From Prosthecobacter sp. (GTDB lineage: Bacteria > Verrucomicrobiota > Verrucomicrobiia > Verrucomicrobiales > Verrucomicrobiaceae): 64,000 bases of DNA. A program made the position numbers and the translations under genes. Position 1 is the first letter of the stretch, and each line of letters opens with the position of its first letter. The stretch lies in the NCBI GenBank assembly GCA_021733925.1, contig JAIPJY010000015.1, positions 62,001 to 126,000 of the forward strand. The letters run 5' to 3'. This document shows positions 1 through 64,000 of the stretch, piece after piece. The notes beneath the pieces were generated by a model. It ran no database searches. It saw nothing but the letters and a program-made list of their open reading frames with translations, and had not been told where the DNA came from.

Positions 1-1
1 C

Positions 2-2308
2 GAGCTTTCGAAGTGCATCAACTGCTCGCGCTGCGTGCGTGCGTGCGATGAAATCCAGGGGCAGCATGTGCTCTCGATGCATGGCCGTGGCTTCAATGCG
101 AAGATCATCAAGGGGCTGGATGAATCGTTTGCGGACTCCGAATGCGTCTCCTGCGGTGCCTGCTCTCAGGCCTGTCCGACTTCGGCTATCAGCGATGTGT
201 TTTTCTCCAAGTCCATCGAGGCGACGAAGAAGACGCGCACGATTTGCACCTACTGTGGCGTGGGTTGCAATCTCAATGTTGCCACGAAGGGCGATGCTGT
301 GCTGAGCATTCAGGCCCCGGTGGATGCGGAAGTGAACCACGCACACACCTGCCTGAAAGGGCGCTTTGCCTTCAAGTTCTACAATCACAAGGATCGTCTG
401 CGTACTCCGCTGATCAAGCAGCCGGACGGCCAGTTCAAGGAATCGACTTGGGAAGAAGCGTATGATCACATCTTCGCCAATCTGACCCGCATCAAAAATG
501 ACCATGGCGGGCAGGCTGTGGCGGGCATTTCCTCCGCACGCTGCACGAATGAGGAGAACTACCTCATGCAGAAGTTCATCCGTGGCGTGATGGGCACGAA
601 CAATATCGACTGCTGTGCCCGCGTCTGCCACTCGCCAACGGCCTGGGGCATGCAGAAGAGCTTTGGCACCGGGGCGGCGACGAACTCGTATGAGGACATC
701 GAGCACACACGCTGCGTGATGGTCATTGGTGCGAATCCGACGGAAGGCCACCCGGTCACGGGGGCACGCCTGAAGCAGCACATCATGAAAGGCACGCCGC
801 TGATCGTGATCGATCCGCGCAAGATCGAACTCGTGCCGTATGCGAAGCACCACCTGCAACTGCGCCCAGGAACAAACGTGGCGCTGCTGAACATGTTCGC
901 CCGTTGCATTCTCGATGCGGGTCTGGTGAAGACCGAGTTCGTAAAGAAGCGCTGTGAGAACTGGGATGAGTTTGAGAACGGGCTGCGTGCGCTTGATTTG
1001 GATGCGCTGGCAAAAATTACAGGTGTGAGCTTGGAACTCGTGCGTGCCGCAGCTATCGAATACGCCTCTGCAGAGGCCGCAATGAGCTTCCATGGCCTCG
1101 GAGTTACCGAGCACGAGCAGGGCGCGAAGACGGTGATGCTCATTTCCAATCTGGCGATGATGACGGGCAACATCGGTCGTCCCGGCGTGGGGGTGAATCC
1201 GCTGCGCGGCCAGAATAATGTGCAGGGGGCGGCTGACATGGGCTGCCAGCCGCATCAAGGCGCGGGTTACTTTGAGATGGACGACGTGGAAGTTCAAAAG
1301 CGCTACGCGGACTTCTACGGTGTGCCCTCGCCGACAGAACCCGGCTGGAAGATCCCGCAGATGTTTGACGCTGCCGTCGAAGGCAAGCTGAAGGCGCTCT
1401 GGCTCATGGGCGAGGATGTGGTGCAGACCGATCCTGACGCGCATCACGTGCGCCATGCGATGGAGAGCCTCGAATTCCTCGTGGTGCAGGAGATCTTCAT
1501 GACTGAAACGGCGAAGTATGCCGACGTTATTTTGCCTGCTTCGTCCTTCTTGGAAAAGAGCGGCACTTTTACGAATGCGGAGCGTCGCATGCAGCGCGTG
1601 AACGCTGCTGTGAAGCCGCTCGCTGGCACCAAGCCGGATGGCCAGATCATGTGCGAAATCCTGCAGCGTTTTGGCTTCCCACAGCCTGACTACACGCCGG
1701 ATGGTGTGCTGGCGGAGATCGCGCAGATTGTACCGTTCTTCAAAGGCGCCACCTGGGAAAATCTGGGCATCAATGGCAAGCAGTGGCCAGTCAAAGAAGG
1801 TGGTGTGGACACGCAGATCATGCATCAGGAGCAGTTTGCCCGTGGCAAGGGGCACTTCCATTTCTTCCCATGGGTGGAGTCCACCGAACTGAAGACGAAC
1901 GGGCAGGAGTTCCCCTTCATCCTCACGACCGGACGCATTCTGGAGCACTACAACTGCGGCACCATGACGCGCCGCACGGGCAACAGCGACATTGTCACGC
2001 AGGACCTGCTCTCCATCAATCCGGAGGACGCCAAGCGTAAAGGCATTCGCGATGGCGACATCACCCGGCTCTCCAGTGCGCGTGGTGAAGTGGAACTGGA
2101 AGCCCGCGTGACCGAAGAGGTGAAGCCCGGCATTCTCTACACCACTTTCCACTTCCCCGAAGCCATGGTGAACAACGTCACCGGCCAGGGCTGCGACGGA
2201 GACACCATGTGCCCCGAGTACAAGGTGGTGGCGGCGGATGTCGAACTCGTGCGCATGGGCAAGCTGAAGAAGAAGCAGAAGGACGGCTTTGCGCCTGCGA
2301 TGGTGTGA
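2..2308 (+). CDS. fdhF: Formate dehydrogenase catalytic (alpha) subunit, 5'-truncated by window edge
   Basis: Molybdopterin (Mo/W-bisPGD) enzyme that oxidises formate to CO2. The frame is open to the window start, so the true start lies upstream; the first in-frame residues already read CINCSRCVRAC, a 4Fe-4S ferredoxin motif, followed by a second one (CVSCGACSQACP). Next come the catalytic-domain cluster motif CTYCGVGC (about nt 247-270) and the active-site stretch CARVCHSPT, where the metal ligand is an ordinary cysteine (TGC at 626-628), not selenocysteine. The ferredoxin-like N terminus is typical of NAD-linked soluble FdhA/FdhF proteins, whose beta and gamma subunits would lie upstream, outside the window. 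The C terminus is complete, ending at TGA. Confidence 0.93.
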   Translation, partial: ELSKCINCSRCVRACDEIQGQHVLSMHGRGFNAKIIKGLDESFADSECVSCGACSQACPTSAISDVFFSKSIEATKKTRTICTYCGVGCNLNVATKGDAVLSIQAPVDAEVNHAHTCLKGRFAFKFYNHKDRLRTPLIKQPDGQFKESTWEEAYDHIFANLTRIKNDHGGQAVAGISSARCTNEENYLMQKFIRGVMGTNNIDCCARVCHSPTAWGMQKSFGTGAATNSYEDIEHTRCVMVIGANPTEGHPVTGARLKQHIMKGTPLIVIDPRKIELVPYAKHHLQLRPGTNVALLNMFARCILDAGLVKTEFVKKRCENWDEFENGLRALDLDALAKITGVSLELVRAAAIEYASAEAAMSFHGLGVTEHEQGAKTVMLISNLAMMTGNIGRPGVGVNPLRGQNNVQGAADMGCQPHQGAGYFEMDDVEVQKRYADFYGVPSPTEPGWKIPQMFDAAVEGKLKALWLMGEDVVQTDPDAHHVRHAMESLEFLVVQEIFMTETAKYADVILPASSFLEKSGTFTNAERRMQRVNAAVKPLAGTKPDGQIMCEILQRFGFPQPDYTPDGVLAEIAQIVPFFKGATWENLGINGKQWPVKEGGVDTQIMHQEQFARGKGHFHFFPWVESTELKTNGQEFPFILTTGRILEHYNCGTMTRRTGNSDIVTQDLLSINPEDAKRKGIRDGDITRLSSARGEVELEARVTEEVKPGILYTTFHFPEAMVNNVTGQGCDGDTMCPEYKVVAADVELVRMGKLKKKQKDGFAPAMV

Positions 2309-2334
2309 ACAATCCGTCCAAGGTTTCCGATGGC

Positions 2335-3357
2335 ATGAAGCATGTGATCACAGTGCTGCTGGTCTGTGTGTTCGGCTGTACAGTGCTGCATGCCGAAATT
2401 TTGACCGTTCCCGTTGTCGATCAAGGCTGGCAGATCAAATTTGAAGGACCGGTGCTTGCCGTGGAAAGCCAGCAGTTCAATGCCGATGGACTGACCTACC
2501 GGGGCAATGCCGGACGGTTCAATGTGTCAGCTTTTGTGGGAGCACCGGCTGGAAGCGGCGGGGATAGCAAAGCTTGCCGCGATCACTTCTGGCAGAAGGC
2601 CAGCCAGAACCCGATGATCCAGAAGGACAGCGTGAAGCAATGGAACACGCCCTACTGTGAATGTGTGGAGTATGTGACCGTGGATGAGAGCCAGGGAGAG
2701 AAATTGACCCTGGCAAATATGAACTGCTATTTCGAGCTCCTGGGCAAATGGGTGGAAGTACACGCCTCGGTGATTTCACCGACTGAGGATGACACGCAGA
2801 TGCTGAAGAAACTTGGGGAGTCTCTCTTTTACTGCACCTTCTCCAGGGTCAAGGGGCCCGGACAGCAATTTTTGATGGGCAGCATGGGCCGGTTGCAGAT
2901 GGACGTGCCACCGGCGTGGAGGGCTGGGAACCTGTGTGTGACTCAAGGCATCGGAACCGGAGAGCAGCATACGCTGTCCCTTTTTTCCATCGCTGACCCC
3001 AATAAAAGCTGGAAGATGACCTTTTTTAACAGCGAGGTGCGCTACAAAACCTTGAACGACATCCAGCAAACGGCCCAGCGGTTTGCTGCAGCCGGTTCCG
3101 TGGAAGGCGAGGGGCAGATGCAGGAAATCAAGCTCAAGCAGGGCGTTGGTTGTCACGCTGAAAACACGGACGCATCCCCCGACGATGGGCCCACTGAAGC
3201 GGTTAAAGCCAAAGTCGTCTCAACGGCCTTCGTGGCTCCCGTGCCGAATGTTCTCGGCACGATCACGATCTTTGCGGATGATGCGAAAGACCCTGATTTC
3301 CTTGCGGCAATTCAGGCGCTTGGAACCATGGAGTGGGTGTCAGAAAAGACGAAGTGA
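2335..3357 (+). CDS. Secreted protein of unknown function (340 aa)
   Basis: I do not recognise the family. The ATG at 2335 was chosen because it opens directly on a signal peptide (MKHVITVLLVCVFGCTVLHA, likely cleaved after the last Ala), while the longer frame upstream runs into fdhF. After the leader the protein is soluble-looking with no further membrane segments and several scattered cysteines, so it is probably periplasmic or a lipoprotein (a Cys lies late in the hydrophobic stretch, but no good lipobox is visible). It starts 26 nt after fdhF on the same strand and could be cotranscribed, yet nothing links it to formate metabolism. Confidence 0.8.
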   Translation: MKHVITVLLVCVFGCTVLHAEILTVPVVDQGWQIKFEGPVLAVESQQFNADGLTYRGNAGRFNVSAFVGAPAGSGGDSKACRDHFWQKASQNPMIQKDSVKQWNTPYCECVEYVTVDESQGEKLTLANMNCYFELLGKWVEVHASVISPTEDDTQMLKKLGESLFYCTFSRVKGPGQQFLMGSMGRLQMDVPPAWRAGNLCVTQGIGTGEQHTLSLFSIADPNKSWKMTFFNSEVRYKTLNDIQQTAQRFAAAGSVEGEGQMQEIKLKQGVGCHAENTDASPDDGPTEAVKAKVVSTAFVAPVPNVLGTITIFADDAKDPDFLAAIQALGTMEWVSEKTK

Positions 3358-3415
3358 GGCATCTTGAATCTTTTCCTCGTGGCTATGGTGAACGAGCAGC
3401 CCAGTATTCATCATC

Positions 3416-4156
3416 ATGTCCCGTATTCTCGTTGCCACCGATCTGCACCAGCGCGCCGTTTTGTATGATGCGCTGGTGAAACTAGCGTCTAAGGTCAAGC
3501 CGGACGCGATCATCCTTGGCGGGGATTTTCTGCATGGCACCGGTTTGCTGCCGTATGGGAAAACCAGCCAGCTTACGCCGACGCTATGTGCCGTGGAACT
3601 CCATGCGATTGAAGAGCCACTGCTGTTTGTGCGTGGCAATCACGAGGACGAGAACTGGTTTGAGTTTCGTGATGCCTGGAGGTCGCTGCACGCTTCCGCG
3701 CCTATACGTCTGAACGGTGGCTATGCCATGATCGGAGAAGTTGGTGTTGTGGGCTTTCCATGTGCCATGGGTCAGGAGGAGGCATTCAGCGAAGGTGAAC
3801 CTCTTGGTGGCGAGCACTACCAGTATTGGTTCAAGCATCTGCTTGCTGACCATGGCGATGACGCGAGGAGGCTTTGGATCATGCATGAGCCGCCGACTGG
3901 AACGCAACTCTCCGAGGAAGGCTCACCGGTTGAAGGCAATGCGTGGTGGCGGGATGCGATCGAGGAGCATCAGCCCGAACTCGTGGTCTGCGGTCATGAT
4001 CACACCACGTCGATCCGGCGCGGTGTGTGGCAAGACAAGATCGGTGTGACGAACATCATCAACGTCGGGCAGAACATGGACGGGCCGCTGCATGCGACGC
4101 TGGTCACAGATCAGGCTTCAGGTCGGCTGCAATTTGAGAGGCTGGTGACGGCTTGA
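3416..4156 (+). CDS. Calcineurin-like metallophosphoesterase (246 aa)
   Basis: Cytoplasmic dinuclear-metal phosphoesterase; substrate unknown. The five-block family signature is visible: D9-x-H11 (ATDLH), GGDF with D37, GNHE with N75-H76, a conserved His in WIMHEPP, and a C-terminal GHDH block. There is no signal peptide or membrane segment. Length fits the small single-domain members of the family. The next gene converges from the other strand, ending 8 nt away, so this is the last gene of its transcript. The motifs support the fold strongly but do not tell phosphodiesterase from phosphatase or nuclease. Confidence 0.88.
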   Translation: MSRILVATDLHQRAVLYDALVKLASKVKPDAIILGGDFLHGTGLLPYGKTSQLTPTLCAVELHAIEEPLLFVRGNHEDENWFEFRDAWRSLHASAPIRLNGGYAMIGEVGVVGFPCAMGQEEAFSEGEPLGGEHYQYWFKHLLADHGDDARRLWIMHEPPTGTQLSEEGSPVEGNAWWRDAIEEHQPELVVCGHDHTTSIRRGVWQDKIGVTNIINVGQNMDGPLHATLVTDQASGRLQFERLVTA

Positions 4157-4163
4157 TCCCGCA

Positions 4164-5270
4164 TCACCCAAAACGCACGCAATAGATCGGCGGCAGATCG
4201 GCGCTGAGGCGTTCCCATGAGTCGCCGCCGTTTTCGCTGATCCAGACGGAGCCGGTGGTGCTGCCGAAGGCAAGGGTGCGGCCGTCGCCGGTGACATCCA
4301 GGCAGTGGCGATAGACGAGGTGATAAGCGTGCTCCTGAGGCAGGCCTTGGCGAAGGGGCTCGAAAGTCTGGCCGCCGTCACGCGTGCGCATCACGCATAA
4401 GGCGCCGTCGCAGGGCACGCGGAGCTCGTCTTTGATGCCCGGGACAAACCACGCGGTCTGCGAATCCTGCGGATGCATGGCCACGGCGAAGCCAAAGTTG
4501 GAGGGATTGGCATGGGTGATCTCGCGCCACTTCTGGCCGCCGTCGGTGGAGTGGAAGATGCCGTTGTGGTGCTGCATCCAGATCGTGTCCGGATCTGCCG
4601 CACTCCAGGCGATGCGATGCGGGTCCTGAATGCCGGGATCATAGGCTTGATCTGGCGGCATAAACTCGGCGCGAATGCCTTCGCCGATGTTGCGCCAGGT
4701 TGCACCGTTGTCGGTGGATTCCCATACGCCGCCGCAGGAGACGCCGATGAGCAGACGATGGCGATTGCGCGGATCGACCAGGATGGTGTGAATGCCCGGC
4801 CACTCTGCGCCACCACCCATCCATTTGGCACGGCCCGGATCATTCCACAGGCTTTCGACAAGCCGCCATGAAGCGCCGCTGTCGAGTGAGTGGAACAAAG
4901 CGCCCGGCAGTGTGCCGCACCACAGTTCGCCATCTGCGGCACCGGCTTCCAGAGCCCAGATTTTTTTCAGGTCCCATGGGATGGGCTGCTGGTCCGCCAT
5001 GTTGAGCACCTTGGGCGCGTCTTCCGGTTTGGGTGGAAAGGCCGGGCAGGCACGCTCTTCCCAGTTCGCGCCTGCATCATGCGAGGCGTGGAATTTGGTG
5101 CCGAAGTGCCCGTGCTCCACGGCGGCGTAGAGCGTGCCATCGCGCGCATCGGGCAGCAGCATGGGGACCTGTACACCGAGAAATGAGTTGCGGGTGATGC
5201 GCCAGCCAGCGGCGCTGCGTTCTGCTTCAATGAGTCCTTTGCGGGTGCCGAGATATAGTTTGGTGCTCAT
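4164..5270 (-). CDS. BNR/sialidase-like beta-propeller protein (368 aa)
   Basis: The sequence shows repeated S/T-x-D-x-G-x-x-W Asp-box motifs (for example STDNGATW, STDGGQKW, TRDGGQTF, SENGGDSW), the hallmark of BNR propellers annotated as exo-alpha-sialidase or WD40/YVTN/BNR-like proteins. There is no signal peptide, so it is probably cytoplasmic and unlikely to be a true sialidase. Start chosen at ATG 5270 (MSTKLYLGTRKG), since the upstream extension overlaps the neighbour. It lies 4 nt behind the MoaD-like gene; the two are surely cotranscribed and likely work together. No catalytic assignment can be made from the sequence. Confidence 0.85.
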   Translation of the reverse strand: MSTKLYLGTRKGLIEAERSAAGWRITRNSFLGVQVPMLLPDARDGTLYAAVEHGHFGTKFHASHDAGANWEERACPAFPPKPEDAPKVLNMADQQPIPWDLKKIWALEAGAADGELWCGTLPGALFHSLDSGASWRLVESLWNDPGRAKWMGGGAEWPGIHTILVDPRNRHRLLIGVSCGGVWESTDNGATWRNIGEGIRAEFMPPDQAYDPGIQDPHRIAWSAADPDTIWMQHHNGIFHSTDGGQKWREITHANPSNFGFAVAMHPQDSQTAWFVPGIKDELRVPCDGALCVMRTRDGGQTFEPLRQGLPQEHAYHLVYRHCLDVTGDGRTLAFGSTTGSVWISENGGDSWERLSADLPPIYCVRFG

Positions 5271-5274
5271 GGAT

Positions 5275-5544
5275 TCAGCCTCCTGACAGTGCCTGCATGA
5301 CAAAGATTTCGGAGTTCGGTTTCACGGCATCGGCCTGCTTTTGCCGATCAGTGATTGCGGTGCCATCGACAAACACGACCACATGCTGCCTCACAGCTCC
5401 CTGATCATCGAGGACATAGCTGCGCAGCGTGGGATGTTGAGTGAACACGGCGTTCAAGGCTTCACGCACGGTGGCTCCATCCATCTGGCAGATGGGTGCC
5501 GAAGTCTGACTCGCGAGATTGGCGGTGAAGTGAACCGTGGGCAT
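5275..5544 (-). CDS. MoaD/ThiS-family ubiquitin-like sulfur carrier (89 aa)
   Basis: Small beta-grasp protein ending in a Gly-Gly tail (ALSGG), the feature needed for adenylation and thiocarboxylation in MoaD/ThiS sulfur carriers. Residues around VVVFVDGTAI and SEIFVMQALSGG match the C-terminal half of the fold. Length is typical. It precedes the BNR-propeller gene by only 4 nt. There is no MoaE, ThiG or E1-like gene nearby, so the partner is unclear; the nearby formate dehydrogenase uses molybdopterin, but it is on the other strand and the link is speculative. Confidence 0.85.
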   Translation of the reverse strand: MPTVHFTANLASQTSAPICQMDGATVREALNAVFTQHPTLRSYVLDDQGAVRQHVVVFVDGTAITDRQKQADAVKPNSEIFVMQALSGG

Positions 5545-5554
5545 GGGCGCGTTT

Positions 5555-6826
5555 TTACTCTGGCAAATCTTCGCCCTGTGTCTCAGGCAGACAAGCGAGG
5601 AAAACCAGGCCGAGCAGGAAAAATCCGCCGAGGCAGGTGATCGCGGTGCGCAGGTCCAGGGTGGATTTCATCCAGGCGCTGAGCCAGATGAGCACGGGGG
5701 CAGCGAGTAGGCGGCCCGTGTTGAAACAGAATCCGGAACCGGTGGCACGCAGGTGCGTGGGAAACAGTGCAGGGAAAAAGGCCGCGTAGCCTGCATGGAT
5801 ACCCTGCGCAAAGAAGCCAAATGCCGGGAGCAGCACAAGCAGCAGCGCGTAGCTGCCGAAATACGAAGGCAGCCAGCAGATGATGGGCGTCATGGCCAGG
5901 GCGGCGAGGTGCATGAAGACAAAGGTTTTCTTGCAGCCCCAGCGGGCGCTTAGCGGCCCAAACGCGAGCATGCCTGCGCCTGCGCCTGCTGTTTGAATGA
6001 AGCCGAAGGCGATCTTCGATTTGCTGGACCAGTCTGGATCTCCCGCACGTTTCAAGAAGTCAGCGGCGATGTCCTGACCTGCGATCACGACGCCCCAAAA
6101 TGTGGCAAGTCCCACCATGGCCAGGAGAGCACCGAAGATCGCGCGCGAGCGCCAGCGCGGTGTGCCTAGCAGTTCGCTGAAACTGCCCATGCGTTTGGGC
6201 TTGGATTGCCGAGCCTCTTTCCATGCCTCGGGCTCCTTGATGCTCAGTCGTACCCAAAGCACGAGCAGTGCGGGAATAACGCCGAGCATGTACGCAGTGC
6301 GCCATTGGGTGCCGACCCAGAGACCGGAGGCCGCTGCGAGCCAAAGGCCCGCCACAGACGTGGCGTGGAAAATGCCACCGGCGCGTTCGCGTGCTTCTTT
6401 GGGAAAGACTTCGGCCACCAGAGCGGCACCCACGGCCCACTCACCGCCCACGCCCATCGCCACGAGGAAGCGCAGGGCGCCGACCTGCCAGATCTCTCCG
6501 GCAAAGGCCGTGATGCCGGAGAAAACCGAGTAGAACAAGATCGTCAGAGCCATCACCGGATTGCGTCCCCACTTGTCTGCGAGTGAGCTGAACAGCAGGC
6601 CGCCGAAGGTGCCACCGAGCAGGAAGATGCCGAGGAAGCGCTCGCCCCACACTTTCACCATTGGATCATCTGCATTCACATGCAGCAGTTCCGGCAGCAT
6701 GTCCGCCCGCGTCAGATTGTAAATCTGTCCTTCAAACGCATCGAACACCCAGCCGAGGGAAGCGACGAGCAGGACCAGCCATTGGTAGCGGGTGACGGTG
6801 GAGTACCATTTGGGGGCGGGGGGCAT
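5555..6826 (-). CDS. MFS transporter, sugar/organic-acid:H+ symporter type (423 aa)
   Basis: Twelve-helix major facilitator carrier in the cytoplasmic membrane. Family marks seen: the loop 2-3 motif GGLLFSSLADKWGRNPVM, the helix 4-5 region FLVAMGVGGEWAVGAALVAE and a mid-protein break with a charged cytoplasmic loop (KEARQSKPKRMGSF). The pattern resembles the aromatic-acid/sialate/metabolite symporter subfamily, but the substrate cannot be fixed. Start chosen at ATG 6826 (MPPAPKWYSTV); upstream in-frame codons fall in an intergenic repeat. It ends 10 nt before the MoaD-like gene, so it may head the three-gene transcript MFS-MoaD-BNR. Confidence 0.88.
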   Translation of the reverse strand: MPPAPKWYSTVTRYQWLVLLVASLGWVFDAFEGQIYNLTRADMLPELLHVNADDPMVKVWGERFLGIFLLGGTFGGLLFSSLADKWGRNPVMALTILFYSVFSGITAFAGEIWQVGALRFLVAMGVGGEWAVGAALVAEVFPKEARERAGGIFHATSVAGLWLAAASGLWVGTQWRTAYMLGVIPALLVLWVRLSIKEPEAWKEARQSKPKRMGSFSELLGTPRWRSRAIFGALLAMVGLATFWGVVIAGQDIAADFLKRAGDPDWSSKSKIAFGFIQTAGAGAGMLAFGPLSARWGCKKTFVFMHLAALAMTPIICWLPSYFGSYALLLVLLPAFGFFAQGIHAGYAAFFPALFPTHLRATGSGFCFNTGRLLAAPVLIWLSAWMKSTLDLRTAITCLGGFFLLGLVFLACLPETQGEDLPE

Positions 6827-6832
6827 GGGAAT

Positions 6833-6880
6833 AAAAAATGACGAAATCAGAATGAGGAATGACGAATGAAATTCCAAGCC
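6833..6880 (+). repeat. Short AATGACGAA-type intergenic repeat, copy 1
   Basis: A run of imperfect units (AATGACGAAATCAG, AATGAGG, AATGACGAATG) lies just upstream of the MFS gene. The same words recur at 10165-10227 and, inverted, at 10263-10310. No protein can be supported here; chance frames through it only extend the neighbouring gene. Confidence 0.65.
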
Positions 6881-6929
6881 TGAATGCCGAAAACATCCGT
6901 GCCTCGGAGTGATCGGTCATTCGGTCTTG

Positions 6930-8201
6930 TTAAACGGGCAGCGTCGTTCCAGGAATGGCCACGGGATACCAGCCGTCTTCATCAGGCTTCACCGGAGGTT
7001 CGGTGGCCCAGGTGATGTTGTCGGGGACGAGGGCGTCCTGCGAATTCATCGCCTGCTCCCAGGTGATGACCTGGCCGGTATAGGTGGCCATGCGGCCCAT
7101 GACGCCCATCATGGTGCTGTGCGCTGCGTAGTCGGCGTCGTTGCGGACTTTGCCGGTGCGGATGTTTTCAAACAGCGCGTCGTGTTCGAGCTGATAGGCG
7201 TCTTCCTTGTTGCGCAGACGTTTGCCGCCGGGGGGCTGGCCGTTGATGAGGAACTTGCCGCCGTTCGCCAGATCGGCTGCGCCCTTGGTGCCGTGGAAGT
7301 GCTCGCTAACATCCCGTGCGCACTTGCCGCCGATCTGGCAGCACTGGCTGAGGATGCGCATGCCGCTGGCGTATTCAAACTCGATGGTGTGATGGTCAAA
7401 GATGGTGCCGTTCTCTTTCCCACGGCGTACTTGTCTGCCGCCCTGGCCTACGGCTTTGATGGGCATGACTCCTTGCATGACCCAGTTTGCGACGTCGAGA
7501 TTGTGGCAGTGTTGTTCCAGGATGTGATCACCGCTCATCCAGGTGAAGAAGTACCAATTGCGAATCTGGTAGTGAAGTTCGCTCTCGCCCGGTTCGCGCA
7601 CAAACCCGGGGCGCGAGGTGCCGTTCCAGTACACGCGGCCAAAGACGAGGTCTCCGATCTCGCCAGCGTGGATACGGTCGATCATGTCAATGTAGCTGGG
7701 CTGGTAGCGGCGTTGAAAGCCGACGCAGACATTGAGCTTCTTTTTCTTGGCTTCCTCGGAAGCGGCAAGCACGCGGCGCACGCCTGCGGCATCCACGGCG
7801 ACGGGTTTTTCCATGAACACATGTTTTCCGGCTTTGATGGCCTGCTCAAAGAGGAAGGGACGGGGGCCTGGAGGCGTGGTGATCAGCACGACGTCTGCGA
7901 GGGCGAAGGCTTTGGTGTAGTCTTCGAAGTTGGTGAAGACTTGATCCGGCGGCACGTCGACCTGGCCCTCGTGCTTCTCTTTGAGGATGTCCAGCGCGGC
8001 CTGCGCTTTGCCTTCCAGCGGATCGACCACGGCGACGAGCTTTATCGTTGAGCCGGCGGAGAGCGCCTGATTGCAGGCTCCTGTGCCGCGTCCGCCGCAG
8101 CCGATGAGGGCGATCTTGATGTCGTTGTCTTTCGGTGCCGCAAACGCGTGCGTGGCAGCGGTCAGGGCGGTGGTGGCAATGAAGGTGCGTCGGGTGGTCA
8201 T
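6930..8201 (-). CDS. Tat-exported Gfo/Idh/MocA family oxidoreductase (423 aa)
   Basis: NAD(P)-dependent sugar or cyclitol oxidoreductase family. The N terminus carries a twin-arginine leader (MTTRRTFIATTAL, cleavage near AFAA), then the Rossmann motif IALIGCGGRGTGACNQAL, and the EKP motif (HVFMEKPVAVD) that bears the conserved lysine. The C-terminal half is the usual alpha/beta domain, with NWYFFTWMSGDHILEQHCHN supplying the region of the conserved substrate-binding histidines. Tat-exported members of this kind are abundant in Planctomycetes and Verrucomicrobia; substrates are mostly unknown. It is flanked by gaps on both sides and looks monocistronic. Confidence 0.9.
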   Translation of the reverse strand: MTTRRTFIATTALTAATHAFAAPKDNDIKIALIGCGGRGTGACNQALSAGSTIKLVAVVDPLEGKAQAALDILKEKHEGQVDVPPDQVFTNFEDYTKAFALADVVLITTPPGPRPFLFEQAIKAGKHVFMEKPVAVDAAGVRRVLAASEEAKKKKLNVCVGFQRRYQPSYIDMIDRIHAGEIGDLVFGRVYWNGTSRPGFVREPGESELHYQIRNWYFFTWMSGDHILEQHCHNLDVANWVMQGVMPIKAVGQGGRQVRRGKENGTIFDHHTIEFEYASGMRILSQCCQIGGKCARDVSEHFHGTKGAADLANGGKFLINGQPPGGKRLRNKEDAYQLEHDALFENIRTGKVRNDADYAAHSTMMGVMGRMATYTGQVITWEQAMNSQDALVPDNITWATEPPVKPDEDGWYPVAIPGTTLPV

Positions 8202-8262
8202 GGTGGTTGGAGACGATTCTGTGAACCGTCCTCAACACCCCAACCTTTCATCTGTCCGCCAT

Positions 8263-8637
8263 TCAGCGCAGCAGTCCTGCCCAGGCCTTGCGCTCCGACC
8301 ACAGAAGGAAGAGCGACAGCACGGCAATGGTGATAAGCGTGGGGTCCAGAATGCCATCTTTTTGAACAAACTGATGGTAGGCCAGGATGTTCACGATGAC
8401 AGGGCCGACGCAAAGCAGACCGAAATTGCGTGTTTTGGGAACAAGGAGAAGGAGACCGCCGAGCATCTCGAAAACCTTCACAAACTTCATGTAGCCTGTG
8501 GGACCAAAGGCAGCCATGAAATGGGCTTCCTCCGGGTTCAGTTTTTGTTCAGGCACTTTGCCGAAGAAAAACATGCTGGAAGCCATGATGAACAGAAGTC
8601 CGAGGACGATGGAGGCGGCGAGGGTGGCGTATTTCAT
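8263..8637 (-). CDS. DoxX-like small membrane protein (124 aa)
   Basis: Four predicted transmembrane helices in 124 residues, with the family-like segment KVFEMLGGLLLLVPKTRNFG between helices 2 and 3. DoxX/DoxD-like proteins of this size often occur with ECF sigma factors and SRPBCC/VOC genes, which is the context here. It is the last gene of the 16294-to-8263 minus-strand cluster, 101 nt behind the SRPBCC gene at 8739, so a separate promoter is possible. Biochemical role unknown. Confidence 0.82.
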   Translation of the reverse strand: MKYATLAASIVLGLLFIMASSMFFFGKVPEQKLNPEEAHFMAAFGPTGYMKFVKVFEMLGGLLLLVPKTRNFGLLCVGPVIVNILAYHQFVQKDGILDPTLITIAVLSLFLLWSERKAWAGLLR

Positions 8638-8738
8638 GGGAGCAGAGAAGTGAAATAAAGATCTGAGCGATTCAACAACGAGGGGTGATGGCTGCGAAAT
8701 GTGATATGCGATAAATGAGGTGGAATGTGAGCTGTGTC

Positions 8739-9173
8739 TTACCCGAGGAAGGCGGCGAGACGGTCAAAGTTTTCTTCGTTGGAGGGAATGCAGATGGGTT
8801 TGAAACGTTCGCAGATTTCGGGGGTCTCAAATTGCATGCACCAAGTCATGTGGGTGCCGGTTCCGGCATCGGCGAGGGTGATGGTCATGCGGAAGTGCGG
8901 GGCGACATGTTCATAGACGATGCGCTCGGCAGGCACGATTTCGATGAAGCGGGTATGATTGGCGTAATCCTTGCCATCGGGACCATGCATGGTGAATTTC
9001 CAGTCGCCACCAGGACGGAAGTCGAATTCGTCGAATGTGTTGGTGAAGCCTTTGGGGCCCCACCATTGGGCGAGTTGTTTGGGATCGCTGAAGGCGGCAA
9101 AGAGCCGGTCGCGACTCACATCGAATACACGCGTACTGATGATTTCGGAGGCTGGATCTTGAGAATGGATCAT
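8739..9173 (-). CDS. SRPBCC/AHSA1-domain protein (144 aa)
   Basis: Single START-like SRPBCC domain of the activator-of-Hsp90-ATPase type: VFDVSRDRLFAAFSDPKQLA, the QWWGPKGF motif, then FRPGGDWKFTMHGPDG and a C-terminal helix (FKPICIPSNEENFDRLAAFLG). These proteins have a deep hydrophobic ligand pocket; ligands are usually unknown. It sits 21 nt downstream of the amber-interrupted VOC gene in a cluster with two other SRPBCC genes, which supports a joint stress or detoxification role. Confidence 0.88.
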   Translation of the reverse strand: MIHSQDPASEIISTRVFDVSRDRLFAAFSDPKQLAQWWGPKGFTNTFDEFDFRPGGDWKFTMHGPDGKDYANHTRFIEIVPAERIVYEHVAPHFRMTITLADAGTGTHMTWCMQFETPEICERFKPICIPSNEENFDRLAAFLG

Positions 9174-9194
9174 GGATTCGGGATGAGTTAGCTC

Positions 9195-9683
9195 TTACTG
9201 AGCCGCTTGCTGCAGGGTGGAGATGTCGAGCTTGATCATCTTCAGCATGGCCTGGGTGACACGAGAGCAGACATCGGGATCGGGCGAGGAGATGAGATCC
9301 GTCAGCACCGTGGGAACGACCTGCCAGAATACGCCGAATCTGTCCTTCAGCCAGCCGCATTGGACAGGCGTGCCGCCCTCGGCGAGGAGCGCATCCCAGT
9401 AACGATCCAGCTCTTCCTAGGTCTCGCAGGAGACTACGAAGGAGATGGCTTCATTGAAGGTGAAAATGGGGCCGCCATTCAGAGCCGTGTATTTCTGGCC
9501 GAAGAGTTCAAACTCCACTGTCATCACCGTGCCTGCAGGAGGGCACGGTGGTCTGTCCTCCGACGGCACCTCTGCGTAGCGGGTTTTACGCAGGACTTTG
9601 CCTTCCTTGAAGATGGCGAGATAAAAGGCCACGGCCTCTTCGGCATTGTCATGGAACCACAGGAAAGGGCTGATTTTTTGCAT
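9195..9683 (-). pseudogene. PhnB-like VOC family gene interrupted by an in-frame amber codon
   Basis: Reads as one 162-codon PhnB-like VOC (3-demethylubiquinone methyltransferase-like) gene from ATG 9683 (MQKISPFLWFHDNAEEAVAF) to TAA 9195-9197. Codon 89 is TAG (9417-9419) inside the conserved stretch SFVVSCET-*-EELDRYWDAL. Downstream the same frame continues with the family's GWLKDRFGVFWQVVP and MLKMIKLDISTLQ blocks, with no frameshift. Family members normally have Gln at the stop position, so a single C-to-T change (CAG to TAG) explains it. It could be a real nonsense mutation, a sequencing error, or a readthrough site. Confidence 0.85.
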
Positions 9684-9702
9684 GGCAGTGAAATGCTGAA
9701 TT

Positions 9703-10149
9703 TTATGCAGGCTTGGCATCCGTGTCGGGAGCCACGGTGACCATCCAGCCCATGCCAAATTTATCCTGCAACATGCCGAAGCGTGATGACCAGAAGGTCT
9801 TGCCCAGAGGCATGTTCACTGCGCCGCCTTCGGCCAGGGCATTGAAGGCACGCTCTGTCTCGGCCTCCGTTGGCAATGCGAGTGACAGTGAGAAACCGAG
9901 AAAACCTTTGCTCTCCTCACCACCACAGCCATCGGAAGCAAGGATCACGCTGCTGCCGACCTTGAAGCTGGCGTGCATGACTTTGCTTTCATAGCCTTCA
10001 GGCAGCGTGTCTGGCGGCATGGGGTCCGGGCTGTCGCTGTAGCGCATGAGCATCTGCACTTCGGCACCAATGGCTGCTTTGTAAAACTCGATGGCTTCTT
10101 CACAGCGGCCGCCGAAGAAGAGGTAGGGTTGGATGTAGGACTGGGACAT
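9703..10149 (-). CDS. PhnB-like VOC/glyoxalase-fold protein (148 aa)
   Basis: Intact VOC-superfamily protein of the PhnB type: IQPYLFFGGRCEEAIEFYKA at the N terminus, SVILASDG in the middle and KTFWSSRFGMLQDKFGMGW at the end. It lies 19 nt upstream of the amber-interrupted paralogue. PhnB-type proteins are annotated after the phosphonate cluster but have no proven role there; in ECF-sigma neighbourhoods they are thought to act in detoxification. Start at ATG 10149. Confidence 0.88.
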   Translation of the reverse strand: MSQSYIQPYLFFGGRCEEAIEFYKAAIGAEVQMLMRYSDSPDPMPPDTLPEGYESKVMHASFKVGSSVILASDGCGGEESKGFLGFSLSLALPTEAETERAFNALAEGGAVNMPLGKTFWSSRFGMLQDKFGMGWMVTVAPDTDAKPA

Positions 10150-10164
10150 GAGGGTGTGATGGAG

Positions 10165-10227
10165 TTGGAAATGATGAATGACGAGTTCAGAATGACGAAT
10201 GAATGTCGAAGCACGAATGACGAACCA
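10165..10227 (+). repeat. AATGACGAA-type intergenic repeat, copy 2
   Basis: Contains GATGAATGACGAGTTCAG, AATGACGAATGAATGTCG and GAATGACGAAC, the same vocabulary as 6833-6880. Together with the inverted copy at 10263-10310 it could form a large imperfect cruciform or RNA hairpin in the 199-nt gap between the VOC gene (10149) and the SRPBCC gene (10349). Confidence 0.6.
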
Positions 10228-10262
10228 AGGGCTGTGGATGAGTGAGGTAGATTAGGGTTTCG

Positions 10263-10310
10263 GAATTCGGAGTTATTTCGTCATGTCTCATTCTGGTTTC
10301 GTCATTGAAC
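10263..10310 (-). repeat. AATGACGAA-type intergenic repeat, copy 3 (inverted)
   Basis: Read on the minus strand this gives AATGACGAAACCAGAATGAG followed by ACATGACGAAATAAC, closely matching copy 1 (AATGACGAAATCAGAATGAG). Orientation is opposite to copies 1 and 2. Confidence 0.6.
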
Positions 10311-10348
10311 GTATTGCTGGCTGTGAGGCGCATTGAAAAAGTGGCCAG

Positions 10349-10837
10349 TTATTTGTCGCCCATCAACTCAACGAGTTGATCAAACGCCTTGCCCCAGCCG
10401 TCGATGAAACCCATGGCGGCGTGTTTTTCGCAGGCCTCCTTGGTCCAGTGGCGGGCGCGGGCGGTGTAGCGGGTTTTGCCATTGGGCAGTGTTTCCCAGG
10501 TAAGAACTGCGGTGAAGAAATGATTGGGATTGGGCTCCCAGCCGGGCAGGTAGGCATCGGTGAAGACGAGCTTTTCGTTTGGCACGACTTCGAGGTAGAG
10601 GCCGACATTGGGGAACTCCTGGCCTTCGGGGCTGCGCATGGTGGTTTTGCAGGTGCCGCCCGGGCGCAGGTCGATCTCGCAGGCTGTGGTGGTCCAAGGC
10701 TTGGGCGTGAACCATTGGACGACCAGATCTGGCTGGGTCCAACCAGCGTAGAGTTTGGCTGCGGCAAGGTCGGTTTCACGCACGAGGACGAGTTCGCGTT
10801 CGGTGAGAGGTGATTCGATGGGGGCGGAGAGGGGCAT
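10349..10837 (-). CDS. SRPBCC/AHSA1-domain protein (162 aa)
   Basis: Second SRPBCC protein of the cluster: ELVLVRETDLAAAKLYAGW, then the VVQWFTPKPWTT motif equivalent to QWWGP, EIDLRPGGTCKTTMRSPEG, and a C-terminal helix with AMGFIDGWGKAFDQLVELMG. No signal peptide. It is only about one-third similar by eye to the 8739 paralogue, so this is not a recent duplication. Located 12 nt downstream of the small PKCPxC membrane protein gene. Confidence 0.88.
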   Translation of the reverse strand: MPLSAPIESPLTERELVLVRETDLAAAKLYAGWTQPDLVVQWFTPKPWTTTACEIDLRPGGTCKTTMRSPEGQEFPNVGLYLEVVPNEKLVFTDAYLPGWEPNPNHFFTAVLTWETLPNGKTRYTARARHWTKEACEKHAAMGFIDGWGKAFDQLVELMGDK

Positions 10838-10849
10838 GGTGAACGGGTG

Positions 10850-11119
10850 TTAATGGATTCGTGGATGACGGAGCAGGCAGATGTGGCGGATGAGAAAAAG
10901 GATGCAGAAAAACAGGCAGAGGCTGAGTAGCGTGGCATGCAGCACGCTGGCAGTTGAAGAGGAAATGCCGATGCCGAGTGCCAGACTCAGCCATGCCGCG
11001 AGACATAGAGGGCACTTTGGCAGGAGAGCCAGCACGACTCCGGGGATAATCCAGCGGGCGCTGTTTTTCACAGCGCGCAGCTTTTTCCCACGGGAGCAAT
11101 GGCAGGCAGCATTGCTCAT
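10850..11119 (-). CDS. Small membrane protein with PKCPLC motif (89 aa)
   Basis: Start chosen at ATG 11119, which overlaps the TGA of the DUF899 gene as ATGA, showing translational coupling. The N terminus is basic and contains CHCSRGKK; then a helix ends in [12 protein letters not shown] and two more hydrophobic segments follow. The PKCPxC motif at a membrane edge recalls MerC-like and thiol-redox membrane proteins, but similarity is too short to name a family. Placement next to a thioredoxin-fold DUF899 protein would suit a redox partner (inference). Confidence 0.7.
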
Positions 11120-11886
11120 GCGGCTTTGGCGGTGGAGTTGCAGCCGCAGCATTCTTTGTCGGCTGTACGGCCGTCATTTTCATAGCGGTCATGGCGCCGT
11201 ACCCAATCCATGAGATTGCCATTCACACTTTCCATGCGGCCCTTCGGTGTCTGGTCGATGAATTGGTATGCGCCGAGCAGTGCCTCGCCACCACGGCTGA
11301 AGGAGGAGTAGGTGTGGAATATCTGCCCTTCTTCATCCTTGTAGAAGACGCTGAAGCCGGGCAGTTCCTCGGAATCTGGGATGTAGTCTTGCGTTGTGAA
11401 GTTGTAGGTGATCTTGCCGTCCTGCACGCGCTCCGGCGGGAATGAGACGTGGAAGTCGTAGTTGAAGTCTGTGTGCTCAGCGGAGACCCAGCGAAACTTC
11501 CAGTCCATGCGCTTGCGGTAAGCCTCCAATTTGTCGATGGGGCCGCGAGACACTGCCACGAAGGTGAGATCATGATGTTCAAAATGCTGGCGCGCTCCGT
11601 CCACGTGATCGCACAGGAATGAGCAGCCGGGGCAGCCCTCTTCCCAGTCTGGGCCAAACATGAAATGATAGAGGAACAACTGGCTGCGGCCGTCGAACAG
11701 ATCGGTCAGCGAGGCCTTGCCTGCGGGAGTGTCAAAGACGTAGGGCTTGGTGATCTGCTCCCAGGGCAGTTCGCGGCGCTGGCGCGCCAGTTCGTCGTTT
11801 GCTTTCATCTGGGCTTTTTCTTTGGCCAGCAGCGCGCGGCGCGCCTCAAGCCATTCCTCCTGGGATACTATGGGATGGTTGTTCAT
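11116..11886 (-). CDS. DUF899 thioredoxin-like protein (256 aa)
   Basis: Cytoplasmic thioredoxin-fold protein of the DUF899 family. Diagnostic stretches are [40 protein letters not shown] and [20 protein letters not shown], followed by [20 protein letters not shown] near the C terminus. The GCPGCS pair resembles a peroxiredoxin/thioredoxin active-site CxxC. The C terminus ends with an unusual ECCGC tail. Start ATG 11886 overlaps the TGA of the GyrI-like gene (ATGA), and its own stop overlaps the next start, so three genes are translationally coupled. Confidence 0.88.
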
Positions 11887-12353
11887 GGTGTGATGATGGT
11901 TTGATTCAGTTCCGTGCGGAAGGTGGCGGACTCGTCGCTGCTCTCCGGGCCGGAGAGGTAGCGCTCCCACAGATTTGGCCCCAGCTTGTGGCCTTGGGAT
12001 TCGATGATGTCCTGGAAGTCTCCCCAGGCCTCGCCCAGTCCCTCATACGGACCGGTGTAAACGGTGCGGACAATGGTTGTGCCGGGGATTTCTCCCGGTT
12101 TCACTCTTCCCACGGGCTGCACCGCGCTGGACACCGGCACGCCGACTTCGAAATTGAAGATGCCGGGGGTCATTCCGAAGAGGTGCGCGAACACCGGACC
12201 TTTGGGGCCAATGCCTTGAGCGGTGGCAGCAGCAATGACTTCTTGAATGGCGGGTCCCATCACTTGCTGAATCTGATCACGCGGAACGGTGATGTGGATC
12301 ACGGCGGCGATCTGAGCCTCTGTGACAATGGGTGATGTGGGCTGATCGAGCAT
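11883..12353 (-). CDS. GyrI-like small-molecule-binding domain protein (156 aa)
   Basis: Stand-alone effector-binding domain of the GyrI/Bacterial transcription activator effector-binding type, without a DNA-binding domain. Seen: duplicated-looking beta-alpha-beta units, the segment FGMTPGIFNFEVGVPVS and the strand TTIVRTVYTGPYEGLGEAW typical of the pocket. Such proteins bind hydrophobic cations or hydrolyse ligands in some members; here the ligand is unknown. Translationally coupled to the downstream DUF899 gene. Confidence 0.8.
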   Translation of the reverse strand: MLDQPTSPIVTEAQIAAVIHITVPRDQIQQVMGPAIQEVIAAATAQGIGPKGPVFAHLFGMTPGIFNFEVGVPVSSAVQPVGRVKPGEIPGTTIVRTVYTGPYEGLGEAWGDFQDIIESQGHKLGPNLWERYLSGPESSDESATFRTELNQTIITP

Positions 12354-12377
12354 GGCGGTTGCGGGGATGATTAAAGC

Positions 12378-12917
12378 TCAAGCCTTCGGGGCGGCTTCAG
12401 CGACCTTTTTCAAGTTGGCGAGACCTTCTAGGAACTGGTCGCCGCACATTTTTTCGCAGTCCATGAACATGCCCATGATCTTGCCGATGAAGGGCTTTTT
12501 GCTCTGCATGGCCCAGGTGATTTTGGTGCCGGTGCCTTCCGGGGTGAAGGTGAACTGCACATCGCTGGTGCCAGCAAAGGGACGCACGAACTCAAGCTTC
12601 ATGCCAACCTTTTCGTTGGGCTTGCTCTCGATGAGTTTGGTGCTGCCTTCGCCCACTTCGTTGTTGCCGGACCACTTGTAGATGGCACCCACGCCTTCAG
12701 GCGGGCCTTCGAGGGATTTCTTCATCGCGGGGTCCAGCTTTGACCATGGCGACCACGAATCCCACTGGCGGAAATCGTTTACCACTTTGAAAACCGTCTC
12801 AGGGCTGGCGGTGGTGGTGGCGGAGCGGGTGATGTTCAAGTCATCGGACTGAAAGGAGGCGATGACGCAGATGAGGACGATGATGGTGACGAGGCCGAGG
12901 ATGATTTTTTTGATCAT
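12378..12917 (-). CDS. Membrane-anchored SRPBCC (polyketide cyclase-like) protein (179 aa)
   Basis: N-terminal membrane anchor or uncleaved signal (MIKKIILGLVTIIVLICVIA) followed by an SRPBCC domain of the polyketide cyclase/dehydrase type: SPETVFKVVNDFRQWDSWSP, then GNNEVGEGSTKLIESKPNEK and TKITWAMQSKKPFIGKIMGM. The domain probably faces the periplasm. Third SRPBCC gene in this cluster, 24 nt upstream of the GyrI-like gene, hence likely in the same transcript. Confidence 0.87.
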   Translation of the reverse strand: MIKKIILGLVTIIVLICVIASFQSDDLNITRSATTTASPETVFKVVNDFRQWDSWSPWSKLDPAMKKSLEGPPEGVGAIYKWSGNNEVGEGSTKLIESKPNEKVGMKLEFVRPFAGTSDVQFTFTPEGTGTKITWAMQSKKPFIGKIMGMFMDCEKMCGDQFLEGLANLKKVAEAAPKA

Positions 12918-12952
12918 GGTATGCGCGTTGGGTTCTGGGTTGAAAAGGATTA

Positions 12953-13426
12953 CTAGGCTGCGTCATTGGATGCCGGGCATTTCTCCGTCATGCCGTCCCA
13001 GCGCTTCTGCATCTCCTCCGGAGACACCTTCTCGATCTCATGCTGCAGCAGCCAGAGGTGGCCGAAGGGATCGCTCACGGAGCCGGTACGGAATCCGTAA
13101 AACATGTCCGCTGCGGGCATGATCACTGTGGCTCCGGCGGCTGCGGCTTTGGCCACGGCGGCATCCGCATTCTCCACCATGAGGCAGAATTTCACCGGCG
13201 TGCCGCCCAGTGTCTGCGGGGATTTGTTCCAGGCCGGATTTTCATCCGAGAGCATCAGCAGGCCGCCTTGCAGATTAAGCTCGGCGTGGCCGACCTTTCC
13301 GGTGGATGCGTCCACGAGGCGGAAGCGCTCCGTGGCGCCAAACGCCTCTTGATAAAAGGCGATGGCCTTGGCGGCGTCTTGAACGGTGATGTAGGGGCTG
13401 AAGGCAGGGTATTCGGGTGTGTTCAT
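12953..13426 (-). CDS. VOC family glyoxalase/bleomycin-resistance-like protein (157 aa)
   Basis: VOC-fold protein with FSPYITVQDAAKAIAFYQEA at the N terminus, the metal-region stretch VGHAELNLQGGLLMLSDE, and the C-terminal GSVSDPFGHLWLLQHEIEKV that carries the usual His/Glu of the fold. Ends in TAG. Third VOC-type gene of the cluster after the intact and amber-interrupted PhnB-like genes. Substrate unknown. Confidence 0.88.
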   Translation of the reverse strand: MNTPEYPAFSPYITVQDAAKAIAFYQEAFGATERFRLVDASTGKVGHAELNLQGGLLMLSDENPAWNKSPQTLGGTPVKFCLMVENADAAVAKAAAAGATVIMPAADMFYGFRTGSVSDPFGHLWLLQHEIEKVSPEEMQKRWDGMTEKCPASNDAA

Positions 13427-13451
13427 GGTGGTGTATGTGGTTGTGGGAAAA

Positions 13452-13850
13452 TCAGTCCTGGCTGGAGGATTTCACTTCGGCCATGGGACGGCAGAGATCG
13501 GCGATGGGACGGATTTCGATGGTCGCGCCGTATTGGAGGATGGGGCACTCCTGAGCGATGCGCACGGCTTCGTCCATGCTGCTGACGGCGATGCGGAAGT
13601 AGCCGGCGATGGCCTCTTTGGACTCGGCGAAGACGCCATCGGTCACGCTTGTTCCCTTTGGGCCGGAGATGAGCTTGCCCTCTTCCATCAGGGGCTGTGC
13701 GCCGCGGTGGATACCCGCTTTGTCCAGGCGATCCACCCAAGCGTAAAAGTCGGTCATCACATGCTGGAGTTCAGAAGGGGACATGCCGTGGTTCCAGTGA
13801 GTGCCTCGAATGAGCAGAAGATATTCGTCTGTGGGGTGTTGGGGATTCAT
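13452..13850 (-). CDS. YCII/DGPF-domain protein (132 aa)
   Basis: YCII-related (PF03795, DGPF) domain: EYLLLIRGTHWN, MTDFYAWVDRLDKAG, LISGPKGTSVTDGVFAESKE and a C-terminal ATIEIRPI strand. The name-giving DGPF motif reads DGVF here. ATG 13850 overlaps the stop of the upstream paralogue (ATGA), so the two are translationally coupled and probably form a heteromer or function together. This family is the usual companion of ECF42 sigma factors, one of which is encoded just upstream. Confidence 0.88.
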   Translation of the reverse strand: MNPQHPTDEYLLLIRGTHWNHGMSPSELQHVMTDFYAWVDRLDKAGIHRGAQPLMEEGKLISGPKGTSVTDGVFAESKEAIAGYFRIAVSSMDEAVRIAQECPILQYGATIEIRPIADLCRPMAEVKSSSQD

Positions 13851-14239
13851 GCGGGCGGGGTTTCGTTGGTGAGATCTGAGGCGGTGCAAAGCAGGGGATC
13901 GAGCGGGCGAACTTCGTAATGGAGGCCGCAGGGAAGGGTGGGGCTGTGTGACAGCAAGTCGGCGGCTTCACGCAGGCTGGCTGCGGTAACAAACCAGTAG
14001 CCGCCCACGACTTCCTTGGCCTCGCCGAAAGGGCCGTCGGTGATGACTCCCGCCTTGGAGATGGAGGCGTGGTCGATGCCGAGGCGGCTGCCTGTACGCA
14101 TCCTGCCTGCTTCGATGTGGCGGTTCAGCCAGGCATAAAAATCTGTAATGGCCGTGTCGATCTGCTCCTTGGGCTTGTCTTTATCCCAATGGCCGCGAGA
14201 GAGGACGAGGTAGTCGTGGAGGGGAGTTTCAGCGTTCAT
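13847..14239 (-). CDS. YCII/DGPF-domain protein (130 aa)
   Basis: Second DGPF-family protein, with the canonical motif intact (VITDGPFGEAKEVVGGYWF) plus DYLVLSRGHWDKDKP at the N terminus and HYEVRPLDPLL near the end. About the same length and layout as its downstream neighbour. It heads the coupled pair and is preceded by a gap of 100 nt holding a possible ECF-type promoter. Typical target gene of ECF42 sigma factors. Confidence 0.9.
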   Translation of the reverse strand: MNAETPLHDYLVLSRGHWDKDKPKEQIDTAITDFYAWLNRHIEAGRMRTGSRLGIDHASISKAGVITDGPFGEAKEVVGGYWFVTAASLREAADLLSHSPTLPCGLHYEVRPLDPLLCTASDLTNETPPA

Positions 14240-14294
14240 GGCGAAGGTGGGCGTGGATCTTTGAGCAGGATAAATCTCGTGGTTTCAAAGGGAC

Positions 14295-14321
14295 GACGAA
14301 CGGGCGGGACGAAAAAGGACA
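14295..14321 (-). promoter_or_regulatory. Candidate ECF42-type promoter upstream of the DGPF genes
   Basis: On the minus strand TGTCCT (14321-14316) is followed after 17 nt by CGTC (14298-14295), 55 nt before the DGPF start. The motif described for ECF42 is TGTCGA in the -35 and CGA/TC in the -10, so the -10 fits and the -35 matches 4 of 6. Speculative. Confidence 0.3.
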
Positions 14322-14339
14322 GCAGGACAAAAGTTTTTT

Positions 14340-15641
14340 TCATTTAATCGCATGAACAGGCTCGGCGGCCTCACATGCGGCAATCTGGCGCTCAAAAAAA
14401 CGGCGCTCCGACGGCAGTGCCGCGAGGGCCAGCGCCCTGCGGTAATGGGCGGCGGCTGCCTGGGGCCGTCCTAGCTCGTCGGCAAAGGTGCCCAGTGCGG
14501 CGTGCAGGGAGAGGTAGCCATCCAGGCCCTGAACTGCGGCCAGCGCCTCCAGTCCGCGCTGCGCTCCATGCACGCGCCCCACGGCGATGGCACGGTTCAA
14601 TGCCACCACAGGCGAAGGTGTGAGCTGCACGAGTTGATCATAGAGGGTGAGTATCCGCGCCCAGTCGGTGGCGGCGTGGTTCGCCGCCGTGCTGTGACAG
14701 GCAGCGATGCCGGCCTCCAGATGATACTCGGTGAGCGTGTCGCCCCGTGCAGAGAGCTGCAGATGCTGGATTCCGCGATGGATGAGGGATTGATCCCAGA
14801 GGCTGCGGTCCTGCTCATGCAGACGGAGGATGCCGCCTGCGTCATCGGTGCGGGCGGGCAGGCGCGAGGCACTCAGCCGCATGAGGGCCAGCAGGGCGTG
14901 GCATTGCGGCTGGCCGGTGGCGGGGTGTGTGGCGAGCAGTTCGGTGAGACGAATCGCCTCATGGCAGAGGTCGGAACGCACCAGATGTTCGCCACTGCTG
15001 GCCTTGTAGCCTTCATTGAACAGAAGATAGAGAGAGGCCAGCACGGCATCAAGGCGCTGCGGGAGTTCATGCGCCTCGGGCAGTTCAAAGGGCAGCGCCA
15101 GCTCGCGAATGCGCTGCCGTGCGCGCACGAGCCGCTTTGAGATCGCGGCCTCGCTGGTGACAAACGCTGCAGCGATCTCCGCCGGGCTGAGACCGCACAA
15201 AGTTCGCAGCGCCAGTGCGATCTGCGCCTCGGCGGACAGTTGCGGGTGGCAGCACACAAACATTAGCCGCAGGGTGTCATCGCGCAGATGGACATCATCA
15301 CCGTCCGCTGTTTCCACAGGCACGGCCATCCAGCGTGCCTGCTCAGCGGAGATGCCTTCCTCACGCTCGTTCCAGCGCTGCTCACGGCGCAGTTGATCCA
15401 GAGCCAGATGGCGCGCGGTCTGCGTCAGCCAGGCGGCTGGATTATCCGGGACACCGCGATAGGGCCAGGTCTGCAGCGCACGCACGAGCGCCTCCTGAAC
15501 AACGTCCTCCACCCACTGCAGCCGCTGCGCACCAAACTGACCCGCGAGTGTGGCCACCAGGCGCGCCGACTCATGCCGAAAGAAATGCTCGGTGGCAAAC
15601 TGGGCGCTGGTGGGTTCGATTGGCATTGCCGTCTCGTTCAT
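14340..15641 (-). CDS. ECF42-type RNA polymerase sigma factor with C-terminal TPR-like extension (433 aa)
   Basis: ECF sigma factor: region 2 (VEDVVQEALVRALQTWPYRG, then NPAAWLTQTARHLALDQLRR) and region 4 (LRTLCGLSPAEIAAAFVTS, ISKRLVRARQRIRE) occupy the first 200 residues. The remaining 230 residues form the long helical extension typical of the ECF42 group (FNEGYKASSGEHLVRSDLC, ALNRAIAVGRVHG, AAAHYRRALALA), which replaces an anti-sigma factor in control. Start chosen at ATG 15641, 20 nt after the TetR stop; ATG 15626 is an alternative. The downstream DGPF, VOC and SRPBCC genes are the expected regulon. Confidence 0.9.
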   Translation of the reverse strand: MNETAMPIEPTSAQFATEHFFRHESARLVATLAGQFGAQRLQWVEDVVQEALVRALQTWPYRGVPDNPAAWLTQTARHLALDQLRREQRWNEREEGISAEQARWMAVPVETADGDDVHLRDDTLRLMFVCCHPQLSAEAQIALALRTLCGLSPAEIAAAFVTSEAAISKRLVRARQRIRELALPFELPEAHELPQRLDAVLASLYLLFNEGYKASSGEHLVRSDLCHEAIRLTELLATHPATGQPQCHALLALMRLSASRLPARTDDAGGILRLHEQDRSLWDQSLIHRGIQHLQLSARGDTLTEYHLEAGIAACHSTAANHAATDWARILTLYDQLVQLTPSPVVALNRAIAVGRVHGAQRGLEALAAVQGLDGYLSLHAALGTFADELGRPQAAAAHYRRALALAALPSERRFFERQIAACEAAEPVHAIK

Positions 15642-15661
15642 GCAGTGTCGACATCTGGGAT

Positions 15662-16294
15662 TCAGTTTGTCTGAAACAGGCCCTCCACGTAAGCGCGGGC
15701 CAGTTTGATATTGTGACGAATCAGTTCCTGAGAGCGGCAGGTCTTGCCGACAAGCATGGAGCCCTGCCACAGGCTGTTAAGAAACCATGCCACCTGCACG
15801 GGGTCAAACTTCGTCTCTGGTTTGTGAAGCTTCTTCGCGGCGGTGAGCATTCTGGCGACGTTGGTTGTCCAGAGGTTCAGCTCCTTCTCGCATGCGGCCT
15901 GAAAGGCCGGGTTCGTGGCGGACATTTCTTGCGACATCATGCCCACCATGCAGACGCAGGCTGCCTCATCCGGACGGCGGGTGAAACCGATCATGATGTC
16001 AAACATGCGGCGGAGTTGATCCAGCGGATCGAGCGCGGTGTCCTTCCAGGCTTCGGCATAGAGGGCGGTGCCCATCTGGCCCCACCACTCGACGGCTGCG
16101 GTGCCGAGCGCCTCTTTGTTTTCGAAGTGGTGGAAGAAGCCGCCCTTGGTCATGCCTGCCTCTTTGCAGATCTGATCCACTGAAGTGCCGGAGAAGCCCT
16201 GTTGCAGCATCAGACGAACCGTGGCGTCGATCAAGCGCTGCCGGGTGGCGGCAGGATCGCGTTCACGTTTGGAGCTGGTGGCTTTCTTGGACAT
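15662..16294 (-). CDS. TetR/AcrR family transcriptional repressor (210 aa)
   Basis: N-terminal TetR helix-turn-helix (RQRLIDATVRLMLQQGFSGT, then ICKEAGMTKGGFFHHFENKE) and a ligand domain containing MVGMMSQEMSATNP and an aromatic/Cys-rich C-terminal half. The MTKGGFFHHF recognition helix is the version found in AcrR-like regulators that bind ACCGACCGGTCGGT-like sites; such a palindrome overlaps this gene's start codon, so autoregulation is likely. It stands immediately upstream of the ECF42 gene, so it may also gate that sigma factor's expression. Confidence 0.92.
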   Translation of the reverse strand: MSKKATSSKRERDPAATRQRLIDATVRLMLQQGFSGTSVDQICKEAGMTKGGFFHHFENKEALGTAAVEWWGQMGTALYAEAWKDTALDPLDQLRRMFDIMIGFTRRPDEAACVCMVGMMSQEMSATNPAFQAACEKELNLWTTNVARMLTAAKKLHKPETKFDPVQVAWFLNSLWQGSMLVGKTCRSQELIRHNIKLARAYVEGLFQTN

Positions 16295-16312
16295 ACAAAC
16301 CGGTCGGTATGT
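16291..16312. promoter_or_regulatory. TetR-type palindromic operator
   Basis: ACATAC at 16291-16296 and GTATGT at 16307-16312 are perfect inverted arms around a central ACCGGT (16299-16304). The palindrome covers the tetR start codon (16292-16294), so bound repressor would block transcription or initiation of its own gene. Confidence 0.75.
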
Positions 16313-16390
16313 AATGAAGTGAAGCCGGTGGTCAATTATTTTCCATGCCCTTAAAAAGGCGCAATCTCAGGCACAGGGCCGGTCAGGTGA

Positions 16391-17623
16391 TCACTTTCCT
16401 GACTCGCCTACGCACCACAGATACTCCTGACGAGCGGGACTGGTCTTGGCGGAGCGGAGGTAGATGCGGTTGTTGCAGATGGCGGGCGTGCTGAAGGACT
16501 CATCTCCAAGCTGGTTTTGCGACAGCAGGGCGAACTTCTCCGGTGTGGCCTCGAAGACGGAGGTGACGCCGCCTTTGCTCGTGACGTAGATGCGCGAATC
16601 TGCCATAACAGGGGAGCCGTAAAACTCGCGGTCGACTTTCTCCGACCAAAGCTCTTCACCGGTGGCGGAATTCCAGCAGGCGGCGCGTCCGCCATCTCCC
16701 ACCGCGAAGACATGGCCGTTTTTTACGATCATGGACGGCACGTAGGTGCGTGTGACGTTTTCCCAGGCGATTTTGCCAGAGCCATCGGCCTCAAGGGCCA
16801 TCGTGTGAGCCTTCGGATAACCACCGCCGAGGAAGATGCGGCTGCCATCGGTCACCGCAGTGACAACGGTTTCCTCAGTGCTGCCGTCGATGCTCCAGAG
16901 TTTTTTGCCCGTGAGGGGATCGAAGCTCTCCACCTTGTTGCAGCCTGCCAGCACGGCCTGCGTTTTACCCGCTGCATTGATAACAGCTGGCGAGGCATAG
17001 TTTGCCACAGGCGGGCGGTCATGCTGCCAGACGATCTCCCCGGTGAGTTTGTTGAGGCCTGACATCTTGCCGCCACCGCGATGATCTGCCGACACGAGCA
17101 CGACTGACTGATATAGGACCGGCGACGAGCCAAAACCCTGATGCACCTGGAAGTCGCACACACGGCGCTGCCAGAGCTGCTTGCCGGAGAAGTCGAGCGC
17201 GGTGGTGAAAATGGCGCCGTTGTTGAGGAAATTGACAAACAACCGCTCGCCATCGCTCACCACATCCGACGAGGCCTGCGAGGAGATTTTATGTCCTTTG
17301 GTGTTGAGGTTGCCGCGATGCACGACGGCTTCCCATCGCTTCTTTCCTGTCGCCCGGTCATAGCAGAGCACGAGCTGCTCCTCGGTCTCCATGTCAGCCG
17401 TCGCGAGATAGACCTGGTCTGCCACGATGGTTGGCGAGCCATGTCCACGACCACGTACCTCGGCCTTCCAAAGGACGTTTTCGCCTTCGTTCCATTTCAA
17501 CGGGAGCTTTTGCCCCGGGGCTGCATGACCATCCGTCGTGGGGCCGCGCCAGGCTGGCCAGTCGGCGGCGATGAGGGGAGTGGCGACAAGCGCGGAGGTA
17601 AGCAGGAGGGCGTGGATGTTCAT
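16391..17623 (-). CDS. Exported PQQ-like beta-propeller protein (410 aa)
   Basis: Signal peptide (MNIHALLLTSALVATPLIA, cleaved near AA|D), then DWPAWRGPTTDGHA, the standard opening of the PQQ-binding-like propeller proteins abundant in Planctomycetes and Verrucomicrobia. Repeated blades with tryptophan-docking motifs are visible (ATGKKRWEAV, FSGKQLWQRR, LTGEIVWQHD, LTGKKLWSID, ATGEELWSEK). Periplasmic. No quinoprotein active-site residues or heme motif are recognisable, so a scaffolding or binding role is as likely as dehydrogenase activity. Confidence 0.88.
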   Translation of the reverse strand: MNIHALLLTSALVATPLIAADWPAWRGPTTDGHAAPGQKLPLKWNEGENVLWKAEVRGRGHGSPTIVADQVYLATADMETEEQLVLCYDRATGKKRWEAVVHRGNLNTKGHKISSQASSDVVSDGERLFVNFLNNGAIFTTALDFSGKQLWQRRVCDFQVHQGFGSSPVLYQSVVLVSADHRGGGKMSGLNKLTGEIVWQHDRPPVANYASPAVINAAGKTQAVLAGCNKVESFDPLTGKKLWSIDGSTEETVVTAVTDGSRIFLGGGYPKAHTMALEADGSGKIAWENVTRTYVPSMIVKNGHVFAVGDGGRAACWNSATGEELWSEKVDREFYGSPVMADSRIYVTSKGGVTSVFEATPEKFALLSQNQLGDESFSTPAICNNRIYLRSAKTSPARQEYLWCVGESGK

Positions 17624-17681
17624 GCGGTCGTTGCATTACGCTGTGAAAAGGGGAGCGCTGTCAAAAGCACCGTGAGTCGCA

Positions 17682-18566
17682 CTATTTGGCAGCGATGGGC
17701 TTCATCATGTCGGTGAGGGGATGATGAGTGACGGTGTCCCAGGCGATCTCCTGGAGCAGCTTGTTGAGCTTGGTTTTGTCTTCATCGCTCATGTCTTTGA
17801 GGGCTTTGAAGGCGGTTGGCACTGGCAGACCCACGGGGCTGCGGCGGTAGATGACGGCGAAGTGGCAGTAGCTGGAGAGGATTTGCAGAGGAGCCAGCCC
17901 ATGGCCCCAGGTGTCGCGGAAGAGTTCGGCCTGTGTTTTCAAGCCGGGTGCTTCGCCCTTCACGAGCTTCTAGCGCAGCGTCACGGAGGCCATGCTGACA
18001 GGGATGACCACGACGGAATCTTTGCCCAGGCGCAGATTGATGCCGCGCACGAGGTCTTCGATGTCCTTGGCATAGCGCATGGTCGCATCACGAAGCTTGG
18101 CGAGGTCGGTGGCGTTGTGATCGACCTCCTTTTTCGTGTCGAGCGGGTACATTGGGTTGTATTCGTCGTTCGGCATCCAGTATTCCTGCACCAGAATGCG
18201 CAGCGCGGGATTGTGCTCGATGCCGAGTTTGACGAACTGCTCGATGGCATCATCCGGCAGCCAGATGGGGGAGAGGGTGAGGACGTCCACCTTGCCGGTT
18301 TTGAGCACCTGCTTCACCGCACTTTTTTCTTCGGGCACGTCCCAATGCTTCTGTACCGTGGAGCCGCCGATGCTCGACAGTCCGACGAGTTGATGATCCA
18401 GTCCGGCGGACTTCGCGATTTCAGCGACCTGCTTGTAGGTGAAGACATGAAAGCTGTGCCCGCAGGTGGCGACGCGCTGCCCCTGCGTGATCGGCGGCAG
18501 CAGATCGTCCGCTTGAACGATGGGTGCGATGAGGCAAAGGGCGGCGAGAAGGAGGGTGATTTTCAT
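17682..18566 (-). pseudogene. Secreted protein of unknown function interrupted by an in-frame amber codon
   Basis: One frame of 294 codons starts at ATG 18566 with a signal peptide (MKITLLLAALCLIAPIVQA) and ends at TAG 17682-17684, but codon 199 is TAG (17970-17972): SVTLR-*-KLVKGEAPGLKTQ. Both halves look like one protein; the downstream part (YCHFAVIYRRSPVGLPVP) is highly structured and has no start signal of its own. The opening TCGHSFHVF and VGLSSIGGSTV suggest an SGNH-hydrolase-like fold, as in uncharacterised Planctomycetes/Verrucomicrobia proteins, but I cannot confirm catalytic residues. Nonsense mutation, sequencing error or readthrough are all possible. Confidence 0.75.
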
Positions 18567-18629
18567 GTTGGCGTGGTTGTGCCGGGTAGAACAAATGCGA
18601 ATGAAAAATCTACTCTCAATCGAGTTCCC

Positions 18630-19679
18630 TTAAAATTTAAGCATCTCACCCACGGGCAACGGCTTGTTCTGACGGATGGATTCTTCGGCGACGAGGCAGA
18701 GGCCGGCGGACCAGAGGCCGTCGAGGCCGGTGGCGATGGGTGGATTGCCGGTGCGCACCATATCGATGCATTGGGCGATTTCTTCGCGCAGTTCAAAGAC
18801 TTCGCCGCTGTGCTTTTCTAGTTTCACGGTTTCGAGGTTTTCACCGTCGAAGACTTTGAGGAAGTATTCGGGTTGGAGGGTGCGATCGAGTGCGCCGCTC
18901 CATGCGGCCCAGAGCGCGCCCTTGGTGCCGCTGACTTTGACGGTTTGATGATGTTCGAAGGCGGCGAGCGTTTGAGACACCACGGCGTAGCTGCCGTTGG
19001 CGTAATTGAACATGGCGCTGAAGTTGTCGTACAGTGTTGGGCGCTGCGGGTCACGGGAGTTGGCGTAGGCGTGGAGTTCGACGGGATCTCCGCTGCTTTC
19101 GAGATACCAGCGGGCGAGGTCGAAGAAGTGGATGGGCTCTTCGAGCACCCAGCTGCCGACACGATTCTGATCATAACGCCAGCCACTGGCTCCCTGGCGG
19201 TAAGGTTTGCGCGAGAGCTCGACGAGAACGTACTGGGGATCGCCGATGGTGCCGCGTTCGATGATGTTTTTGATTTCGCCCCACTGGCTGGAAAGTCGGA
19301 GTTCATGCCCGACGGCGAGATGTACGCCGTATTGACGAGCGCCTGCGACGATGGCTTTGCAATCGTCGAGCGTGATGGCCATGGGCTTCTCCAGCAGCAC
19401 GTGTTTGCCTTTCGCCATGGCGGCGAGGGCGATTTCACGATGCGTGTGGCTGGGTGTTACGATGTCGATGATGTCAAACTCGGCCTGGGCGATCATTTCG
19501 AGGGTGTCGGCAAAGATCAGTGCCTCAGGGTAGAGTTTGCGGGCTTCTTCCCGCGAAGCTTCTGAGGGTGCGGTGATGGCGACGAGTCGGGCGTCAGGAT
19601 TGCCCGCGATGGATTGGGCGTGGAATTTGCCCCAGGCACCGAAGCCGGCGAGGGCGAAGCGGATAGGTTGTGAATGCAT
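18630..19679 (-). CDS. Gfo/Idh/MocA family oxidoreductase, cytoplasmic (349 aa)
   Basis: Rossmann start RFALAGFGAWGKFHAQSIAG with no leader peptide, the EKP motif HVLLEKPMAITLDD with the conserved lysine, and a C-terminal domain with SWVLEEPIHFFDLARWYLES holding the conserved substrate-side His/Asp pair. NAD(P)-dependent dehydrogenase of a sugar or inositol-type compound. It lies downstream of the SsuD-like gene on the same strand with a gap of about 110 nt holding a palindrome, so cotranscription is possible but not certain. Confidence 0.9.
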   Translation of the reverse strand: MHSQPIRFALAGFGAWGKFHAQSIAGNPDARLVAITAPSEASREEARKLYPEALIFADTLEMIAQAEFDIIDIVTPSHTHREIALAAMAKGKHVLLEKPMAITLDDCKAIVAGARQYGVHLAVGHELRLSSQWGEIKNIIERGTIGDPQYVLVELSRKPYRQGASGWRYDQNRVGSWVLEEPIHFFDLARWYLESSGDPVELHAYANSRDPQRPTLYDNFSAMFNYANGSYAVVSQTLAAFEHHQTVKVSGTKGALWAAWSGALDRTLQPEYFLKVFDGENLETVKLEKHSGEVFELREEIAQCIDMVRTGNPPIATGLDGLWSAGLCLVAEESIRQNKPLPVGEMLKF

Positions 19680-19706
19680 GATGACGAATGCGGAGCGGAC
19701 CGGATT

Positions 19707-19720
19707 CCGGCTGAAGCCGG
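19707..19720. repeat. Short palindrome CCGGCT-GA-AGCCGG
   Basis: A perfect 6-bp inverted repeat with a 2-nt centre in the gap between the SsuD-like and Gfo/Idh genes. Sequences of the form GGCTGAAGCCGGGACTACAA occur as dispersed intergenic repeats in several soil bacterial phyla; copy number in this genome cannot be judged from the window. Confidence 0.4.
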
Positions 19721-19789
19721 GACTACAATACGTGCCTGGGGTGGCGAGGATGTCTTGGGTGAAGCGGGGCGCTGTGATCGAGGACGAAC

Positions 19790-20941
19790 TTATCGCCTTG
19801 GTGCGGTGGTGAGCGGGGTGACGGGATCAGGAACGCGGCGGCCCTGTACTTCATTCAGGCGGCATGCTGGCAGGTGCGGCAGAACGTGTTTGGCGAAGAG
19901 ATCACATTCTTCGAGGTGCGGGTAGCCGCTGAGAACGAAGGCGCGCATGCCCATGTCCATGTAGCGGTTGAGCTTGGCGAGCACCTGGGCGGGATCTCCG
20001 ACAATGGCGCTGGCGCAGCCGCTGCGTGCGAGGCCGATGCCGCTCCACAGATGCGGTTCGAGGTAGAGGTCGGCGCTCTGAGCGCGGAGTTCGTCCTGAC
20101 GCTTCACTCCGGCGCTCTGGCTGTCCTGCGAGCGGGCTTTGATCTCGGCGCCTTTTTCAGCGGTGAGTTTGGAAATGAGGTGGTCGGCTGCGGCGCGGGC
20201 TTCGGCTTCGGTTTCACGTACGATGACATGCGCACGGAAGCCGAAGTCGATCTTGCGACCATATGAGGCGGCTTTTTCGGACATGACGCGCATGGTTTCG
20301 GCGATGCGGTCCTCGGTCTCAGGCCACATGAGGAAGACGTCGCAGTGCTTGGCGCACAAATCCTGTGCCGCAGGCGAGATGCCGCCAAAGTAGAGCAGGG
20401 GACCGCCGTTTTGCTGGTAGGGCTTGGCGGGTTCGGTGGTGGGCAGGCTGATGTTGTAGAAATCGCCTTTCCACTCAAACGGGCCGTCGGTGCGCCACAG
20501 ACCCTGCAGGATCTGGATGATCTCGCTGGCGCGGGCGTAGCGGACTTCATTGCTCTCTTTCATGCCGGGCAAGTCGGAGGAGATGATGTTGATGCAAAGC
20601 CTGCCTTTGGCGATGTGATCGACGGTGGCGAGCGCGCGTGCAAGCATGGGGGGCCAGACTTCGCCCATGCGCAGGGCGACGAGCTGGTTGATCTGCGTCG
20701 TCAGCGGTGCCATGGCGGCGGCAAAGGCCAGGGCGTCCTGCCCGGCGATCCAGCCGGAGGGCAGCAGGATGTTCTGGTAGCCGAGGGTGTCGGCTTTTTT
20801 CACGATGTCGCCGCAATGTTCGAAATTGGAGCGGATGGAGCCGTCCGGAATGCCGAGGAATTCGTAATCGTCGGAGCAGAGAGCCGAGAACCAGGCTACT
20901 TCACACTTGCGATCAGGGGTGCGGATGGGTAAATCACTCAT
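19790..20941 (-). CDS. SsuD-like FMNH2-dependent alkanesulfonate monooxygenase (383 aa)
   Basis: Bacterial luciferase-like (LLM) TIM-barrel monooxygenase. SsuD-type stretches include [48 protein letters not shown] and [20 protein letters not shown]. Length fits SsuD (about 380). It would split a sulfonate to sulfite and aldehyde using FMNH2 and O2. Neither ssuABC transport genes nor an SsuE flavin reductase are nearby, and the divergent regulator is a ROK protein rather than Cbl/CysB, so the natural substrate may differ from alkanesulfonates. Confidence 0.87.
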
Positions 20942-21009
20942 GAAAAGAATGTTGAAGGTAGTGCATTGATCCTGCTGGACAGTGAGAGATCAACAGGCTT
21001 TTTATTCGA

Positions 21010-22143
21010 ATGCGAAAAAATCCCATTGTTCAACGTGAAACGCTCGGGGCTGCTGTGCTGCAGATTCGCAGTGGTCGTGCGACCTCGCGCACAACTCTGG
21101 CAAAGGCGCTGGGAATTTCGCCTTCGACCACGGGGTTGTATGTCGATCACCTGATCGCCGAGAAATATCTGAACGAATCGGGCTTGAACCAAGGCCCGAT
21201 GGGACGCCCGCGACGTATATTGAGCACGCAAGCGGGAGCGGGCTGGTTTGCCGGCGTGGAGTTCAATGCCCATCGCATTCAGGCCGTGGGTGTGGACTTT
21301 TCAGGCAGCCTGAAGGAAACCGTGGAACTTCTCCTGCCAGCGGATGTGATGGCGGAACAGGTGATCAAGTCGATTCTCGCCTGCGTGGCCAAACTGGCTG
21401 AGACGATGCAGGGCCCGCTGCTCTCGGTCGGTCTGGGGGCTCCTGGGCTGGTGGATGCGCAGGCCGGTGTGGGAATATATTATGCGTTCATTCCGGATTG
21501 GAAGCTGGTGCCGCTGGTCGAGGTGATCGGTTCCCGGCTGAAAGTTCCAGTCATTTTGCAGAACAACCTGCGGGCGATTGCACTGGCGGAGCGCTGGTTC
21601 GGGATAGGACATGAGTTGAGCGATTACGTGATCCTCGGCCCTCGCAGTGGCTTTGGCATCGCCATGGTTCAAGACGGTCGAGTGATCGAGGGCGCGCATC
21701 ATGCCGCCGGAGAGGTGGGGCGGTGGCCATGGCCTTTGATGAATACAGCAGGTGGCGGCCAGGAACTGCACCATGCACTGAGTGCTCCCGCGACTTGGCG
21801 GAGGCTGGCGGGAGTGGGAGAACAGAACAACCTGCCCGAAGATCTGCGGGAAGGTCTTGCGGCAGTGGCGGATTCTTCAGGACCGGAATGGGACGCCGTG
21901 TGTGCGGACTACGCACGTGTGATCGGCTTGCTGCACATGATCATCGACACAGGGGTCTTCATCCTGCACGGACCACTGACAATGCTGGGTGAGCGCTTCT
22001 GCCACTCGATCACTGATACTGCGTGTGCTCTGATGCCCGCCTTGCGGGATGCCGGATTGAAGGTGGTGCCTTCGACACTGGGGGATAACGCGGGTGCGCT
22101 GGGTGCAGCGAGCCAGGCCATGGAAGCTTGGGCACCGGCTTAA
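21010..22143 (+). CDS. ROK family transcriptional regulator (377 aa)
   Basis: N-terminal winged helix-turn-helix (residues 8-60, TSRTTLAKALGISPSTTGLY) followed by a ROK sugar-kinase-like domain with VGLGAPGLVDAQAG and NNLRAIALAERWFG. The kinase-type GExGH motif reads AAGEVGRWPW and the zinc-binding CxCGxxGC loop is absent, so it should be a regulator without sugar kinase activity. It is divergent from the SsuD-like gene with 68 nt between the starts and probably controls it and the Gfo/Idh gene; the inducer is presumably a sugar derivative (inference). Confidence 0.88.
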   Translation: MRKNPIVQRETLGAAVLQIRSGRATSRTTLAKALGISPSTTGLYVDHLIAEKYLNESGLNQGPMGRPRRILSTQAGAGWFAGVEFNAHRIQAVGVDFSGSLKETVELLLPADVMAEQVIKSILACVAKLAETMQGPLLSVGLGAPGLVDAQAGVGIYYAFIPDWKLVPLVEVIGSRLKVPVILQNNLRAIALAERWFGIGHELSDYVILGPRSGFGIAMVQDGRVIEGAHHAAGEVGRWPWPLMNTAGGGQELHHALSAPATWRRLAGVGEQNNLPEDLREGLAAVADSSGPEWDAVCADYARVIGLLHMIIDTGVFILHGPLTMLGERFCHSITDTACALMPALRDAGLKVVPSTLGDNAGALGAASQAMEAWAPA

Positions 22144-22155
22144 GGCACAAAAAAA

Positions 22156-22186
22156 CCGGGTGGCAGGACTGGTCCCGCACACCCGG
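22156..22186 (-). terminator. Rho-independent terminator of the rhodanese gene
   Basis: CCGGGTG (22156-22162) pairs with CACCCGG (22180-22186). On the minus strand the stem is followed by an uninterrupted T run (A run at 22149-22155 on the plus strand), fitting the end of the gene at 22208. It may also stop plus-strand transcription from the ROK gene. Confidence 0.8.
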
Positions 22187-22207
22187 CTGATGAGTTTCTG
22201 AGGAAGA

Positions 22208-22585
22208 TTACTTCTCGAGGGGCTCTTTGGCGGCTTTCCAGCCAGAGATGCCGGCGGAGAGATGCTTCACGTTGGTGTAGCCCAGTTCGCTGGCCTTGTT
22301 GGCTGCGGCTTTGTAGGCGCTGCAGGCAGGACCACCGCAGTAGGCGACGACGAGAGCACCTTTGTCAGCAGGCAGGGCGCTGGCGAGGCTGGAGCCTTGG
22401 GTTGCGAAGTCGATGGCGGTTGGCACATGGCCAGCCTTGTAGGAGGCGGCGCCGTTCACGTCGATGACGGTGACCTTCTTGTCGGCGATGGCCTGCTTGA
22501 GATCGGCAATGCTGATGTCTGGGAACTCGGCGGCAAAACCGGCGGTGGCGACGAGGGCGAAAACGAGTGCGATGAGTTTCTTCAT
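22208..22585 (-). CDS. Exported single-domain rhodanese-like protein (125 aa)
   Basis: Signal peptide MKKLIALVFALVATAGFA followed by one rhodanese domain: VTVIDVNGAASYKAGHVPTA and the active-site loop AYCGGPACSAY with the catalytic Cys at residue 83, ending with the G-W-K motif ISGWKAAKEPL. Periplasmic sulfurtransferase or sulfide/thiol carrier; the acceptor is unknown. Start at ATG 22585; upstream in-frame codons lack a leader. A strong terminator follows, and the 283-nt gap upstream suggests it is monocistronic. Confidence 0.88.
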   Translation of the reverse strand: MKKLIALVFALVATAGFAAEFPDISIADLKQAIADKKVTVIDVNGAASYKAGHVPTAIDFATQGSSLASALPADKGALVVAYCGGPACSAYKAAANKASELGYTNVKHLSAGISGWKAAKEPLEK

Positions 22586-22641
22586 GATTGGATCTGGATG
22601 GTTTGAGTTAAGTTGTGCGCGTTGGGCTGTGCGCGGCAGCG

Positions 22642-22658
22642 GCCCCGTCTGCCGGGGC
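22642..22658. other. GC-rich hairpin in the 283-nt gap upstream of the rhodanese gene
   Basis: GCCCCG (22642-22647) and CGGGGC (22653-22658) form a perfect 6-bp stem with a 5-nt loop. The rest of 22586-22868 also contains the palindrome TGATGACATCA near 22681 but no ORF, RNA gene or repeat that I can support. It may be leader structure or a weak terminator of the cardiolipin synthase transcript. Confidence 0.35.
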
Positions 22659-22868
22659 AAAGGTTTCAGGTTCAGGCGTATGATGACATCATGCGGTCAG
22701 GTGAGATGCTGCAGCCAGCGGGTTTATTCCCAGAAAAAACAATTGCGGCCCTGCTGCGGCAGCGACCGGAGCAGGGAAGGACTAGTGAAAACCCGGGAGA
22801 CATCATGGCAGGCTGTAGCGTACAACGTTGCTAGATACGGTTGGTTTAGCCAAAAGATGCAAAAGTTC

Positions 22869-24314
22869 TTACAGCGCCGGAATGAACAGGCGCGCAAAGC
22901 CGCTGCGCAAGCGATGCAAAACCGGCGCATTTTCCAGCATCTCACGTGTGATTTCCCGGCTGTGGGCCAGCTTGGCGTCCATCTCCCCAGCGAGTCGCTG
23001 GCATAGTTCAGCGCCGTGGCAGGCGAGGTTGAATTCGAAGTTCAGGCGCAGGCTGCGTGGATCCCAGTTGGTGGAGCCAAGGAAGGACCATACACCGTCG
23101 ATAAGGAACAATTTGGAGTGATCAAACGGAGGGTCGGATTCATAGATGCGGCAGCCCATCGACAGCAGGTCGGGATACAAGGTCTGTGCGGCCCATCCCA
23201 CAAACGGGATGTTGTTCTCCGCCGGAGTGAGGATCGTCACCTTCACGCCACGCACTGCGCACAATCGCAGCGCCGCCATGAGCACTGCATTGGGCAGAAA
23301 GTAGGGGGTGATGATCTTCACCTCCTCACGGGCTGCATTGAGCGCGGCAAAAAAAGCCGCAGGCATCACTTCCATGTCCTCGTCGGGACCATCGACGATG
23401 CCGATGGCGCTCGTGCTGCCCGTGGCGGCGAGTTCAGGGAACCACAGCGGACCTTCCAAGGACTCGCCAGTGCAAAAGGCCCAGTCTTCTGCAAACACCC
23501 GCTGGATTTGCCCCACGCAGGGACCGGTGACTTCAAAATGCAGGTCATGAACCGGGTGCGCTGGGGAGCGGGCAACCATGTTTCCTTCGCGAATGTTCAT
23601 TCCGCCGGTGAAGGCTGTCTGACCGTCCACCACCAGGATCTTGCGGTGATTGCGCAGGTTCATCGTGAGCAGGCGCAGAATGAAATGACTGGGCATGAAG
23701 CGGCGTGCTGTCACCCCGACCTGTGTTAGCGACTCCACCACCGGCGGCCAGGAGTAGCGTGTGCCTGCGTCATCCACCATTACCCGCACCTGCACGCCGC
23801 GTTTTACCGCCTGCGAGAGTTCGGTCACGAAGTCAGCCCCGATGCCGGTGGCCTCAAAGATATAGCTGGCCAGTGAGATGCTCTGCTGCGCACCACGGAT
23901 CGCCTCCAGCATGCGTGGCATCGCCTCGTCACCGTTGTGCAGGATGTCGAGGTGATTTCCCAGCGTGTAGCTGAAGCGTGAGATGCGGTCCAGCGTGCGT
24001 GCAAGCTGCTGGTGCTCCTGCATGGCGCAACTGTCGGTGGGTGAGATGGGCAGGGGCTGCTGCGGCGCCGGATCGTGCCATGGTTCATTGATGCCGCTGC
24101 GGTAGCGCCGGCCGCTGCGGCGCAGAATGTTGATGCCAAGAAAAAGGTACAGCAGCGGTCCGATCAGCGGTGTGAACACAATCAGCGCCGTCCAAAATGC
24201 TGCAGAACGGTAGTCGCGATGCCGCAGAAGCAGATGGATCAGCGCAATGACCGAACCGACGATGGATGCAATCGCCAGCACGACCGTCCAGAAATTATGT
24301 TCAAACCAAGGCAT
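22869..24314 (-). CDS. cls: Cardiolipin synthase, phospholipase D superfamily (481 aa)
   Basis: Membrane enzyme joining two phosphatidylglycerols (or a related pair) to cardiolipin. Two N-terminal helices (TVVLAIASIVGSVIALIHLL, AALIVFTPLIGPLLYLFLGI) are followed by two HKD motifs: HRKILVVDG from residue 223 and HSKLFLIDG from residue 399, each with the downstream GS/GGxN-type residues (GGMNIREGN, GSTNWDPRS). Start set at ATG 24314 (MPWFEHNFWTV), which places the membrane anchor at the N terminus as in ClsA. Length is usual. The PrsW-like gene ends 57 nt upstream on the same strand. Confidence 0.92.
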   Translation of the reverse strand: MPWFEHNFWTVVLAIASIVGSVIALIHLLLRHRDYRSAAFWTALIVFTPLIGPLLYLFLGINILRRSGRRYRSGINEPWHDPAPQQPLPISPTDSCAMQEHQQLARTLDRISRFSYTLGNHLDILHNGDEAMPRMLEAIRGAQQSISLASYIFEATGIGADFVTELSQAVKRGVQVRVMVDDAGTRYSWPPVVESLTQVGVTARRFMPSHFILRLLTMNLRNHRKILVVDGQTAFTGGMNIREGNMVARSPAHPVHDLHFEVTGPCVGQIQRVFAEDWAFCTGESLEGPLWFPELAATGSTSAIGIVDGPDEDMEVMPAAFFAALNAAREEVKIITPYFLPNAVLMAALRLCAVRGVKVTILTPAENNIPFVGWAAQTLYPDLLSMGCRIYESDPPFDHSKLFLIDGVWSFLGSTNWDPRSLRLNFEFNLACHGAELCQRLAGEMDAKLAHSREITREMLENAPVLHRLRSGFARLFIPAL

Positions 24315-24371
24315 GGCGCAGAATGCGCGAATCAGGACGAAGTGCAAAGCACAACCCTGCGGCACGACGGC

Positions 24372-26000
24372 TCACGCATTCTCAAACTTCCGCCAGTACA
24401 GAATGGCGATCGGGACCATGCTGAGGCATTCCTGACCGGCCTCGGCGACGCCTGCCATGGTGTGTGTGCTCAAGGCGCCAAGGATGAAGGAAATGGCGAT
24501 CAAAATGGCGGAGCCAAAGGTGAAGACCGCCCGAGGAGCGATGGTGAGATGCACGGGGCGGGTTTCCTCACCGAGGAGATCAATAAAACGTGCGGCGCAG
24601 AGAATGAGCACAATGACAGAGAGCCAGCCATTGTCATCAAGCCTGCCGGGAGAGAGGTAGTCGTAGGCGCCGTGCGCAATGACAGCCAGCAGGAAGGTGA
24701 CGATGAATTCATCTGCACGTGCGAAGCGGGTGAGCAGCATGCGATAGAGGCTGTGGGCGCAGATTCCGGTGAGGGAGATATGGAGGAAGTTGGCGGAGAG
24801 GAAACGCGTCCAGGCGATGCTACCGCCGAAATTCTGGTAGTAGCCGATGTTTTCCTCCAATGAAAAGCCCAGCCCGACAAAAGCCCCCGTGAGGAGTGCC
24901 AGACCTGGAGTGCGCCGCCACATCAACCAAGGCAGGAACAGCGCAAAGAGCAGCAGCTTGCAGCCTTCCTCGCGCAGTCCGACTCCCACGATGTAGTAGA
25001 TCAAATCCTGGGGAAAGGGCGCATCTGCGGTCATGCCCTGATGGAACTCCTGATAGGCTAGGACGGTAAGAGTGGGCCACACGCTGGCCACTCCCGCCAT
25101 GAGGGCGAATATGGGACGCGCCCAGCGCCAGCGTTCGTGGTCACTGTGCTGCACAAGAATAAAATACCACAGAGCGGCAGCGAAGGCGGCGAGACCGAGC
25201 ATGCCATAGGGGATTTCATCGAGACGGTGACGGATGAGGCCATGCCACTGCATCCAGACGTCGCCCAGCAGTGAGCCTGCATGGTGCTGGAGCAGGGGAG
25301 AACAATTCTCGATCCAGCCGGGTTGTGCAGCGATGATGCGCAGGAGCTTAAGGTCACGCTGTGACACGGCCAGATGCAGTGCTTCTTCACGCGAGGTGGT
25401 GGCATCCGCAAAGTGAAGACCCTCGGTGTAAAACGCATCCATGGCTGCCGGGATGTTGTTACGGCGCTTTTGCACACTGCCGAGCAGCTCTGCGGCGAGC
25501 ATTTCAGGAGGCGAGGACCGGGCGTTTTGCTCCAGCTGCTGCAGCGCAGCCGCATCTCCGGCGAGTGCTGCGGCAAGAAAGCTCTGGAACAAACCGGCGG
25601 GGGCATCCGTGGTGGCATGTTGCTGGATGAGCTGTGCCACTTCATAGCCGCCAAGTTTGCCCGTCTGGGAGAAACTTTGAAACACGTCTGTATCGTTTTC
25701 TTCCATCAACTGAGGGAGCTGCGCCAGGAGCATGCGCAGCCAGAGGGCTAACTGGCGCGGTTGCGGGGTGGTTTCATACCTCAGGTGGTGAAACTCTTCA
25801 TGCAGCCGGCTCAAGGCGGAGAGGACAGCTTGACTCTGTTTTGGTTCCTCCTGTCTGACACTGCCAATCACGATCCCACAGGCGATGATCATCCCTGTGG
25901 CGGCGATGCTGGCGGCGGTGCGCAGCAGGAAACGACGATTGCGTGTGAGGTAGTGCGTGCGCGCACGCCAGCCGTGAAAAAGAGAACGATTCTCGCTCAT
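24372..26000 (-). CDS. PrsW-like intramembrane metalloprotease with N-terminal extension (542 aa)
   Basis: Residues 265-535 form a polytopic membrane domain with the PrsW signature: EE at 344-345 with K348 (GLREEGCK), EEN at 382-384 (FSLEENIGYY), His 407 and 416 (HISLTGICAH) and H443/D447 (HGAYDYL). These belong to the CPBP/PrsW intramembrane protease group; PrsW in Bacillus performs site-1 cleavage of an anti-sigma factor. The first 250 residues add one membrane helix (30-47) and a soluble, repeat-like helical region not found in small PrsW proteins, presumably a sensor. No anti-sigma gene is adjacent. Confidence 0.85.
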   Translation of the reverse strand: MSENRSLFHGWRARTHYLTRNRRFLLRTAASIAATGMIIACGIVIGSVRQEEPKQSQAVLSALSRLHEEFHHLRYETTPQPRQLALWLRMLLAQLPQLMEENDTDVFQSFSQTGKLGGYEVAQLIQQHATTDAPAGLFQSFLAAALAGDAAALQQLEQNARSSPPEMLAAELLGSVQKRRNNIPAAMDAFYTEGLHFADATTSREEALHLAVSQRDLKLLRIIAAQPGWIENCSPLLQHHAGSLLGDVWMQWHGLIRHRLDEIPYGMLGLAAFAAALWYFILVQHSDHERWRWARPIFALMAGVASVWPTLTVLAYQEFHQGMTADAPFPQDLIYYIVGVGLREEGCKLLLFALFLPWLMWRRTPGLALLTGAFVGLGFSLEENIGYYQNFGGSIAWTRFLSANFLHISLTGICAHSLYRMLLTRFARADEFIVTFLLAVIAHGAYDYLSPGRLDDNGWLSVIVLILCAARFIDLLGEETRPVHLTIAPRAVFTFGSAILIAISFILGALSTHTMAGVAEAGQECLSMVPIAILYWRKFENA

Positions 26001-26007
26001 GCTGGAT

Positions 26008-26319
26008 TCAATGGTCCACTTTCTTCCACCAGTCGGGGGCCTGCTCCCAAGGGGCTCGCGTTTCAGGCTCTACACCTGGCGTGGTCGTGCGGGCTTCGCC
26101 TGCAGATTCTTCTTCGAGCTCCATGAGCAGTTTGATATGCGGCTCCGGCTTCGTGGTGCGCCGCCAGATAAGCCAGGCCCACATGGCAAATGCGCCTAGC
26201 AGAAACAGCAGTGTGCCGAGGGTGAAGAGAACGAACCAGTCAGAGGCCTCCATCCATTCACGCGAGATCTTTATCGTACCACCTTCTGGTCGAGGGAGGA
26301 AGGCGAGGAACGAGAGCAT
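26008..26319 (-). CDS. Small single-pass membrane protein of unknown function (103 aa)
   Basis: One strong helix (WFVLFTLGTLLFLLGAFAMW, residues 28-50) followed by a basic stop-transfer stretch (IWRRTTK) and an acidic cytoplasmic tail ending in PDWWKKVDH. No family recognised. It stops 7 nt upstream of the PrsW-like gene and starts 14 nt after the GNAT gene on the same strand, so the three are probably an operon. It could be a PrsW partner or substrate (inference from position only). Confidence 0.7.
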   Translation of the reverse strand: MLSFLAFLPRPEGGTIKISREWMEASDWFVLFTLGTLLFLLGAFAMWAWLIWRRTTKPEPHIKLLMELEEESAGEARTTTPGVEPETRAPWEQAPDWWKKVDH

Positions 26320-26333
26320 GGCGGTGGACTGCT

Positions 26334-26807
26334 TTAAATGTCGTTAAAGACGAGGCGCATCGGGATCATTTTGGAAAACTGGAAGCCGTGCTGTTGAAAG
26401 AAGGACTGCGAGTCGGCGCTGATGCGGTCTGTCAGCAGGGTGATGCGGCGGAAGTGTTTTTCCCGAGCGAATTCTATGGCTTGATTGAGCAGGCGCCCGC
26501 CATACCCCTGACGACGGTGCTGCGGATGCACAATGACGTCCTCCATGATGAGGACCAGTCCACCTTCCGCCGTGCTGATGGTGAAGAGCAGGTTGATCAT
26601 GCCGATGACCTTGTGTTCCGTGCGTAGTACAAAGATGCGGCCGCGATTGGGCTGTTCCAGAATGAGACGCAGGCCGTGCTCCTGTTTTGAGCGGTCCGGT
26701 TTGAAATCCTCTTCTTCACTGAACAAAGCGAGAAGCAGTTCCACCAGCTGAGGCAGGTCTTCGATGGTTGCCGGTTCGATATGGGGCTCAATGTCGGTGG
26801 CGGGCAT
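26334..26807 (-). CDS. GNAT family N-acetyltransferase (157 aa)
   Basis: Single GNAT domain: acceptor-side N terminus (IEPATIEDLPQLVELLLALF), the beta4 strand GLVLIMEDVIVHP and the acetyl-CoA pyrophosphate loop HRRQGYGGRLL (R/Q-x-x-G-x-G/A type), then FFQQHGFQF. Cytoplasmic; substrate not predictable. First gene of the GNAT - small membrane protein - PrsW set. Confidence 0.88.
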   Translation of the reverse strand: MPATDIEPHIEPATIEDLPQLVELLLALFSEEEDFKPDRSKQEHGLRLILEQPNRGRIFVLRTEHKVIGMINLLFTISTAEGGLVLIMEDVIVHPQHRRQGYGGRLLNQAIEFAREKHFRRITLLTDRISADSQSFFQQHGFQFSKMIPMRLVFNDI

Positions 26808-26927
26808 AGTTTACAGAATAACGGGCTCGTGGACAAAGGCAATGCGTTCGATGCATCGACTTTGGCATGTTGCTCATTTTGCTCCAAAATGACCTGATGT
26901 GATCCACCAGCTCAAGTCTGCCCCTGA

Positions 26928-29459
26928 CTAGTGCTTCTGCATGGCTTCCCGCAGGTTTTCCCAGGCACGGCGAAAATCCTGTTTCGTCATGTACAAAGTG
27001 GCGATTTCCTGGCGGATGTACGCTGGGGCATTAGGGAATGTGGACACTTTCTCCAGCGTACGCAGGGCTCCGTCCACATCACCTTGGGCTTTTTGTGCTT
27101 GAAATAAAGCAATGCCGCGTCCGGCATCGGTCGGATTGTAAAGCAGGGCACGCTCCAGTGCCGGGATGTCGGTGCTGGTTCCTGGCGGGGTGCGAATGAC
27201 CGAGGGGAGATAGGGGATGGCAGTTTGACAGGCACGCTGGAAATCGGAATTGCGAGCGTAGTGTTCCGCAAGAATGCGCCAGCCGTCGTCCCGCCACTTG
27301 CGGTTGGATTCCAGCGCCGTGAGGAGCGCCACTTGATCGCCATACTGATACCACATGCTGAAGAGGTTTTCCCGATGTGTAGGATCCAAACCTCTGAGAT
27401 CGGGTTGCTGAGCTAGCAGACTTCGCAGGCAGCGCTCGAATTCATCCCGCGTCTGCACAGTCCTCAAAAACTCGAATTTTAACTCCGAAGTGGTGGCCAG
27501 CGTCCAGAGCGGCTCGCGCAGTTCGGGATAATGATAGGAATAGCCAAGCAGTCCACGGAAATAACCGTGGTCTCCAGGCGCTGCTTCTGGGTAGCGGCGT
27601 AGAAACTCGCGCCAGCCGACGACTGCATAGTGAGGATCGTAGTCGAGCCAGACCAGCCCTTCTGTGTAACAGGTCAAAGCGTAAGTCGGATCCAGCGCAC
27701 GTGAACGAGAAAAATCCAGCAAAGCATCCTCCTTCGGCTGGCCGAGACGAAGGCGCAGGCATGCCCTTTCGTAGTAATAGCGAAAATCCATCGGTGCCAT
27801 TTCAATGGCTTGATTCATGAGCGGCAGCGCGCCCGCAGGTGAACCGGAGTCAGCGAGTTTGCCCGCCCGGCTTCGCAATACTTCCGCCGCGCTCGTGCCC
27901 GGCAGAACCGGATGTCCCAGTGCTACGGCTGTCCATGCCGTACCAAGTGCCAGCAGCATGACTCCAGCCAGGAGGAAGGCCAGACGCTGAGGCATGCCAG
28001 CTGCGGATGGCAGCCTGCGTGGCCGAATCGCGATTCCCGCCAGCAGGGCCATAAAGAGCGCATAACCGAGTCCATGATTGGGCACATCACCCAGGCCATG
28101 GATGACTCCAAGACCGAAGACGATGGCGGCGGCGTTGCGCAGACGACGATCCTGCATGCCGGATTTGCGTTTCTTTTTCTTGCCATACCAAGGGCCAGTG
28201 GACAGAAAAATCCAGAACAGCAGCAGCAAGGCGGGAAGCACCGTTAGCAAGCCGCCTTCAGCGAGAAGCCAGAGCAAATCACTTTCAGGATGGAGAAAGC
28301 GGAATCTCGTTGCGGACAGTGAAGAGAATTGGGGGAAAACAGCTGCAAAATTTCCCAATCCGATGCCTGTCCAGGGTGAATCAAGGGTCATCTTGAGGCA
28401 TTCCACAAACAGGGAACTCCGGCCGTTGTCTGAAGCAAAATGTGCAATGCCACCTTCTGAAAGCCGCTTGGATACATTCCCGCCGGACATGACCAGCAAA
28501 GTGGAAATGATGAAGATCAGAGATGTGGAGACGGCCAGTTTTTTAAAGAACCCACGCTGCATGGCAATAGTGCCAAACCAGGTGGTCATGCCAAGAAAGA
28601 GCAAGATCAGGCCTGCGCGCGAACTGTTCATGTAAAGGCAGATTACGGGTGGGATGAACCCCAGCAAACATGGGATCCATAAGCGAGATTTGCGGCGATG
28701 CGCATCAAAGCCGGTCGAAGCACAGAGCACGCAGGTCATGGCGGCGATGCTGCTGATGTGATTGCGATTGGCAAAAGGGCCGAATGCATTTCCCCATTCA
28801 TTGGGGTTGCGTGGCCACCAGGGAATCGTGATCGACTTGGTTCCCTCAAAGATGGAAAGCAGGCAAAGCAGGACTCCACCAAAGGTGAGGACTTGGATCA
28901 TCGCCCGGCGTTGGCGGTCTGAAAAACCACGTGTCAGACACCACGCCAGCCAGGCGCAGCAGGTGGCAAAAAAGAGCCATGCCTCCATCGTTACGGCAGC
29001 CTGAGGAGTCAGGGTTTTGGACAGATGGATGTCCCAGTCCTGGACCAAGGCAGTTTGCCAGGCTGGAGACTTAAACAACCAGTTGGCTGGCAGAAACGAG
29101 AGCAACGGAGCTAGTAATGCGCCGAGCAGAGCGAACAACGCTATCGGCGGCAGTTTGCGTTTGGAAGCAAAGAAGATCAGGATCAATGCCAGCAGCAGAG
29201 TGATGAACCCTTTGGACCAAGTTTCGCGCCCGGCACCGAACATGCAGGCAACAATGGGCAGTGCGGCAAAGACATATCCATGCCATGCAGGGCCGGGGAT
29301 ATCATAGCTGCGCTCCTGAGCCGTTGTGCCGTCGTCTTCAAAGTCGTCTTCCTGGGCGTCAGCCATTCGATGAGGTGAATCCACCTCATCAACTTCATCC
29401 CCGGCAAGCAGCGGAAGCTGTTTCGCTGCTTCTTCAAACTGGTCGGACTGGTTTTTCAT
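26928..29459 (-). CDS. O-antigen ligase-like membrane protein with C-terminal TPR region (843 aa)
   Basis: Acidic cytoplasmic N terminus (residues 1-50), then about twelve membrane helices to residue 500 with the Wzy_C/WaaL-type periplasmic region (SRAGLILLFLGMTTWFG; LDSPWTGIGLGNFAAVFPQF), and about 330 C-terminal residues of TPR-like helical repeats (PMDFRYYYERACLRLRLGQP; DFQRACQTAIPYLPS). Expected role is polymerisation or ligation of an undecaprenyl-linked polysaccharide. Its start overlaps the stop of the WecA-like gene (ATGA), tying it to lipid-carrier glycan synthesis. Ends in TAG. Ligase versus polymerase cannot be told apart by sequence. Confidence 0.87.
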   Translation of the reverse strand: MKNQSDQFEEAAKQLPLLAGDEVDEVDSPHRMADAQEDDFEDDGTTAQERSYDIPGPAWHGYVFAALPIVACMFGAGRETWSKGFITLLLALILIFFASKRKLPPIALFALLGALLAPLLSFLPANWLFKSPAWQTALVQDWDIHLSKTLTPQAAVTMEAWLFFATCCAWLAWCLTRGFSDRQRRAMIQVLTFGGVLLCLLSIFEGTKSITIPWWPRNPNEWGNAFGPFANRNHISSIAAMTCVLCASTGFDAHRRKSRLWIPCLLGFIPPVICLYMNSSRAGLILLFLGMTTWFGTIAMQRGFFKKLAVSTSLIFIISTLLVMSGGNVSKRLSEGGIAHFASDNGRSSLFVECLKMTLDSPWTGIGLGNFAAVFPQFSSLSATRFRFLHPESDLLWLLAEGGLLTVLPALLLLFWIFLSTGPWYGKKKKRKSGMQDRRLRNAAAIVFGLGVIHGLGDVPNHGLGYALFMALLAGIAIRPRRLPSAAGMPQRLAFLLAGVMLLALGTAWTAVALGHPVLPGTSAAEVLRSRAGKLADSGSPAGALPLMNQAIEMAPMDFRYYYERACLRLRLGQPKEDALLDFSRSRALDPTYALTCYTEGLVWLDYDPHYAVVGWREFLRRYPEAAPGDHGYFRGLLGYSYHYPELREPLWTLATTSELKFEFLRTVQTRDEFERCLRSLLAQQPDLRGLDPTHRENLFSMWYQYGDQVALLTALESNRKWRDDGWRILAEHYARNSDFQRACQTAIPYLPSVIRTPPGTSTDIPALERALLYNPTDAGRGIALFQAQKAQGDVDGALRTLEKVSTFPNAPAYIRQEIATLYMTKQDFRRAWENLREAMQKH

Positions 29460-30931
29460 GCCGTGACTGAGTGAGGAATATCGGGGAAAGTTGCTGGAGA
29501 TTCGATTTCAGTGCTGGAGGGCAGAGCCTTCCATTTCTCCAGACAGCGTTCGAGTGCAGGCACCAGCACATCAAGCCGGAGATGCCATTCGCTGAGCTCT
29601 GTGTCATCCTGAGGGCCGTGAACGGTAAAACTCCTGCCACCGCCCAAGGTGAATACCTCAGGCTGGCTGCCGGTGCCAGCATGCATGCTCAATCCCATGC
29701 GTTCCAGTCCATGCTGAAACAGGATGGCAAAGCTTTGCAGATCCGCGCAGTGCTCGACTTCAAAATCTAGTATGCGACCATAAGCCCGAAAAAATTCCCG
29801 CTGCCTGCGCCGCTCCATCGTGTCGCTGATCTGGGTGCGGAAATTGGACCAGCTTCTTATGTAACCTAGATAGCGGGCTGTGCCCAATGCCAGCAAAAAT
29901 AAAATGGCACCGACCATTGGCAGCGCGATCCCTTTGATCATCAAGATGCTCAAGCCCACCAAGCTCAGTGCCAGACAGACGGCATACATGGCCGCAAGCG
30001 CGCCACCCTTGCTATAGCCAAGAAGAATCAGCCGATGATGGATGTGTTCGGCATCCGCGTTGAAGATGGAAACACCCCGGATGGCTCTTCGAATGATGGC
30101 AAACAGGGTGTCCAAAATCGGTACGCCCAGGGCAATGATGATGACCAGCAGCGCGCCGATGATCGATCCTTTGTTTGAGGTGAACAGGGACACTGAGGCG
30201 ATAAAAAACCCGATCAAATAAGCTCCGCCATCGCCCAGAAAAATCTTGGCTGGAGGGAGATTAAAGATCAAAAAACCTGCCAGTGCGCCCGCCATTGCCA
30301 GTGAGACAACCAGGACGTCAGGCTGGCGGCTGTAATAGCCGAGGAAAGCCAGCGTCAGGCTTAAAAACAGGCCGAAACCGCCCGCCAGCCCATCCATGCC
30401 ATCAATCAGATTGACGATGTTTGGAATGCTCACCAGCCAGATCACTGTCAGCGGCAGACTCCACCATCCCAATGACAACGCACCTTCTCCGAACGGGTTG
30501 CTGAGAATGTCGATGGACACCCCCAGGGAATACAAAATCAACGCCGTACCGATCTGACCCACAAGTTTCACTCTGGCGCCCAGAGGTTTGAGATCATCCA
30601 CGAAGCCCACGCTGAATATCAAGGCGTTGCACACCGCCACAGGCAGCCAGCGTGTCCAGCCAAGTCCGCCAATGTAGCCAGCCACCAGCGAGGCCAGGCC
30701 CACTGCGAGGAAAATCGGGGCACCTCCGAGTCGCGAGATCGCTTTCTCATGCAATTTGCGACGCGTATCCGGCTCATCCAGCCCGATCCGCCCTCCGCGA
30801 TGCAGAATCCACCAAGTTCCTAATGCGGCCACCAGCAGTGCACCGCCAAAATAACAGGTCATTTCCAGCCACGAGACTGACCTCGGAGCCCATGGGCCCA
30901 TGGCGGTGTCTTGGATGGCAGGTGTAAACAT
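29456..30931 (-). CDS. WecA/MraY-family undecaprenyl-phosphate sugar-phosphate transferase (491 aa)
   Basis: Polyprenyl-phosphate glycosyl-1-phosphate transferase starting a surface glycan on undecaprenyl phosphate. About eleven helices, with DD 112-113 (GFVDDLKPLGA), the catalytic NIVNLIDGMDGLAGG (171-185), FLGDGGAYLIGF (231-242) and the WecA-type cytoplasmic HIHHRL (296-301). The last 130 residues (from about 360) form a soluble extension absent from typical WecA/MraY; its function is unknown. Upstream in the opposite direction is mnmE. Translationally coupled to the O-antigen-ligase-like gene. Confidence 0.9.
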   Translation of the reverse strand: MFTPAIQDTAMGPWAPRSVSWLEMTCYFGGALLVAALGTWWILHRGGRIGLDEPDTRRKLHEKAISRLGGAPIFLAVGLASLVAGYIGGLGWTRWLPVAVCNALIFSVGFVDDLKPLGARVKLVGQIGTALILYSLGVSIDILSNPFGEGALSLGWWSLPLTVIWLVSIPNIVNLIDGMDGLAGGFGLFLSLTLAFLGYYSRQPDVLVVSLAMAGALAGFLIFNLPPAKIFLGDGGAYLIGFFIASVSLFTSNKGSIIGALLVIIIALGVPILDTLFAIIRRAIRGVSIFNADAEHIHHRLILLGYSKGGALAAMYAVCLALSLVGLSILMIKGIALPMVGAILFLLALGTARYLGYIRSWSNFRTQISDTMERRRQREFFRAYGRILDFEVEHCADLQSFAILFQHGLERMGLSMHAGTGSQPEVFTLGGGRSFTVHGPQDDTELSEWHLRLDVLVPALERCLEKWKALPSSTEIESPATFPDIPHSVTA

Positions 30932-30991
30932 GCGTGACTGGGTAATCAGGTTGGAAAGCGGAGGAGCATAAGCGTTGCATAATCAAGGATC

Positions 30992-31016
30992 AAGACTTCA
31001 GCACTGAAGAAGTCTT
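30992..31016 (+). promoter_or_regulatory. Hairpin in the mnmE leader region
   Basis: AAGACTTC (30992-30999) and GAAGTCTT (31009-31016) form an 8-bp stem; an alternative inner pairing TTCAG/CTGAA overlaps it. A short T stretch follows. It lies 60 nt before mnmE and no plus-strand gene precedes it, so it could be an attenuator-like leader or a terminator of stray transcription. Confidence 0.4.
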
Positions 31017-31075
31017 TTGTTGCAACTTCCCGGAACGCTTCTTGAACTGTTGCCGCGCCCCCGTCACCATTGCCA

Positions 31076-32419
31076 ATGCTCAACGACACCATCGCCGCCA
31101 TTTCCACCGCCTTGGGAGAGGCGGCTATCAGTGTGGTGCGTATTTCCGGCCCTCAGGCACTGCAGATAGCTGCCCGGGTCGTCCGATTGCCAGTAAATGT
31201 TACGCCACGACAGGCGCATCTTTGCCCCATTGTGGACGAGGAAGGAGGCGCGCTGGATCATGGCCTGCTGCTCTACTTCAAGGGACCAGCGAGTTACACG
31301 GGCGAGGACGTTATCGAATTCCATGGTCACGGTGGCGTTCTCGTCACTCAGCGCGTATTGGACCGTTGGCTTGCCTGTGGGGCGCGTGCCGCTGATCCGG
31401 GGGAATTCACTCAGCGTGCCTTTTTGAACGGCAAAATGGATCTCACACAGGCCGAGGCGGTGATGGATTTGATCCATGCGCAAAGCACGCTCGCGCTCCG
31501 GGCTGCCAATGAGCAGCTCGGCGGTGCCATCGGTCGCGAAGCTGCTGCGATGCAGCAGGAGATCATCCCTGTGCTTGCCCATATCGAGGCTTACATCGAT
31601 TTTCCCGAGGAAGACATTTCGCCCGAAACCGGGGCTGATCTGCTTCGGCGCATCGATGTCGTGCTCGGGCGTGCGCAAAAGCTCATCGCCACGTCCGAAC
31701 AGGGCCGCATTCTGCGTCATGGTGCGCGGACGGTTATTTCAGGTGCTCCCAATGTTGGTAAAAGCAGCCTGCTCAATGTCCTGCTCGGTTTCGAGCGTGC
31801 CATTGTAAGCCCCACGGCGGGCACCACCCGCGATACCATTGAAGAAATCATCCAGGTCCATGGCATCCCGCTGCGACTTGTGGATACTGCCGGTTTGCGT
31901 GAGGCAGGCGACGATATCGAGCGGGTTGGCATTCAGCGCACTGAGCGTGAACTGGAACGCGCCGATCTCGTCATTGAAGTCGTTGATGGCAGTCGTGCAG
32001 CCAGTTCGGCGCGACTGGTGCTTTCGCCTGAATTTGCCCGCCGCCGCATTCTCATTCTCAACAAAAGCGATCTGGGTATTCATGCCGATTGGCGCAGCGA
32101 GGACGGCGCCATCCCGCTGTCCTGTCTGACCGGTGACGGCATCGAACCGCTGCGCGATGCCATCCGTGATGTCATCGCCACTGCGGGGCCACTCGCTGCG
32201 GATCATCCCATCGCCATCAATGCGCGGCACAAGGCTGCCTTTGAGCGCAGCGCCGGGTGCCTGCTGGCCGCCAGGGCTGCCCTCGAAGGCAATGAGGCTC
32301 CTGAATTCATCGCCCTCGAAATACGAGAGGCGCTTCAAGCCTTGGGCGACGTCATTGGGCAGGTCGATGTCGAGCGCATCCTTGACGTCATCTTTTCCAC
32401 GTTCTGCATAGGAAAGTGA
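31076..32419 (+). CDS. mnmE: tRNA uridine-5-carboxymethylaminomethyl modification GTPase MnmE (447 aa)
   Basis: Acts with MnmG to modify U34 of several tRNAs. Start ATG 31076 gives the conserved opening LNDTIAAISTALGEAAISVV. G-domain motifs: G1 GAPNVGKS (223-230), G3 DTAG (270-273), G4 NKSD near 342. The C terminus ends in the invariant FCIGK with the catalytic Cys 444. Length and domain order are standard. mnmG is not in the window. The TIM-barrel gene follows 27 nt downstream on the same strand. Confidence 0.97.
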   Translation: MLNDTIAAISTALGEAAISVVRISGPQALQIAARVVRLPVNVTPRQAHLCPIVDEEGGALDHGLLLYFKGPASYTGEDVIEFHGHGGVLVTQRVLDRWLACGARAADPGEFTQRAFLNGKMDLTQAEAVMDLIHAQSTLALRAANEQLGGAIGREAAAMQQEIIPVLAHIEAYIDFPEEDISPETGADLLRRIDVVLGRAQKLIATSEQGRILRHGARTVISGAPNVGKSSLLNVLLGFERAIVSPTAGTTRDTIEEIIQVHGIPLRLVDTAGLREAGDDIERVGIQRTERELERADLVIEVVDGSRAASSARLVLSPEFARRRILILNKSDLGIHADWRSEDGAIPLSCLTGDGIEPLRDAIRDVIATAGPLAADHPIAINARHKAAFERSAGCLLAARAALEGNEAPEFIALEIREALQALGDVIGQVDVERILDVIFSTFCIGK

Positions 32420-32446
32420 TCCTGGCGTCGTTTGACTTCTATAACC

Positions 32447-33331
32447 ATGAACCGCCGCCATTTCTTCACCACCGCGTTTGCCGCCACTGCTGCTTCACGC
32501 CTCAGCGCTCAATCCATCGACAAAGCCGCTGCTGATCCTGCCTACGTCATCAAAAACCATGGCATCAAGCACACCGTCATGGGTTGGTGCTTCAAACCCA
32601 TGGACACAATGGTACTGGCCAAGCACTGCAAGGACATCGGTCTCGTGGGCATGGAAGGCATCGACAGCAAATACTATCCCGATGTGAAGGCGCTCGGACT
32701 CGACATCTCCCTCGTCGGCAGCCACGGTTTCGCCAAAGGACCGTGCAATCCCGAATTCCGCGATGAAGTCGTCACCAAGCTCACCGATTCCATTAACCTT
32801 GCAGCCGATGTCGGCAGCAAAAAGGTCATCACCTTCACCGGCATGAAGTTTGACGGCATGGACCGTGACAAGGCTATTCATTCATGTCTCGATGTCTGGA
32901 AGCATGTGCTACCGCTCGCCGAAAAGAAAGGTATCACCCTCGTGCTGGAACACCTAAACTCACGTGACAGCTCCCACCCGATGAAAGGCCACCCCGGCTA
33001 CTTTGGTGACGATGTGGACTTCTGTGTCGATCTCATCAAGCAGATCGGCAGCCCCAATTTCAAGCTGCTCTTCGATATCTACCACGTCAGCATCATGAAC
33101 GGCGACATCATCCGCCGTCTGCGCATGCACAAGGATTACATCGGCCACATCCACACTGCCGGCAATCCTGGTCGCTGCGAACTGGACGAACACCAGGAGA
33201 TTAATTACCCGGCTGTCATGCAGGCCCTGCTCGAAATCGGCTACCACGACTTCGTTGCGCATGAGTTCATCCCTACATGGGACGATCCGATTCTCGCGCT
33301 ACGGCACGCTGCGATGGTGTGTGATGTCTGA
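32447..33331 (+). CDS. Tat-exported TIM-barrel protein, hydroxypyruvate isomerase/xylose isomerase-like (294 aa)
   Basis: Twin-arginine-type leader MNRRHFFTTAFAATAASRLS, then a xylose-isomerase-like TIM barrel. Metal-site residues are in place: ITLVLEHLNSRDS (Glu), DFCVDLIKQIGSPNFKLLFD (Asp), IGHIHTAGNPGRCELDE (His) and a final FVAHEFIPTWDD (Glu). The pattern is that of the Hyi-like epimerase/isomerase family. Periplasmic location is unusual for a sugar isomerase but common among Verrucomicrobia/Planctomycetes homologues. Start chosen at ATG 32447; an upstream TTG would break the Tat leader. Confidence 0.87.
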   Translation: MNRRHFFTTAFAATAASRLSAQSIDKAAADPAYVIKNHGIKHTVMGWCFKPMDTMVLAKHCKDIGLVGMEGIDSKYYPDVKALGLDISLVGSHGFAKGPCNPEFRDEVVTKLTDSINLAADVGSKKVITFTGMKFDGMDRDKAIHSCLDVWKHVLPLAEKKGITLVLEHLNSRDSSHPMKGHPGYFGDDVDFCVDLIKQIGSPNFKLLFDIYHVSIMNGDIIRRLRMHKDYIGHIHTAGNPGRCELDEHQEINYPAVMQALLEIGYHDFVAHEFIPTWDDPILALRHAAMVCDV

Positions 33332-33380
33332 GTCTTTGGCCGCCTGGCTGGAAGCAGCCAGATTTGAACAAACGAAAAAA

Positions 33381-33406
33381 CCCCGCCGAGGTAAGACCCG
33401 GCGGGG
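33381..33406 (-). terminator. Rho-independent terminator of rpmF
   Basis: CCCCGCCG (33381-33388) pairs with CGGCGGGG (33399-33406). On the minus strand the stem is followed by a T run (A run 33375-33380). It terminates the rpmF transcript and may act on the opposite strand for the TIM-barrel gene. Confidence 0.85.
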
Positions 33407-33431
33407 TTGAAAATATGTCAGAGACAAGGGA

Positions 33432-33620
33432 TCAGCTTTCGCCGGCGACCTTGCTGATCACCTGACGACCACGGTAGTAGCCGCAGGAAGGGCAGGCAAC
33501 GTGACCGGGGACGGAGGTGCCGCATTCTGGGCAGCTCTTGAGTGTGGGCGCCTTCCAGCGGTTTGCGCCTTGACGCATGCGTTGGCGGCTCTTGGATTGT
33601 CTGCGCTTCGGATTGGCCAT
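33432..33620 (-). CDS. rpmF: 50S ribosomal protein L32 (62 aa)
   Basis: Short basic protein starting MANPKRRQSKSRQRMRQGAN, followed by the zinc-ribbon pairs CPEC and CPSC with GYYRGR, all diagnostic of L32. The C+ (zinc-binding) version is present. It lies 27 nt downstream of the DUF177/YceD-like gene, the classical arrangement in bacteria, and is followed by a strong terminator. Confidence 0.97.
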   Translation of the reverse strand: MANPKRRQSKSRQRMRQGANRWKAPTLKSCPECGTSVPGHVACPSCGYYRGRQVISKVAGES

Positions 33621-33647
33621 GAGAGTATCGAGGTGGGGTCTGTTCTT

Positions 33648-34127
33648 CTAATTTAACTTGTTCAAAGCTTCCCATACACCCGGACCCGCACTTTGAGGCT
33701 CGTCGGGAGTTGTTTCCAACTCCTTTTCAAACCTGCCTTCGGCGGGACACTGACGAGGCTGGACATTGCCAGCATCACAGCGTGGGTAGCTCGGAAGGGC
33801 AAGAAGAGTATCTTCCCGTACCGTATCCGTCAAGTTGATCGTGTCATCCTTTGCAATCTCGATCTCGGAGGCGTAATCGGCCAGTTTGACATGGTAGTCG
33901 AAGCGTTCCAGGCAGGCGCCGCATTCCAGGCTGAAGGTGGCATCCAAGCTGCCGCTGACGAGGAGATCCTTGCCGTCTCGCTCGAGGTGAAGGTCGTATT
34001 TCAACGGGGAAATGGCCTGGATGGGGTCTTTGGGGTCGAGGTCAAAGAATGCCGGGATTTCCTGTCCGGAGATGTCCTTGCCGCCATCCGGCAAGGAGCG
34101 CAGGTCGATTGAAAAGGGGCGGTGCAT
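33648..34127 (-). CDS. DUF177/YceD-family protein (159 aa)
   Basis: Recognised by position directly upstream of rpmF and by the cysteine motifs LECGACLERF and YPRCDAG that characterise YceD/DUF177, probably forming a metal site. Family members are linked to 23S rRNA accumulation. The C terminus (GPGVWEALNKLN) resembles the usual DPRWAALKKL ending. Its start is 18 nt after the coaD stop, so coaD-yceD-rpmF may be one transcript. Confidence 0.9.
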   Translation of the reverse strand: MHRPFSIDLRSLPDGGKDISGQEIPAFFDLDPKDPIQAISPLKYDLHLERDGKDLLVSGSLDATFSLECGACLERFDYHVKLADYASEIEIAKDDTINLTDTVREDTLLALPSYPRCDAGNVQPRQCPAEGRFEKELETTPDEPQSAGPGVWEALNKLN

Positions 34128-34145
34128 GGGGGGAGGTGGTGGAGG

Positions 34146-34628
34146 TCAGGCCAGTTGGAGCTTGCTTTGGAGGGCGGTGACGACATTGGGCGGGACAAAC
34201 TGATCGACGTGCCCCCCGAGACGGCAGATTTCCTTGACCAGCCGACTGCTGATGTAGGTGTATTCTTCGCGAGGCATGAGGAAAAGTGTTTCGAGGTTGG
34301 GCTCTAACTTACGATTCATGAGGGCAAGTTGGAACTCGAATTCAAAGTCTGACACCGCGCGCAGGCCGCGGACGAGGGCGCAGGCCTGATGCTTGCGGGC
34401 GAAATTGACGAGCAGGCCGTCGAATGGCATGACCTCGATGCCGGGAATCTCGGCAGCGGCGTTGCGGATGAGTTCGACGCGTTCTTCGACGGTGAAGAGG
34501 CTTTCTTTGGCATTGTCGCGAGCGACGGCAATGATGAGATTGTCAAAAATGCCGGCCGCACGCTGCAAGACGTCGAGATGGCCGTTGGTGATGGGGTCAA
34601 AGCTGCCCGGATAGATCGCGCGTCGCAT
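34146..34628 (-). CDS. coaD: Phosphopantetheine adenylyltransferase (160 aa)
   Basis: Penultimate step of coenzyme A synthesis, 4'-phosphopantetheine + ATP to dephospho-CoA. Start ATG 34628 gives RRAIYPGSFDPITNGHLD, which contains the nucleotidyltransferase T/HxGH signature (TNGH). Further family blocks: VRGLRAVSDFEFEFQLALMN and YTYISSRLVKEICRLGG with the ISSTxVK-type motif. Length 160 is typical. The longer frame upstream overlaps acpS and is not used. Confidence 0.97.
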   Translation of the reverse strand: MRRAIYPGSFDPITNGHLDVLQRAAGIFDNLIIAVARDNAKESLFTVEERVELIRNAAAEIPGIEVMPFDGLLVNFARKHQACALVRGLRAVSDFEFEFQLALMNRKLEPNLETLFLMPREEYTYISSRLVKEICRLGGHVDQFVPPNVVTALQSKLQLA

Positions 34629-34680
34629 GAGGGTATGGGCCGGATTGTAGCGGCTGGGGTGGGGCGTGAAAAGCGAAAGC

Positions 34681-35052
34681 TCACGTGAGCAGCACCTGCG
34701 CCATGGCCAGTTCACGCGTGTGAGTGAGGCTGACGAGGCAGGTGGCGTCACCCGCGTGCTGTCTGGCAGCGCCGTGCAGAAGTATGGAAGGTTTGCCATT
34801 GTCCGCACGCACGACCTCGATATCCGTCCAGTTCACGCCTTCGGCCCAGATGCCGGTTCCGAGTGCCTTGGCCACCGCTTCTTTGGCGGCAAAACGTGCG
34901 GCGTAATTCATGGCGGGCTCTGCGCAGGCGTCACAGTAGGCGATTTCGCCGGCAGTGAAGGTGCGTTCTTTGAAGCGTTGACCGTGCTTCTCCAGCATCT
35001 CACGGATGCGGGAAACTTCCACGAGATCTATGCCGATGCCGGTGGCTTTCAT
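34681..35052 (-). CDS. acpS: Holo-[acyl-carrier-protein] synthase (123 aa)
   Basis: Transfers phosphopantetheine from CoA to acyl carrier protein. Motifs: GIGIDLVEVSRI with the Mg-binding Asp, and ARFAAKEAVAKALGTG with the second acidic/basic catalytic pair. Length is normal. It follows pdxJ by 6 nt on the same strand, a common pairing, and precedes coaD, which supplies its CoA substrate pathway. Confidence 0.97.
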   Translation of the reverse strand: MKATGIGIDLVEVSRIREMLEKHGQRFKERTFTAGEIAYCDACAEPAMNYAARFAAKEAVAKALGTGIWAEGVNWTDIEVVRADNGKPSILLHGAARQHAGDATCLVSLTHTRELAMAQVLLT

Positions 35053-35058
35053 TGGGGA

Positions 35059-35814
35059 TCAATTGCGATAGGTCGCCATGACGGCGAGCATTTCACGCAC
35101 CGCGCCATGCAGGCCGATGAAGACGGCGCGTGAAACGAGGTGATGACCGATGTTCAGTTCCGCCAGGTGCGGCACGGACCAGAGGGCTGGGAGATTTTTT
35201 GTGGTGAGGCCGTGTCCGGCATTGATCTGGAGACCGAGGGCATGGCCCAGCTCTGCTGCGGCGCACAGGCGCTCGACTTCGGCGGCACGTTCCACTCCAG
35301 GGTGGTTGGCAAAGGTGCCTGTGTGAAGCTCGATCATGGCCGCGCCGATCTCAGCGCTGGCCCGCACCTGTTCGAGATCGGGGTCAATAAACATGCTGAC
35401 GCGGGTGCCGTTGTCGCTGAGCGCCTTTACGGTGCGGCGCAGTGCATCGCGCTGTCCAGCCACATCGAGGCCGCCTTCCGTCGTGACCTCTTCACGGTTT
35501 TCCGGCACCATGCAGACGAAGTCGGGGCGCACCTGGAGTGCGATGTCCAGAATTTCCTGGGTGTTGCCCATTTCCAGATTCAGCTTTGTGCCGATGCTTT
35601 TGCGGAGCAAATACACATCCGCGTCCTGAATGTGGCGGCGGTCGGCCCGCAAATGGACGGTGATTGAATCAGCACCCGCTGCCTCCACCGCCAGGGCGGA
35701 TGCCAGGGCCGAAGGCTCCGCCTGGGGAGAGTCCGGCATGGTGCGGTAGCGTGCCTGACGCAAGGTCACGACATGGTCGATGTTAACTCCGAGGAGCAAG
35801 TTGGTTTGGGGCAT
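35059..35814 (-). CDS. pdxJ: Pyridoxine 5'-phosphate synthase (251 aa)
   Basis: Last step of DXP-dependent vitamin B6 synthesis, condensing 3-amino-2-oxopropyl phosphate with deoxyxylulose phosphate. TIM barrel with the family signatures LGVNIDHVVTLRQARY, ITVHLRADRRHIQD, FVCMVPENREEVTTEGGLD and ELNIGHHLVSRAVFIGL. Length is standard. It heads the pdxJ-acpS-coaD-yceD-rpmF stretch, divergent from the gene at 35974. Confidence 0.97.
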   Translation of the reverse strand: MPQTNLLLGVNIDHVVTLRQARYRTMPDSPQAEPSALASALAVEAAGADSITVHLRADRRHIQDADVYLLRKSIGTKLNLEMGNTQEILDIALQVRPDFVCMVPENREEVTTEGGLDVAGQRDALRRTVKALSDNGTRVSMFIDPDLEQVRASAEIGAAMIELHTGTFANHPGVERAAEVERLCAAAELGHALGLQINAGHGLTTKNLPALWSVPHLAELNIGHHLVSRAVFIGLHGAVREMLAVMATYRN

Positions 35815-35973
35815 GAGCGCTATGTAGCGCAGGGCTTCTCACCCGCAAGTATCCGGTCAATGAGTCTTTTGACGCAAACTTGACAGAAAAATGTAACTGC
35901 GAGCCCAAGAAATTGAAGTACTCAATCGCTGTATCATGCGAAGTTGCATGAGTAATCCCCTATCAATAATCCC

Positions 35974-36882
35974 ATGAAATCTTTATTCTACACAATCCTC
36001 ATCATTGGCGGTGCTTTCCTGGCATATGACTATTTCGGGGCACCTCCCGGCAAGAAACTGGTCTTCAAAAGCCTCAATCCACCAGCGAAGCCCAAGGTAG
36101 TGACGGTGAAACCTAGTGAGGAGGAAAAGCCCGAGGTAAAAGAAGCGGCCCCCGAGCCAGTGAAACCTGTCGCGGTGGAGAAGCCGGTGGAAATGGCCCC
36201 GGTGCCAACGCCTGCGCCGGCTTCCTCTGGCCCGAAGTTTGAACCCATCGAGGCACTGACCGGCAACTGGTTAAAAATCCCAGCCTCCGCCTTTCCGCGT
36301 GAGGTGAAGCTGGTGCAGGACGCGATGTTCAAAATGAGCGTAGGGTCAAGCAAGATAGCCGCCGGAGGCAAGGCCTATGCCCTTGCTGCGGATAACGGGG
36401 TGCTCACCCTCGCGCCGACCGCCTCCTCGCCAGCACGTGCTCAACTGCCCATCGAAGGCACTGACTTGAAGGCTCAGCTCAACGAGGCCTATGAGAAGTG
36501 GAAGATCACACGTGCGGAAGAGCTCAAGGCCATTGCTGCGAATAAAGTGCAAAATCAGCCTGCAGCATCGGCGTCTGGTGCCGGGCCTTCCAGCAGCGAG
36601 GTGGATGCGGGTGGCAAGCCCGTGCGAGATTCCACCAGCGGCTATCCACTGCTGATCGCCAGCATGAAAAGTGGGCAGATCACGGAGATCAAGCCAGAGA
36701 ATGTCATCAGCTGGCAGGATCCGCAGCCTACCGTGATTCAAGGCAAGCCAGGCTGGGCGGTGAAAGTGGGCTGCAATGTGAAGACGGTGTTTGGACTGCA
36801 ACCCACCGAAGCACAGGCATTGGTGCTCAATGGCAGGGTCGTCGGCTGGTATTACACCGGTTCAGGTGAAGAGGTGCCGTGA
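35974..36882 (+). CDS. Membrane-anchored protein of unknown function with Pro/Lys/Glu-rich linker (302 aa)
   Basis: Starts with a signal anchor (MKSLFYTILIIGGAFLAYDY), then a long low-complexity linker rich in Pro, Glu, Lys and Val (residues 35-80), and a mainly extracytoplasmic remainder with two Gly/Ser-separated regions. No family recognised. The linker resembles TonB-type spacers, but there is no TonB domain at the C terminus (AQALVLNGRVVGWYYTGSGE). It is divergent from pdxJ and precedes tRNA-Asp by 76 nt. Confidence 0.75.
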   Translation: MKSLFYTILIIGGAFLAYDYFGAPPGKKLVFKSLNPPAKPKVVTVKPSEEEKPEVKEAAPEPVKPVAVEKPVEMAPVPTPAPASSGPKFEPIEALTGNWLKIPASAFPREVKLVQDAMFKMSVGSSKIAAGGKAYALAADNGVLTLAPTASSPARAQLPIEGTDLKAQLNEAYEKWKITRAEELKAIAANKVQNQPAASASGAGPSSSEVDAGGKPVRDSTSGYPLLIASMKSGQITEIKPENVISWQDPQPTVIQGKPGWAVKVGCNVKTVFGLQPTEAQALVLNGRVVGWYYTGSGEEVP

Positions 36883-36958
36883 TGAAATTTCTCAAGCATT
36901 AAAGTTTCCGTTTGCCAGCAGGAAGGGAGCGTTTATTATCGCGACCCCAAACGGCAAA

Positions 36959-37035
36959 GGAGCGGTAGTTCAGTTGGTTAGAACGCCAGCCTGTCACGTT
37001 GGAGGTCACGGGTTCGAGCCCCGTCCGCTCCGCCA
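36959..37035 (+). tRNA. tRNA-Asp (anticodon GTC)
   Basis: Full cloverleaf: acceptor GGAGCGG pairs with CCGCTCC (37025-37031), discriminator G, CCA encoded at 37033-37035. Anticodon stem CCAGC/GTTGG encloses the loop CTGTCAC with GTC at 36993-36995; the T loop GGTTCGAGCC is canonical. A hairpin terminator follows at 37049. Confidence 0.97.
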
Positions 37036-37048
37036 GTTGGGTTAGATA

Positions 37049-37080
37049 GGCCGCCTTGCATTTCGCAGGCGGCCTTTTTT
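37049..37080 (+). terminator. Rho-independent terminator after tRNA-Asp
   Basis: GGCCGCCTTGC and GCAGGCGGCC (ending at 37074) form a long GC-rich stem with a short loop, followed by six T (37075-37080). Confidence 0.9.
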
Positions 37081-37218
37081 CTTGCTCCTTTTCCAGCGTG
37101 CTGCGCAGGCCGTGAGGTACGGAAAATGAACAGGCATGCAAACACCAGCCGCTGGTCTTGCGGTATCCTGACATCACTTGATTCACTGGGCCGACTTCTG
37201 AGGCCAGGTGAAGGGCTC

Positions 37219-39063
37219 TTACTTTTTGTTTAAAACGCTCTCAAAACAGCGCTGCTCTTCTGGCAGCATGCTGGCCTTGGGGTTGATGGCCTTGATCACA
37301 CCCAGCGCTTCGTTATGAAATCCACCGCTGTTGGCAATGGCGGCAAAGACGGCGCGCTGTCCCTCGGTGAGTGGATTGAGATCAATGTATTGCAGATTTT
37401 GGACTGCCTGTTGAGTATCCTGCAGCCGCCAGCGAGCCAGGGCGACGGTGAGTTTGCGCTGATTGTCCGCCGGCTGAATTTTCAGCAAATTGACGGCATT
37501 GCGCAGTGCAAGTTCGATGTTTTTGCCAGCCAGCAGGCTGACGTAGAGATAGCTTTCGACAAAGTTTGTGTCATCCGGCCAGCGTGTCACCGCCTCCTGA
37601 GCGGCCTGTAGCAGAGATTCAGTGCTGCGGTTGGCCCGACACGCTTTGATCAGTCCGGTGAAGGCATCGCGTTCGATGCGGGGTGAAGCTGAGGCGCGCT
37701 GCGCGGCCTTGATGGCCAGCCGGTAGGCATCTTCTGCGATGTCAAAATGGCCACGTTCCTCACCATACCTGGCGATTTGCAGCAGGGCAGGGTAACGCCC
37801 GTTGAATTGAGCTGCGTCCTTGGCGGCGATCAGTTTGGAGCGCAGTTCTTCGGTGGGCTTCTTCAAGATGTAGGCCAGGTGTGCACGGAACATGGCCAAG
37901 GTGGTGGGGTCGAGCACGCCCGCGACCGTGGGATCGTTGACCAGGCGCTCCAGGTCATCGAAACGCTGCAGCACGGTGAGGGCGTTGAGATAGTTTTCCA
38001 ACAGGCCCTGATGGGCTTTGGCTTCTTCCTCCGGCAGGACGGACAGAATCTGGCGAAATTCCCCCTCTTCAACCAGCCAGCGTATAAACGGCAGCAGTTG
38101 ATCGCGTTTTTTGTCCCGGTACTTTGCAGTGGCGGACATCACGATTTCTTTTTTGTGCCCCGGAGACTGCTGAACTTCGCGCTTCAGCGCACTCACGTAA
38201 TGCCTGTCGTCTGCCTTGGGATGGTTTTTGAGGCGTTCGATCAACCGGGTGGCGTCAGCGGGCGTCAAAGAGGGCAGGCTGTCGATGTACTCCAGGGTTT
38301 GCAGGCTGAGCACATCGTTTCCGGAGGCCAGTTTCCAGAGTGACTCCATGCCCAGCCCGACTTCAGTCGGATTCCCGGAGGTCAGCTGTACTTTGGCGAA
38401 GCGCAGCGCCCCTTCCTTGTCATCGGGATGAGCCTGAGTATAATTGCGCAGCACATTGAGCAGCGGTTTGTTCTGTTCACGCTGCCCCCAGACCTCCTCG
38501 GCCAGTTGAATCAGCGCTTCGCTGGGCTGCTCCACCCTCATCAGTTGTTCCAGCGCCTGGGAGGCCTCCTTGGGTTTTCCCAGGTTGAGGAGGCAGCGCA
38601 CATGGAGTTGCTCGTCGGCTGGCGTGAGGACATCGAGGTTCTTCAGCTTGTCATAGAAGTACAGCGCAGTGTCACGCTTCATCAGCGTGAAGTATTCAAA
38701 GTTCAACCGGATGGCTTCCTCGCTCTCAGGGGCTTTCGTGTAAGCCTCCTGCGCTTTCATTACTGCATTCACGCTCTGGCCGTTTTCCATCATCTGCCGC
38801 GCCTCTTTCACCATGCTCTCCGCACGCATGTTTTTGTATGAGTTTTTCAGTGGGCGTGCATAGACAATGCCGAGTATGAGCAGGGAGGAGCAGATGGCCA
38901 GGATCACAAAGGCCGCCACCCAGCGTGCCAGCGGCGACTGCCGGTCCCGATGCGCCACAGTCGGAGGCACCAGCCATTCCCAGACGGCGATAAAAGGACG
39001 CCACAAAAGGAAGGGTTTTTGTGTGAGATCCTTGGTGGGATCAATTTTTTGGTTCCAAAGCAT
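37219..39063 (-). CDS. Membrane-anchored TPR-repeat protein of unknown function (614 aa)
   Basis: Start at ATG 39063 (MLWNQKIDPTKDL). A single membrane helix (ARWVAAFVILAICSSLLILG, about residues 50-70) separates a short cytoplasmic N terminus from a long helical region made of TPR-like units (SVNAVMKAQEAYTKAPESEE; FDIAEDAYRLAIKAAQRASA; ENGQ and NPLTEGQ turns). Scaffold for a periplasmic complex is the likely role. It is divergent from the GldA/F/G-like ABC operon with 243 nt between starts, a gap in which I see no further gene. Confidence 0.82.
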   Translation of the reverse strand: MLWNQKIDPTKDLTQKPFLLWRPFIAVWEWLVPPTVAHRDRQSPLARWVAAFVILAICSSLLILGIVYARPLKNSYKNMRAESMVKEARQMMENGQSVNAVMKAQEAYTKAPESEEAIRLNFEYFTLMKRDTALYFYDKLKNLDVLTPADEQLHVRCLLNLGKPKEASQALEQLMRVEQPSEALIQLAEEVWGQREQNKPLLNVLRNYTQAHPDDKEGALRFAKVQLTSGNPTEVGLGMESLWKLASGNDVLSLQTLEYIDSLPSLTPADATRLIERLKNHPKADDRHYVSALKREVQQSPGHKKEIVMSATAKYRDKKRDQLLPFIRWLVEEGEFRQILSVLPEEEAKAHQGLLENYLNALTVLQRFDDLERLVNDPTVAGVLDPTTLAMFRAHLAYILKKPTEELRSKLIAAKDAAQFNGRYPALLQIARYGEERGHFDIAEDAYRLAIKAAQRASASPRIERDAFTGLIKACRANRSTESLLQAAQEAVTRWPDDTNFVESYLYVSLLAGKNIELALRNAVNLLKIQPADNQRKLTVALARWRLQDTQQAVQNLQYIDLNPLTEGQRAVFAAIANSGGFHNEALGVIKAINPKASMLPEEQRCFESVLNKK

Positions 39064-39306
39064 GAGGATTCGCGACTGGGGTGCTGAATGTAGGTGTGCA
39101 GGATGCGCCGTCACGTTGAAATTTATTCTGTGACCTGATTGTCAATTTCAGCGTTGAAGGCATCCCGCAACCCGAGAGAATTCAGTTGAAAAGCCCTGCG
39201 TACCTCCTAAAGCAGCAATCCGCGATTGAACGTCCGGAGGGGGCGAACAACCAGAACCGTCCCCCCGTGGCGTTCCGTTTTCCCAACCAACCGATCCAAC
39301 GACGTT

Positions 39307-40047
39307 ATGATCCAAGTTAAGAACCTCATCAAGGTGTTCGGCACCAAAGTGGCTGTCGATGATGTCTCCTTCTCCGTGGAAAAAGGAGAAGTCCTGGGCT
39401 TTCTCGGGCCGAATGGTGCCGGCAAATCCACCACCATGCGCATGGTCACCGGTTATTTCCGCCCCACCAGTGGCAGCGTGAATATTTGTGGAATCGACAT
39501 GCTTGAAGAGCCTGAACTGGCCAAGCAGCGCCTCGGGTACCTGCCTGAAAACGCGCCGCTTTATTCCGACATGACGGTGGCCAGCTTCCTCGGCTTTTGC
39601 GCCGAACTGCGGGGCCTGCATGGTGCGGACCGCACCCGGGCCATTGACCGCGTGCTGGACCTGTGCTTCCTCGACAATGTGCGGAATCAGAGCGTGGACA
39701 CGCTGTCCAAGGGCTACCGCCACCGCACCTGCTTCGCGCAAAGCATCATTCATGACCCGGATGTGCTGATTCTCGACGAGCCGACTGACGGTCTCGATCC
39801 GAATCAGAAGCATGAAGTGCGAAGCATGATCAAGCGCATGGGCAAGGACAAGGCGATCATCTTTTCCACGCATATTCTGGAAGAAGTCGAAGCCGCCTGC
39901 TCCCGCGCCATCATCATCGACCGTGGCAAAGTGGTGGCCGACGGCACGCCAGAAAGCCTCAAAAAGCTCGTTCCCGGCGCAAACTCACTCGACGAAGTTT
40001 TCCGCAGCATCACCAATTCAGACACAGCTGTCAAAAAAGCAGCCTGA
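39307..40047 (+). CDS. ABC transporter ATP-binding protein, GldA/ABC-2 type (246 aa)
   Basis: Walker A GPNGAGKST, Q-loop region YLPENAPLYSD, signature LSKGYRHR, Walker B VLILDEPTDGLDPNQ and H-loop FSTHILEEVE are all present. The YLPE and LSKGYR variants are those of the GldA/NodI-like ABC-2 subfamily. Cytoplasmic; energises the permease at 40088. First gene of a four-gene operon ending with the DUF4340 gene. Gliding motility is known only for Bacteroidetes Gld systems, so motility should not be assumed here. Confidence 0.93.
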   Translation: MIQVKNLIKVFGTKVAVDDVSFSVEKGEVLGFLGPNGAGKSTTMRMVTGYFRPTSGSVNICGIDMLEEPELAKQRLGYLPENAPLYSDMTVASFLGFCAELRGLHGADRTRAIDRVLDLCFLDNVRNQSVDTLSKGYRHRTCFAQSIIHDPDVLILDEPTDGLDPNQKHEVRSMIKRMGKDKAIIFSTHILEEVEAACSRAIIIDRGKVVADGTPESLKKLVPGANSLDEVFRSITNSDTAVKKAA

Positions 40048-40087
40048 TATCCTTTTCCCTTTTCCCCACCCCCAATCCAACCAACGC

Positions 40088-40846
40088 ATGAGCAATCGAG
40101 ACATCCAAAACACTCTTGCCGTCTTTAAGCGGGAGTTTATGGCCTACTTCAACTCTCCCGTGTTTTACGTCATCGTCGTCATCTTCCTGCTGGCGACGAA
40201 TGGCTTCACGTTCTTCTTCTCCCGCCTGCTGGACAGTGACGACGTTTCTCTGGCCACCCGTTTCTTTGTCTGGCATCCGTGGATCTACACGGTGCTGGCT
40301 CCAGCCGTGGGCATGCGCCTGTGGTCGGAGGAGCACCGTCTTGGCACCATTGAACTGCTCATGACCATGCCGGTCTCTCCATGGCAGGCTATTTGGGGCA
40401 AGTTTCTGGCGGCTTCCGTGATCTGGCTGATCGCCCTGGCTCTGACCTTCCCGATCGTTGTGACGGTGGCCTATTTGGGCGATCCTGACAGCGGCCCTAT
40501 CATCAGCGGCTATGTGGCCAGCTACCTCTATGCCATGGCATGTCTGGCTGTGACTTCCGCCATCAGCGCCTTTACGCGCAGTCAGGTGGTGTGCTTTATC
40601 ATCAGCGTCGCATTTTGTCTGGTCATTGCCCTCATCGGCGATCCTGGTCTGACTCAAACGGTCGTCAACGCTGTCCCTAACGGGACGGAGGGCGTGGTGC
40701 GGTTCATCAGCTACTTCAGTTTCATGGATCACTTCTTTGAAATGACCAAGGGCATCTTCGTCCTGCGTGACGTGCTTTACTTCGTCTCGGTCATCGTGGT
40801 GGCGCTGCTGGTGACCGACCTGGGTCTCCGCTCCAAGCGCGCCTGA
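40088..40846 (+). CDS. ABC transporter permease, GldF-like ABC-2 type (252 aa)
   Basis: Six membrane helices with the ABC-2 pattern: NTLAVFKREFMAYFNSPVFY at the N terminus, LAPAVGMRLWSEEHRLGTIE and LLMTMPVSPWQAIWGKFLAA before helix 3. The RLWSEE-RxGTIE-LLMTxP block is the GldF/NosY-like signature. Start at ATG 40088; the longer frame overlaps the ATPase gene. Couples to the ATPase upstream and the Gldg-domain protein downstream. Confidence 0.92.
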   Translation: MSNRDIQNTLAVFKREFMAYFNSPVFYVIVVIFLLATNGFTFFFSRLLDSDDVSLATRFFVWHPWIYTVLAPAVGMRLWSEEHRLGTIELLMTMPVSPWQAIWGKFLAASVIWLIALALTFPIVVTVAYLGDPDSGPIISGYVASYLYAMACLAVTSAISAFTRSQVVCFIISVAFCLVIALIGDPGLTQTVVNAVPNGTEGVVRFISYFSFMDHFFEMTKGIFVLRDVLYFVSVIVVALLVTDLGLRSKRA

Positions 40847-40889
40847 TTGTTCCATTGAGCTTCCCTCTTCAACCAACTTTTTTCTAAAC

Positions 40890-42839
40890 ATGAGTGCTTC
40901 CAACAAGACCGCCACAGCCGGCGTAACCACACTGTTGATCATTGCTGTCATTTTCGCCCTGAACTTCCTCGTTGGCGGGGTGGGTTCTGGCAATCTCCGC
41001 CTCGATCTCACCGAGGATGGTTTGTTTACCCTTTCGAAGGGCACGAAGAACATCCTCAGCCGGATCAACACCGACGAGCCGGTGACGATCAAATTTTATG
41101 CCACAAACGATGACCGGGTCATGCCGAACATCCTCAAGCCGCACGCCCGCTCCATCGAGGACCTGCTGTTGGAATATGAAAAGCAGAGTGACGGAGCCGT
41201 TTCCCTTGAAGTCATCCATCCGAATCCAGATACGGATGATGAGGACAAGGCGAAGGACGATGAAATCCGCGGCATGCAGGTCAATCAGGAAGGCGACAAT
41301 ATTTATCTGGGACTCACCGTCCAGTGCCTCGATCGCAAGGAGATCCTGCCCTTCCTCAATCCAGAAGATGCCACGGCGTTCGAATACGATGTGTCCCGTG
41401 CGATTGCCAAGGTCATCAAGCCGACCAAGACGGTCATCGGTCTTATGAGTGCCATGCCCATCGGCGGGGTGCCCTCCATGCCGTTCCAACAGCAGCGTGG
41501 TCCGGAAGCCTGGGCGATTGTTCAGCAACTTCGGGCAGACTATGAGGTGCGTGACCTCTCGATGTCAGTCGATAAAATTGACAGCGACATCACCGTTCTT
41601 CTTGTGGTGCATCCGGCAGACATCAGCCCGACGGCTGAGTTCGCCATCGACCAGTACCTTCTTGGCGGCGGCAATGTCGTTGCCTTTGTGGATCCTCAGA
41701 GCCTGCTCGCCCAGGCCATGAGCAGCCAGCCCAATCCGATGACCGGTCAGCCGGGCAACATGATCAACACTTCCTCCGACCTGCCGAATTTGTTCAAGGC
41801 CTGGGGCATCAGCTACCAAAAAGACATGGTGCTGGCGGACATGAACTACCGCGGCAACCTCCAAGGACGTCTGATGCCGACGGCTCTGCAACTCCCCGGT
41901 AAAGCCATCAATCAGGATGACCGCGTCACTTCCGGCCTGCAGTCCTTCACCCTCGTCAATGCCGGTGCCTTGGTGATCGACCGCAAGGAAGGGCTCGACG
42001 TGATCACGCTTGCCAGCAGTTCGGAGGCTTCGGAACTGATCGACACCGCTGCGGCTGATAAACTGCGCCGGGAGCCCATGGTGAACTTTACCGCCAGCGG
42101 TAAAAAGCAGGTGCTCGGTGTGCATATCTCCGGCAAGTTCAAGACGGCCTTCCCGAATGGCAAGCCTGCGGCTCCTGCTGGATCCAAAGAAACGGGCGGC
42201 CCTGAGCAGGACGCGAGCGCACCAGGCGCAGCAGCGGCGAAGGCCCCTGAAAAGAAAGCAGACAACTCGCTCAAAGATTCCCAAGACAGCGAGAGCAATG
42301 TCATCCTCTTTTCGGACTCCGACATGCTCTATGATGCCTTTTGCCTGCGTCAGGGAGATCTCGGTGTCGGCCTCATCACCACGGGAGGCAACCTACCCAT
42401 GCTGCTCAATGCCGTGGAGGTGCTCGCCGGCGGTGGCGACCTCATTCAGGTTCGTAACCGCAAGTCTCCAGTCCGTCCATTCACCAAGCTGAAGGAGATG
42501 CGTGAGACCGTGGAAGAAAAATATCGTCCACAGCTGGTCGAACTGGAGAAGGAACGTCAGGAACTGGCGGAAAAGCTCAGCAAAGCGCGTCCGCAGCTCG
42601 ATCTGAAGAAGGGTGCGTTGATTGTTGACCAGGCCACCATGAACAACATCAAAGAGATGGAGAAAAACTCGAAGACCATCGACAAAGAAGTGAGGAACAT
42701 CCGCAAAGAGGTCAACAAGGAGGTGGAGTTCCGCAAGACCCTGATCAAGACCCTTAATGTACTCCTCGTTCCTTTTCTGGTTGGGATGGTAGGCCTTATT
42801 TTCGCTATGCAGCGCCGCACCCGCACAGCTGCGGCCTGA
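40890..42839 (+). CDS. GldG-like membrane protein of an ABC-2 system (649 aa)
   Basis: N-terminal helix (VTTLLIIAVIFALNFLVGG), then the GldG signature LRLDLTEDGLFTLSKGTKNI and a large extracytoplasmic domain (ITVLLVVHPADISPTAEFAI; GGNVVAFVDPQS), an Ala/Lys/Pro-rich linker near residues 425-455, a coiled-coil (KLKEMRETVEEKYRPQLVEL onward) and a C-terminal helix ending in QRRTRTAAA. Known as ABC-type uncharacterised auxiliary component. It belongs to the GldA/GldF/GldG/DUF4340 module found in many phyla. Confidence 0.9.
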   Translation: MSASNKTATAGVTTLLIIAVIFALNFLVGGVGSGNLRLDLTEDGLFTLSKGTKNILSRINTDEPVTIKFYATNDDRVMPNILKPHARSIEDLLLEYEKQSDGAVSLEVIHPNPDTDDEDKAKDDEIRGMQVNQEGDNIYLGLTVQCLDRKEILPFLNPEDATAFEYDVSRAIAKVIKPTKTVIGLMSAMPIGGVPSMPFQQQRGPEAWAIVQQLRADYEVRDLSMSVDKIDSDITVLLVVHPADISPTAEFAIDQYLLGGGNVVAFVDPQSLLAQAMSSQPNPMTGQPGNMINTSSDLPNLFKAWGISYQKDMVLADMNYRGNLQGRLMPTALQLPGKAINQDDRVTSGLQSFTLVNAGALVIDRKEGLDVITLASSSEASELIDTAAADKLRREPMVNFTASGKKQVLGVHISGKFKTAFPNGKPAAPAGSKETGGPEQDASAPGAAAAKAPEKKADNSLKDSQDSESNVILFSDSDMLYDAFCLRQGDLGVGLITTGGNLPMLLNAVEVLAGGGDLIQVRNRKSPVRPFTKLKEMRETVEEKYRPQLVELEKERQELAEKLSKARPQLDLKKGALIVDQATMNNIKEMEKNSKTIDKEVRNIRKEVNKEVEFRKTLIKTLNVLLVPFLVGMVGLIFAMQRRTRTAAA

Positions 42840-42886
42840 TATTCATTCAAAACTCGTTTTAAACACCTGTTCTTTTCCGCAACACC

Positions 42887-44395
42887 ATGAAGAAGATCGT
42901 CATCCTTTTGGTTTTACTCGTTGCCATCGCCGGCACCGCCTATTTTCAGTCCAACAAGCGCAACTCGCGTTTGAATCGCTCCGTCATGAACGTGAAGTCG
43001 CGGGAGCTTTTATTTCCGGATTTCGACATTAACGGCATTAAAAAAATCCGAATTAAGGAGGACAAGGCTGAGACTACCCTCACTGTCCAGAATGACACTT
43101 GGGTCGTTCTTGAGCGTGCGGGGTATCCCGTGGAGAAAGAGAAGCTTCAGACCGCGATGCTGAGCCTCAAGTATGAAAAGATCAAAGGTGGCCGCCATAT
43201 CGGCAAAGATTCCTGGGGCAAAGTGGGGGTGAACTCGCCGGGGAATGCCGCTGCCGCTGCCGCTGCCGCTGCCACTGGCGCGGGTACGCTCGTCGAGTTG
43301 TTCGACGACAAGGATGCTCTGAAATACTCCTTTGTGCTGGGCGGGCAGGTGGCCAGTTCGGGTGGGGCTAATAATAATGATCAGATGAAAATGTTCGGCG
43401 GCACGACGGGCAATCGTTTCATCCGCATCCTGGGAGAGGAAACCATTTGGGAGATCAATGACCAGTTGCCCGATCTGGTGACCAAGCCAGACGCCTGGCT
43501 GGCGAAAGGCTTTTTTGATGTGCAGAAGCTGAAGTCTGTGGAAATCACCGCCGCAAAAGCGGCTGATTCGTGGAAAGCCACCCGTGCAAATGAGACTGGA
43601 GAATTCACCCTTGAAGGTGCCGGTCCAGGTGAAAGCATCGACGTCGGCAAGGTCTCGCTCGGCACGCTGCTCTCCACGCCGACCTTCAATGACGTGCTCC
43701 CTAAAGACAAGGCGGCAGCCATCATGAAAGACGCGGTGAAGGCAAAGCTCGTCACCTTCGATGGCTTCACCTACAACATCCAGACTGTGAAGCAGGCCGG
43801 GCAGGGGGATGGCGACAAATACTACCTCAGCATGAGTGTCAGTGCCGACCTTCCCAAGGAACGTGCCGCCGTGAAAGACGAGAAGCCTGAAGACAAAAAG
43901 AAAAACGACGAAGCTTTCGCCGAAGAAAAGAAGAAACTGGAGGAGAAACTGGCCAACGAGAAGAGGTTCGAAGGCTGGGTCTATGAGGTTACCGAATACA
44001 CCGTCAGCAGCCTTTTGAAAAATCGTGCTGAAATTCTCGGCGCACCTAAAGCGGCGAATCAGCAGGCCCCGGCCGCAGGTGGTAACGCCAGTCCTTCCGG
44101 GCTGCCTGATATCAAAAAGATGATTCCCGGCCTGAACATGGCTCCGCCCACACCCGTGCCAAGCAGCCCTGCGGCTCCCTCCGTTCCCGCAGCGAATTCC
44201 GCGCCTCCCATCAGCGTGACCACTCCTGCCGTGCCGCTGCCAGCAGCCCCCAAAACCGAGCTCAAGCCTGCCCCGGCTCCAGATGCCAATCCCATCACAG
44301 GTGAAAAACCCGCAGTGCCAGCACCTGCTCAGGAGCCCGTCAAACCGGCTGCACCTGCCCCTTCTGCGGAGCCTGGCCAACCTGCGAAGCCGTAA
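42887..44395 (+). CDS. DUF4340 domain protein (502 aa)
   Basis: N-terminal signal anchor (KKIVILLVLLVAIAGTAYF), then the DUF4340 region with GIKKIRIKEDKAETTLTVQN and WVVLERAGYPVEKEKLQ, and SLLKNRAEILGAP at its end. Residues from about 385 on form a Pro/Ala-rich disordered tail. An alanine run of nine residues near 120-130 is encoded by a hexanucleotide repeat. Partner of the GldG-like ABC module; substrate unknown. A good terminator follows. Confidence 0.88.
   Translation: MKKIVILLVLLVAIAGTAYFQSNKRNSRLNRSVMNVKSRELLFPDFDINGIKKIRIKEDKAETTLTVQNDTWVVLERAGYPVEKEKLQTAMLSLKYEKIKGGRHIGKDSWGKVGVNSPGNAAAAAAAAATGAGTLVELFDDKDALKYSFVLGGQVASSGGANNNDQMKMFGGTTGNRFIRILGEETIWEINDQLPDLVTKPDAWLAKGFFDVQKLKSVEITAAKAADSWKATRANETGEFTLEGAGPGESIDVGKVSLGTLLSTPTFNDVLPKDKAAAIMKDAVKAKLVTFDGFTYNIQTVKQAGQGDGDKYYLSMSVSADLPKERAAVKDEKPEDKKKNDEAFAEEKKKLEEKLANEKRFEGWVYEVTEYTVSSLLKNRAEILGAPKAANQQAPAAGGNASPSGLPDIKKMIPGLNMAPPTPVPSSPAAPSVPAANSAPPISVTTPAVPLPAAPKTELKPAPAPDANPITGEKPAVPAPAQEPVKPAAPAPSAEPGQPAKP
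43247..43273 (+). repeat. GCCGCT hexanucleotide repeat (4.5 units) inside the DUF4340 gene
   Basis: Four perfect GCCGCT units plus GCC encode nine alanines. Slippage by one unit would keep the frame and only change the number of alanines. Confidence 0.9.
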
Positions 44396-44423
44396 GGCTC
44401 AAACCGACAGAGTGTTTTCCCAA

Positions 44424-44450
44424 GACGGAGTGATGCCTCGCATCACTCCG
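44424..44450 (+). terminator. Rho-independent terminator of the ABC/DUF4340 operon
   Basis: ACGGAGTGATG (44424-44434) pairs perfectly with CATCACTCCGT (44440-44450), loop CCTCG, followed by TTTGATTT. It lies 29 nt after the DUF4340 stop. Confidence 0.85.
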
Positions 44451-44484
44451 TTTTGATTTATTGAGCATGCAACGTTGTCACGGT

Positions 44485-45057
44485 TTAATCATTGCATGGG
44501 GCTGATTGTACCTGCTCACCACTTTGCTCTTCCCACCGCGCCAGCAGCCACAGTACATCTGACAGGCGGTTGAGGAATCGGATGAGTTCTTCATTGGGCA
44601 CATGATCGGCCGTGCCTTGCAGGTCGATGACGTTGCGCTCGGCGCGGCGGCAGGCGACGCGGGCGAGATCGGCATAGGCACCGCTCATGACACCGGCTTC
44701 GCCGGGCAGCGCCCAGCCTTTGAACTTTAGAGCGCCGCCCGCTTCCAATTTTGCCACCCACTCATCCAGCCAGACGACGTTGGGAGTGGAAATGCGCTCG
44801 GGGTGGGTGGCTGCATAACGGCTTTCATCACCGGGTGGGGTGGCCAGCTCTCCCATGAGTTCGATGAGCCAGCGCTGCACCTGGGGGACGATTTGCCGTG
44901 TCTCTTCGCGTGCAGCGGCGATGCGCATGGGGCCAAGGGCGGCATTCAACTCATCCACGGCACCAAGGGCATGAACACGAGGATGGGATTTGGCGAGACG
45001 ACAGCCAAATAGCAGGTCGGTCTGGCCTTGGTCTCCTTTGCGAGTGGCGATGGACAT
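44485..45057 (-). CDS. Cob(I)yrinic acid a,c-diamide/cobalamin adenosyltransferase, PduO type (190 aa)
   Basis: Makes adenosylcobalamin from cob(I)alamin and ATP. Start ATG 45057 gives the PduO opening SIATRKGDQGQTDLLFG (TKxGDxGxT motif); further blocks are HALGAVDELNAALG, RVACRRAERNVIDL and FLNRLSDVLWLLAR, all family-typical. Length about 190 is normal. It follows a 56-residue ORF and the rhomboid gene on the same strand. No cobalamin riboswitch is visible in the short leader. Confidence 0.92.
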   Translation of the reverse strand: MSIATRKGDQGQTDLLFGCRLAKSHPRVHALGAVDELNAALGPMRIAAAREETRQIVPQVQRWLIELMGELATPPGDESRYAATHPERISTPNVVWLDEWVAKLEAGGALKFKGWALPGEAGVMSGAYADLARVACRRAERNVIDLQGTADHVPNEELIRFLNRLSDVLWLLARWEEQSGEQVQSAPCND

Positions 45058-45085
45058 GGGAAGAGAATGACGGATGACAGTGAGG

Positions 45086-45256
45086 TTATTCGTCTGGGAA
45101 GTTGGTTGGCGGTGCCTCGTGCGGCGGGGCTGCCAAGGCTGGAGCGGGTGACGGAAAGGTGGTCGTTTTTCCTTTTCGACAGGAGCGTACTGTCCACCCA
45201 AACAGCAGGGCCAGCAAGAGCAAGGCAGCCAGGCGTGCGGAACGTGTGGAAAGCAT
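45086..45256 (-). CDS. Possible small single-helix membrane peptide (56 aa)
   Basis: An ATG at 45256 opens a 56-residue frame: MLSTRSARLAALLLLALLFG, then WTVRSCRKGK and a Pro/Ala-rich tail ending TNFPDE, stop TAA at 45086-45088. It fits exactly between the rhomboid stop (16 nt away) and the adenosyltransferase start (28 nt away), all on one strand. The N terminus looks like a signal anchor with a basic start. No homology can be claimed; gene status rests on fit and composition. Confidence 0.5.
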   Translation of the reverse strand: MLSTRSARLAALLLLALLFGWTVRSCRKGKTTTFPSPAPALAAPPHEAPPTNFPDE

Positions 45257-45272
45257 GTGACGTTACCTGCTT

Positions 45273-46262
45273 TCAGCCTCGTTTGGCCTGCCTGTGGCGA
45301 TCTACTTCCCGGCTGGCATGTTCCAAGGTGAGCTGCTCCTCGGCTGTCAGACTGTCTTTGCCGTGCTGGTTTATTTTATCCAGCAGCGGATTCACCACCT
45401 CCTCCATCCAGGCTTCCACTGAGTCCGGCTGCCGTTGTGAGGCCAAAGGGGCCGTGTCGAGTTCGAGATCGGTCGCCGGCCTCACTCGTGTGCGTGCCAT
45501 GGCTCGTTTGCGCTGCTTCTGGTACTGCGCAGGCTGCCATTGGCTGGCGTAGGTCAGAGGCCTGCCACCATAGCCAAGGCTGCGTGCATAAAACCAGCCC
45601 ACTGCAGCACCGCCGAGGTGGGCAAAGTAGGCGATCTTCATCCCTTCGGGCAGGACGTGAAACAAGACTCCAGCGAGACCGAAGACCAACTGGATGATGA
45701 AGAGGCCCTTGGCCAGAGTCCACAGCCGCAACTGCACGGGTATGATGAAGTAGATGAATGCGGTGATTTTTTCATCCGGCAGCACTACCGCGAGCGCCAT
45801 GAGCAAACCAAAAACCGAGGCCGAGGCACCTACTAGCGGCGTGGTCATGTCACCTAGCACAAAGCCATTCACCGCCATCTCCGTGGCTGCTCCTGCAACC
45901 CCGGAGAAAAGATAGATCAGGGTGAAATGGCGGCTGCCGAAAAGCTGCTGCACTCCGCGACCTGCGAACCACAGCAGCATCATGTTCAGAGCAAAGTGTA
46001 CGATGCCGCCATGCACGAACATGTAGGTGAACAGCGTCCACAGCTTGCCACGCATCAGTTCATCCACGCTCACACCGCCCAGTGGCAGGTACATCGCCCC
46101 AGTCAGGGGGTGCCGGACAGAGCCGGTCTCAAACACAAACTGCATGACAAAGACCGCAATATTGATCCCAAGGATCACATGGAATGCCGTGATATCCCGC
46201 ACCATTCCAGAAATGGAACGTGGCGGTTCTTCACGCATGTAGTCGCGGTCATACAGGGACAT
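45273..46262 (-). CDS. Rhomboid family intramembrane serine protease (329 aa)
   Basis: Seven-helix membrane protease. Marks: HGGIVHFALNMM (His 84, His 89, Asn 93), the catalytic serine at 147 in GASASVFG, and His 215 in YFAHLGGAAVGW. The usual GASG reads GASA here, a tolerated variant. The first 25 residues are cytoplasmic, and about 80 C-terminal residues are soluble. Start chosen at ATG 46262; the extended frame would leave only 33 nt to mgtE on the opposite strand. Confidence 0.9.
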   Translation of the reverse strand: MSLYDRDYMREEPPRSISGMVRDITAFHVILGINIAVFVMQFVFETGSVRHPLTGAMYLPLGGVSVDELMRGKLWTLFTYMFVHGGIVHFALNMMLLWFAGRGVQQLFGSRHFTLIYLFSGVAGAATEMAVNGFVLGDMTTPLVGASASVFGLLMALAVVLPDEKITAFIYFIIPVQLRLWTLAKGLFIIQLVFGLAGVLFHVLPEGMKIAYFAHLGGAAVGWFYARSLGYGGRPLTYASQWQPAQYQKQRKRAMARTRVRPATDLELDTAPLASQRQPDSVEAWMEEVVNPLLDKINQHGKDSLTAEEQLTLEHASREVDRHRQAKRG

Positions 46263-46355
46263 GGGCTGAATGTGCCCGACTGCGCGTCCTGTGCGAGGTT
46301 TTTTTCGTGTTGGCGATGACAAGCGGCTCCGGTGCGGTTACGCTCCCCGCGCAGT

Positions 46356-47558
46356 ATGAAATCGTCCTCTGAATCCCTGCTCGACGCCGTATCCCAAAGC
46401 GGGGCGCATGATGCCGCTGACCTGCTGGAGCAAGCCTCGGGCGAGGACGCCGCCAAGGTGCTGCAGCAGCTTAACCCCATGGTGGCCCAGCGCGTGCTTG
46501 AGGAGATGCAGGAGGAGCCGCGGACTGCCGCTATGACGTTCGTCCCATTGAGAAAGGCCAGGCAGTGGGCCAGCAACCGTGAACACCCCGAAGACAGTGT
46601 TGGCTGGCTGATGGAGGAGCCGGTGGCAGTGTTCCGCCCTGACGCGAACGCGCGCGACACCATTGAAGAGGTGCGCAAGCTCGCGAAGAAGGCATTTATT
46701 ACCTACGGGTACATCACGGACCAACAGGGCCGCTTGCTTGGCCTGCTGGTGATGCGGGATCTCATGCTCGCCGAGCCGGACGCCAAGCTCGCGGACGTAA
46801 TGTTGAAGGATCCCTTCAAGCTCGATCCTGACATGGAACTTACCGAGGCGATGAAGATGGTCGTGAACAAGCACTATCCCGTCTATCCTGTCTGCAGCAA
46901 AGACGGCATCTTGCTGGGGTTGGTGCGCGGGCAGACGTTATTCGAGGCACGTGCCATCGAAATCAGTGCGCAGGTTGGCTCAATGGTGGGGGTGGAAAAG
47001 GAAGAGCGACTCTCCACACCGCTGCTGCGCAGCCTGCGTTTCCGCCATCCCTGGCTGCAGATCAATCTGGTCACCTGTTTCATCGCAGCCACGGTGGTCG
47101 GGGTGTTTGAGGGAACGCTCGGCCGCCTTGTGATTCTTGCCGCGTTTCTGCCGGTGCTTGCCGGACAGTCTGGCAATACCGGCTGTCAGGCGCTTGCCGT
47201 GACCCTGCGCGGCATGACGCTGGGAGATCTGAAAGCGGGTGATGAACGCCGGCTGGTGATCAAGGAGGGGCTGCTCGGATTGTACAATGGCATGCTCGTC
47301 GGTATTTCCGCAGGCGTCGGCATGGGAATCTATGCCCGCATGAATCACAATCCCAACGCTCTCATGCTGGCATTCGTGGTATGGGTCGCGATGACTTTCA
47401 GTTGTGTCGTCAGCGGTTTGAGCGGTGCATTAATTCCGCTGTTGCTGAGAAAATTCGGCGCTGATCCGGCCACCGCATCCAGCATTTTCCTCACCACGGC
47501 CACGGATGTGATCAGCATGGGCACCTTTCTAGGACTCGCGACATGGTTGGTGCCATGA
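46356..47558 (+). CDS. mgtE: MgtE-family magnesium transporter (400 aa)
   Basis: Mg2+ channel with an N-terminal helical domain (LEQASGEDAAKVLQQLNPMV), two CBS domains (residues 90-205, FITYGYITDQQGRLLGLLVM; YPVYPVCSKDGILLGLVRGQ), and five membrane helices with LPVLAGQSGNTGCQALAVTL and FLTTATDVISMGTFLGLA lining the pore. About 50 residues shorter than typical MgtE, mainly in the N domain. Start ATG 46356; the next gene overlaps its stop by ATGA. No Mg-sensing leader fits the 93-nt upstream gap. Confidence 0.93.
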   Translation: MKSSSESLLDAVSQSGAHDAADLLEQASGEDAAKVLQQLNPMVAQRVLEEMQEEPRTAAMTFVPLRKARQWASNREHPEDSVGWLMEEPVAVFRPDANARDTIEEVRKLAKKAFITYGYITDQQGRLLGLLVMRDLMLAEPDAKLADVMLKDPFKLDPDMELTEAMKMVVNKHYPVYPVCSKDGILLGLVRGQTLFEARAIEISAQVGSMVGVEKEERLSTPLLRSLRFRHPWLQINLVTCFIAATVVGVFEGTLGRLVILAAFLPVLAGQSGNTGCQALAVTLRGMTLGDLKAGDERRLVIKEGLLGLYNGMLVGISAGVGMGIYARMNHNPNALMLAFVVWVAMTFSCVVSGLSGALIPLLLRKFGADPATASSIFLTTATDVISMGTFLGLATWLVP

Positions 47559-48496
47559 CCGTGTGGGGCAGGGGAGAGTGGCGGCAGCAGATGCACGAGC
47601 ATTCAGCGCGTGTCGCTGAACATGCGGACGCTTTCGTGGACCGCCGCAGTCGTGATGCGAAAAATCCAGTGCATGATTTTCTCTTCACCTACTACAGCTT
47701 TGCACCGGCGAAGCTCAAGCAGTGGGTGCCACCCTACGGTGTGAGTCTTGAAGTCACGCCTGAGGATTTTACCGCCTATCCGTGGTTGCAAAGCGAGCGG
47801 TTCATTTGTGAAAATGGATTGCTGCAAATCGACTCGAGTCGCTTCAAGCAGCGAGAGCGCGAATTCGCCGCATGGGTCGCCATGCTTTGCACGCGCATCC
47901 TTGGCAGGGCGGGGCGCTTCACCTGCTATGGACTGCATGAGTGGGCCATGGTGTACCGTCAGTCGGCAGAGCAGGTGAGGCATCAGGGTTACGAACTGCG
48001 TCTGCCGCCCCACGAACTCGCCGCCTTTGTTGAGTCGCTTCCAGTGTGCTGCTCGCACTATGATGCGTTTCGCTTTTTTACAACGGATGCCCGGCCTTTG
48101 AATGTGCTGCAACCCACGCTCGACTCACGTCCCGATCTCGAGCAGTCCGCCTGCCTGCATGCGAACATGGATCTCTACAAATGGTCCTCCAAGCTCTGGC
48201 CTTGGATCGGTTCTGATTTGATCGGCGAATGTTTCGAACTTGCCCTCATGGGCCGTGATCTCGACATGCGTGCGAGTCCGTATGATCTAAGATCTCTCGG
48301 CTATGAACCGGTGAAAATCGAAACGGTGGAAGGACGTGCCCGGTATGAACGTGAGCAGCGCGAACTGGCGCTGAAGGCTGAGGAACTGCGCAGGCGGCTG
48401 CTCGATCTGTGCACGGCGCTTTCACAGATGGTCGTTGCTCATTCGTCGTCCCACTTCCTCGCAGAGCCCGATGAACGTGCGCTCGGGCAGGTTTAG
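47555..48496 (+). CDS. Conserved protein of unknown function (313 aa)
   Basis: Resembles the proteins labelled 3-methyladenine DNA glycosylase in actinobacterial annotations (stretches NPVHDFLFTYYSFAPAKLKQ, FTCYGLHEWAMVYR, DLYKWSSKLWPW, GRDLDMRASPYDLRSLGYEP), a name for which I know no biochemical support. ATG 47555 overlaps the mgtE TGA, so it is translationally coupled. The last 75 nt overlap the 3' end of the convergent LysR gene. A C-terminal helix (AREQRELALKAEELRRRL region) looks like coiled coil. Confidence 0.8.
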   Translation: MTVWGRGEWRQQMHEHSARVAEHADAFVDRRSRDAKNPVHDFLFTYYSFAPAKLKQWVPPYGVSLEVTPEDFTAYPWLQSERFICENGLLQIDSSRFKQREREFAAWVAMLCTRILGRAGRFTCYGLHEWAMVYRQSAEQVRHQGYELRLPPHELAAFVESLPVCCSHYDAFRFFTTDARPLNVLQPTLDSRPDLEQSACLHANMDLYKWSSKLWPWIGSDLIGECFELALMGRDLDMRASPYDLRSLGYEPVKIETVEGRARYEREQRELALKAEELRRRLLDLCTALSQMVVAHSSSHFLAEPDERALGQV

Positions 48497-49336
48497 CGGG
48501 CGATTCTTGAGGGTTGAGACTATCCAGCGACGCTTGAGCTTTGCCTTCGGCAACGGCAGAGCGATCAATTGACCGGCTTCGATCTCGCTACGTGCAATCC
48601 AGCGCGCGGCAATCGCCACGCCGATGCCCAGCTTGGCCAGTTCCACCGTGGCCTCGGAGCTGCCCAGTTCGATGAAGGAGTGCAGGCGCACGCCGTTTTT
48701 GAGAAAGTAATCCTGAATCATGGAGAAGTTCAGGCTGTTGCGGCTCGCAACGATGAAGGTTTCGTTCACCGCATCCTTCAGTTTTGGGCGTGTCTGCGCC
48801 CAGCGGTGCAGCGGCGAGACGAGAAACTCCAGTTCGTCATCAAAGATGGCGTGGCAGTTCAGGCGCGAGACATCCAGAGGACGCAGACTCACCGCCAGGT
48901 CGATTTCGTTTTTTATCAGCCGGTCAATGGTGTCCGGTGTTTCACCGCAGGTGACTTTGATTTCATAGAGCGGGAAGGATTCCTTGAACTCACGCAGCAC
49001 GGTGGGCAGAATGAACTGCGCCGCCGCCGTGGTGCAGCCGATGCGGAGCTTGCCGCGTGGGGTCTGATCCAGCGTTCCCAGAACGGCGCGTGCATGAGAC
49101 ATGGACTGCAGAATCGTTTCCGCATGAGGCAGCAGTTCACGACCTGCATGTGTGAGGTGCACGTGTTTGCCCTGACGGTGAAACAGCCGGCTGCCGAGAT
49201 CGGTCTCCAGAGATTTGATGGCGTGGCTGACTGCGCTCTGCGTGAGGTGCAGTTCGCGTCCGGTCTGGGTGAAGCTGCCGCTGCGAGCGAGACGTACGAA
49301 GGCGCGGAGCTGTCGGGTGTCGATGGATTGATCCAT
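48422..49336 (-). CDS. LysR-type transcriptional regulator, probable nitrate-operon activator (304 aa)
   Basis: N-terminal winged helix (LRAFVRLARSGSFTQTGREL, HLTQSAVSHAIKSLETDLGS) and a periplasmic-binding-like effector domain (KLRIGCTTAAAQFILPTVLR; LGIGVAIAARWIARSEIEAG). Divergent from the nitrate operon with 90 nt between starts and an inverted repeat in that gap, so it is the prime candidate regulator, comparable to Cbl/NtcB-type nitrogen or sulfur activators. Its effector is unknown. Its 3' end overlaps the convergent gene at 47555. Confidence 0.92.
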   Translation of the reverse strand: MDQSIDTRQLRAFVRLARSGSFTQTGRELHLTQSAVSHAIKSLETDLGSRLFHRQGKHVHLTHAGRELLPHAETILQSMSHARAVLGTLDQTPRGKLRIGCTTAAAQFILPTVLREFKESFPLYEIKVTCGETPDTIDRLIKNEIDLAVSLRPLDVSRLNCHAIFDDELEFLVSPLHRWAQTRPKLKDAVNETFIVASRNSLNFSMIQDYFLKNGVRLHSFIELGSSEATVELAKLGIGVAIAARWIARSEIEAGQLIALPLPKAKLKRRWIVSTLKNRPLNLPERTFIGLCEEVGRRMSNDHL

Positions 49337-49339
49337 GAA

Positions 49340-49361
49340 TTCAATTCATACATCTATTGAA
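49340..49361. promoter_or_regulatory. LysR-type inverted repeat upstream of lysR and the nitrate operon
   Basis: TTCAAT (49340-49345) and ATTGAA (49356-49361) are perfect inverted half-sites 10 nt apart. The site begins 4 nt from the lysR start, and its right arm overlaps the -35 of the candidate operon promoter, suiting autorepression of lysR and activation of the operon. Confidence 0.65.
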
Positions 49362-49384
49362 AAACATTGCGCTTTGTTTATAGA
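49357..49384 (+). promoter_or_regulatory. Candidate sigma70-type promoter of the nitrate operon
   Basis: TTGAAA (49357-49362) and TATAGA (49379-49384) are spaced by 16 nt, about 42 nt before the first start codon, and the -35 overlaps the LysR inverted repeat. Judged by eye only. Confidence 0.5.
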
Positions 49385-49426
49385 GAAATATTCGCAGATG
49401 GCCCCCCTGATGCTGATAGGGAGGGC

Positions 49427-50542
49427 ATGCCGCAACGCTCCACATTTTCAAAATCCTCTCTCGCTGGTGTCGTCCAGCCGGTCCGCATCGGGTTCATCCC
49501 GCTGGTTGACTGCGCTCCGCTGCTAGTGGCCAGGCACATGGATCTGTTCAGCAAACACGGTGTACGAGTTGAGTTAAATTGTGAGGTCGGATGGGCCACC
49601 ATTCGGGAGAAACTGCTCTATGGGCAGCTGGATGCGGTGCATGCCATCGCCGGCCTTGTGCTGGCGCTGCGTCTTGGACTTAGCACTCCGCCCTGCCGCG
49701 TGGTGGCTCCGTTCGTCTTCAATTTGCATGGAAATGCCATCACCCTCAGCCGTGATCTCTGGAACCGCGGAGTGCGTGATTCCGCCAGCTTGAAAAAACT
49801 CATCCGGAGCGCGTTCAGCCGCCGCTTCACCTTTGGCATGGTGTCGCGTTACTCCTCCCACTATTTTCTCCTGCGACAGTGGCTGCAGTCAGGCGGCATT
49901 GATGTGGAAAAGGACGTGCGCATCGTCGCCCTTCCCCCCACTCAGATGGCGTCCAGCCTGGCAGAAGGTCTCATTGATGGCTACTGCGTCGGTGAACCGT
50001 GGAACTCTTATGCTGTCGAGCGAGGCATTGGCTGGATTGCTGCCACGAGTGAACAGCTTGCCCCCGGACACCCTGAAAAAGTCCTGCTCACGACCGAGCG
50101 CTTTGTCACCACTCATGCGGAAGAATCGCAGGCGATCATCAATGCCTTAAAAGAGGCCTGCGAGTTCTGTGACGTCAGAGAAAATCGCCCGGAAGTCGTC
50201 CGGGTGCTGGCCGACAGCGGCTACTTCACTGGCTACGAGAAAATTCTGCAACGCTCGCTCGTGGGTCCGCTGGATCTCGGCTCCGACAAATCCGTCGCCG
50301 TCGCGGATTTCCACATCTTCCACCGTCGTGAGGCCAACACCCCCACGAACGATCGCGGACGCTGGCTGCTCGAGCAGTTTATCGCCCACGGTCTGCTTGC
50401 CAGCGACCAATACACCGATGCCGCATCCGCGCTGCGTGAGGCGTGGACCGCTGAACTCCATTTTCCCAAAGCTAAAGCCGCCGCCAGCAACGCCCCCAAA
50501 CCTGCCAAATCCAACAAACGCTCATCAAAAACCAAAGTATGA
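49427..50542 (+). CDS. NrtA/NasS-like nitrate-binding protein without signal peptide (371 aa)
   Basis: Periplasmic-binding fold of the CmpA/NrtA family ([39 protein letters not shown]), but start ATG 49427, behind a strong GGGAGGG ribosome site, gives a polar N terminus without leader or helix, so it should stay in the cytoplasm. Leaderless NrtA homologues are known as NasS, the nitrate/nitrite sensor that holds the antiterminator NasT. No ANTAR-type NasT gene is in the window. The C terminus ends in a lysine-rich tail. Its stop overlaps the start of nrtA (ATGA). Confidence 0.85.
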
Positions 50543-51888
50543 AATTCACTCTCACCACCCTCGCGCGGCTAGCGCTTTTAATCACCACACCTGCATTTGC
50601 AGGCACCACGGAACTGCTCGATGTCGAAAAAGACCAGCTCAAGATCGGCTTCATCAAGCTGACGGACTGTGCGCCTCTTGTCATTGCCAAGGAAAAAGGC
50701 TTCTTTGAAGATGAGGGTCTGATCGTCGAAGTGGAAGCCCAGGCAAACTGGAAAGTGCTGCTCGACCGCGTCATTACCGGCGAACTCGACGGCGCTCACA
50801 TGCTGGCTGGACAACCCATCGGCGCCACGGTCGGTTTTGGGATCAAAGCAGAGGTCATCACTCCGATCAGCCTCGATTACAATGGCAATGCCATCACGGT
50901 CTCCAACGCTGTGTGGGAGAAAATGAAGCCTGCCATCCCCAAGGATGCAGACGGCAAGCCCGTGCATCCGATCAAAGCCGACAGCTTCAAACCCATCGTC
51001 ATGGAAGCCAAGGCCACTGGCAAGCCGCTGCAGTTTGGCATGGTGTTCCCTGTCTCCACCCATAACTACGAGCTGCGCTACTGGCTCGCTGCGGGTGGCA
51101 TTAATCCCGGGTTCTATTTCGATCCGAAAAGCGGTGAGGAAAACATCCCCGGGGTTCTCAACGGAGATCTTGTTATCTCTGTGACTCCACCACCCCAGAT
51201 GCCTTCCACTCTCGAAGCTGGTACCATTGTCGGCTACTGTGTGGGCGAGCCCTGGAACCAGCAGGCGGTCTTCAAGAAGATCGGCGTTCCGGTGATCACC
51301 GATCATGAAATCTGGGCTTACAATCCTGAAAAAGTCTTCGGCATCACCAAGGCATTCGCGGAGAAAAATCCAAACACCACGCTGGCGCTGACCAAGGCCA
51401 TCATTCGTGCCTGTGCCTGGCTCGACGCGAGTCCAGAAAACCGCAAAGAAGCGGTGAAAATTCTCAGCAAGCCAAATTATGTCGGTGCGGATGAAGCGGT
51501 CATCGCAAACAGCATGACGGGCACCTTTGAGTATGAACCCGGCGACAAGCGTGCGGCACCCGATTTCAACGTCTTTTTCAAGCACAATGCCTCCTATCCT
51601 TGGGCCAGTGACTGTGTCTGGTATCTCACGCAGATGGTGCGCTGGGGACAGGTGAAGGAGCAGAAGCCAGATGTCTGGTATGCAGAGACGGCCAAGTCTG
51701 TCTATCGCGCCGACATCTACGAGAAGGCGGCCGGCCTGCTGATCAAGGAAGGCTTCTTTACTGACAAGGACTTTCCCCTGGGCAGCGATGGCTACCGCGA
51801 GCCGTCCTCCGAATTCATCGACGGCAAGACCTACAACGGTCACAAGCCCAACGACTATCTCAAGGCCTTCGAGATCGGCCTTAAATAA
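50539..51888 (+). CDS. nrtA: Nitrate ABC transporter substrate-binding protein NrtA (449 aa)
   Basis: Periplasmic nitrate (possibly nitrite) binding protein. Signal peptide [21 protein letters not shown] is followed by [20 protein letters not shown], the family's [39 protein letters not shown] and [18 protein letters not shown]. Length is close to cyanobacterial NrtA. No lipobox Cys is evident, so it is probably soluble in the periplasm rather than lipid-anchored. Translationally coupled to the upstream NasS-like gene and followed by nrtB. Confidence 0.93.
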
Positions 51889-51922
51889 ATCTCAATCACG
51901 TCCCTGAAAAGCCGCCGCCATC

Positions 51923-53062
51923 ATGAACGCCACCACCGTCAATCCTTCCACCGCAGTTGCTGCGGTGCCCGCTCCGAAGCGTGAACCCCTGCGAATGCTA
52001 GCGATTGCTGCATTGCTGGAAAAGCTTGGTCTCGGCTATTTCAGTCCCTTCGTCCGCATGATTGCCCGTTACGATGTGAAATCGCAGTGGCAGCAAGTGG
52101 TGACAAACACGGTTTTGCCCGGAGTCGTGATCATCCTGTTCATGGGTTTTTGGACGCTGTGTTCACACTCGGTGCATACGGACAGCCAGCGCATCCCGAC
52201 TCCGACGGAAACCTGGAAAGCATGGCAGGGCATGCGTGAATTCGCCCGAAATGAAGCGGTCAAGAAGCAGGAGTTTCTTGCCAGCATGTCCACGATCGCC
52301 GCCAAGTGGGATGCGAAGGCAGCGGAGGCGAAAGCTGCGGGCAATGCAGATGCGGCCACCAAGTTTAGCGACAAGGCAGCCAGCTATCGCAGTAAATACT
52401 ACGCAGGCCCTCCGACATTTGGCACACAGATCATGACCAGCCTGCTCACCGTGGCGATTGGCATCGGCGCGGCCACCTTGATCGCCGTGCCCCTTGGCTT
52501 TCTTTGTGGATTGAGCCCGCGCTTCAATCTGGCGATGAATCCGATCATTCAGATCTTCAAGCCGGTGTCTCCGCTGGCCTGGCTGCCCATCGTTTTTGTG
52601 TTTGTGACGGCGCTCTATCATCCTGCCGGGGATGACAGCATCTCGCGGGCGCTTCTCATCTCCGCAGGCACGGTGACGCTATGCTCATTGTGGCCCACGT
52701 TGATCAACACAGCGGTCGGTGTGGCAGGAGTTGACCGAGACTATCTCAATGTGGCGAAGGTTCTCAAGTTGAACGCCTTTCAGCGCATCTGGAAAATCAT
52801 TCTTCCCGCCGCGTTGCCTCTCATCTTCACCGGCATGCGCCTTTCCATCGGCGTTGGCTGGATGGTGCTGATCGCCGCAGACATGCTGGCGCAGAATCCG
52901 GGCCTCGGCAAATTCGTCTGGGACACTTTCCAGAACGGCTCCACCGAAAGCATGGCGCAGATCATCGTCGCTGTGTTCGCCATTGGTTTCATCGGCTTCG
53001 TCCTAGACCGCATCATGCTGGCCCTGCAGCGCCTCGTCACCTTTGGCGGTCAGACCCTCTAA
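51923..53062 (+). CDS. nrtB: Nitrate ABC transporter permease NrtB (379 aa)
   Basis: Binding-protein-dependent permease: helix 1 (TVLPGVVIILFMGFWTLCSH), then QIFKPVSPLAWLPIVFVFVT and the EAA-type loop VLKLNAFQRIWKIILPAALP, IGVGWMVLIAADMLAQNPGL. Between helices 1 and 2 is an inserted, Ala/Lys-rich extracytoplasmic segment of about 80 residues (AAKWDAKAAEAKAAGNADAA) that makes the protein about 100 residues longer than cyanobacterial NrtB. Lies between nrtA and the fused ATPase. Confidence 0.92.
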   Translation: MNATTVNPSTAVAAVPAPKREPLRMLAIAALLEKLGLGYFSPFVRMIARYDVKSQWQQVVTNTVLPGVVIILFMGFWTLCSHSVHTDSQRIPTPTETWKAWQGMREFARNEAVKKQEFLASMSTIAAKWDAKAAEAKAAGNADAATKFSDKAASYRSKYYAGPPTFGTQIMTSLLTVAIGIGAATLIAVPLGFLCGLSPRFNLAMNPIIQIFKPVSPLAWLPIVFVFVTALYHPAGDDSISRALLISAGTVTLCSLWPTLINTAVGVAGVDRDYLNVAKVLKLNAFQRIWKIILPAALPLIFTGMRLSIGVGWMVLIAADMLAQNPGLGKFVWDTFQNGSTESMAQIIVAVFAIGFIGFVLDRIMLALQRLVTFGGQTL

Positions 53063-53075
53063 CCACACCTGCGTC

Positions 53076-54866
53076 ATGTCCTTGATCGAACTTAACCATG
53101 TCTCCGTCGGTTTTGGCGCGGCAAGCACGCGCACCGAGGTGCTGCGTGACATCAACCTCACGCTGAATGAGGGCGAACTCGTGGCCATCGTTGGCTACTC
53201 AGGCAGCGGCAAATCAACCCTGGTCAATCTCATCGCCGGATTAGTTCACCCGGATAAGGGAGAGGCGTTGTTTGATGGCAAGCCGATCACCGGCCCCGGG
53301 CCGGAGCGTGGACTGGTGTTTCAGACCTACGCATTGCTTCCCTGGCTGAGCGTGAGGGGAAATGTGGCTCTGGCGGTGAACCAGGTCTGCCAAGATGAAT
53401 CGCTGGAGGCGCGCAACAAGCGGATCACCGACGCCGTGGATCAGGTCAAGCTCACGCCTGCGCTGCGCAAGCTTCCCAGTGAGCTTTCAGGAGGCATGCG
53501 CCAGCGTGTTTCTGTGGCCCGTGCTCTCTCGTTTTCGCCCCGGGTGCTGCTGCTCGATGAACCCCTGAGCGCGCTCGATGCCCTCACTCGTTCGGAATTG
53601 CAGGACCAAATCCTGGAACTGAAGCAGCGCACCGGCCAGACCATCCTGCTCATCACCAATGACGTCGATGAAGCTCTGTACATGGCTGATCGTGTCATTC
53701 CTTTGACCATGGGACCCGCGGCCACATTTGGGCCGATGGAGGAAATCCGGCTGCGTCGTCCGCGTGACCGTGCGACGCTGCTCGCGGAGCCAGAAGTGCT
53801 CGCCGCCAGAAAGCGGCTGCTGGACTTCCTCATCGCGCAGAGGGAGGACACTGCGGATAATGTTTCCATCAGCCAGCTTCCAGACGCCGATCCCATCGAC
53901 ATCAGCAAAGCAAGCCCCACATTTACCATGCGCTGGGTCCGTGACCGCGCTGAAGCGGAAACCGGAGTCCCTGCTGTGCCGAAGCACAAGGAGAGCCACA
54001 AGCCGGCGGAAGGTTTCGTCACCATCAGCAAGCTGGGGAAAACCTATCCGACTCCGCGAGGGGCGGCGGTGATTGTGCGTGACTTTGATTTGCACATCAA
54101 ACGTGGTGAACTCGTATCCATCATTGGTCATAGCGGCTGCGGCAAGAGCACCGTCTTGAGCATGGTGGCCGGACTCTCCAGCATCACGGATGGCGGCGTC
54201 ATCATCGACGGTCGTGAAATCGAAGGTGCGGGGCCGGATCGCGGCATGGTGTTTCAGAGCCCGAACCTGCTGCCCTGGATGAGCGCCCTGGAAAACGTCA
54301 TGCTGGGAGTGCGCCAGGTCTTTTACCATCTGAACAAGAAGGAGCAGCACGACATCGCTGCGCATTATCTTGAGACGCTCGGTCTTGGCGGCAGCTTTGA
54401 GAAGAAGCCCGGCGCGTTGTCCCAAGGCATGCGCCAGCGTGTGGGGCTTGCCCGTGCGTTTGCGCTGCAGCCGAAGGTGCTGCTACTGGATGAACCGTTT
54501 GGCATGCTCGACAAGCTCACCAAGCTCGAACTTCAGGATGTGCTGCTCAATCTACGTGAGCGCACCGGCACCACGGCCATCATGGTCACGCATGATGTCG
54601 ATGAAGCCATTTATCTCTCCGATCAGGTGGTGATGATGAGTGACGGCCCTGCCGCCACCGCCGCTGAGATTCTGCACATTTCATTCCCACGCCCGCGTGA
54701 CCGCAAGGTGCTGATCGAAAGCCCCGAATGGCATCACTACCGTGAGCACCTGCTCTCATTCCTCGAAGAACGCGCTCACGTGCGTGGCGTGACCACGCAC
54801 CACAGTCGCGCTGCGGGCACACTGCTCCGCCGCCGCGCATCCCTTTCCCTGCAAGCCGCCGCTTAG
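53076..54866 (+). CDS. Fused two-domain nitrate ABC transporter ATP-binding protein (NrtD-NrtD type, 596 aa)
   Basis: One chain carries both ATPase domains. Domain 1: Walker A GYSGSGKST (40-48), signature LSGGM (137-141), Walker B VLLLDEP (157-163), but the switch His is Asn 195 (LITNDVDEA). Domain 2: Walker A GHSGCGKST (351-359), signature LSQGM (448-452), Walker B VLLLDEP and an intact H506 (MVTHDVDEA). Both share the nitrate/sulfonate/taurine-family GPAAT motif after the H-loop. Cyanobacteria use separate NrtC and NrtD, and NrtC carries an NrtA-like tail that is absent here. Start ATG 53076. Confidence 0.93.
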   Translation: MSLIELNHVSVGFGAASTRTEVLRDINLTLNEGELVAIVGYSGSGKSTLVNLIAGLVHPDKGEALFDGKPITGPGPERGLVFQTYALLPWLSVRGNVALAVNQVCQDESLEARNKRITDAVDQVKLTPALRKLPSELSGGMRQRVSVARALSFSPRVLLLDEPLSALDALTRSELQDQILELKQRTGQTILLITNDVDEALYMADRVIPLTMGPAATFGPMEEIRLRRPRDRATLLAEPEVLAARKRLLDFLIAQREDTADNVSISQLPDADPIDISKASPTFTMRWVRDRAEAETGVPAVPKHKESHKPAEGFVTISKLGKTYPTPRGAAVIVRDFDLHIKRGELVSIIGHSGCGKSTVLSMVAGLSSITDGGVIIDGREIEGAGPDRGMVFQSPNLLPWMSALENVMLGVRQVFYHLNKKEQHDIAAHYLETLGLGGSFEKKPGALSQGMRQRVGLARAFALQPKVLLLDEPFGMLDKLTKLELQDVLLNLRERTGTTAIMVTHDVDEAIYLSDQVVMMSDGPAATAAEILHISFPRPRDRKVLIESPEWHHYREHLLSFLEERAHVRGVTTHHSRAAGTLLRRRASLSLQAAA

Positions 54867-54896
54867 CCGAATCAACAACACACCCACTACACACAC

Positions 54897-56303
54897 ATGA
54901 AAAGGCTTCTCCCGCTTTTGCTTGCGACTTCTTCGCTCGCACTCGCCCAAACCCCCGCTCCCAAAACCACGGCGCCCGCCCCGGTGCCTGTCCCAGGCTT
55001 TACGCTTGCACCACCTCCGCCCGCGTATGCTCCCATGAAGATGGGCAAGTTTACCTTCGATGTGCAGGAAAAGATGCGCTACGAAGTCCGAGACAACAAC
55101 TTTGACTTCAACAGTGCGGTCAACAGTCCGCAGGACGCCGCATGGCTGCTCCAGCGTTTTCGCCTTGGCCTTGGCTATGATATCAACTCATGGATCAAGC
55201 TCTATGTACAGGGCCAGGACGTGCGGGAAATCGGCGGCAGCCGCTCGCGCCAGATTGGTGTAGGCGGGGCCGAGGGGGATGACATTTTCGACATCCTGAA
55301 GGCCTACATCCAGATCGGGAACATTAAGAAAGGGTTCAGTGCGACGCTGGGCCGGCAGTTCCTCTCCTTCGGGGACCAGCGTCTGATCGGGCCGCTGGAG
55401 TGGGCGAACCAGGCGCGCACATTTGATGCGTTCAAGTTCCGCTACACTGCGAGCAAGTGGTCGCTGGATGCCTTCACGGCGAGTCCGGTGACGTTCACCA
55501 ACAACCAGTGGAACAAGTCCGACCTGCTGAGCCAGACGGACCACCGCAATGCCTTCCTGAGCGGTCTGTATCTGAGCACGCTGTTTGTGCCGTTTAACAA
55601 GACCACGGACTTTTATGCGCTGCACTACCGGGACGACGGCACGGGCACCTTCGGCGCGCCGACTGGCTCGACGAGCTTTGTCACACTCGGCACGCTGTGG
55701 AAGGGAGACCCCTTGAAGCTGAACGGCTTTGACTATGAAACGGAGATGGACTTCCAAACCGGCAAGGTGGGAGGACGCTCGCTGACAGCGTATGCGGGTC
55801 ACTGGGGAGCAGGTTACAACTGGCTGAAGTCGCCCTGGAAGCCCCGGTTTGGCATGCAATACAACTATGCCTCTGGTGATGGCAGCCCCAACGATAACAA
55901 AGTGGGTACGTTCCAGAACCTGTTTCCGACGAACCACCTGTTCTATGGCTACATGGACACCACGGCATGGGCGAACGTGCACAACCCACAGGTGAACTTC
56001 AGCTTCACGCCAACGTCGAAGATGAAGGTGATGCTGGACTACCACCTCTACTGGAACGCCAACAATGCCGATTCCTGGTATCGCGCCAACGGCACCGCGA
56101 AGGTGCGGCCGCTCAACGCCGCCTCCAGCTCCGCCAGCAGCTTCCGCGGCCAGGAGTTTGACCTTACCGTGAGCTACAAGATCAACGCGCACGTGGCGAT
56201 GCTGGGCGGCTACAGCTACTTCATGGCCGGGCAGTATCTCAGGGACACCGGCTTTTCGAGCGATGCCCAGTTCGGCTACGTGCAGATGCAGGTCGACTTC
56301 TGA
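54897..56303 (+). CDS. Alginate-export-family outer membrane porin, probable nitrate porin (468 aa)
   Basis: Signal peptide (MKRLLPLLLATSSLALA) and a Pro-rich spacer lead to a beta-barrel of the alginate export family (PF13372-like): AWLLQRFRLGLGYDINSWIK, LQDVREIG-like strand pairs, ATLGRQFLSFGDQRLIGPLE, and strands ending in VQMQVDF with a terminal Phe. Alternating hydrophobic strands run to the C terminus. In this operon it would let nitrate cross the outer membrane. Actual alginate handling is unlikely given the context. Confidence 0.88.
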   Translation: MKRLLPLLLATSSLALAQTPAPKTTAPAPVPVPGFTLAPPPPAYAPMKMGKFTFDVQEKMRYEVRDNNFDFNSAVNSPQDAAWLLQRFRLGLGYDINSWIKLYVQGQDVREIGGSRSRQIGVGGAEGDDIFDILKAYIQIGNIKKGFSATLGRQFLSFGDQRLIGPLEWANQARTFDAFKFRYTASKWSLDAFTASPVTFTNNQWNKSDLLSQTDHRNAFLSGLYLSTLFVPFNKTTDFYALHYRDDGTGTFGAPTGSTSFVTLGTLWKGDPLKLNGFDYETEMDFQTGKVGGRSLTAYAGHWGAGYNWLKSPWKPRFGMQYNYASGDGSPNDNKVGTFQNLFPTNHLFYGYMDTTAWANVHNPQVNFSFTPTSKMKVMLDYHLYWNANNADSWYRANGTAKVRPLNAASSSASSFRGQEFDLTVSYKINAHVAMLGGYSYFMAGQYLRDTGFSSDAQFGYVQMQVDF

Positions 56304-56333
56304 CTTTTTCACACCCGCAAGCCGCTCTGACCG

Positions 56334-57953
56334 ATGAAAATTGTCCCCCTCATTCCTGAAAACGCGCCCTTCAGCGTGGAACAACGAGCCTGGCTCAACG
56401 GCTTTCTAGCCGGAGTTCTCAATCGTGGCGCAGCGCCCAATGGGGCGGCGTCTGCAGAATCGAAGCGGCCTTTGCTCATTGCGTTCGGCAGTCAGAGCGG
56501 CAATGCGGAAAGTTTGGCCAAGCGGCTGGCCAGGGAAGCAACGGGTCGGGGCTTCGCAGCGCGCGCTGCGGGCCTCGACTCGCTGCAACCCGCCGAGCTG
56601 GTCAAAGAAGAAAACGTGCTGCTCATCACCAGCACCTGGGGTGAAGGGGACATGCCTGACAACGCGGTCTCGTTCTGGGACAGCATCAATCAAAACGGCA
56701 GCAGCCCCAGGCTGGACGGCGTGCAATTCAGCGTCCTGGCCTTGGGCGACAAAAACTATGGTGACACGTTTTGTCTGGCCGGCAAGAAACTGGACACACG
56801 CCTCGAAGAGCTGGGCGCCAAGCGAATCGTGGACCGCGTCGATTGCGATGTGGAGTTTGATGACCTGGCGAAAAAGTGGAGCGCGAGCGCCTTCACGGCA
56901 TTGACTGGCAGTACGGCACCTGTGGCATCGACAGATCCGGAAGAAGAGGCCGGCTTTACCAAGAAGAATCCTTTTCCTGCCAAGCTGATCGACAACACGC
57001 CGCTCAACGCCCGTGGCAGCAGCAAGGACACGCGGCATATTGGTTTCTCACTCGCAGGCAGCGGGCTGAACTATGAAGTGGGCGACGCGCTGGGAGTCTT
57101 CGTGCAGAACTGCCCGGAAGTGGTGGACGCGGTAATCGCGGCACATGGCTTTGATCCGCAGGCGGAGGTGGCGCTGCCAGATGGTGGCAGCGCAGCGCTG
57201 CGTGAGGCGCTCATCAAGCACTACGAGGTGCGCAGCCACTTTGGCAAAGCGCCAGAGGCCGGCCTCACGCTCGCCGTTTTCATGGAGAACCTGCGCAAGC
57301 TGCAACCGCGGCTGTATTCGATCGCGTCGAGCAGCAAGGCGCATGCCGATGAAGTGCACCTCTGCATCGCCGCAGTGCGGTACAGCACGGATGGTGTGGT
57401 GCACAAAGGAGTGGCCTCCACTTATCTGGCGGACCGACTTTCACTGGGAGAGACAACGGGCATCTACTTTCATCCGGCGAATCATTTCCGCCTGCCCACG
57501 GATCTCACCAAGCCCGTCATCATGGTCGGGCCGGGAACAGGCATCGCGCCATTTCGTGCGTTTCTGGAAGAACGCCAGGCTACTCAGGCCCCCGGCAAAA
57601 ACTGGCTTTTCTTCGGCGATCAAAAACGCGCGAGTGACTTTCTCTACCACGATCAAATCATTGAGTGGGTGCAGAATGGGCACCTCACACGCCTGGACAC
57701 CGCTTTCAGCCGCGATCAGGAGGAAAAAATCTACGTGCAAACCCGCATGCTTCAGGCCGCCAGCGAACTCTGGCAGTGGCTGGAAGAAGGAGCTCATTTT
57801 TATGTGTGCGGTGACGCCAAACGCATGGCCAAAGATGTCGATGAGGCACTTCACAGCATCATCCAAACCGCCGGAGGCAAATCCGCAGACGAAGCCGCTG
57901 CTTACGTCGCACAAATGAAGAAGGAGAAACGCTATGCCCGCGATGTCTATTGA
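56334..57953 (+). CDS. CysJ-like diflavin reductase (539 aa)
   Basis: NAD(P)H-dependent FAD/FMN electron donor. After an N-terminal helix FSVEQRAWLNGFLAG (18-32) come a flavodoxin domain (AFGSQSGNAESLAKRLA; TSTWGEGDMPDNAV), the FAD domain (RLYSIASSSKA), the NAD(P)H domain (GPGTGIAPFRAFLEERQ) and the invariant end YARDVY as in CysJ. It overlaps the start of nirA by 20 nt. Its placement suggests that it reduces NirA, replacing ferredoxin. A sulfite reductase role is the alternative, but no cysI-like partner other than NirA is present. Confidence 0.92.
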   Translation: MKIVPLIPENAPFSVEQRAWLNGFLAGVLNRGAAPNGAASAESKRPLLIAFGSQSGNAESLAKRLAREATGRGFAARAAGLDSLQPAELVKEENVLLITSTWGEGDMPDNAVSFWDSINQNGSSPRLDGVQFSVLALGDKNYGDTFCLAGKKLDTRLEELGAKRIVDRVDCDVEFDDLAKKWSASAFTALTGSTAPVASTDPEEEAGFTKKNPFPAKLIDNTPLNARGSSKDTRHIGFSLAGSGLNYEVGDALGVFVQNCPEVVDAVIAAHGFDPQAEVALPDGGSAALREALIKHYEVRSHFGKAPEAGLTLAVFMENLRKLQPRLYSIASSSKAHADEVHLCIAAVRYSTDGVVHKGVASTYLADRLSLGETTGIYFHPANHFRLPTDLTKPVIMVGPGTGIAPFRAFLEERQATQAPGKNWLFFGDQKRASDFLYHDQIIEWVQNGHLTRLDTAFSRDQEEKIYVQTRMLQAASELWQWLEEGAHFYVCGDAKRMAKDVDEALHSIIQTAGGKSADEAAAYVAQMKKEKRYARDVY

Positions 57954-59679
57954 ACCAGCCGCAACCGCCACGCCGATGAGCGCCGATTTTACCGGCGAAC
58001 AGAAGCGTTACCTCGAAGGCTTCTTTGCCGGCATTGCTGCTGGTGGCGTTTCCTTCGGCGATCTCGCTCCAGCGGCTTCACCCGCAAGTCCAGCGCTCGA
58101 CGACCTGACCAAGGAGGAGCGCATCAAGCGCGAGCTGCACCCCTTTGATGCAATCGAGCAACTGGTGCTGGATGCACGCTGGAATTCCAAGCCTGAGCCG
58201 GAGTCGGTGTTTCGCTACAAGTGGAACGGCCTCTTCTGGCTCAATCCGGTCAAAGACGGCTACATGTGCCGGTTGCGCATTCCGGGCGGGATCGTGAAGA
58301 GCTATCAGCTCCGCGAACTCGCCGCCATCGCCCGTGAACTCACCACGGGATACATTCAGATCACGACTCGGAACAACTTCCAGATTCGTCTCATCGAGCC
58401 GAAGAACTGTCCTGAAGTTCTGCGCCGCATCCAGGGATGTGGACTGCACTCCAAAGGTGCGGGTGCGGACAACATCCGTAACATCACGATGAACCCATGC
58501 GCTGGCTATGACCCGTATGAAATCATTGATATCCGCCCGCTGGTCAACGAACTCGCCACCCTGATCATCGCCTCCAAGGAGTTCTACGATCTGCCGCGCA
58601 AGTTTAACATCGCCTATGACGGCGGTGGGCTCATCTCCGCGGTGGAGGACACCAACGACATCGGCGCCAGCGCGGTGAAGATCGGCGAAAACAGTGAGGG
58701 CATCGAACCCGGTGTCTATTTCCGCATTGCACTGGGTGGCGTCACCGGACATCAGACCTTTGCCAGTGACTGGGGCGTGCTCGTGAAACCTGAGCAGTTG
58801 AACGATGTCATGGTTGCCCTGCTGCGTGTCTTCATTCAATTCGGTGACCGCACCAACCGCAAGAAGGCTCGCTTCAAGTATGTCGTCGAAGACAAGGGTT
58901 TGGATGGCGTGCTCGTGGAAACCGAGAAACTTCTGAAATTCAAACTGACTCGTCTCGCGCCAGACGCGCCGTGTCAGGCGAAGCGTGAATTTTCCCAGCA
59001 GGGTCATTCACATGTCGGTGCCTTTCCGCAGAAGCAGGAGGGCTTGGTTTACATCGGTGCCAGTGTCCCAGTCGGTCAGATGACCGCCAAGCAGCTCGAT
59101 CGTATCGCCGACCTTGCCGATAGCTACGGTTCGGGGGAGATCCGGCTCACCGTCTGGCAAAACTTCATCATTCCGAACGTCAAGAGCGCCTATGCCGCCA
59201 CGGTGGCGAAGTCGTTGAAGAAGCTCGGATTTCCCAGCGAGCAGTCGAATCTCAAAAGCGGCTTTGTAGCGTGCACCGGCAACAAGTACTGCAAGTTCGC
59301 CGCCAGCGACACCAAGGGGCACGCCATCGCCATGATGGAGTATCTCGACAAGCGCGTGCAGCTTGACCGGCCCGTGAACATTCACTTCACGGGTTGCGCG
59401 CATTCCTGTGCCCAGCACTTCATGGGGGACATCGGACTGCTCGGCACCAAGGTGAAATCCGAGAGTGGAGAAGGCTACCACATCACCGTTGGCGGTGGCT
59501 TCGGTGAGAACCGTAAAATTGGCCGCCAGATCTTCAGCGGTGTGGCCTTTGAATCGCTCGGCTCCACGTTGGAGGCCATGCTCAAAGGCTATCAGGCCCA
59601 GCGCACCGAAGGCGAAACCTTCCATTCCTTCTGCAATCGACACACCGTCGGTCAACTACAGGAGGTGTTCAGCCTCTGA
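57934..59679 (+). CDS. nirA: Assimilatory nitrite reductase NirA (siroheme/4Fe-4S) (581 aa)
   Basis: Six-electron reduction of nitrite to ammonium. Start ATG 57934 has AAGGAG 8 nt upstream. Siroheme-cluster cysteines: C447 and C453 (CTGNKYCKFA), C488 and C492 (GCAHSCAQHF). Two ferredoxin-like nitrite/sulfite reductase half-domains (YIQITTRNNFQIRLIEPKNC; EIRLTVWQNFIIPNVKSAYA) are present. The N terminus shares the motif FTGEQKRYLEGFFAGI with the flavoprotein encoded upstream. The C-terminal end lacks the longer tail of plant-type enzymes. Sulfite reductase is the alternative, but the operon favours nitrite. Confidence 0.92.
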   Translation: MPAMSIEPAATATPMSADFTGEQKRYLEGFFAGIAAGGVSFGDLAPAASPASPALDDLTKEERIKRELHPFDAIEQLVLDARWNSKPEPESVFRYKWNGLFWLNPVKDGYMCRLRIPGGIVKSYQLRELAAIARELTTGYIQITTRNNFQIRLIEPKNCPEVLRRIQGCGLHSKGAGADNIRNITMNPCAGYDPYEIIDIRPLVNELATLIIASKEFYDLPRKFNIAYDGGGLISAVEDTNDIGASAVKIGENSEGIEPGVYFRIALGGVTGHQTFASDWGVLVKPEQLNDVMVALLRVFIQFGDRTNRKKARFKYVVEDKGLDGVLVETEKLLKFKLTRLAPDAPCQAKREFSQQGHSHVGAFPQKQEGLVYIGASVPVGQMTAKQLDRIADLADSYGSGEIRLTVWQNFIIPNVKSAYAATVAKSLKKLGFPSEQSNLKSGFVACTGNKYCKFAASDTKGHAIAMMEYLDKRVQLDRPVNIHFTGCAHSCAQHFMGDIGLLGTKVKSESGEGYHITVGGGFGENRKIGRQIFSGVAFESLGSTLEAMLKGYQAQRTEGETFHSFCNRHTVGQLQEVFSL

Positions 59680-59682
59680 GCC

Positions 59683-61272
59683 ATGATTTGTGACCTGGAG
59701 CGTTCGATTTCAGCAGGCGGTTCCGCTGTCAGCATCATCGACGCTGCGCTCCGTGAGCAGCAGACCCTGCGCACTCCAGTCGCTCTTTTTGCAGACGAAT
59801 ACGATGCCAAATCCGTTCGCGATCGGTTCACACACCTGATTCCGCTCAGCAAACCCAACCTTGGGGAGCAGTACGCCTTTGAGGTCAATCTCGATGCCTG
59901 CACCGGCTGCAAGGCCTGCGTGGCAGCTTGTCATTCCCTGAACGGACTCGATGACGATGAAAGCTGGCGCGACATGGGGCTGCTCGTAGGCACGCGGAAG
60001 CAACCCTATCTGCAAACCGTCACCACCGCCTGTCATCACTGTGCCGATCCCGCCTGTGCGGATGGGTGCCCGGTGCTGGCCTATGACAAAGACCCCGTCA
60101 CTGGCATCGTTCGGCATTTGGATGATCAGTGCATCGGCTGCAGTTACTGCATTTTGAAGTGCCCGTATGAAGTGCCGAAGTTCAATCTGAAGCGTGGCAT
60201 TGTGCGGAAATGCGACATGTGCCAGGGGCGCCTCGCTGAAGGTGAAGCACCAGCCTGTGTACAGTCCTGCCCGAATGAGGCGATCAAAATCAAAGTCGTG
60301 AAGCTGGATGCCGTGCCGGATCGTGGCAGCATTGTCGCGGGAGCTTTTGACTCGAGCTACACACGGCCTACGACGACTTATGTTTCTTCCCAGCCGCCTC
60401 CTTCTGCAGCGAGACCTGCGGATGCAGGACGGCTTGACCTCGATCATGGCCACGATCCGCTCGCCTGGATGCTCGTGCTTACACAAATGAGCGCCGGTGG
60501 TTTCATGGGTTGCGCCGTTGCCATGTGGCTGAATTTGCTCACTATGCAGCAGGCAGCCATCACCAGTGCAGTCGCTCTCGCATTTGGTTTGGTGGGGGTT
60601 GCATTGAGCACGCTGCATCTGGGGCAGCCTTTGAAAGCATGGCGGGCATTCCTCGGCTGGCGCAAATCATGGCTCTCGCGCGAGATCATGGCCTTTGGTG
60701 CCCTGCCGGCCGGTGGTCAGGTAATCTTTGTCACATGGTGGCTGGGAAATATGGAATGGATGCGACTGGCTGTCACGGGCACGGCAGTCGCTGCCGCGGT
60801 CGCCGTGTGGTGCTCCGTGATGGTCTATGTGGACACACGCAGGCCATTTTGGTGCATGACCACTGTGGCCGCAAAATTCCTCGGGACGATGCTGCTTCTG
60901 GGGGTTGGATTGTGCGCCGCCGTTTGGAGCTGGGCCGGCATGAGCATCGCTCTATGGGCGCTGGCAATCGCACTGGTGTGCCGCTGGAGTTTGTCGCTCT
61001 GGGAGATTTCCAGTTACCGGAGTGCCTTGGACGATGAGGACTGTGACTGGCACAAATCGGCACGTGTCTTGCAGAAGCATCTCTCGGTCCGGATCGAAGT
61101 GCGCGGTCTGCTCCTCATTGCCGTCGGATTGGTGATTCCTGTGATGATCGCGGCTGGTGCATCCATGCCGTGGATGCTGAGCCTGTCTCTGCTTATGATG
61201 TTTGGCAGCCAGTTGATCGAACGGCTTTATTTCTTCACCGCCGCCGCAGGCTCAAAAATGCCGGGGAACTGA
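59683..61272 (+). CDS. Fused DmsB-DmsC-like iron-sulfur/membrane anchor subunit (529 aa)
   Basis: Residues 65-225 hold four 4Fe-4S clusters ([46 protein letters not shown] with CVQSCP), as in DmsB. After a short linker, residues 260-525 make about eight membrane helices as in the quinol-oxidising DmsC anchor ([40 protein letters not shown]). An extension of about 65 residues precedes the clusters. Neither part has a leader, so the clusters face the cytoplasm. It would feed quinol electrons to the nitrate reductase encoded 2 nt downstream. Confidence 0.9.
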
Positions 61273-61274
61273 CT

Positions 61275-63482
61275 ATGATGAAACTTCCCGCCATCAAGAT
61301 GCCTGCCATGACTCTGCGTGAATGGGACGGACCGCTGACGGCCGATCTGGTGCGTGAACCCGCGAAGTTTGGTCTGGGGCAGGTGCCATCCCACCTGATG
61401 CCGGATGCAACGACGACAGCGATCTGTGGTTTCTGCTCCACCGGCTGCGGGCTTAAAATCCATCTGAAGGATGGCGCAGCGGTCAATCTCACGCCGGATC
61501 CCGATTATCCAGTCAACCTCGGCACTGCTTGTCCCAAGGGCTGGGAGGCCCTCAGTGTGTTGGACGCCCCGGATCGTGCGAAGATGCCGCTGCTGCATGG
61601 CAAAGAGGTCGATTGGGACACCGCGCTCCGATACTTCTGCGACAAGATGCGCGAGATTCTCGACCAGCATGGTCCCGAGGCTGCAGCATTTCTCAGCACG
61701 GGGCAGATCATGTTTGAGGAGATGGCTTTCCTCGGCGCGCTGGCAAAGTTTGGCATGGGCATGATCCATGGCGATGGAAACACGCGTCAGTGCATGGCCA
61801 CTGCTGTCGCCGCTTATAAGGAGAGCATTGGTTTTGATGCGCCGCCTTTCACGTATGCCGACTTTGAAGAGAGTGATGTGCTCGTTTTCATCGGTGCGAA
61901 TCCGTGCATCGCACATCCCATCATGTGGCAGCGGGTGCTGCGCAACAAGCGCAAGCCGGAGATCATCGTCGTTGATCCACGCACCACGGAAACCGCGATG
62001 GCCGCGACGCAGCATTACGCTATCAAGCCGAAGAGCGATCTCGTGCTGCTCTATGGTCTCGCGCATCTCATCATCCGGGACGGGGGAGTGGACACCGCCT
62101 TTGTGGAAGAGCACGCCAGCGGTTTTGACGAGTTTGTTTTGTTCCTGGCAGAGTTTCACCCGCAGCGTGTGGCGCAGGAGACGGGCATCAGCGTGCATCG
62201 CCTCCTTCATTTTGCGCAGACCATCATCTCTGGCACGCCGCGTGTCTCCTTTTGGTGGACGATGGGCGTCAACCAAAGTCACCAAGCCACCCGCACCGCA
62301 CAGGCCATCATCAATCTGGCTCTGATGACTGGGAACATTGGCAAGCCGGGCACCGGAGCCAATTCCATCACGGGACAGTGCAATGCAATGGGCTCACGCC
62401 TGTTCTCCAACACCACGAATCTGCTGGGCGGGCATGACTTCCGCAATCCACGGCATCGCGAGAAAATCGCCGCCGCCACCGGCATTCCGGTGGAGCGCAT
62501 TCCCGATCAGCCAAGCCTGGCTTATGATCAGATCATTAAAGCCGCTGACGAAGGCAAGGTGAAGGCGATCTGGTTTGTCGCCACCAATCCAAGTCACTCG
62601 TGGATCGACCAGAACGAAGTCAACCGGGTGCTCGACAAGCTCGACTTCCTGGTGGTGCAGGACATGTACTGCACTACCGAAACTGCGAAGCGTGCCCATC
62701 TAGTGCTGCCTGCAGCAGGCTGGGGAGAAAAGGAGGGTTGCTTTATCAACAGCGAACGCCGCATTGGTTACAGCCCCAAGGTGCGCCGTGCGCCGGGCCA
62801 GGCGCTGGCGGATTTTCACATCTTTCGTCTCATCGCCCATTACTGGGGCTGCGATGATCTGTTCCGTGGCTGGAGCAGCCCTGAGGCGGTCTTTCGTGTG
62901 CTGCAGCGCTGCACGGAAGACCAGGCCTGTGACATCACGGGCATCAACGGTTACGAGATGTTGCGCAAATCCGGCGGCGTGCAGTGGCCACTTGCCAGAG
63001 ATGAAAGCGCCAGGTTTGAAGTATCAAGCTGGAAGGAGCGGCGCTTATTCGAAGATGGGAAGTTTTACACTCCTGACCAGCGGGCTAAATTTGTCTTTGA
63101 TGCACCAGAAGCAGCGCCTGAGCAGCGGAGTGACGAGTATCCGCTGGTATTGATCACCGGACGTGGAACGAGTGCGCAATGGCACACGGAGACACGTACT
63201 GGGAAGTCTGCGGTGCTGGCGAAAATGATGCCTGAGGAATTGATGCTGGATTTGCATCCTCAGGACGCGAACACTTTGGGTATTCGAGAGGGAATGAAAG
63301 TGCGCGTCATTTCGAAGCGTGCAGAACTGACCGCCAAAGCGCGGGTCACGAACTGCGTTTCCCCCGGTGAAGTCTTTCTGCCCATGCATGACAGCCGCGT
63401 GAACCAACTCACGCACGCATCCTTTGATCCGCACAGCCGCCAGCCGAGCTACAAGCATTCGGCGGTGCGTGTTTGTGTGTGA
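61275..63482 (+). CDS. nasA: Assimilatory molybdopterin nitrate reductase, NasA-like (735 aa)
   Basis: Cytoplasmic Mo-bisPGD enzyme reducing nitrate to nitrite. 4Fe-4S motif C51-x2-C54-x3-C58-x27-C86 ([19 protein letters not shown]), and the catalytic-region [18 protein letters not shown] with C173 as likely Mo ligand. MoPterin-binding blocks include [14 protein letters not shown] and the C-terminal [20 protein letters not shown]. No Tat leader, no N- or C-terminal [2Fe-2S]/BFD domain, so it is shorter than many NasA enzymes and needs an outside electron donor. Start ATG 61275; ATG 61278 is nearly equivalent. Confidence 0.9.
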
Positions 63483-63499
63483 GTCGTTACTCAATTTTT
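63480..63499 (+). terminator. Weak hairpin terminator at the end of the nitrate operon
   Basis: TGAGT (63480-63484) and ACTCA (63489-63493) form a 5-bp stem followed by ATTTTT. It overlaps the nasA stop codon and the end of the convergent helicase gene; the stem is short. Confidence 0.35.
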
Positions 63500-64000
63500 C
63501 GCACGGTCCGCAGTTTTAGCGCTGGCTTGCCATCTTCACGGGCCTGCACCAGGTCCACGCTGAATTCCACCTGCCAGTCGTTGAGGTCTTCGGGATCAAT
63601 CAGCACCTGGTGGATGATCCATGATGTGTTGTCTTCGCTCGGCTTCACATAGGTGTGGCGGCCGTTGCGGGCTTCGTTGTCAAGGCGGATGCGTTCATGT
63701 TCGGCGTAGTACGGCTCGATGAGAGTCGCCAAGGATTCTGCGGTCCATGAACTGCTGACGGTGCTGACAGCAGCGGCGTAGTTTTCCATGGAGAGCGGAC
63801 GCAGGAAGCGGAAGATTTCGGTGCGAATGAGCGCGGTGAATTCGCGTTTGTTGCGAGTGATGTCGGGCGCTTCCGCCGGTTTTTCCACCTGCTCATCCGG
63901 CTTGAAGTTGGGATCACGCATGCGTTCCCATTCATCCAGCAGGCTGGAGTCCGTGCCGCGCAGCACTCCCGCTATCCACGCCTCCATTTCCTGCACGGGT
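63487..64000 (-). CDS. DUF3516-domain helicase, C-terminal part only (window edge)
   Basis: The frame is open to the window end, so the 5' part lies outside. The visible 170 residues are the DUF3516-like C terminus that follows DEAD/DEAH helicase domains: MEAWIAGVLRGTDSSLLDEW, then ERMRDPNF, LAT- and IEPYYAEHERIR stretches and a closing WQVEFSVDLVQAREDGKPAL. The helicase motifs themselves are not visible. It converges on the nitrate operon and appears unrelated to it. Family call is moderate since only the tail is seen. Confidence 0.75.
   Translation of the reverse strand, partial: PVQEMEAWIAGVLRGTDSSLLDEWERMRDPNFKPDEQVEKPAEAPDITRNKREFTALIRTEIFRFLRPLSMENYAAAVSTVSSSWTAESLATLIEPYYAEHERIRLDNEARNGRHTYVKPSEDNTSWIIHQVLIDPEDLNDWQVEFSVDLVQAREDGKPALKLRTVRKIE

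What the first reader, a model, noticed from the sequence alone, without database searches (positions are those of the whole stretch)
59683..63482. Assimilatory nitrate reductase paired with a fused DmsB-DmsC quinol-oxidising subunit
NasA-like enzymes normally take electrons from ferredoxin, flavodoxin or an NADH-linked partner. Here the gene next to nasA, 2 nt away, encodes a four-cluster iron-sulfur protein fused to a DmsC-like membrane anchor, neither with a leader. The arrangement implies a quinol-driven, cytoplasm-facing nitrate reductase inside an assimilation operon, with both anchor and cluster protein in one chain. The enzyme lacks its own [2Fe-2S] domain, which fits. The mechanism is inferred, not shown.
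Basis: partly seen in the sequence, partly recalled or inferred. Interest (0 to 1): 0.75.

Follow-up and report, generated by a model that had tools for sequence, protein, structure and literature searches.

The report
Quinol-linked nitrate reductase for assimilation
A group of environmental bacteria appears to feed its nitrate-assimilation enzyme with electrons from the membrane quinol pool, through a one-piece iron-sulfur and membrane-anchor protein, instead of the soluble electron donors known from other bacteria.

Summary
Window 59683-61272 encodes a 529-aa protein: four predicted [4Fe-4S] clusters joined to a DmsC-type membrane domain. Two bases later, 61275-63482 encodes a leaderless 735-aa NasA-like molybdoenzyme without a [2Fe-2S] domain. 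Both end a nitrate-assimilation gene cluster in a Verrucomicrobiae genome.

The pairing is not a local accident. Of 286 genomes of the class, 72 hold this NasA. Of these, 68 hold the fusion as one full-length frame; two copies are cut by contig ends, one frame is shortened, one is broken. At the match strength used, no genome has the fusion without NasA. NasA lies directly downstream in 69 of 77 loci; in five others it is elsewhere in the genome.

The sixteen cluster cysteines and the residues matching E. coli DmsC His65, Ser82 and Glu87 are invariant in 78 of 78 rows. Loop charges put clusters and quinol site at the cytoplasmic side, opposite to E. coli DmsC; SoeABC is the published precedent.

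Best reading: a cytoplasm-facing, menaquinol-driven, probably electroneutral nitrate reductase, the usual NasA partner in this class. No biochemistry or structure model was possible. Ten paper searches found no description.

The parts
59683..61272 (+). DmsB-DmsC fusion: leaderless four-cluster iron-sulfur domain (16 Cys, residues 73-196), linker about 205-255, DmsC-like membrane domain (about 259-518; eight helices inferred)
   Evidence: Pfam Fer4_11 and DmsC over cut-off; 16-Cys pattern in 84 of 84 fusions; hydropathy
60616..60684 (+). predicted menaquinol site: HLGQP...SWLSRE stretch with H312, S329 and E334, aligned to E. coli DmsC H65, S82 and E87
   Evidence: 78 of 78 family rows keep all three residues; role of H65, S82, E87 read in PMC8076601 section 7
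61275..63482 (+). NasA-like Mo-bisPGD nitrate reductase catalytic subunit with one [4Fe-4S] cluster (C51, C54, C58, C86) and predicted Mo ligand C173; no BFD [2Fe-2S] domain found
   Evidence: Pfam; ligand Cys in 85 of 85 rows and NasA/NapA-type CMAT and [10 protein letters not shown] signatures
57934..59679 (+). NirA-family sirohaem nitrite reductase
   Evidence: NCBIfam PRK09567 710.4 bits, cut-off 523
56334..57953 (+). CysJ-like NADPH diflavin reductase, probable electron donor of NirA
   Evidence: PRK06214 484.8 bits, cut-off 432; Flavodoxin_1, FAD_binding_1 and NAD_binding_1
54897..56303 (+). Alginate_exp-family outer-membrane porin inside the cluster
   Evidence: PF13372 E 3.1e-64; also found in many related loci
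53043..54866 (+). NrtC/NrtD-like two-ATPase subunit of the nitrate ABC transporter (one chain)
   Evidence: TIGR01184 ntrCD 554.7 bits, cut-off 291.8, two stretches
51923..53062 (+). NrtB-like permease
   Evidence: BPD_transp_1; ntrB model 156.5 bits, below its cut-off of 209.05
50539..51888 (+). NrtA-like nitrate-binding protein
   Evidence: NMT1_2 E 1.9e-95
49367..50542 (+). second NMT1_2 protein, possibly a nitrate sensor
   Evidence: NMT1_2 E 1.2e-72; the sensor role is a guess

Best explanation
The fusion and NasA form a membrane-bound quinol:nitrate oxidoreductase that does the first step of nitrate assimilation. [quoted passage not shown] Electrons pass through the four [4Fe-4S] clusters of the N-terminal domain to the [4Fe-4S] cluster of NasA, then to Mo-bisPGD, where nitrate becomes nitrite in the cytoplasm. 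NirA then makes ammonium, probably with NADPH through the CysJ-like diflavin reductase. Quinol site and nitrate site lie on the same, cytoplasmic side, so the step should be electroneutral: the cell pays two quinol electrons, not NADPH or ferredoxin, for this step. Shown from sequence: the two genes, motifs, absence of leaders, loop-charge pattern, co-occurrence and gene order. Inferred: complex formation, direction, electron donor, electroneutrality.
For: Co-occurrence: NasA (about 760 bits and more) in 72 of 286 class genomes; a strong fusion match (E up to 6.4e-50) in 70 of these 72, none outside them. Of the 70, 68 are one frame of 486 aa or more; G022 is cut by a contig end and G171 has a 435-aa frame. 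Of the two others, G187 is cut by a contig end and G073 holds only a broken DmsC part. Gene order: NasA directly downstream in 69 of 77 loci, about 2 kb downstream in 2, not in the locus in 6 (five with NasA elsewhere in the genome, one contig end), while NirA is directly adjacent in 41 of 77 and absent from the locus in 5, two of them at contig ends (contig lengths). In the five genomes with a detached NasA no FeS, DmsC, CysJ or NirA homologue was found in the 16-18 kb around it. Outside the class, four genomes of one family (L146-L149) and a divergent one (L150) have the pair without Nrt, NirA or CysJ homologues in the stretch; L150 follows a NarK-family transporter. Quinol site: H312, S329 and E334 kept in 78 of 78 rows and aligned to E. 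coli H65, S82 and E87. Topology: Lys+Arg on loops of the N-terminal side 11.7 on average against 1.5 on the other side, 78 of 78 rows; E. coli DmsC has 2 against 7. No Tat-like leader in 84 of 84 fusions. MenD over cut-off when its pieces are joined. No NarG match. A separate sulfite reductase exists, so this NirA need not serve sulfur.
Against: NasA passes no NCBIfam nitrate reductase cut-off. In the five genomes with a detached NasA the fusion stays near NirA, directly beside it in four, which keeps the NirA rival alive. Electrons could also enter the cluster domain from a soluble donor such as the CysJ-like protein. Sequence cannot show direction of electron flow. The whole-genome survey could not go beyond Verrucomicrobiota. 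Divergent fusions below the match strength used could have been missed in the class, so the statement that the fusion never lacks NasA holds only for strong matches.
Confidence: 0.8

Rival explanations
1. The fusion delivers electrons from quinol to NirA (nitrite reduction) rather than to NasA, in the manner of NrfCD and NrfA.
For: NirA is directly upstream in 41 of 77 loci, including four of the five loci where NasA has moved away. In those five loci no CysJ homologue was found.
Against: Adjacency to NasA is far more constant (69 of 77). NirA is missing from the locus in 5 of 77 (two of these, L081 and L106, at contig ends) and, outside the class, in the 5 pair loci L146-L150. NirA usually lies in the same locus as a CysJ-like reductase. 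Quinol is a weak donor for a sirohaem enzyme (general knowledge).
Confidence: 0.08
2. The cluster domain is fed by a soluble donor (NADPH through the CysJ-like reductase, or ferredoxin), and the DmsC part is only a membrane tether or a quinone-level regulator.
For: A CysJ-like protein, full length or flavodoxin-only, is in 66 of 77 loci. The related NasA of Cetobacterium has a soluble FeS protein plus a NADH-type flavoprotein beside it.
Against: Residues that in DmsC are needed for quinol binding and oxidation are invariant, which a mere tether would not require. Eleven of 77 loci, and L146-L150, have no CysJ homologue in the stretch.
Confidence: 0.08
3. The complex is mainly respiratory or an overflow valve that disposes of excess quinol, and supply of nitrite for assimilation is secondary.
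For: Quinol-linked nitrate reduction is respiratory in NarGHI (general knowledge); no NarG match was found in this genome.
Against: It sits with a nitrate importer and NirA. Both sites on one side of the membrane would give no charge separation (inference).
Confidence: 0.12

Closest known systems
Assimilatory nitrate reductases NasA / NasC / NarB
   Same: Leaderless cytoplasmic Mo-bisPGD enzyme with one N-terminal [4Fe-4S] cluster, Cys ligand and nitrate-type signatures, beside nitrate transport and nitrite reductase genes
   Different: Known partners are ferredoxin, flavodoxin or NADH flavoproteins (general knowledge); here a membrane fusion. 28-42% identical to the eight reference rows compared, one of them formate dehydrogenase; below the NCBIfam nitrate cut-offs
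DmsABC, E. coli DMSO reductase
   Same: Four-cluster DmsB and DmsC anchor with the H65, S82, E87 quinol site
   Different: B and C are one chain here; catalytic subunit is of the NasA type; no Tat leader; loop charges point to the inverse orientation
SoeABC sulfite dehydrogenase
   Same: Cytoplasm-facing complex with an inverted NrfD/DmsC-like anchor, quinone site at the N-side (PMC8076601 section 7)
   Different: Oxidises sulfite and reduces quinone; here the expected direction is the reverse and the substrate nitrate; B and C fused. Soe sequences were not compared here
NarGHI respiratory nitrate reductase
   Same: Membrane quinol:nitrate oxidoreductase with the active site in the cytoplasm (general knowledge)
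   Different: Uses a haem b anchor NarI with the quinol site on the outer side, hence electrogenic (general knowledge); no NarG match in this genome
Cetobacterium somerae MopB enzyme with 135-aa FeS protein and FAD reductase
   Same: Best match of NasA in the plasmid collection, 41.7% identical, with a DmsB-like cluster protein next to it
   Different: The other neighbour is a NirB/PadH-like flavoprotein (below cut-offs); no membrane anchor of this kind among the annotated neighbours

Membership tests
NasA-type assimilatory nitrate reductase | Cys ligand to Mo and nitrate reductase active-site signatures, not the formate dehydrogenase ones | tested here: met
   C173 in 85 of 85 rows; in the window protein CMAT and [10 protein letters not shown] where FdhF has XHGP (selenocysteine read as X) and PVRGQNNVQG
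NasA-type assimilatory nitrate reductase | Score over the curated NCBIfam cut-off for NasA or NasC | tested here: not met
   449.9 of 1000 and 388 of 1100 bits; described therefore as NasA-like
NasA-type assimilatory nitrate reductase | Groups with nitrate reductases in a tree | tested here: inconclusive
   Falls with the nitrate-type rows, away from FdhF, but the root is a midpoint, branches are long and there are only 8 references
NasA-type assimilatory nitrate reductase | Reduces nitrate in the cell for growth | not testable with these tools
   No biochemistry; context of nitrate transporter and NirA only
DmsC / NrfD-like quinol anchor (PF04976) | Pfam DmsC over gathering score | tested here: met
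   49.4 bits, cut-off 22.3
DmsC / NrfD-like quinol anchor (PF04976) | Quinol-site His65, Ser82, Glu87 | tested here: met
   78 of 78 rows; Ser62 equivalent is Ser in only 60 of 78
DmsABC complex | Periplasm-facing, Tat-exported catalytic subunit | tested here: not met
   No Tat-like leader on the fusions or, by my reading, on NasA; inverted loop charges
DmsABC complex | DmsB over the NCBIfam cut-off | tested here: not met
   TIGR02951 118.5 bits, cut-off 214.1
SoeABC | Cytoplasmic orientation of an NrfD/DmsC-like complex | tested here: met
   Loop charges 78 of 78; SoeC orientation from PMC8076601
SoeABC | SoeA-type sulfite-oxidising catalytic subunit | tested here: inconclusive
   Catalytic subunit carries nitrate-type signatures and NasA/NapA/FDH-type matches; no SoeA sequence was compared

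The most novel reading that the evidence does not exclude
A widespread class of assimilatory nitrate reductase in Verrucomicrobiota is a true membrane quinol:nitrate oxidoreductase with both sites at the cytoplasmic face. It joins respiratory electron supply to nitrogen assimilation, and DmsBC-type anchors were attached to NasA-type enzymes more than once: the main Verrucomicrobiota group is nearer to the Cetobacterium enzyme, whose neighbours are soluble proteins, than to the divergent L150 enzyme, which also has a DmsBC partner (the branch joining L150 to this group has weak support, and L150 and Cetobacterium are long rows).
Probability: 0.4. Interest if true: 0.75.

Novelty: new variant of a known kind. 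Interest (0 to 1): 0.6.

Why it matters
Assimilatory and respiratory nitrate reduction are usually told apart partly by their electron source. If this reading is right, many members of an environmental phylum pay for the first step of nitrate assimilation with quinol, not NADPH or ferredoxin. That would change the energy cost of growth on nitrate, tie it to the state of the respiratory chain, and mean that nasA counts in metagenomes do not imply a soluble donor. It would also be a further case, beside SoeABC, of an inward-facing DmsC-like anchor, working in the opposite redox direction.

Tried and rejected
Rejected: formate dehydrogenase (top NCBIfam match, but below cut-off, and the active-site signatures differ); chance neighbourhood (69 of 77 loci, and at least part of the fusion in 72 of 72 NasA genomes); exported DMSO reductase (no leaders, inverted charges).

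Led nowhere: paper searches found 0 papers; one found 3, 18 found 4, 30 found 14, 58 found 3 and 57 found 7, judged from the listings only except PMC10100899, of which I saw passages: its main text has no mention of DmsC, NrfD or Verrucomicrobia. One search listed 9 papers, of which PMC8076601 was seen in passages and one section. The plasmid collection held no record with one place covering 80% of the fusion (0 of 72,556; 336 had some match). A first attempt to take Klebsiella NasA from L128 read the wrong strand and was redone. A pattern for the first cluster did not fit 16 of 77 fusions and was replaced.
Full report
What is there. The window lies at G000:C126:62001-126000 of a 7.3-Mb assembly in 127 contigs. 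The eight named relatives of the fusion are Verrucomicrobia or Verrucomicrobiaceae MAGs. On the + strand from 49367 to 63482 there is a run of genes with short gaps: an NMT1_2 protein, NrtA-like, NrtB-like, a two-ATPase NrtCD protein, an Alginate_exp porin, a CysJ-like diflavin reductase, NirA, the DmsBC fusion and the NasA-like enzyme. The next gene (63487-63999, - strand) is a DUF3516 protein and does not belong. Stop and start of the last two genes are separated by two bases.

The fusion protein. Residues 73-196 hold sixteen cysteines in four sets. All are aligned to the sixteen of E. coli DmsB in 78 of 78 rows, and the same pattern was found in 84 of 84 fusion frames when seven later loci were added. 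The membrane part passes the Pfam DmsC cut-off. The residues that align with E. coli His65, Ser82 and Glu87 are H312, S329 and E334, kept in 78 of 78 rows; the equivalent of Ser62 is Ser in 60 of 78. A pattern search on 84 fusions found the motif in 83; the one miss, L148, has HIG for HLG and keeps the three residues. The review PMC8076601 (passages, section 7) states that replacing His65 blocked quinol oxidation, that Glu87 matters for quinone coordination, and that a serine at the Ser82 place is found in all NrfD-like subunits except ActF, which does not interact with quinone.

Orientation. The family hydropathy profile gave six main segments over the threshold, two of them long enough for two helices each, which I read as eight helices. 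The helix limits used for the charge count were set by hand from that profile. Positive charges lie on the loops that share the side of the N-terminal cluster domain: mean 11.7 against 1.5, every one of 78 rows, 77 of 78 if the quinol-site loop is left out. E. coli DmsC counted in the same manner has two on those loops and seven on the others. By the positive-inside rule the cluster domain and the quinol site therefore face the cytoplasm, as proposed for SoeC. A Tat-like pattern was found in 0 of 84 fusions. Five of 85 NasA frames matched it, in each case with the RR upstream of the likely start Met. E. coli DmsA and NapA, the positive controls, both matched.

NasA. Cluster and Mo-ligand cysteines are kept in 85 of 85 rows, and the active-site stretches of the window protein match NapA and NasA rather than FdhF. 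In a 31-row tree the 22 Verrucomicrobiota rows other than L150 join the Cetobacterium enzyme with 100/99 support; L150 joins them with weak support (82/57), and branches are long. No NCBIfam nitrate model reaches its cut-off, so I call it NasA-like.

Survey. In 286 genomes of the class, drawn by the tool, NasA of this kind (759.8 bits and more) occurs in 72. The next matches listed are 452 bits and lower, in five genomes. Strong fusion matches (E up to 6.4e-50) occur in 70 genomes, all among the 72. Of the 70, 68 have one frame of 486 aa or more; the frame of G171 is 435 aa, and that of G022 is cut by a contig end, its remaining DmsC part being on the contig that carries NasA. In G187 the fusion is cut by a contig end next to NasA, and in G073 only a DmsC part with a stop was found. 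Weaker matches, in other genomes, were mostly cluster domains alone and were not followed. For gene order I used 77 loci: 8 from named contigs and 69 from class genomes; some may be near-duplicates. NasA is directly downstream in 69 (-31 to +62 nt by aligned starts), about 2 kb downstream in 2 and outside the locus in 6, of which one is a contig end. Around the five detached NasA genes no FeS, DmsC, CysJ or NirA homologue was found; other neighbours were looked at for one of the five, L117. NirA is directly upstream in 41 of 77 and lacking in 5, two of these at contig ends; CysJ is lacking in 11.

Beyond the class. A profile search of 387 genomes of the phylum found 47 with the fusion (E up to 1e-60). 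Five of these lie outside the class: four of one family, and G391, which is more divergent. In all five NasA follows the fusion, in four with a gap of at most 14 bases or a small overlap, and in L149 after 337 bases, where the fusion frame is shorter (459 aa). No Nrt, NirA or CysJ homologue was found in these stretches. In L150 a NarK-family transporter over its cut-off lies upstream. So the two genes behave as a unit without NirA. Two further class genomes fetched there (L151, L152) have the pair with NirA and CysJ.

Donor. MenD passes its cut-off when its pieces are joined (265.6 against 244.2 bits; the same search rang in 14 of 14 control genomes but over the cut-off in only 7), and the futalosine-pathway family PF02621 was not found, so menaquinone made by the classical route is the likely quinone. 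No NarG was found. The assembly is 93% complete, so absences are not final. A second sirohaem enzyme elsewhere is a sulfite reductase (640 against 457 bits), so the NirA in the operon need not serve sulfur.

Mechanism. The simplest reading is menaquinol to DmsC, to four clusters, to the NasA cluster, to Mo, to nitrate, with both ends at the cytoplasmic side, hence electroneutral. Steps shown: genes, residues, charges, linkage. Steps inferred: assembly, direction, donor. The NirA rival draws on the detached-NasA genomes, where the fusion stays near NirA; it is weakened by the pair-only loci. The soluble-donor rival draws on the CysJ neighbour and on Cetobacterium, where a soluble FeS protein and a flavoprotein accompany a related NasA.

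Novelty. Parts are known; the combination is a new variant. Ten paper searches over the open library gave no description of a DmsC-type partner for NasA that I could see. Most hits were judged from the listing only, and most subscription papers are not in that library. PMC10100899, a survey of the enzyme superfamily, was seen in passages; its main text mentions neither DmsC, NrfD nor Verrucomicrobia.

Limits.

Noticed in passing
L084:7548-8132 and similar frames in L059, L061, L076, L089, L090: In six loci, all of one family of the same order, the CysJ-like gene is reduced to a frame of 192-201 aa; in L084, the only one checked against families, it is flavodoxin alone. It is missing in others. 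This suggests a change of NirA electron donor.
   Followed up: partly
54897-56303: An Alginate_exp-type outer-membrane porin lies inside the nitrate operon and recurs in many related loci; possibly a nitrate porin.
   Followed up: no
49367-50542: A second NMT1_2 protein directly before NrtA, with no obvious leader in the listed frame, perhaps a cytoplasmic nitrate sensor like NasS (the comparison is recalled).
   Followed up: no
L150:1073-7770: A NarK-type transporter and a fused PP2C phosphatase / protein kinase precede a divergent DmsBC-NasA pair; genes further upstream look by eye like molybdenum cofactor genes (no family search).
   Followed up: partly
L109:5980-9738: Cetobacterium somerae plasmid of 664 kb: related molybdoenzyme with a 135-aa DmsB-like cluster protein and a FAD reductase resembling NirB and PadH.
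   Followed up: partly
L117:8084-10850: A detached NasA gene is followed by a MOSC-domain protein, of unknown relation to molybdenum cofactor supply.
   Followed up: no
L063:14944-17732: A second, more distant NasA-like frame and a separate cluster-protein frame lie downstream of the usual DmsBC-NasA pair.
   Followed up: no
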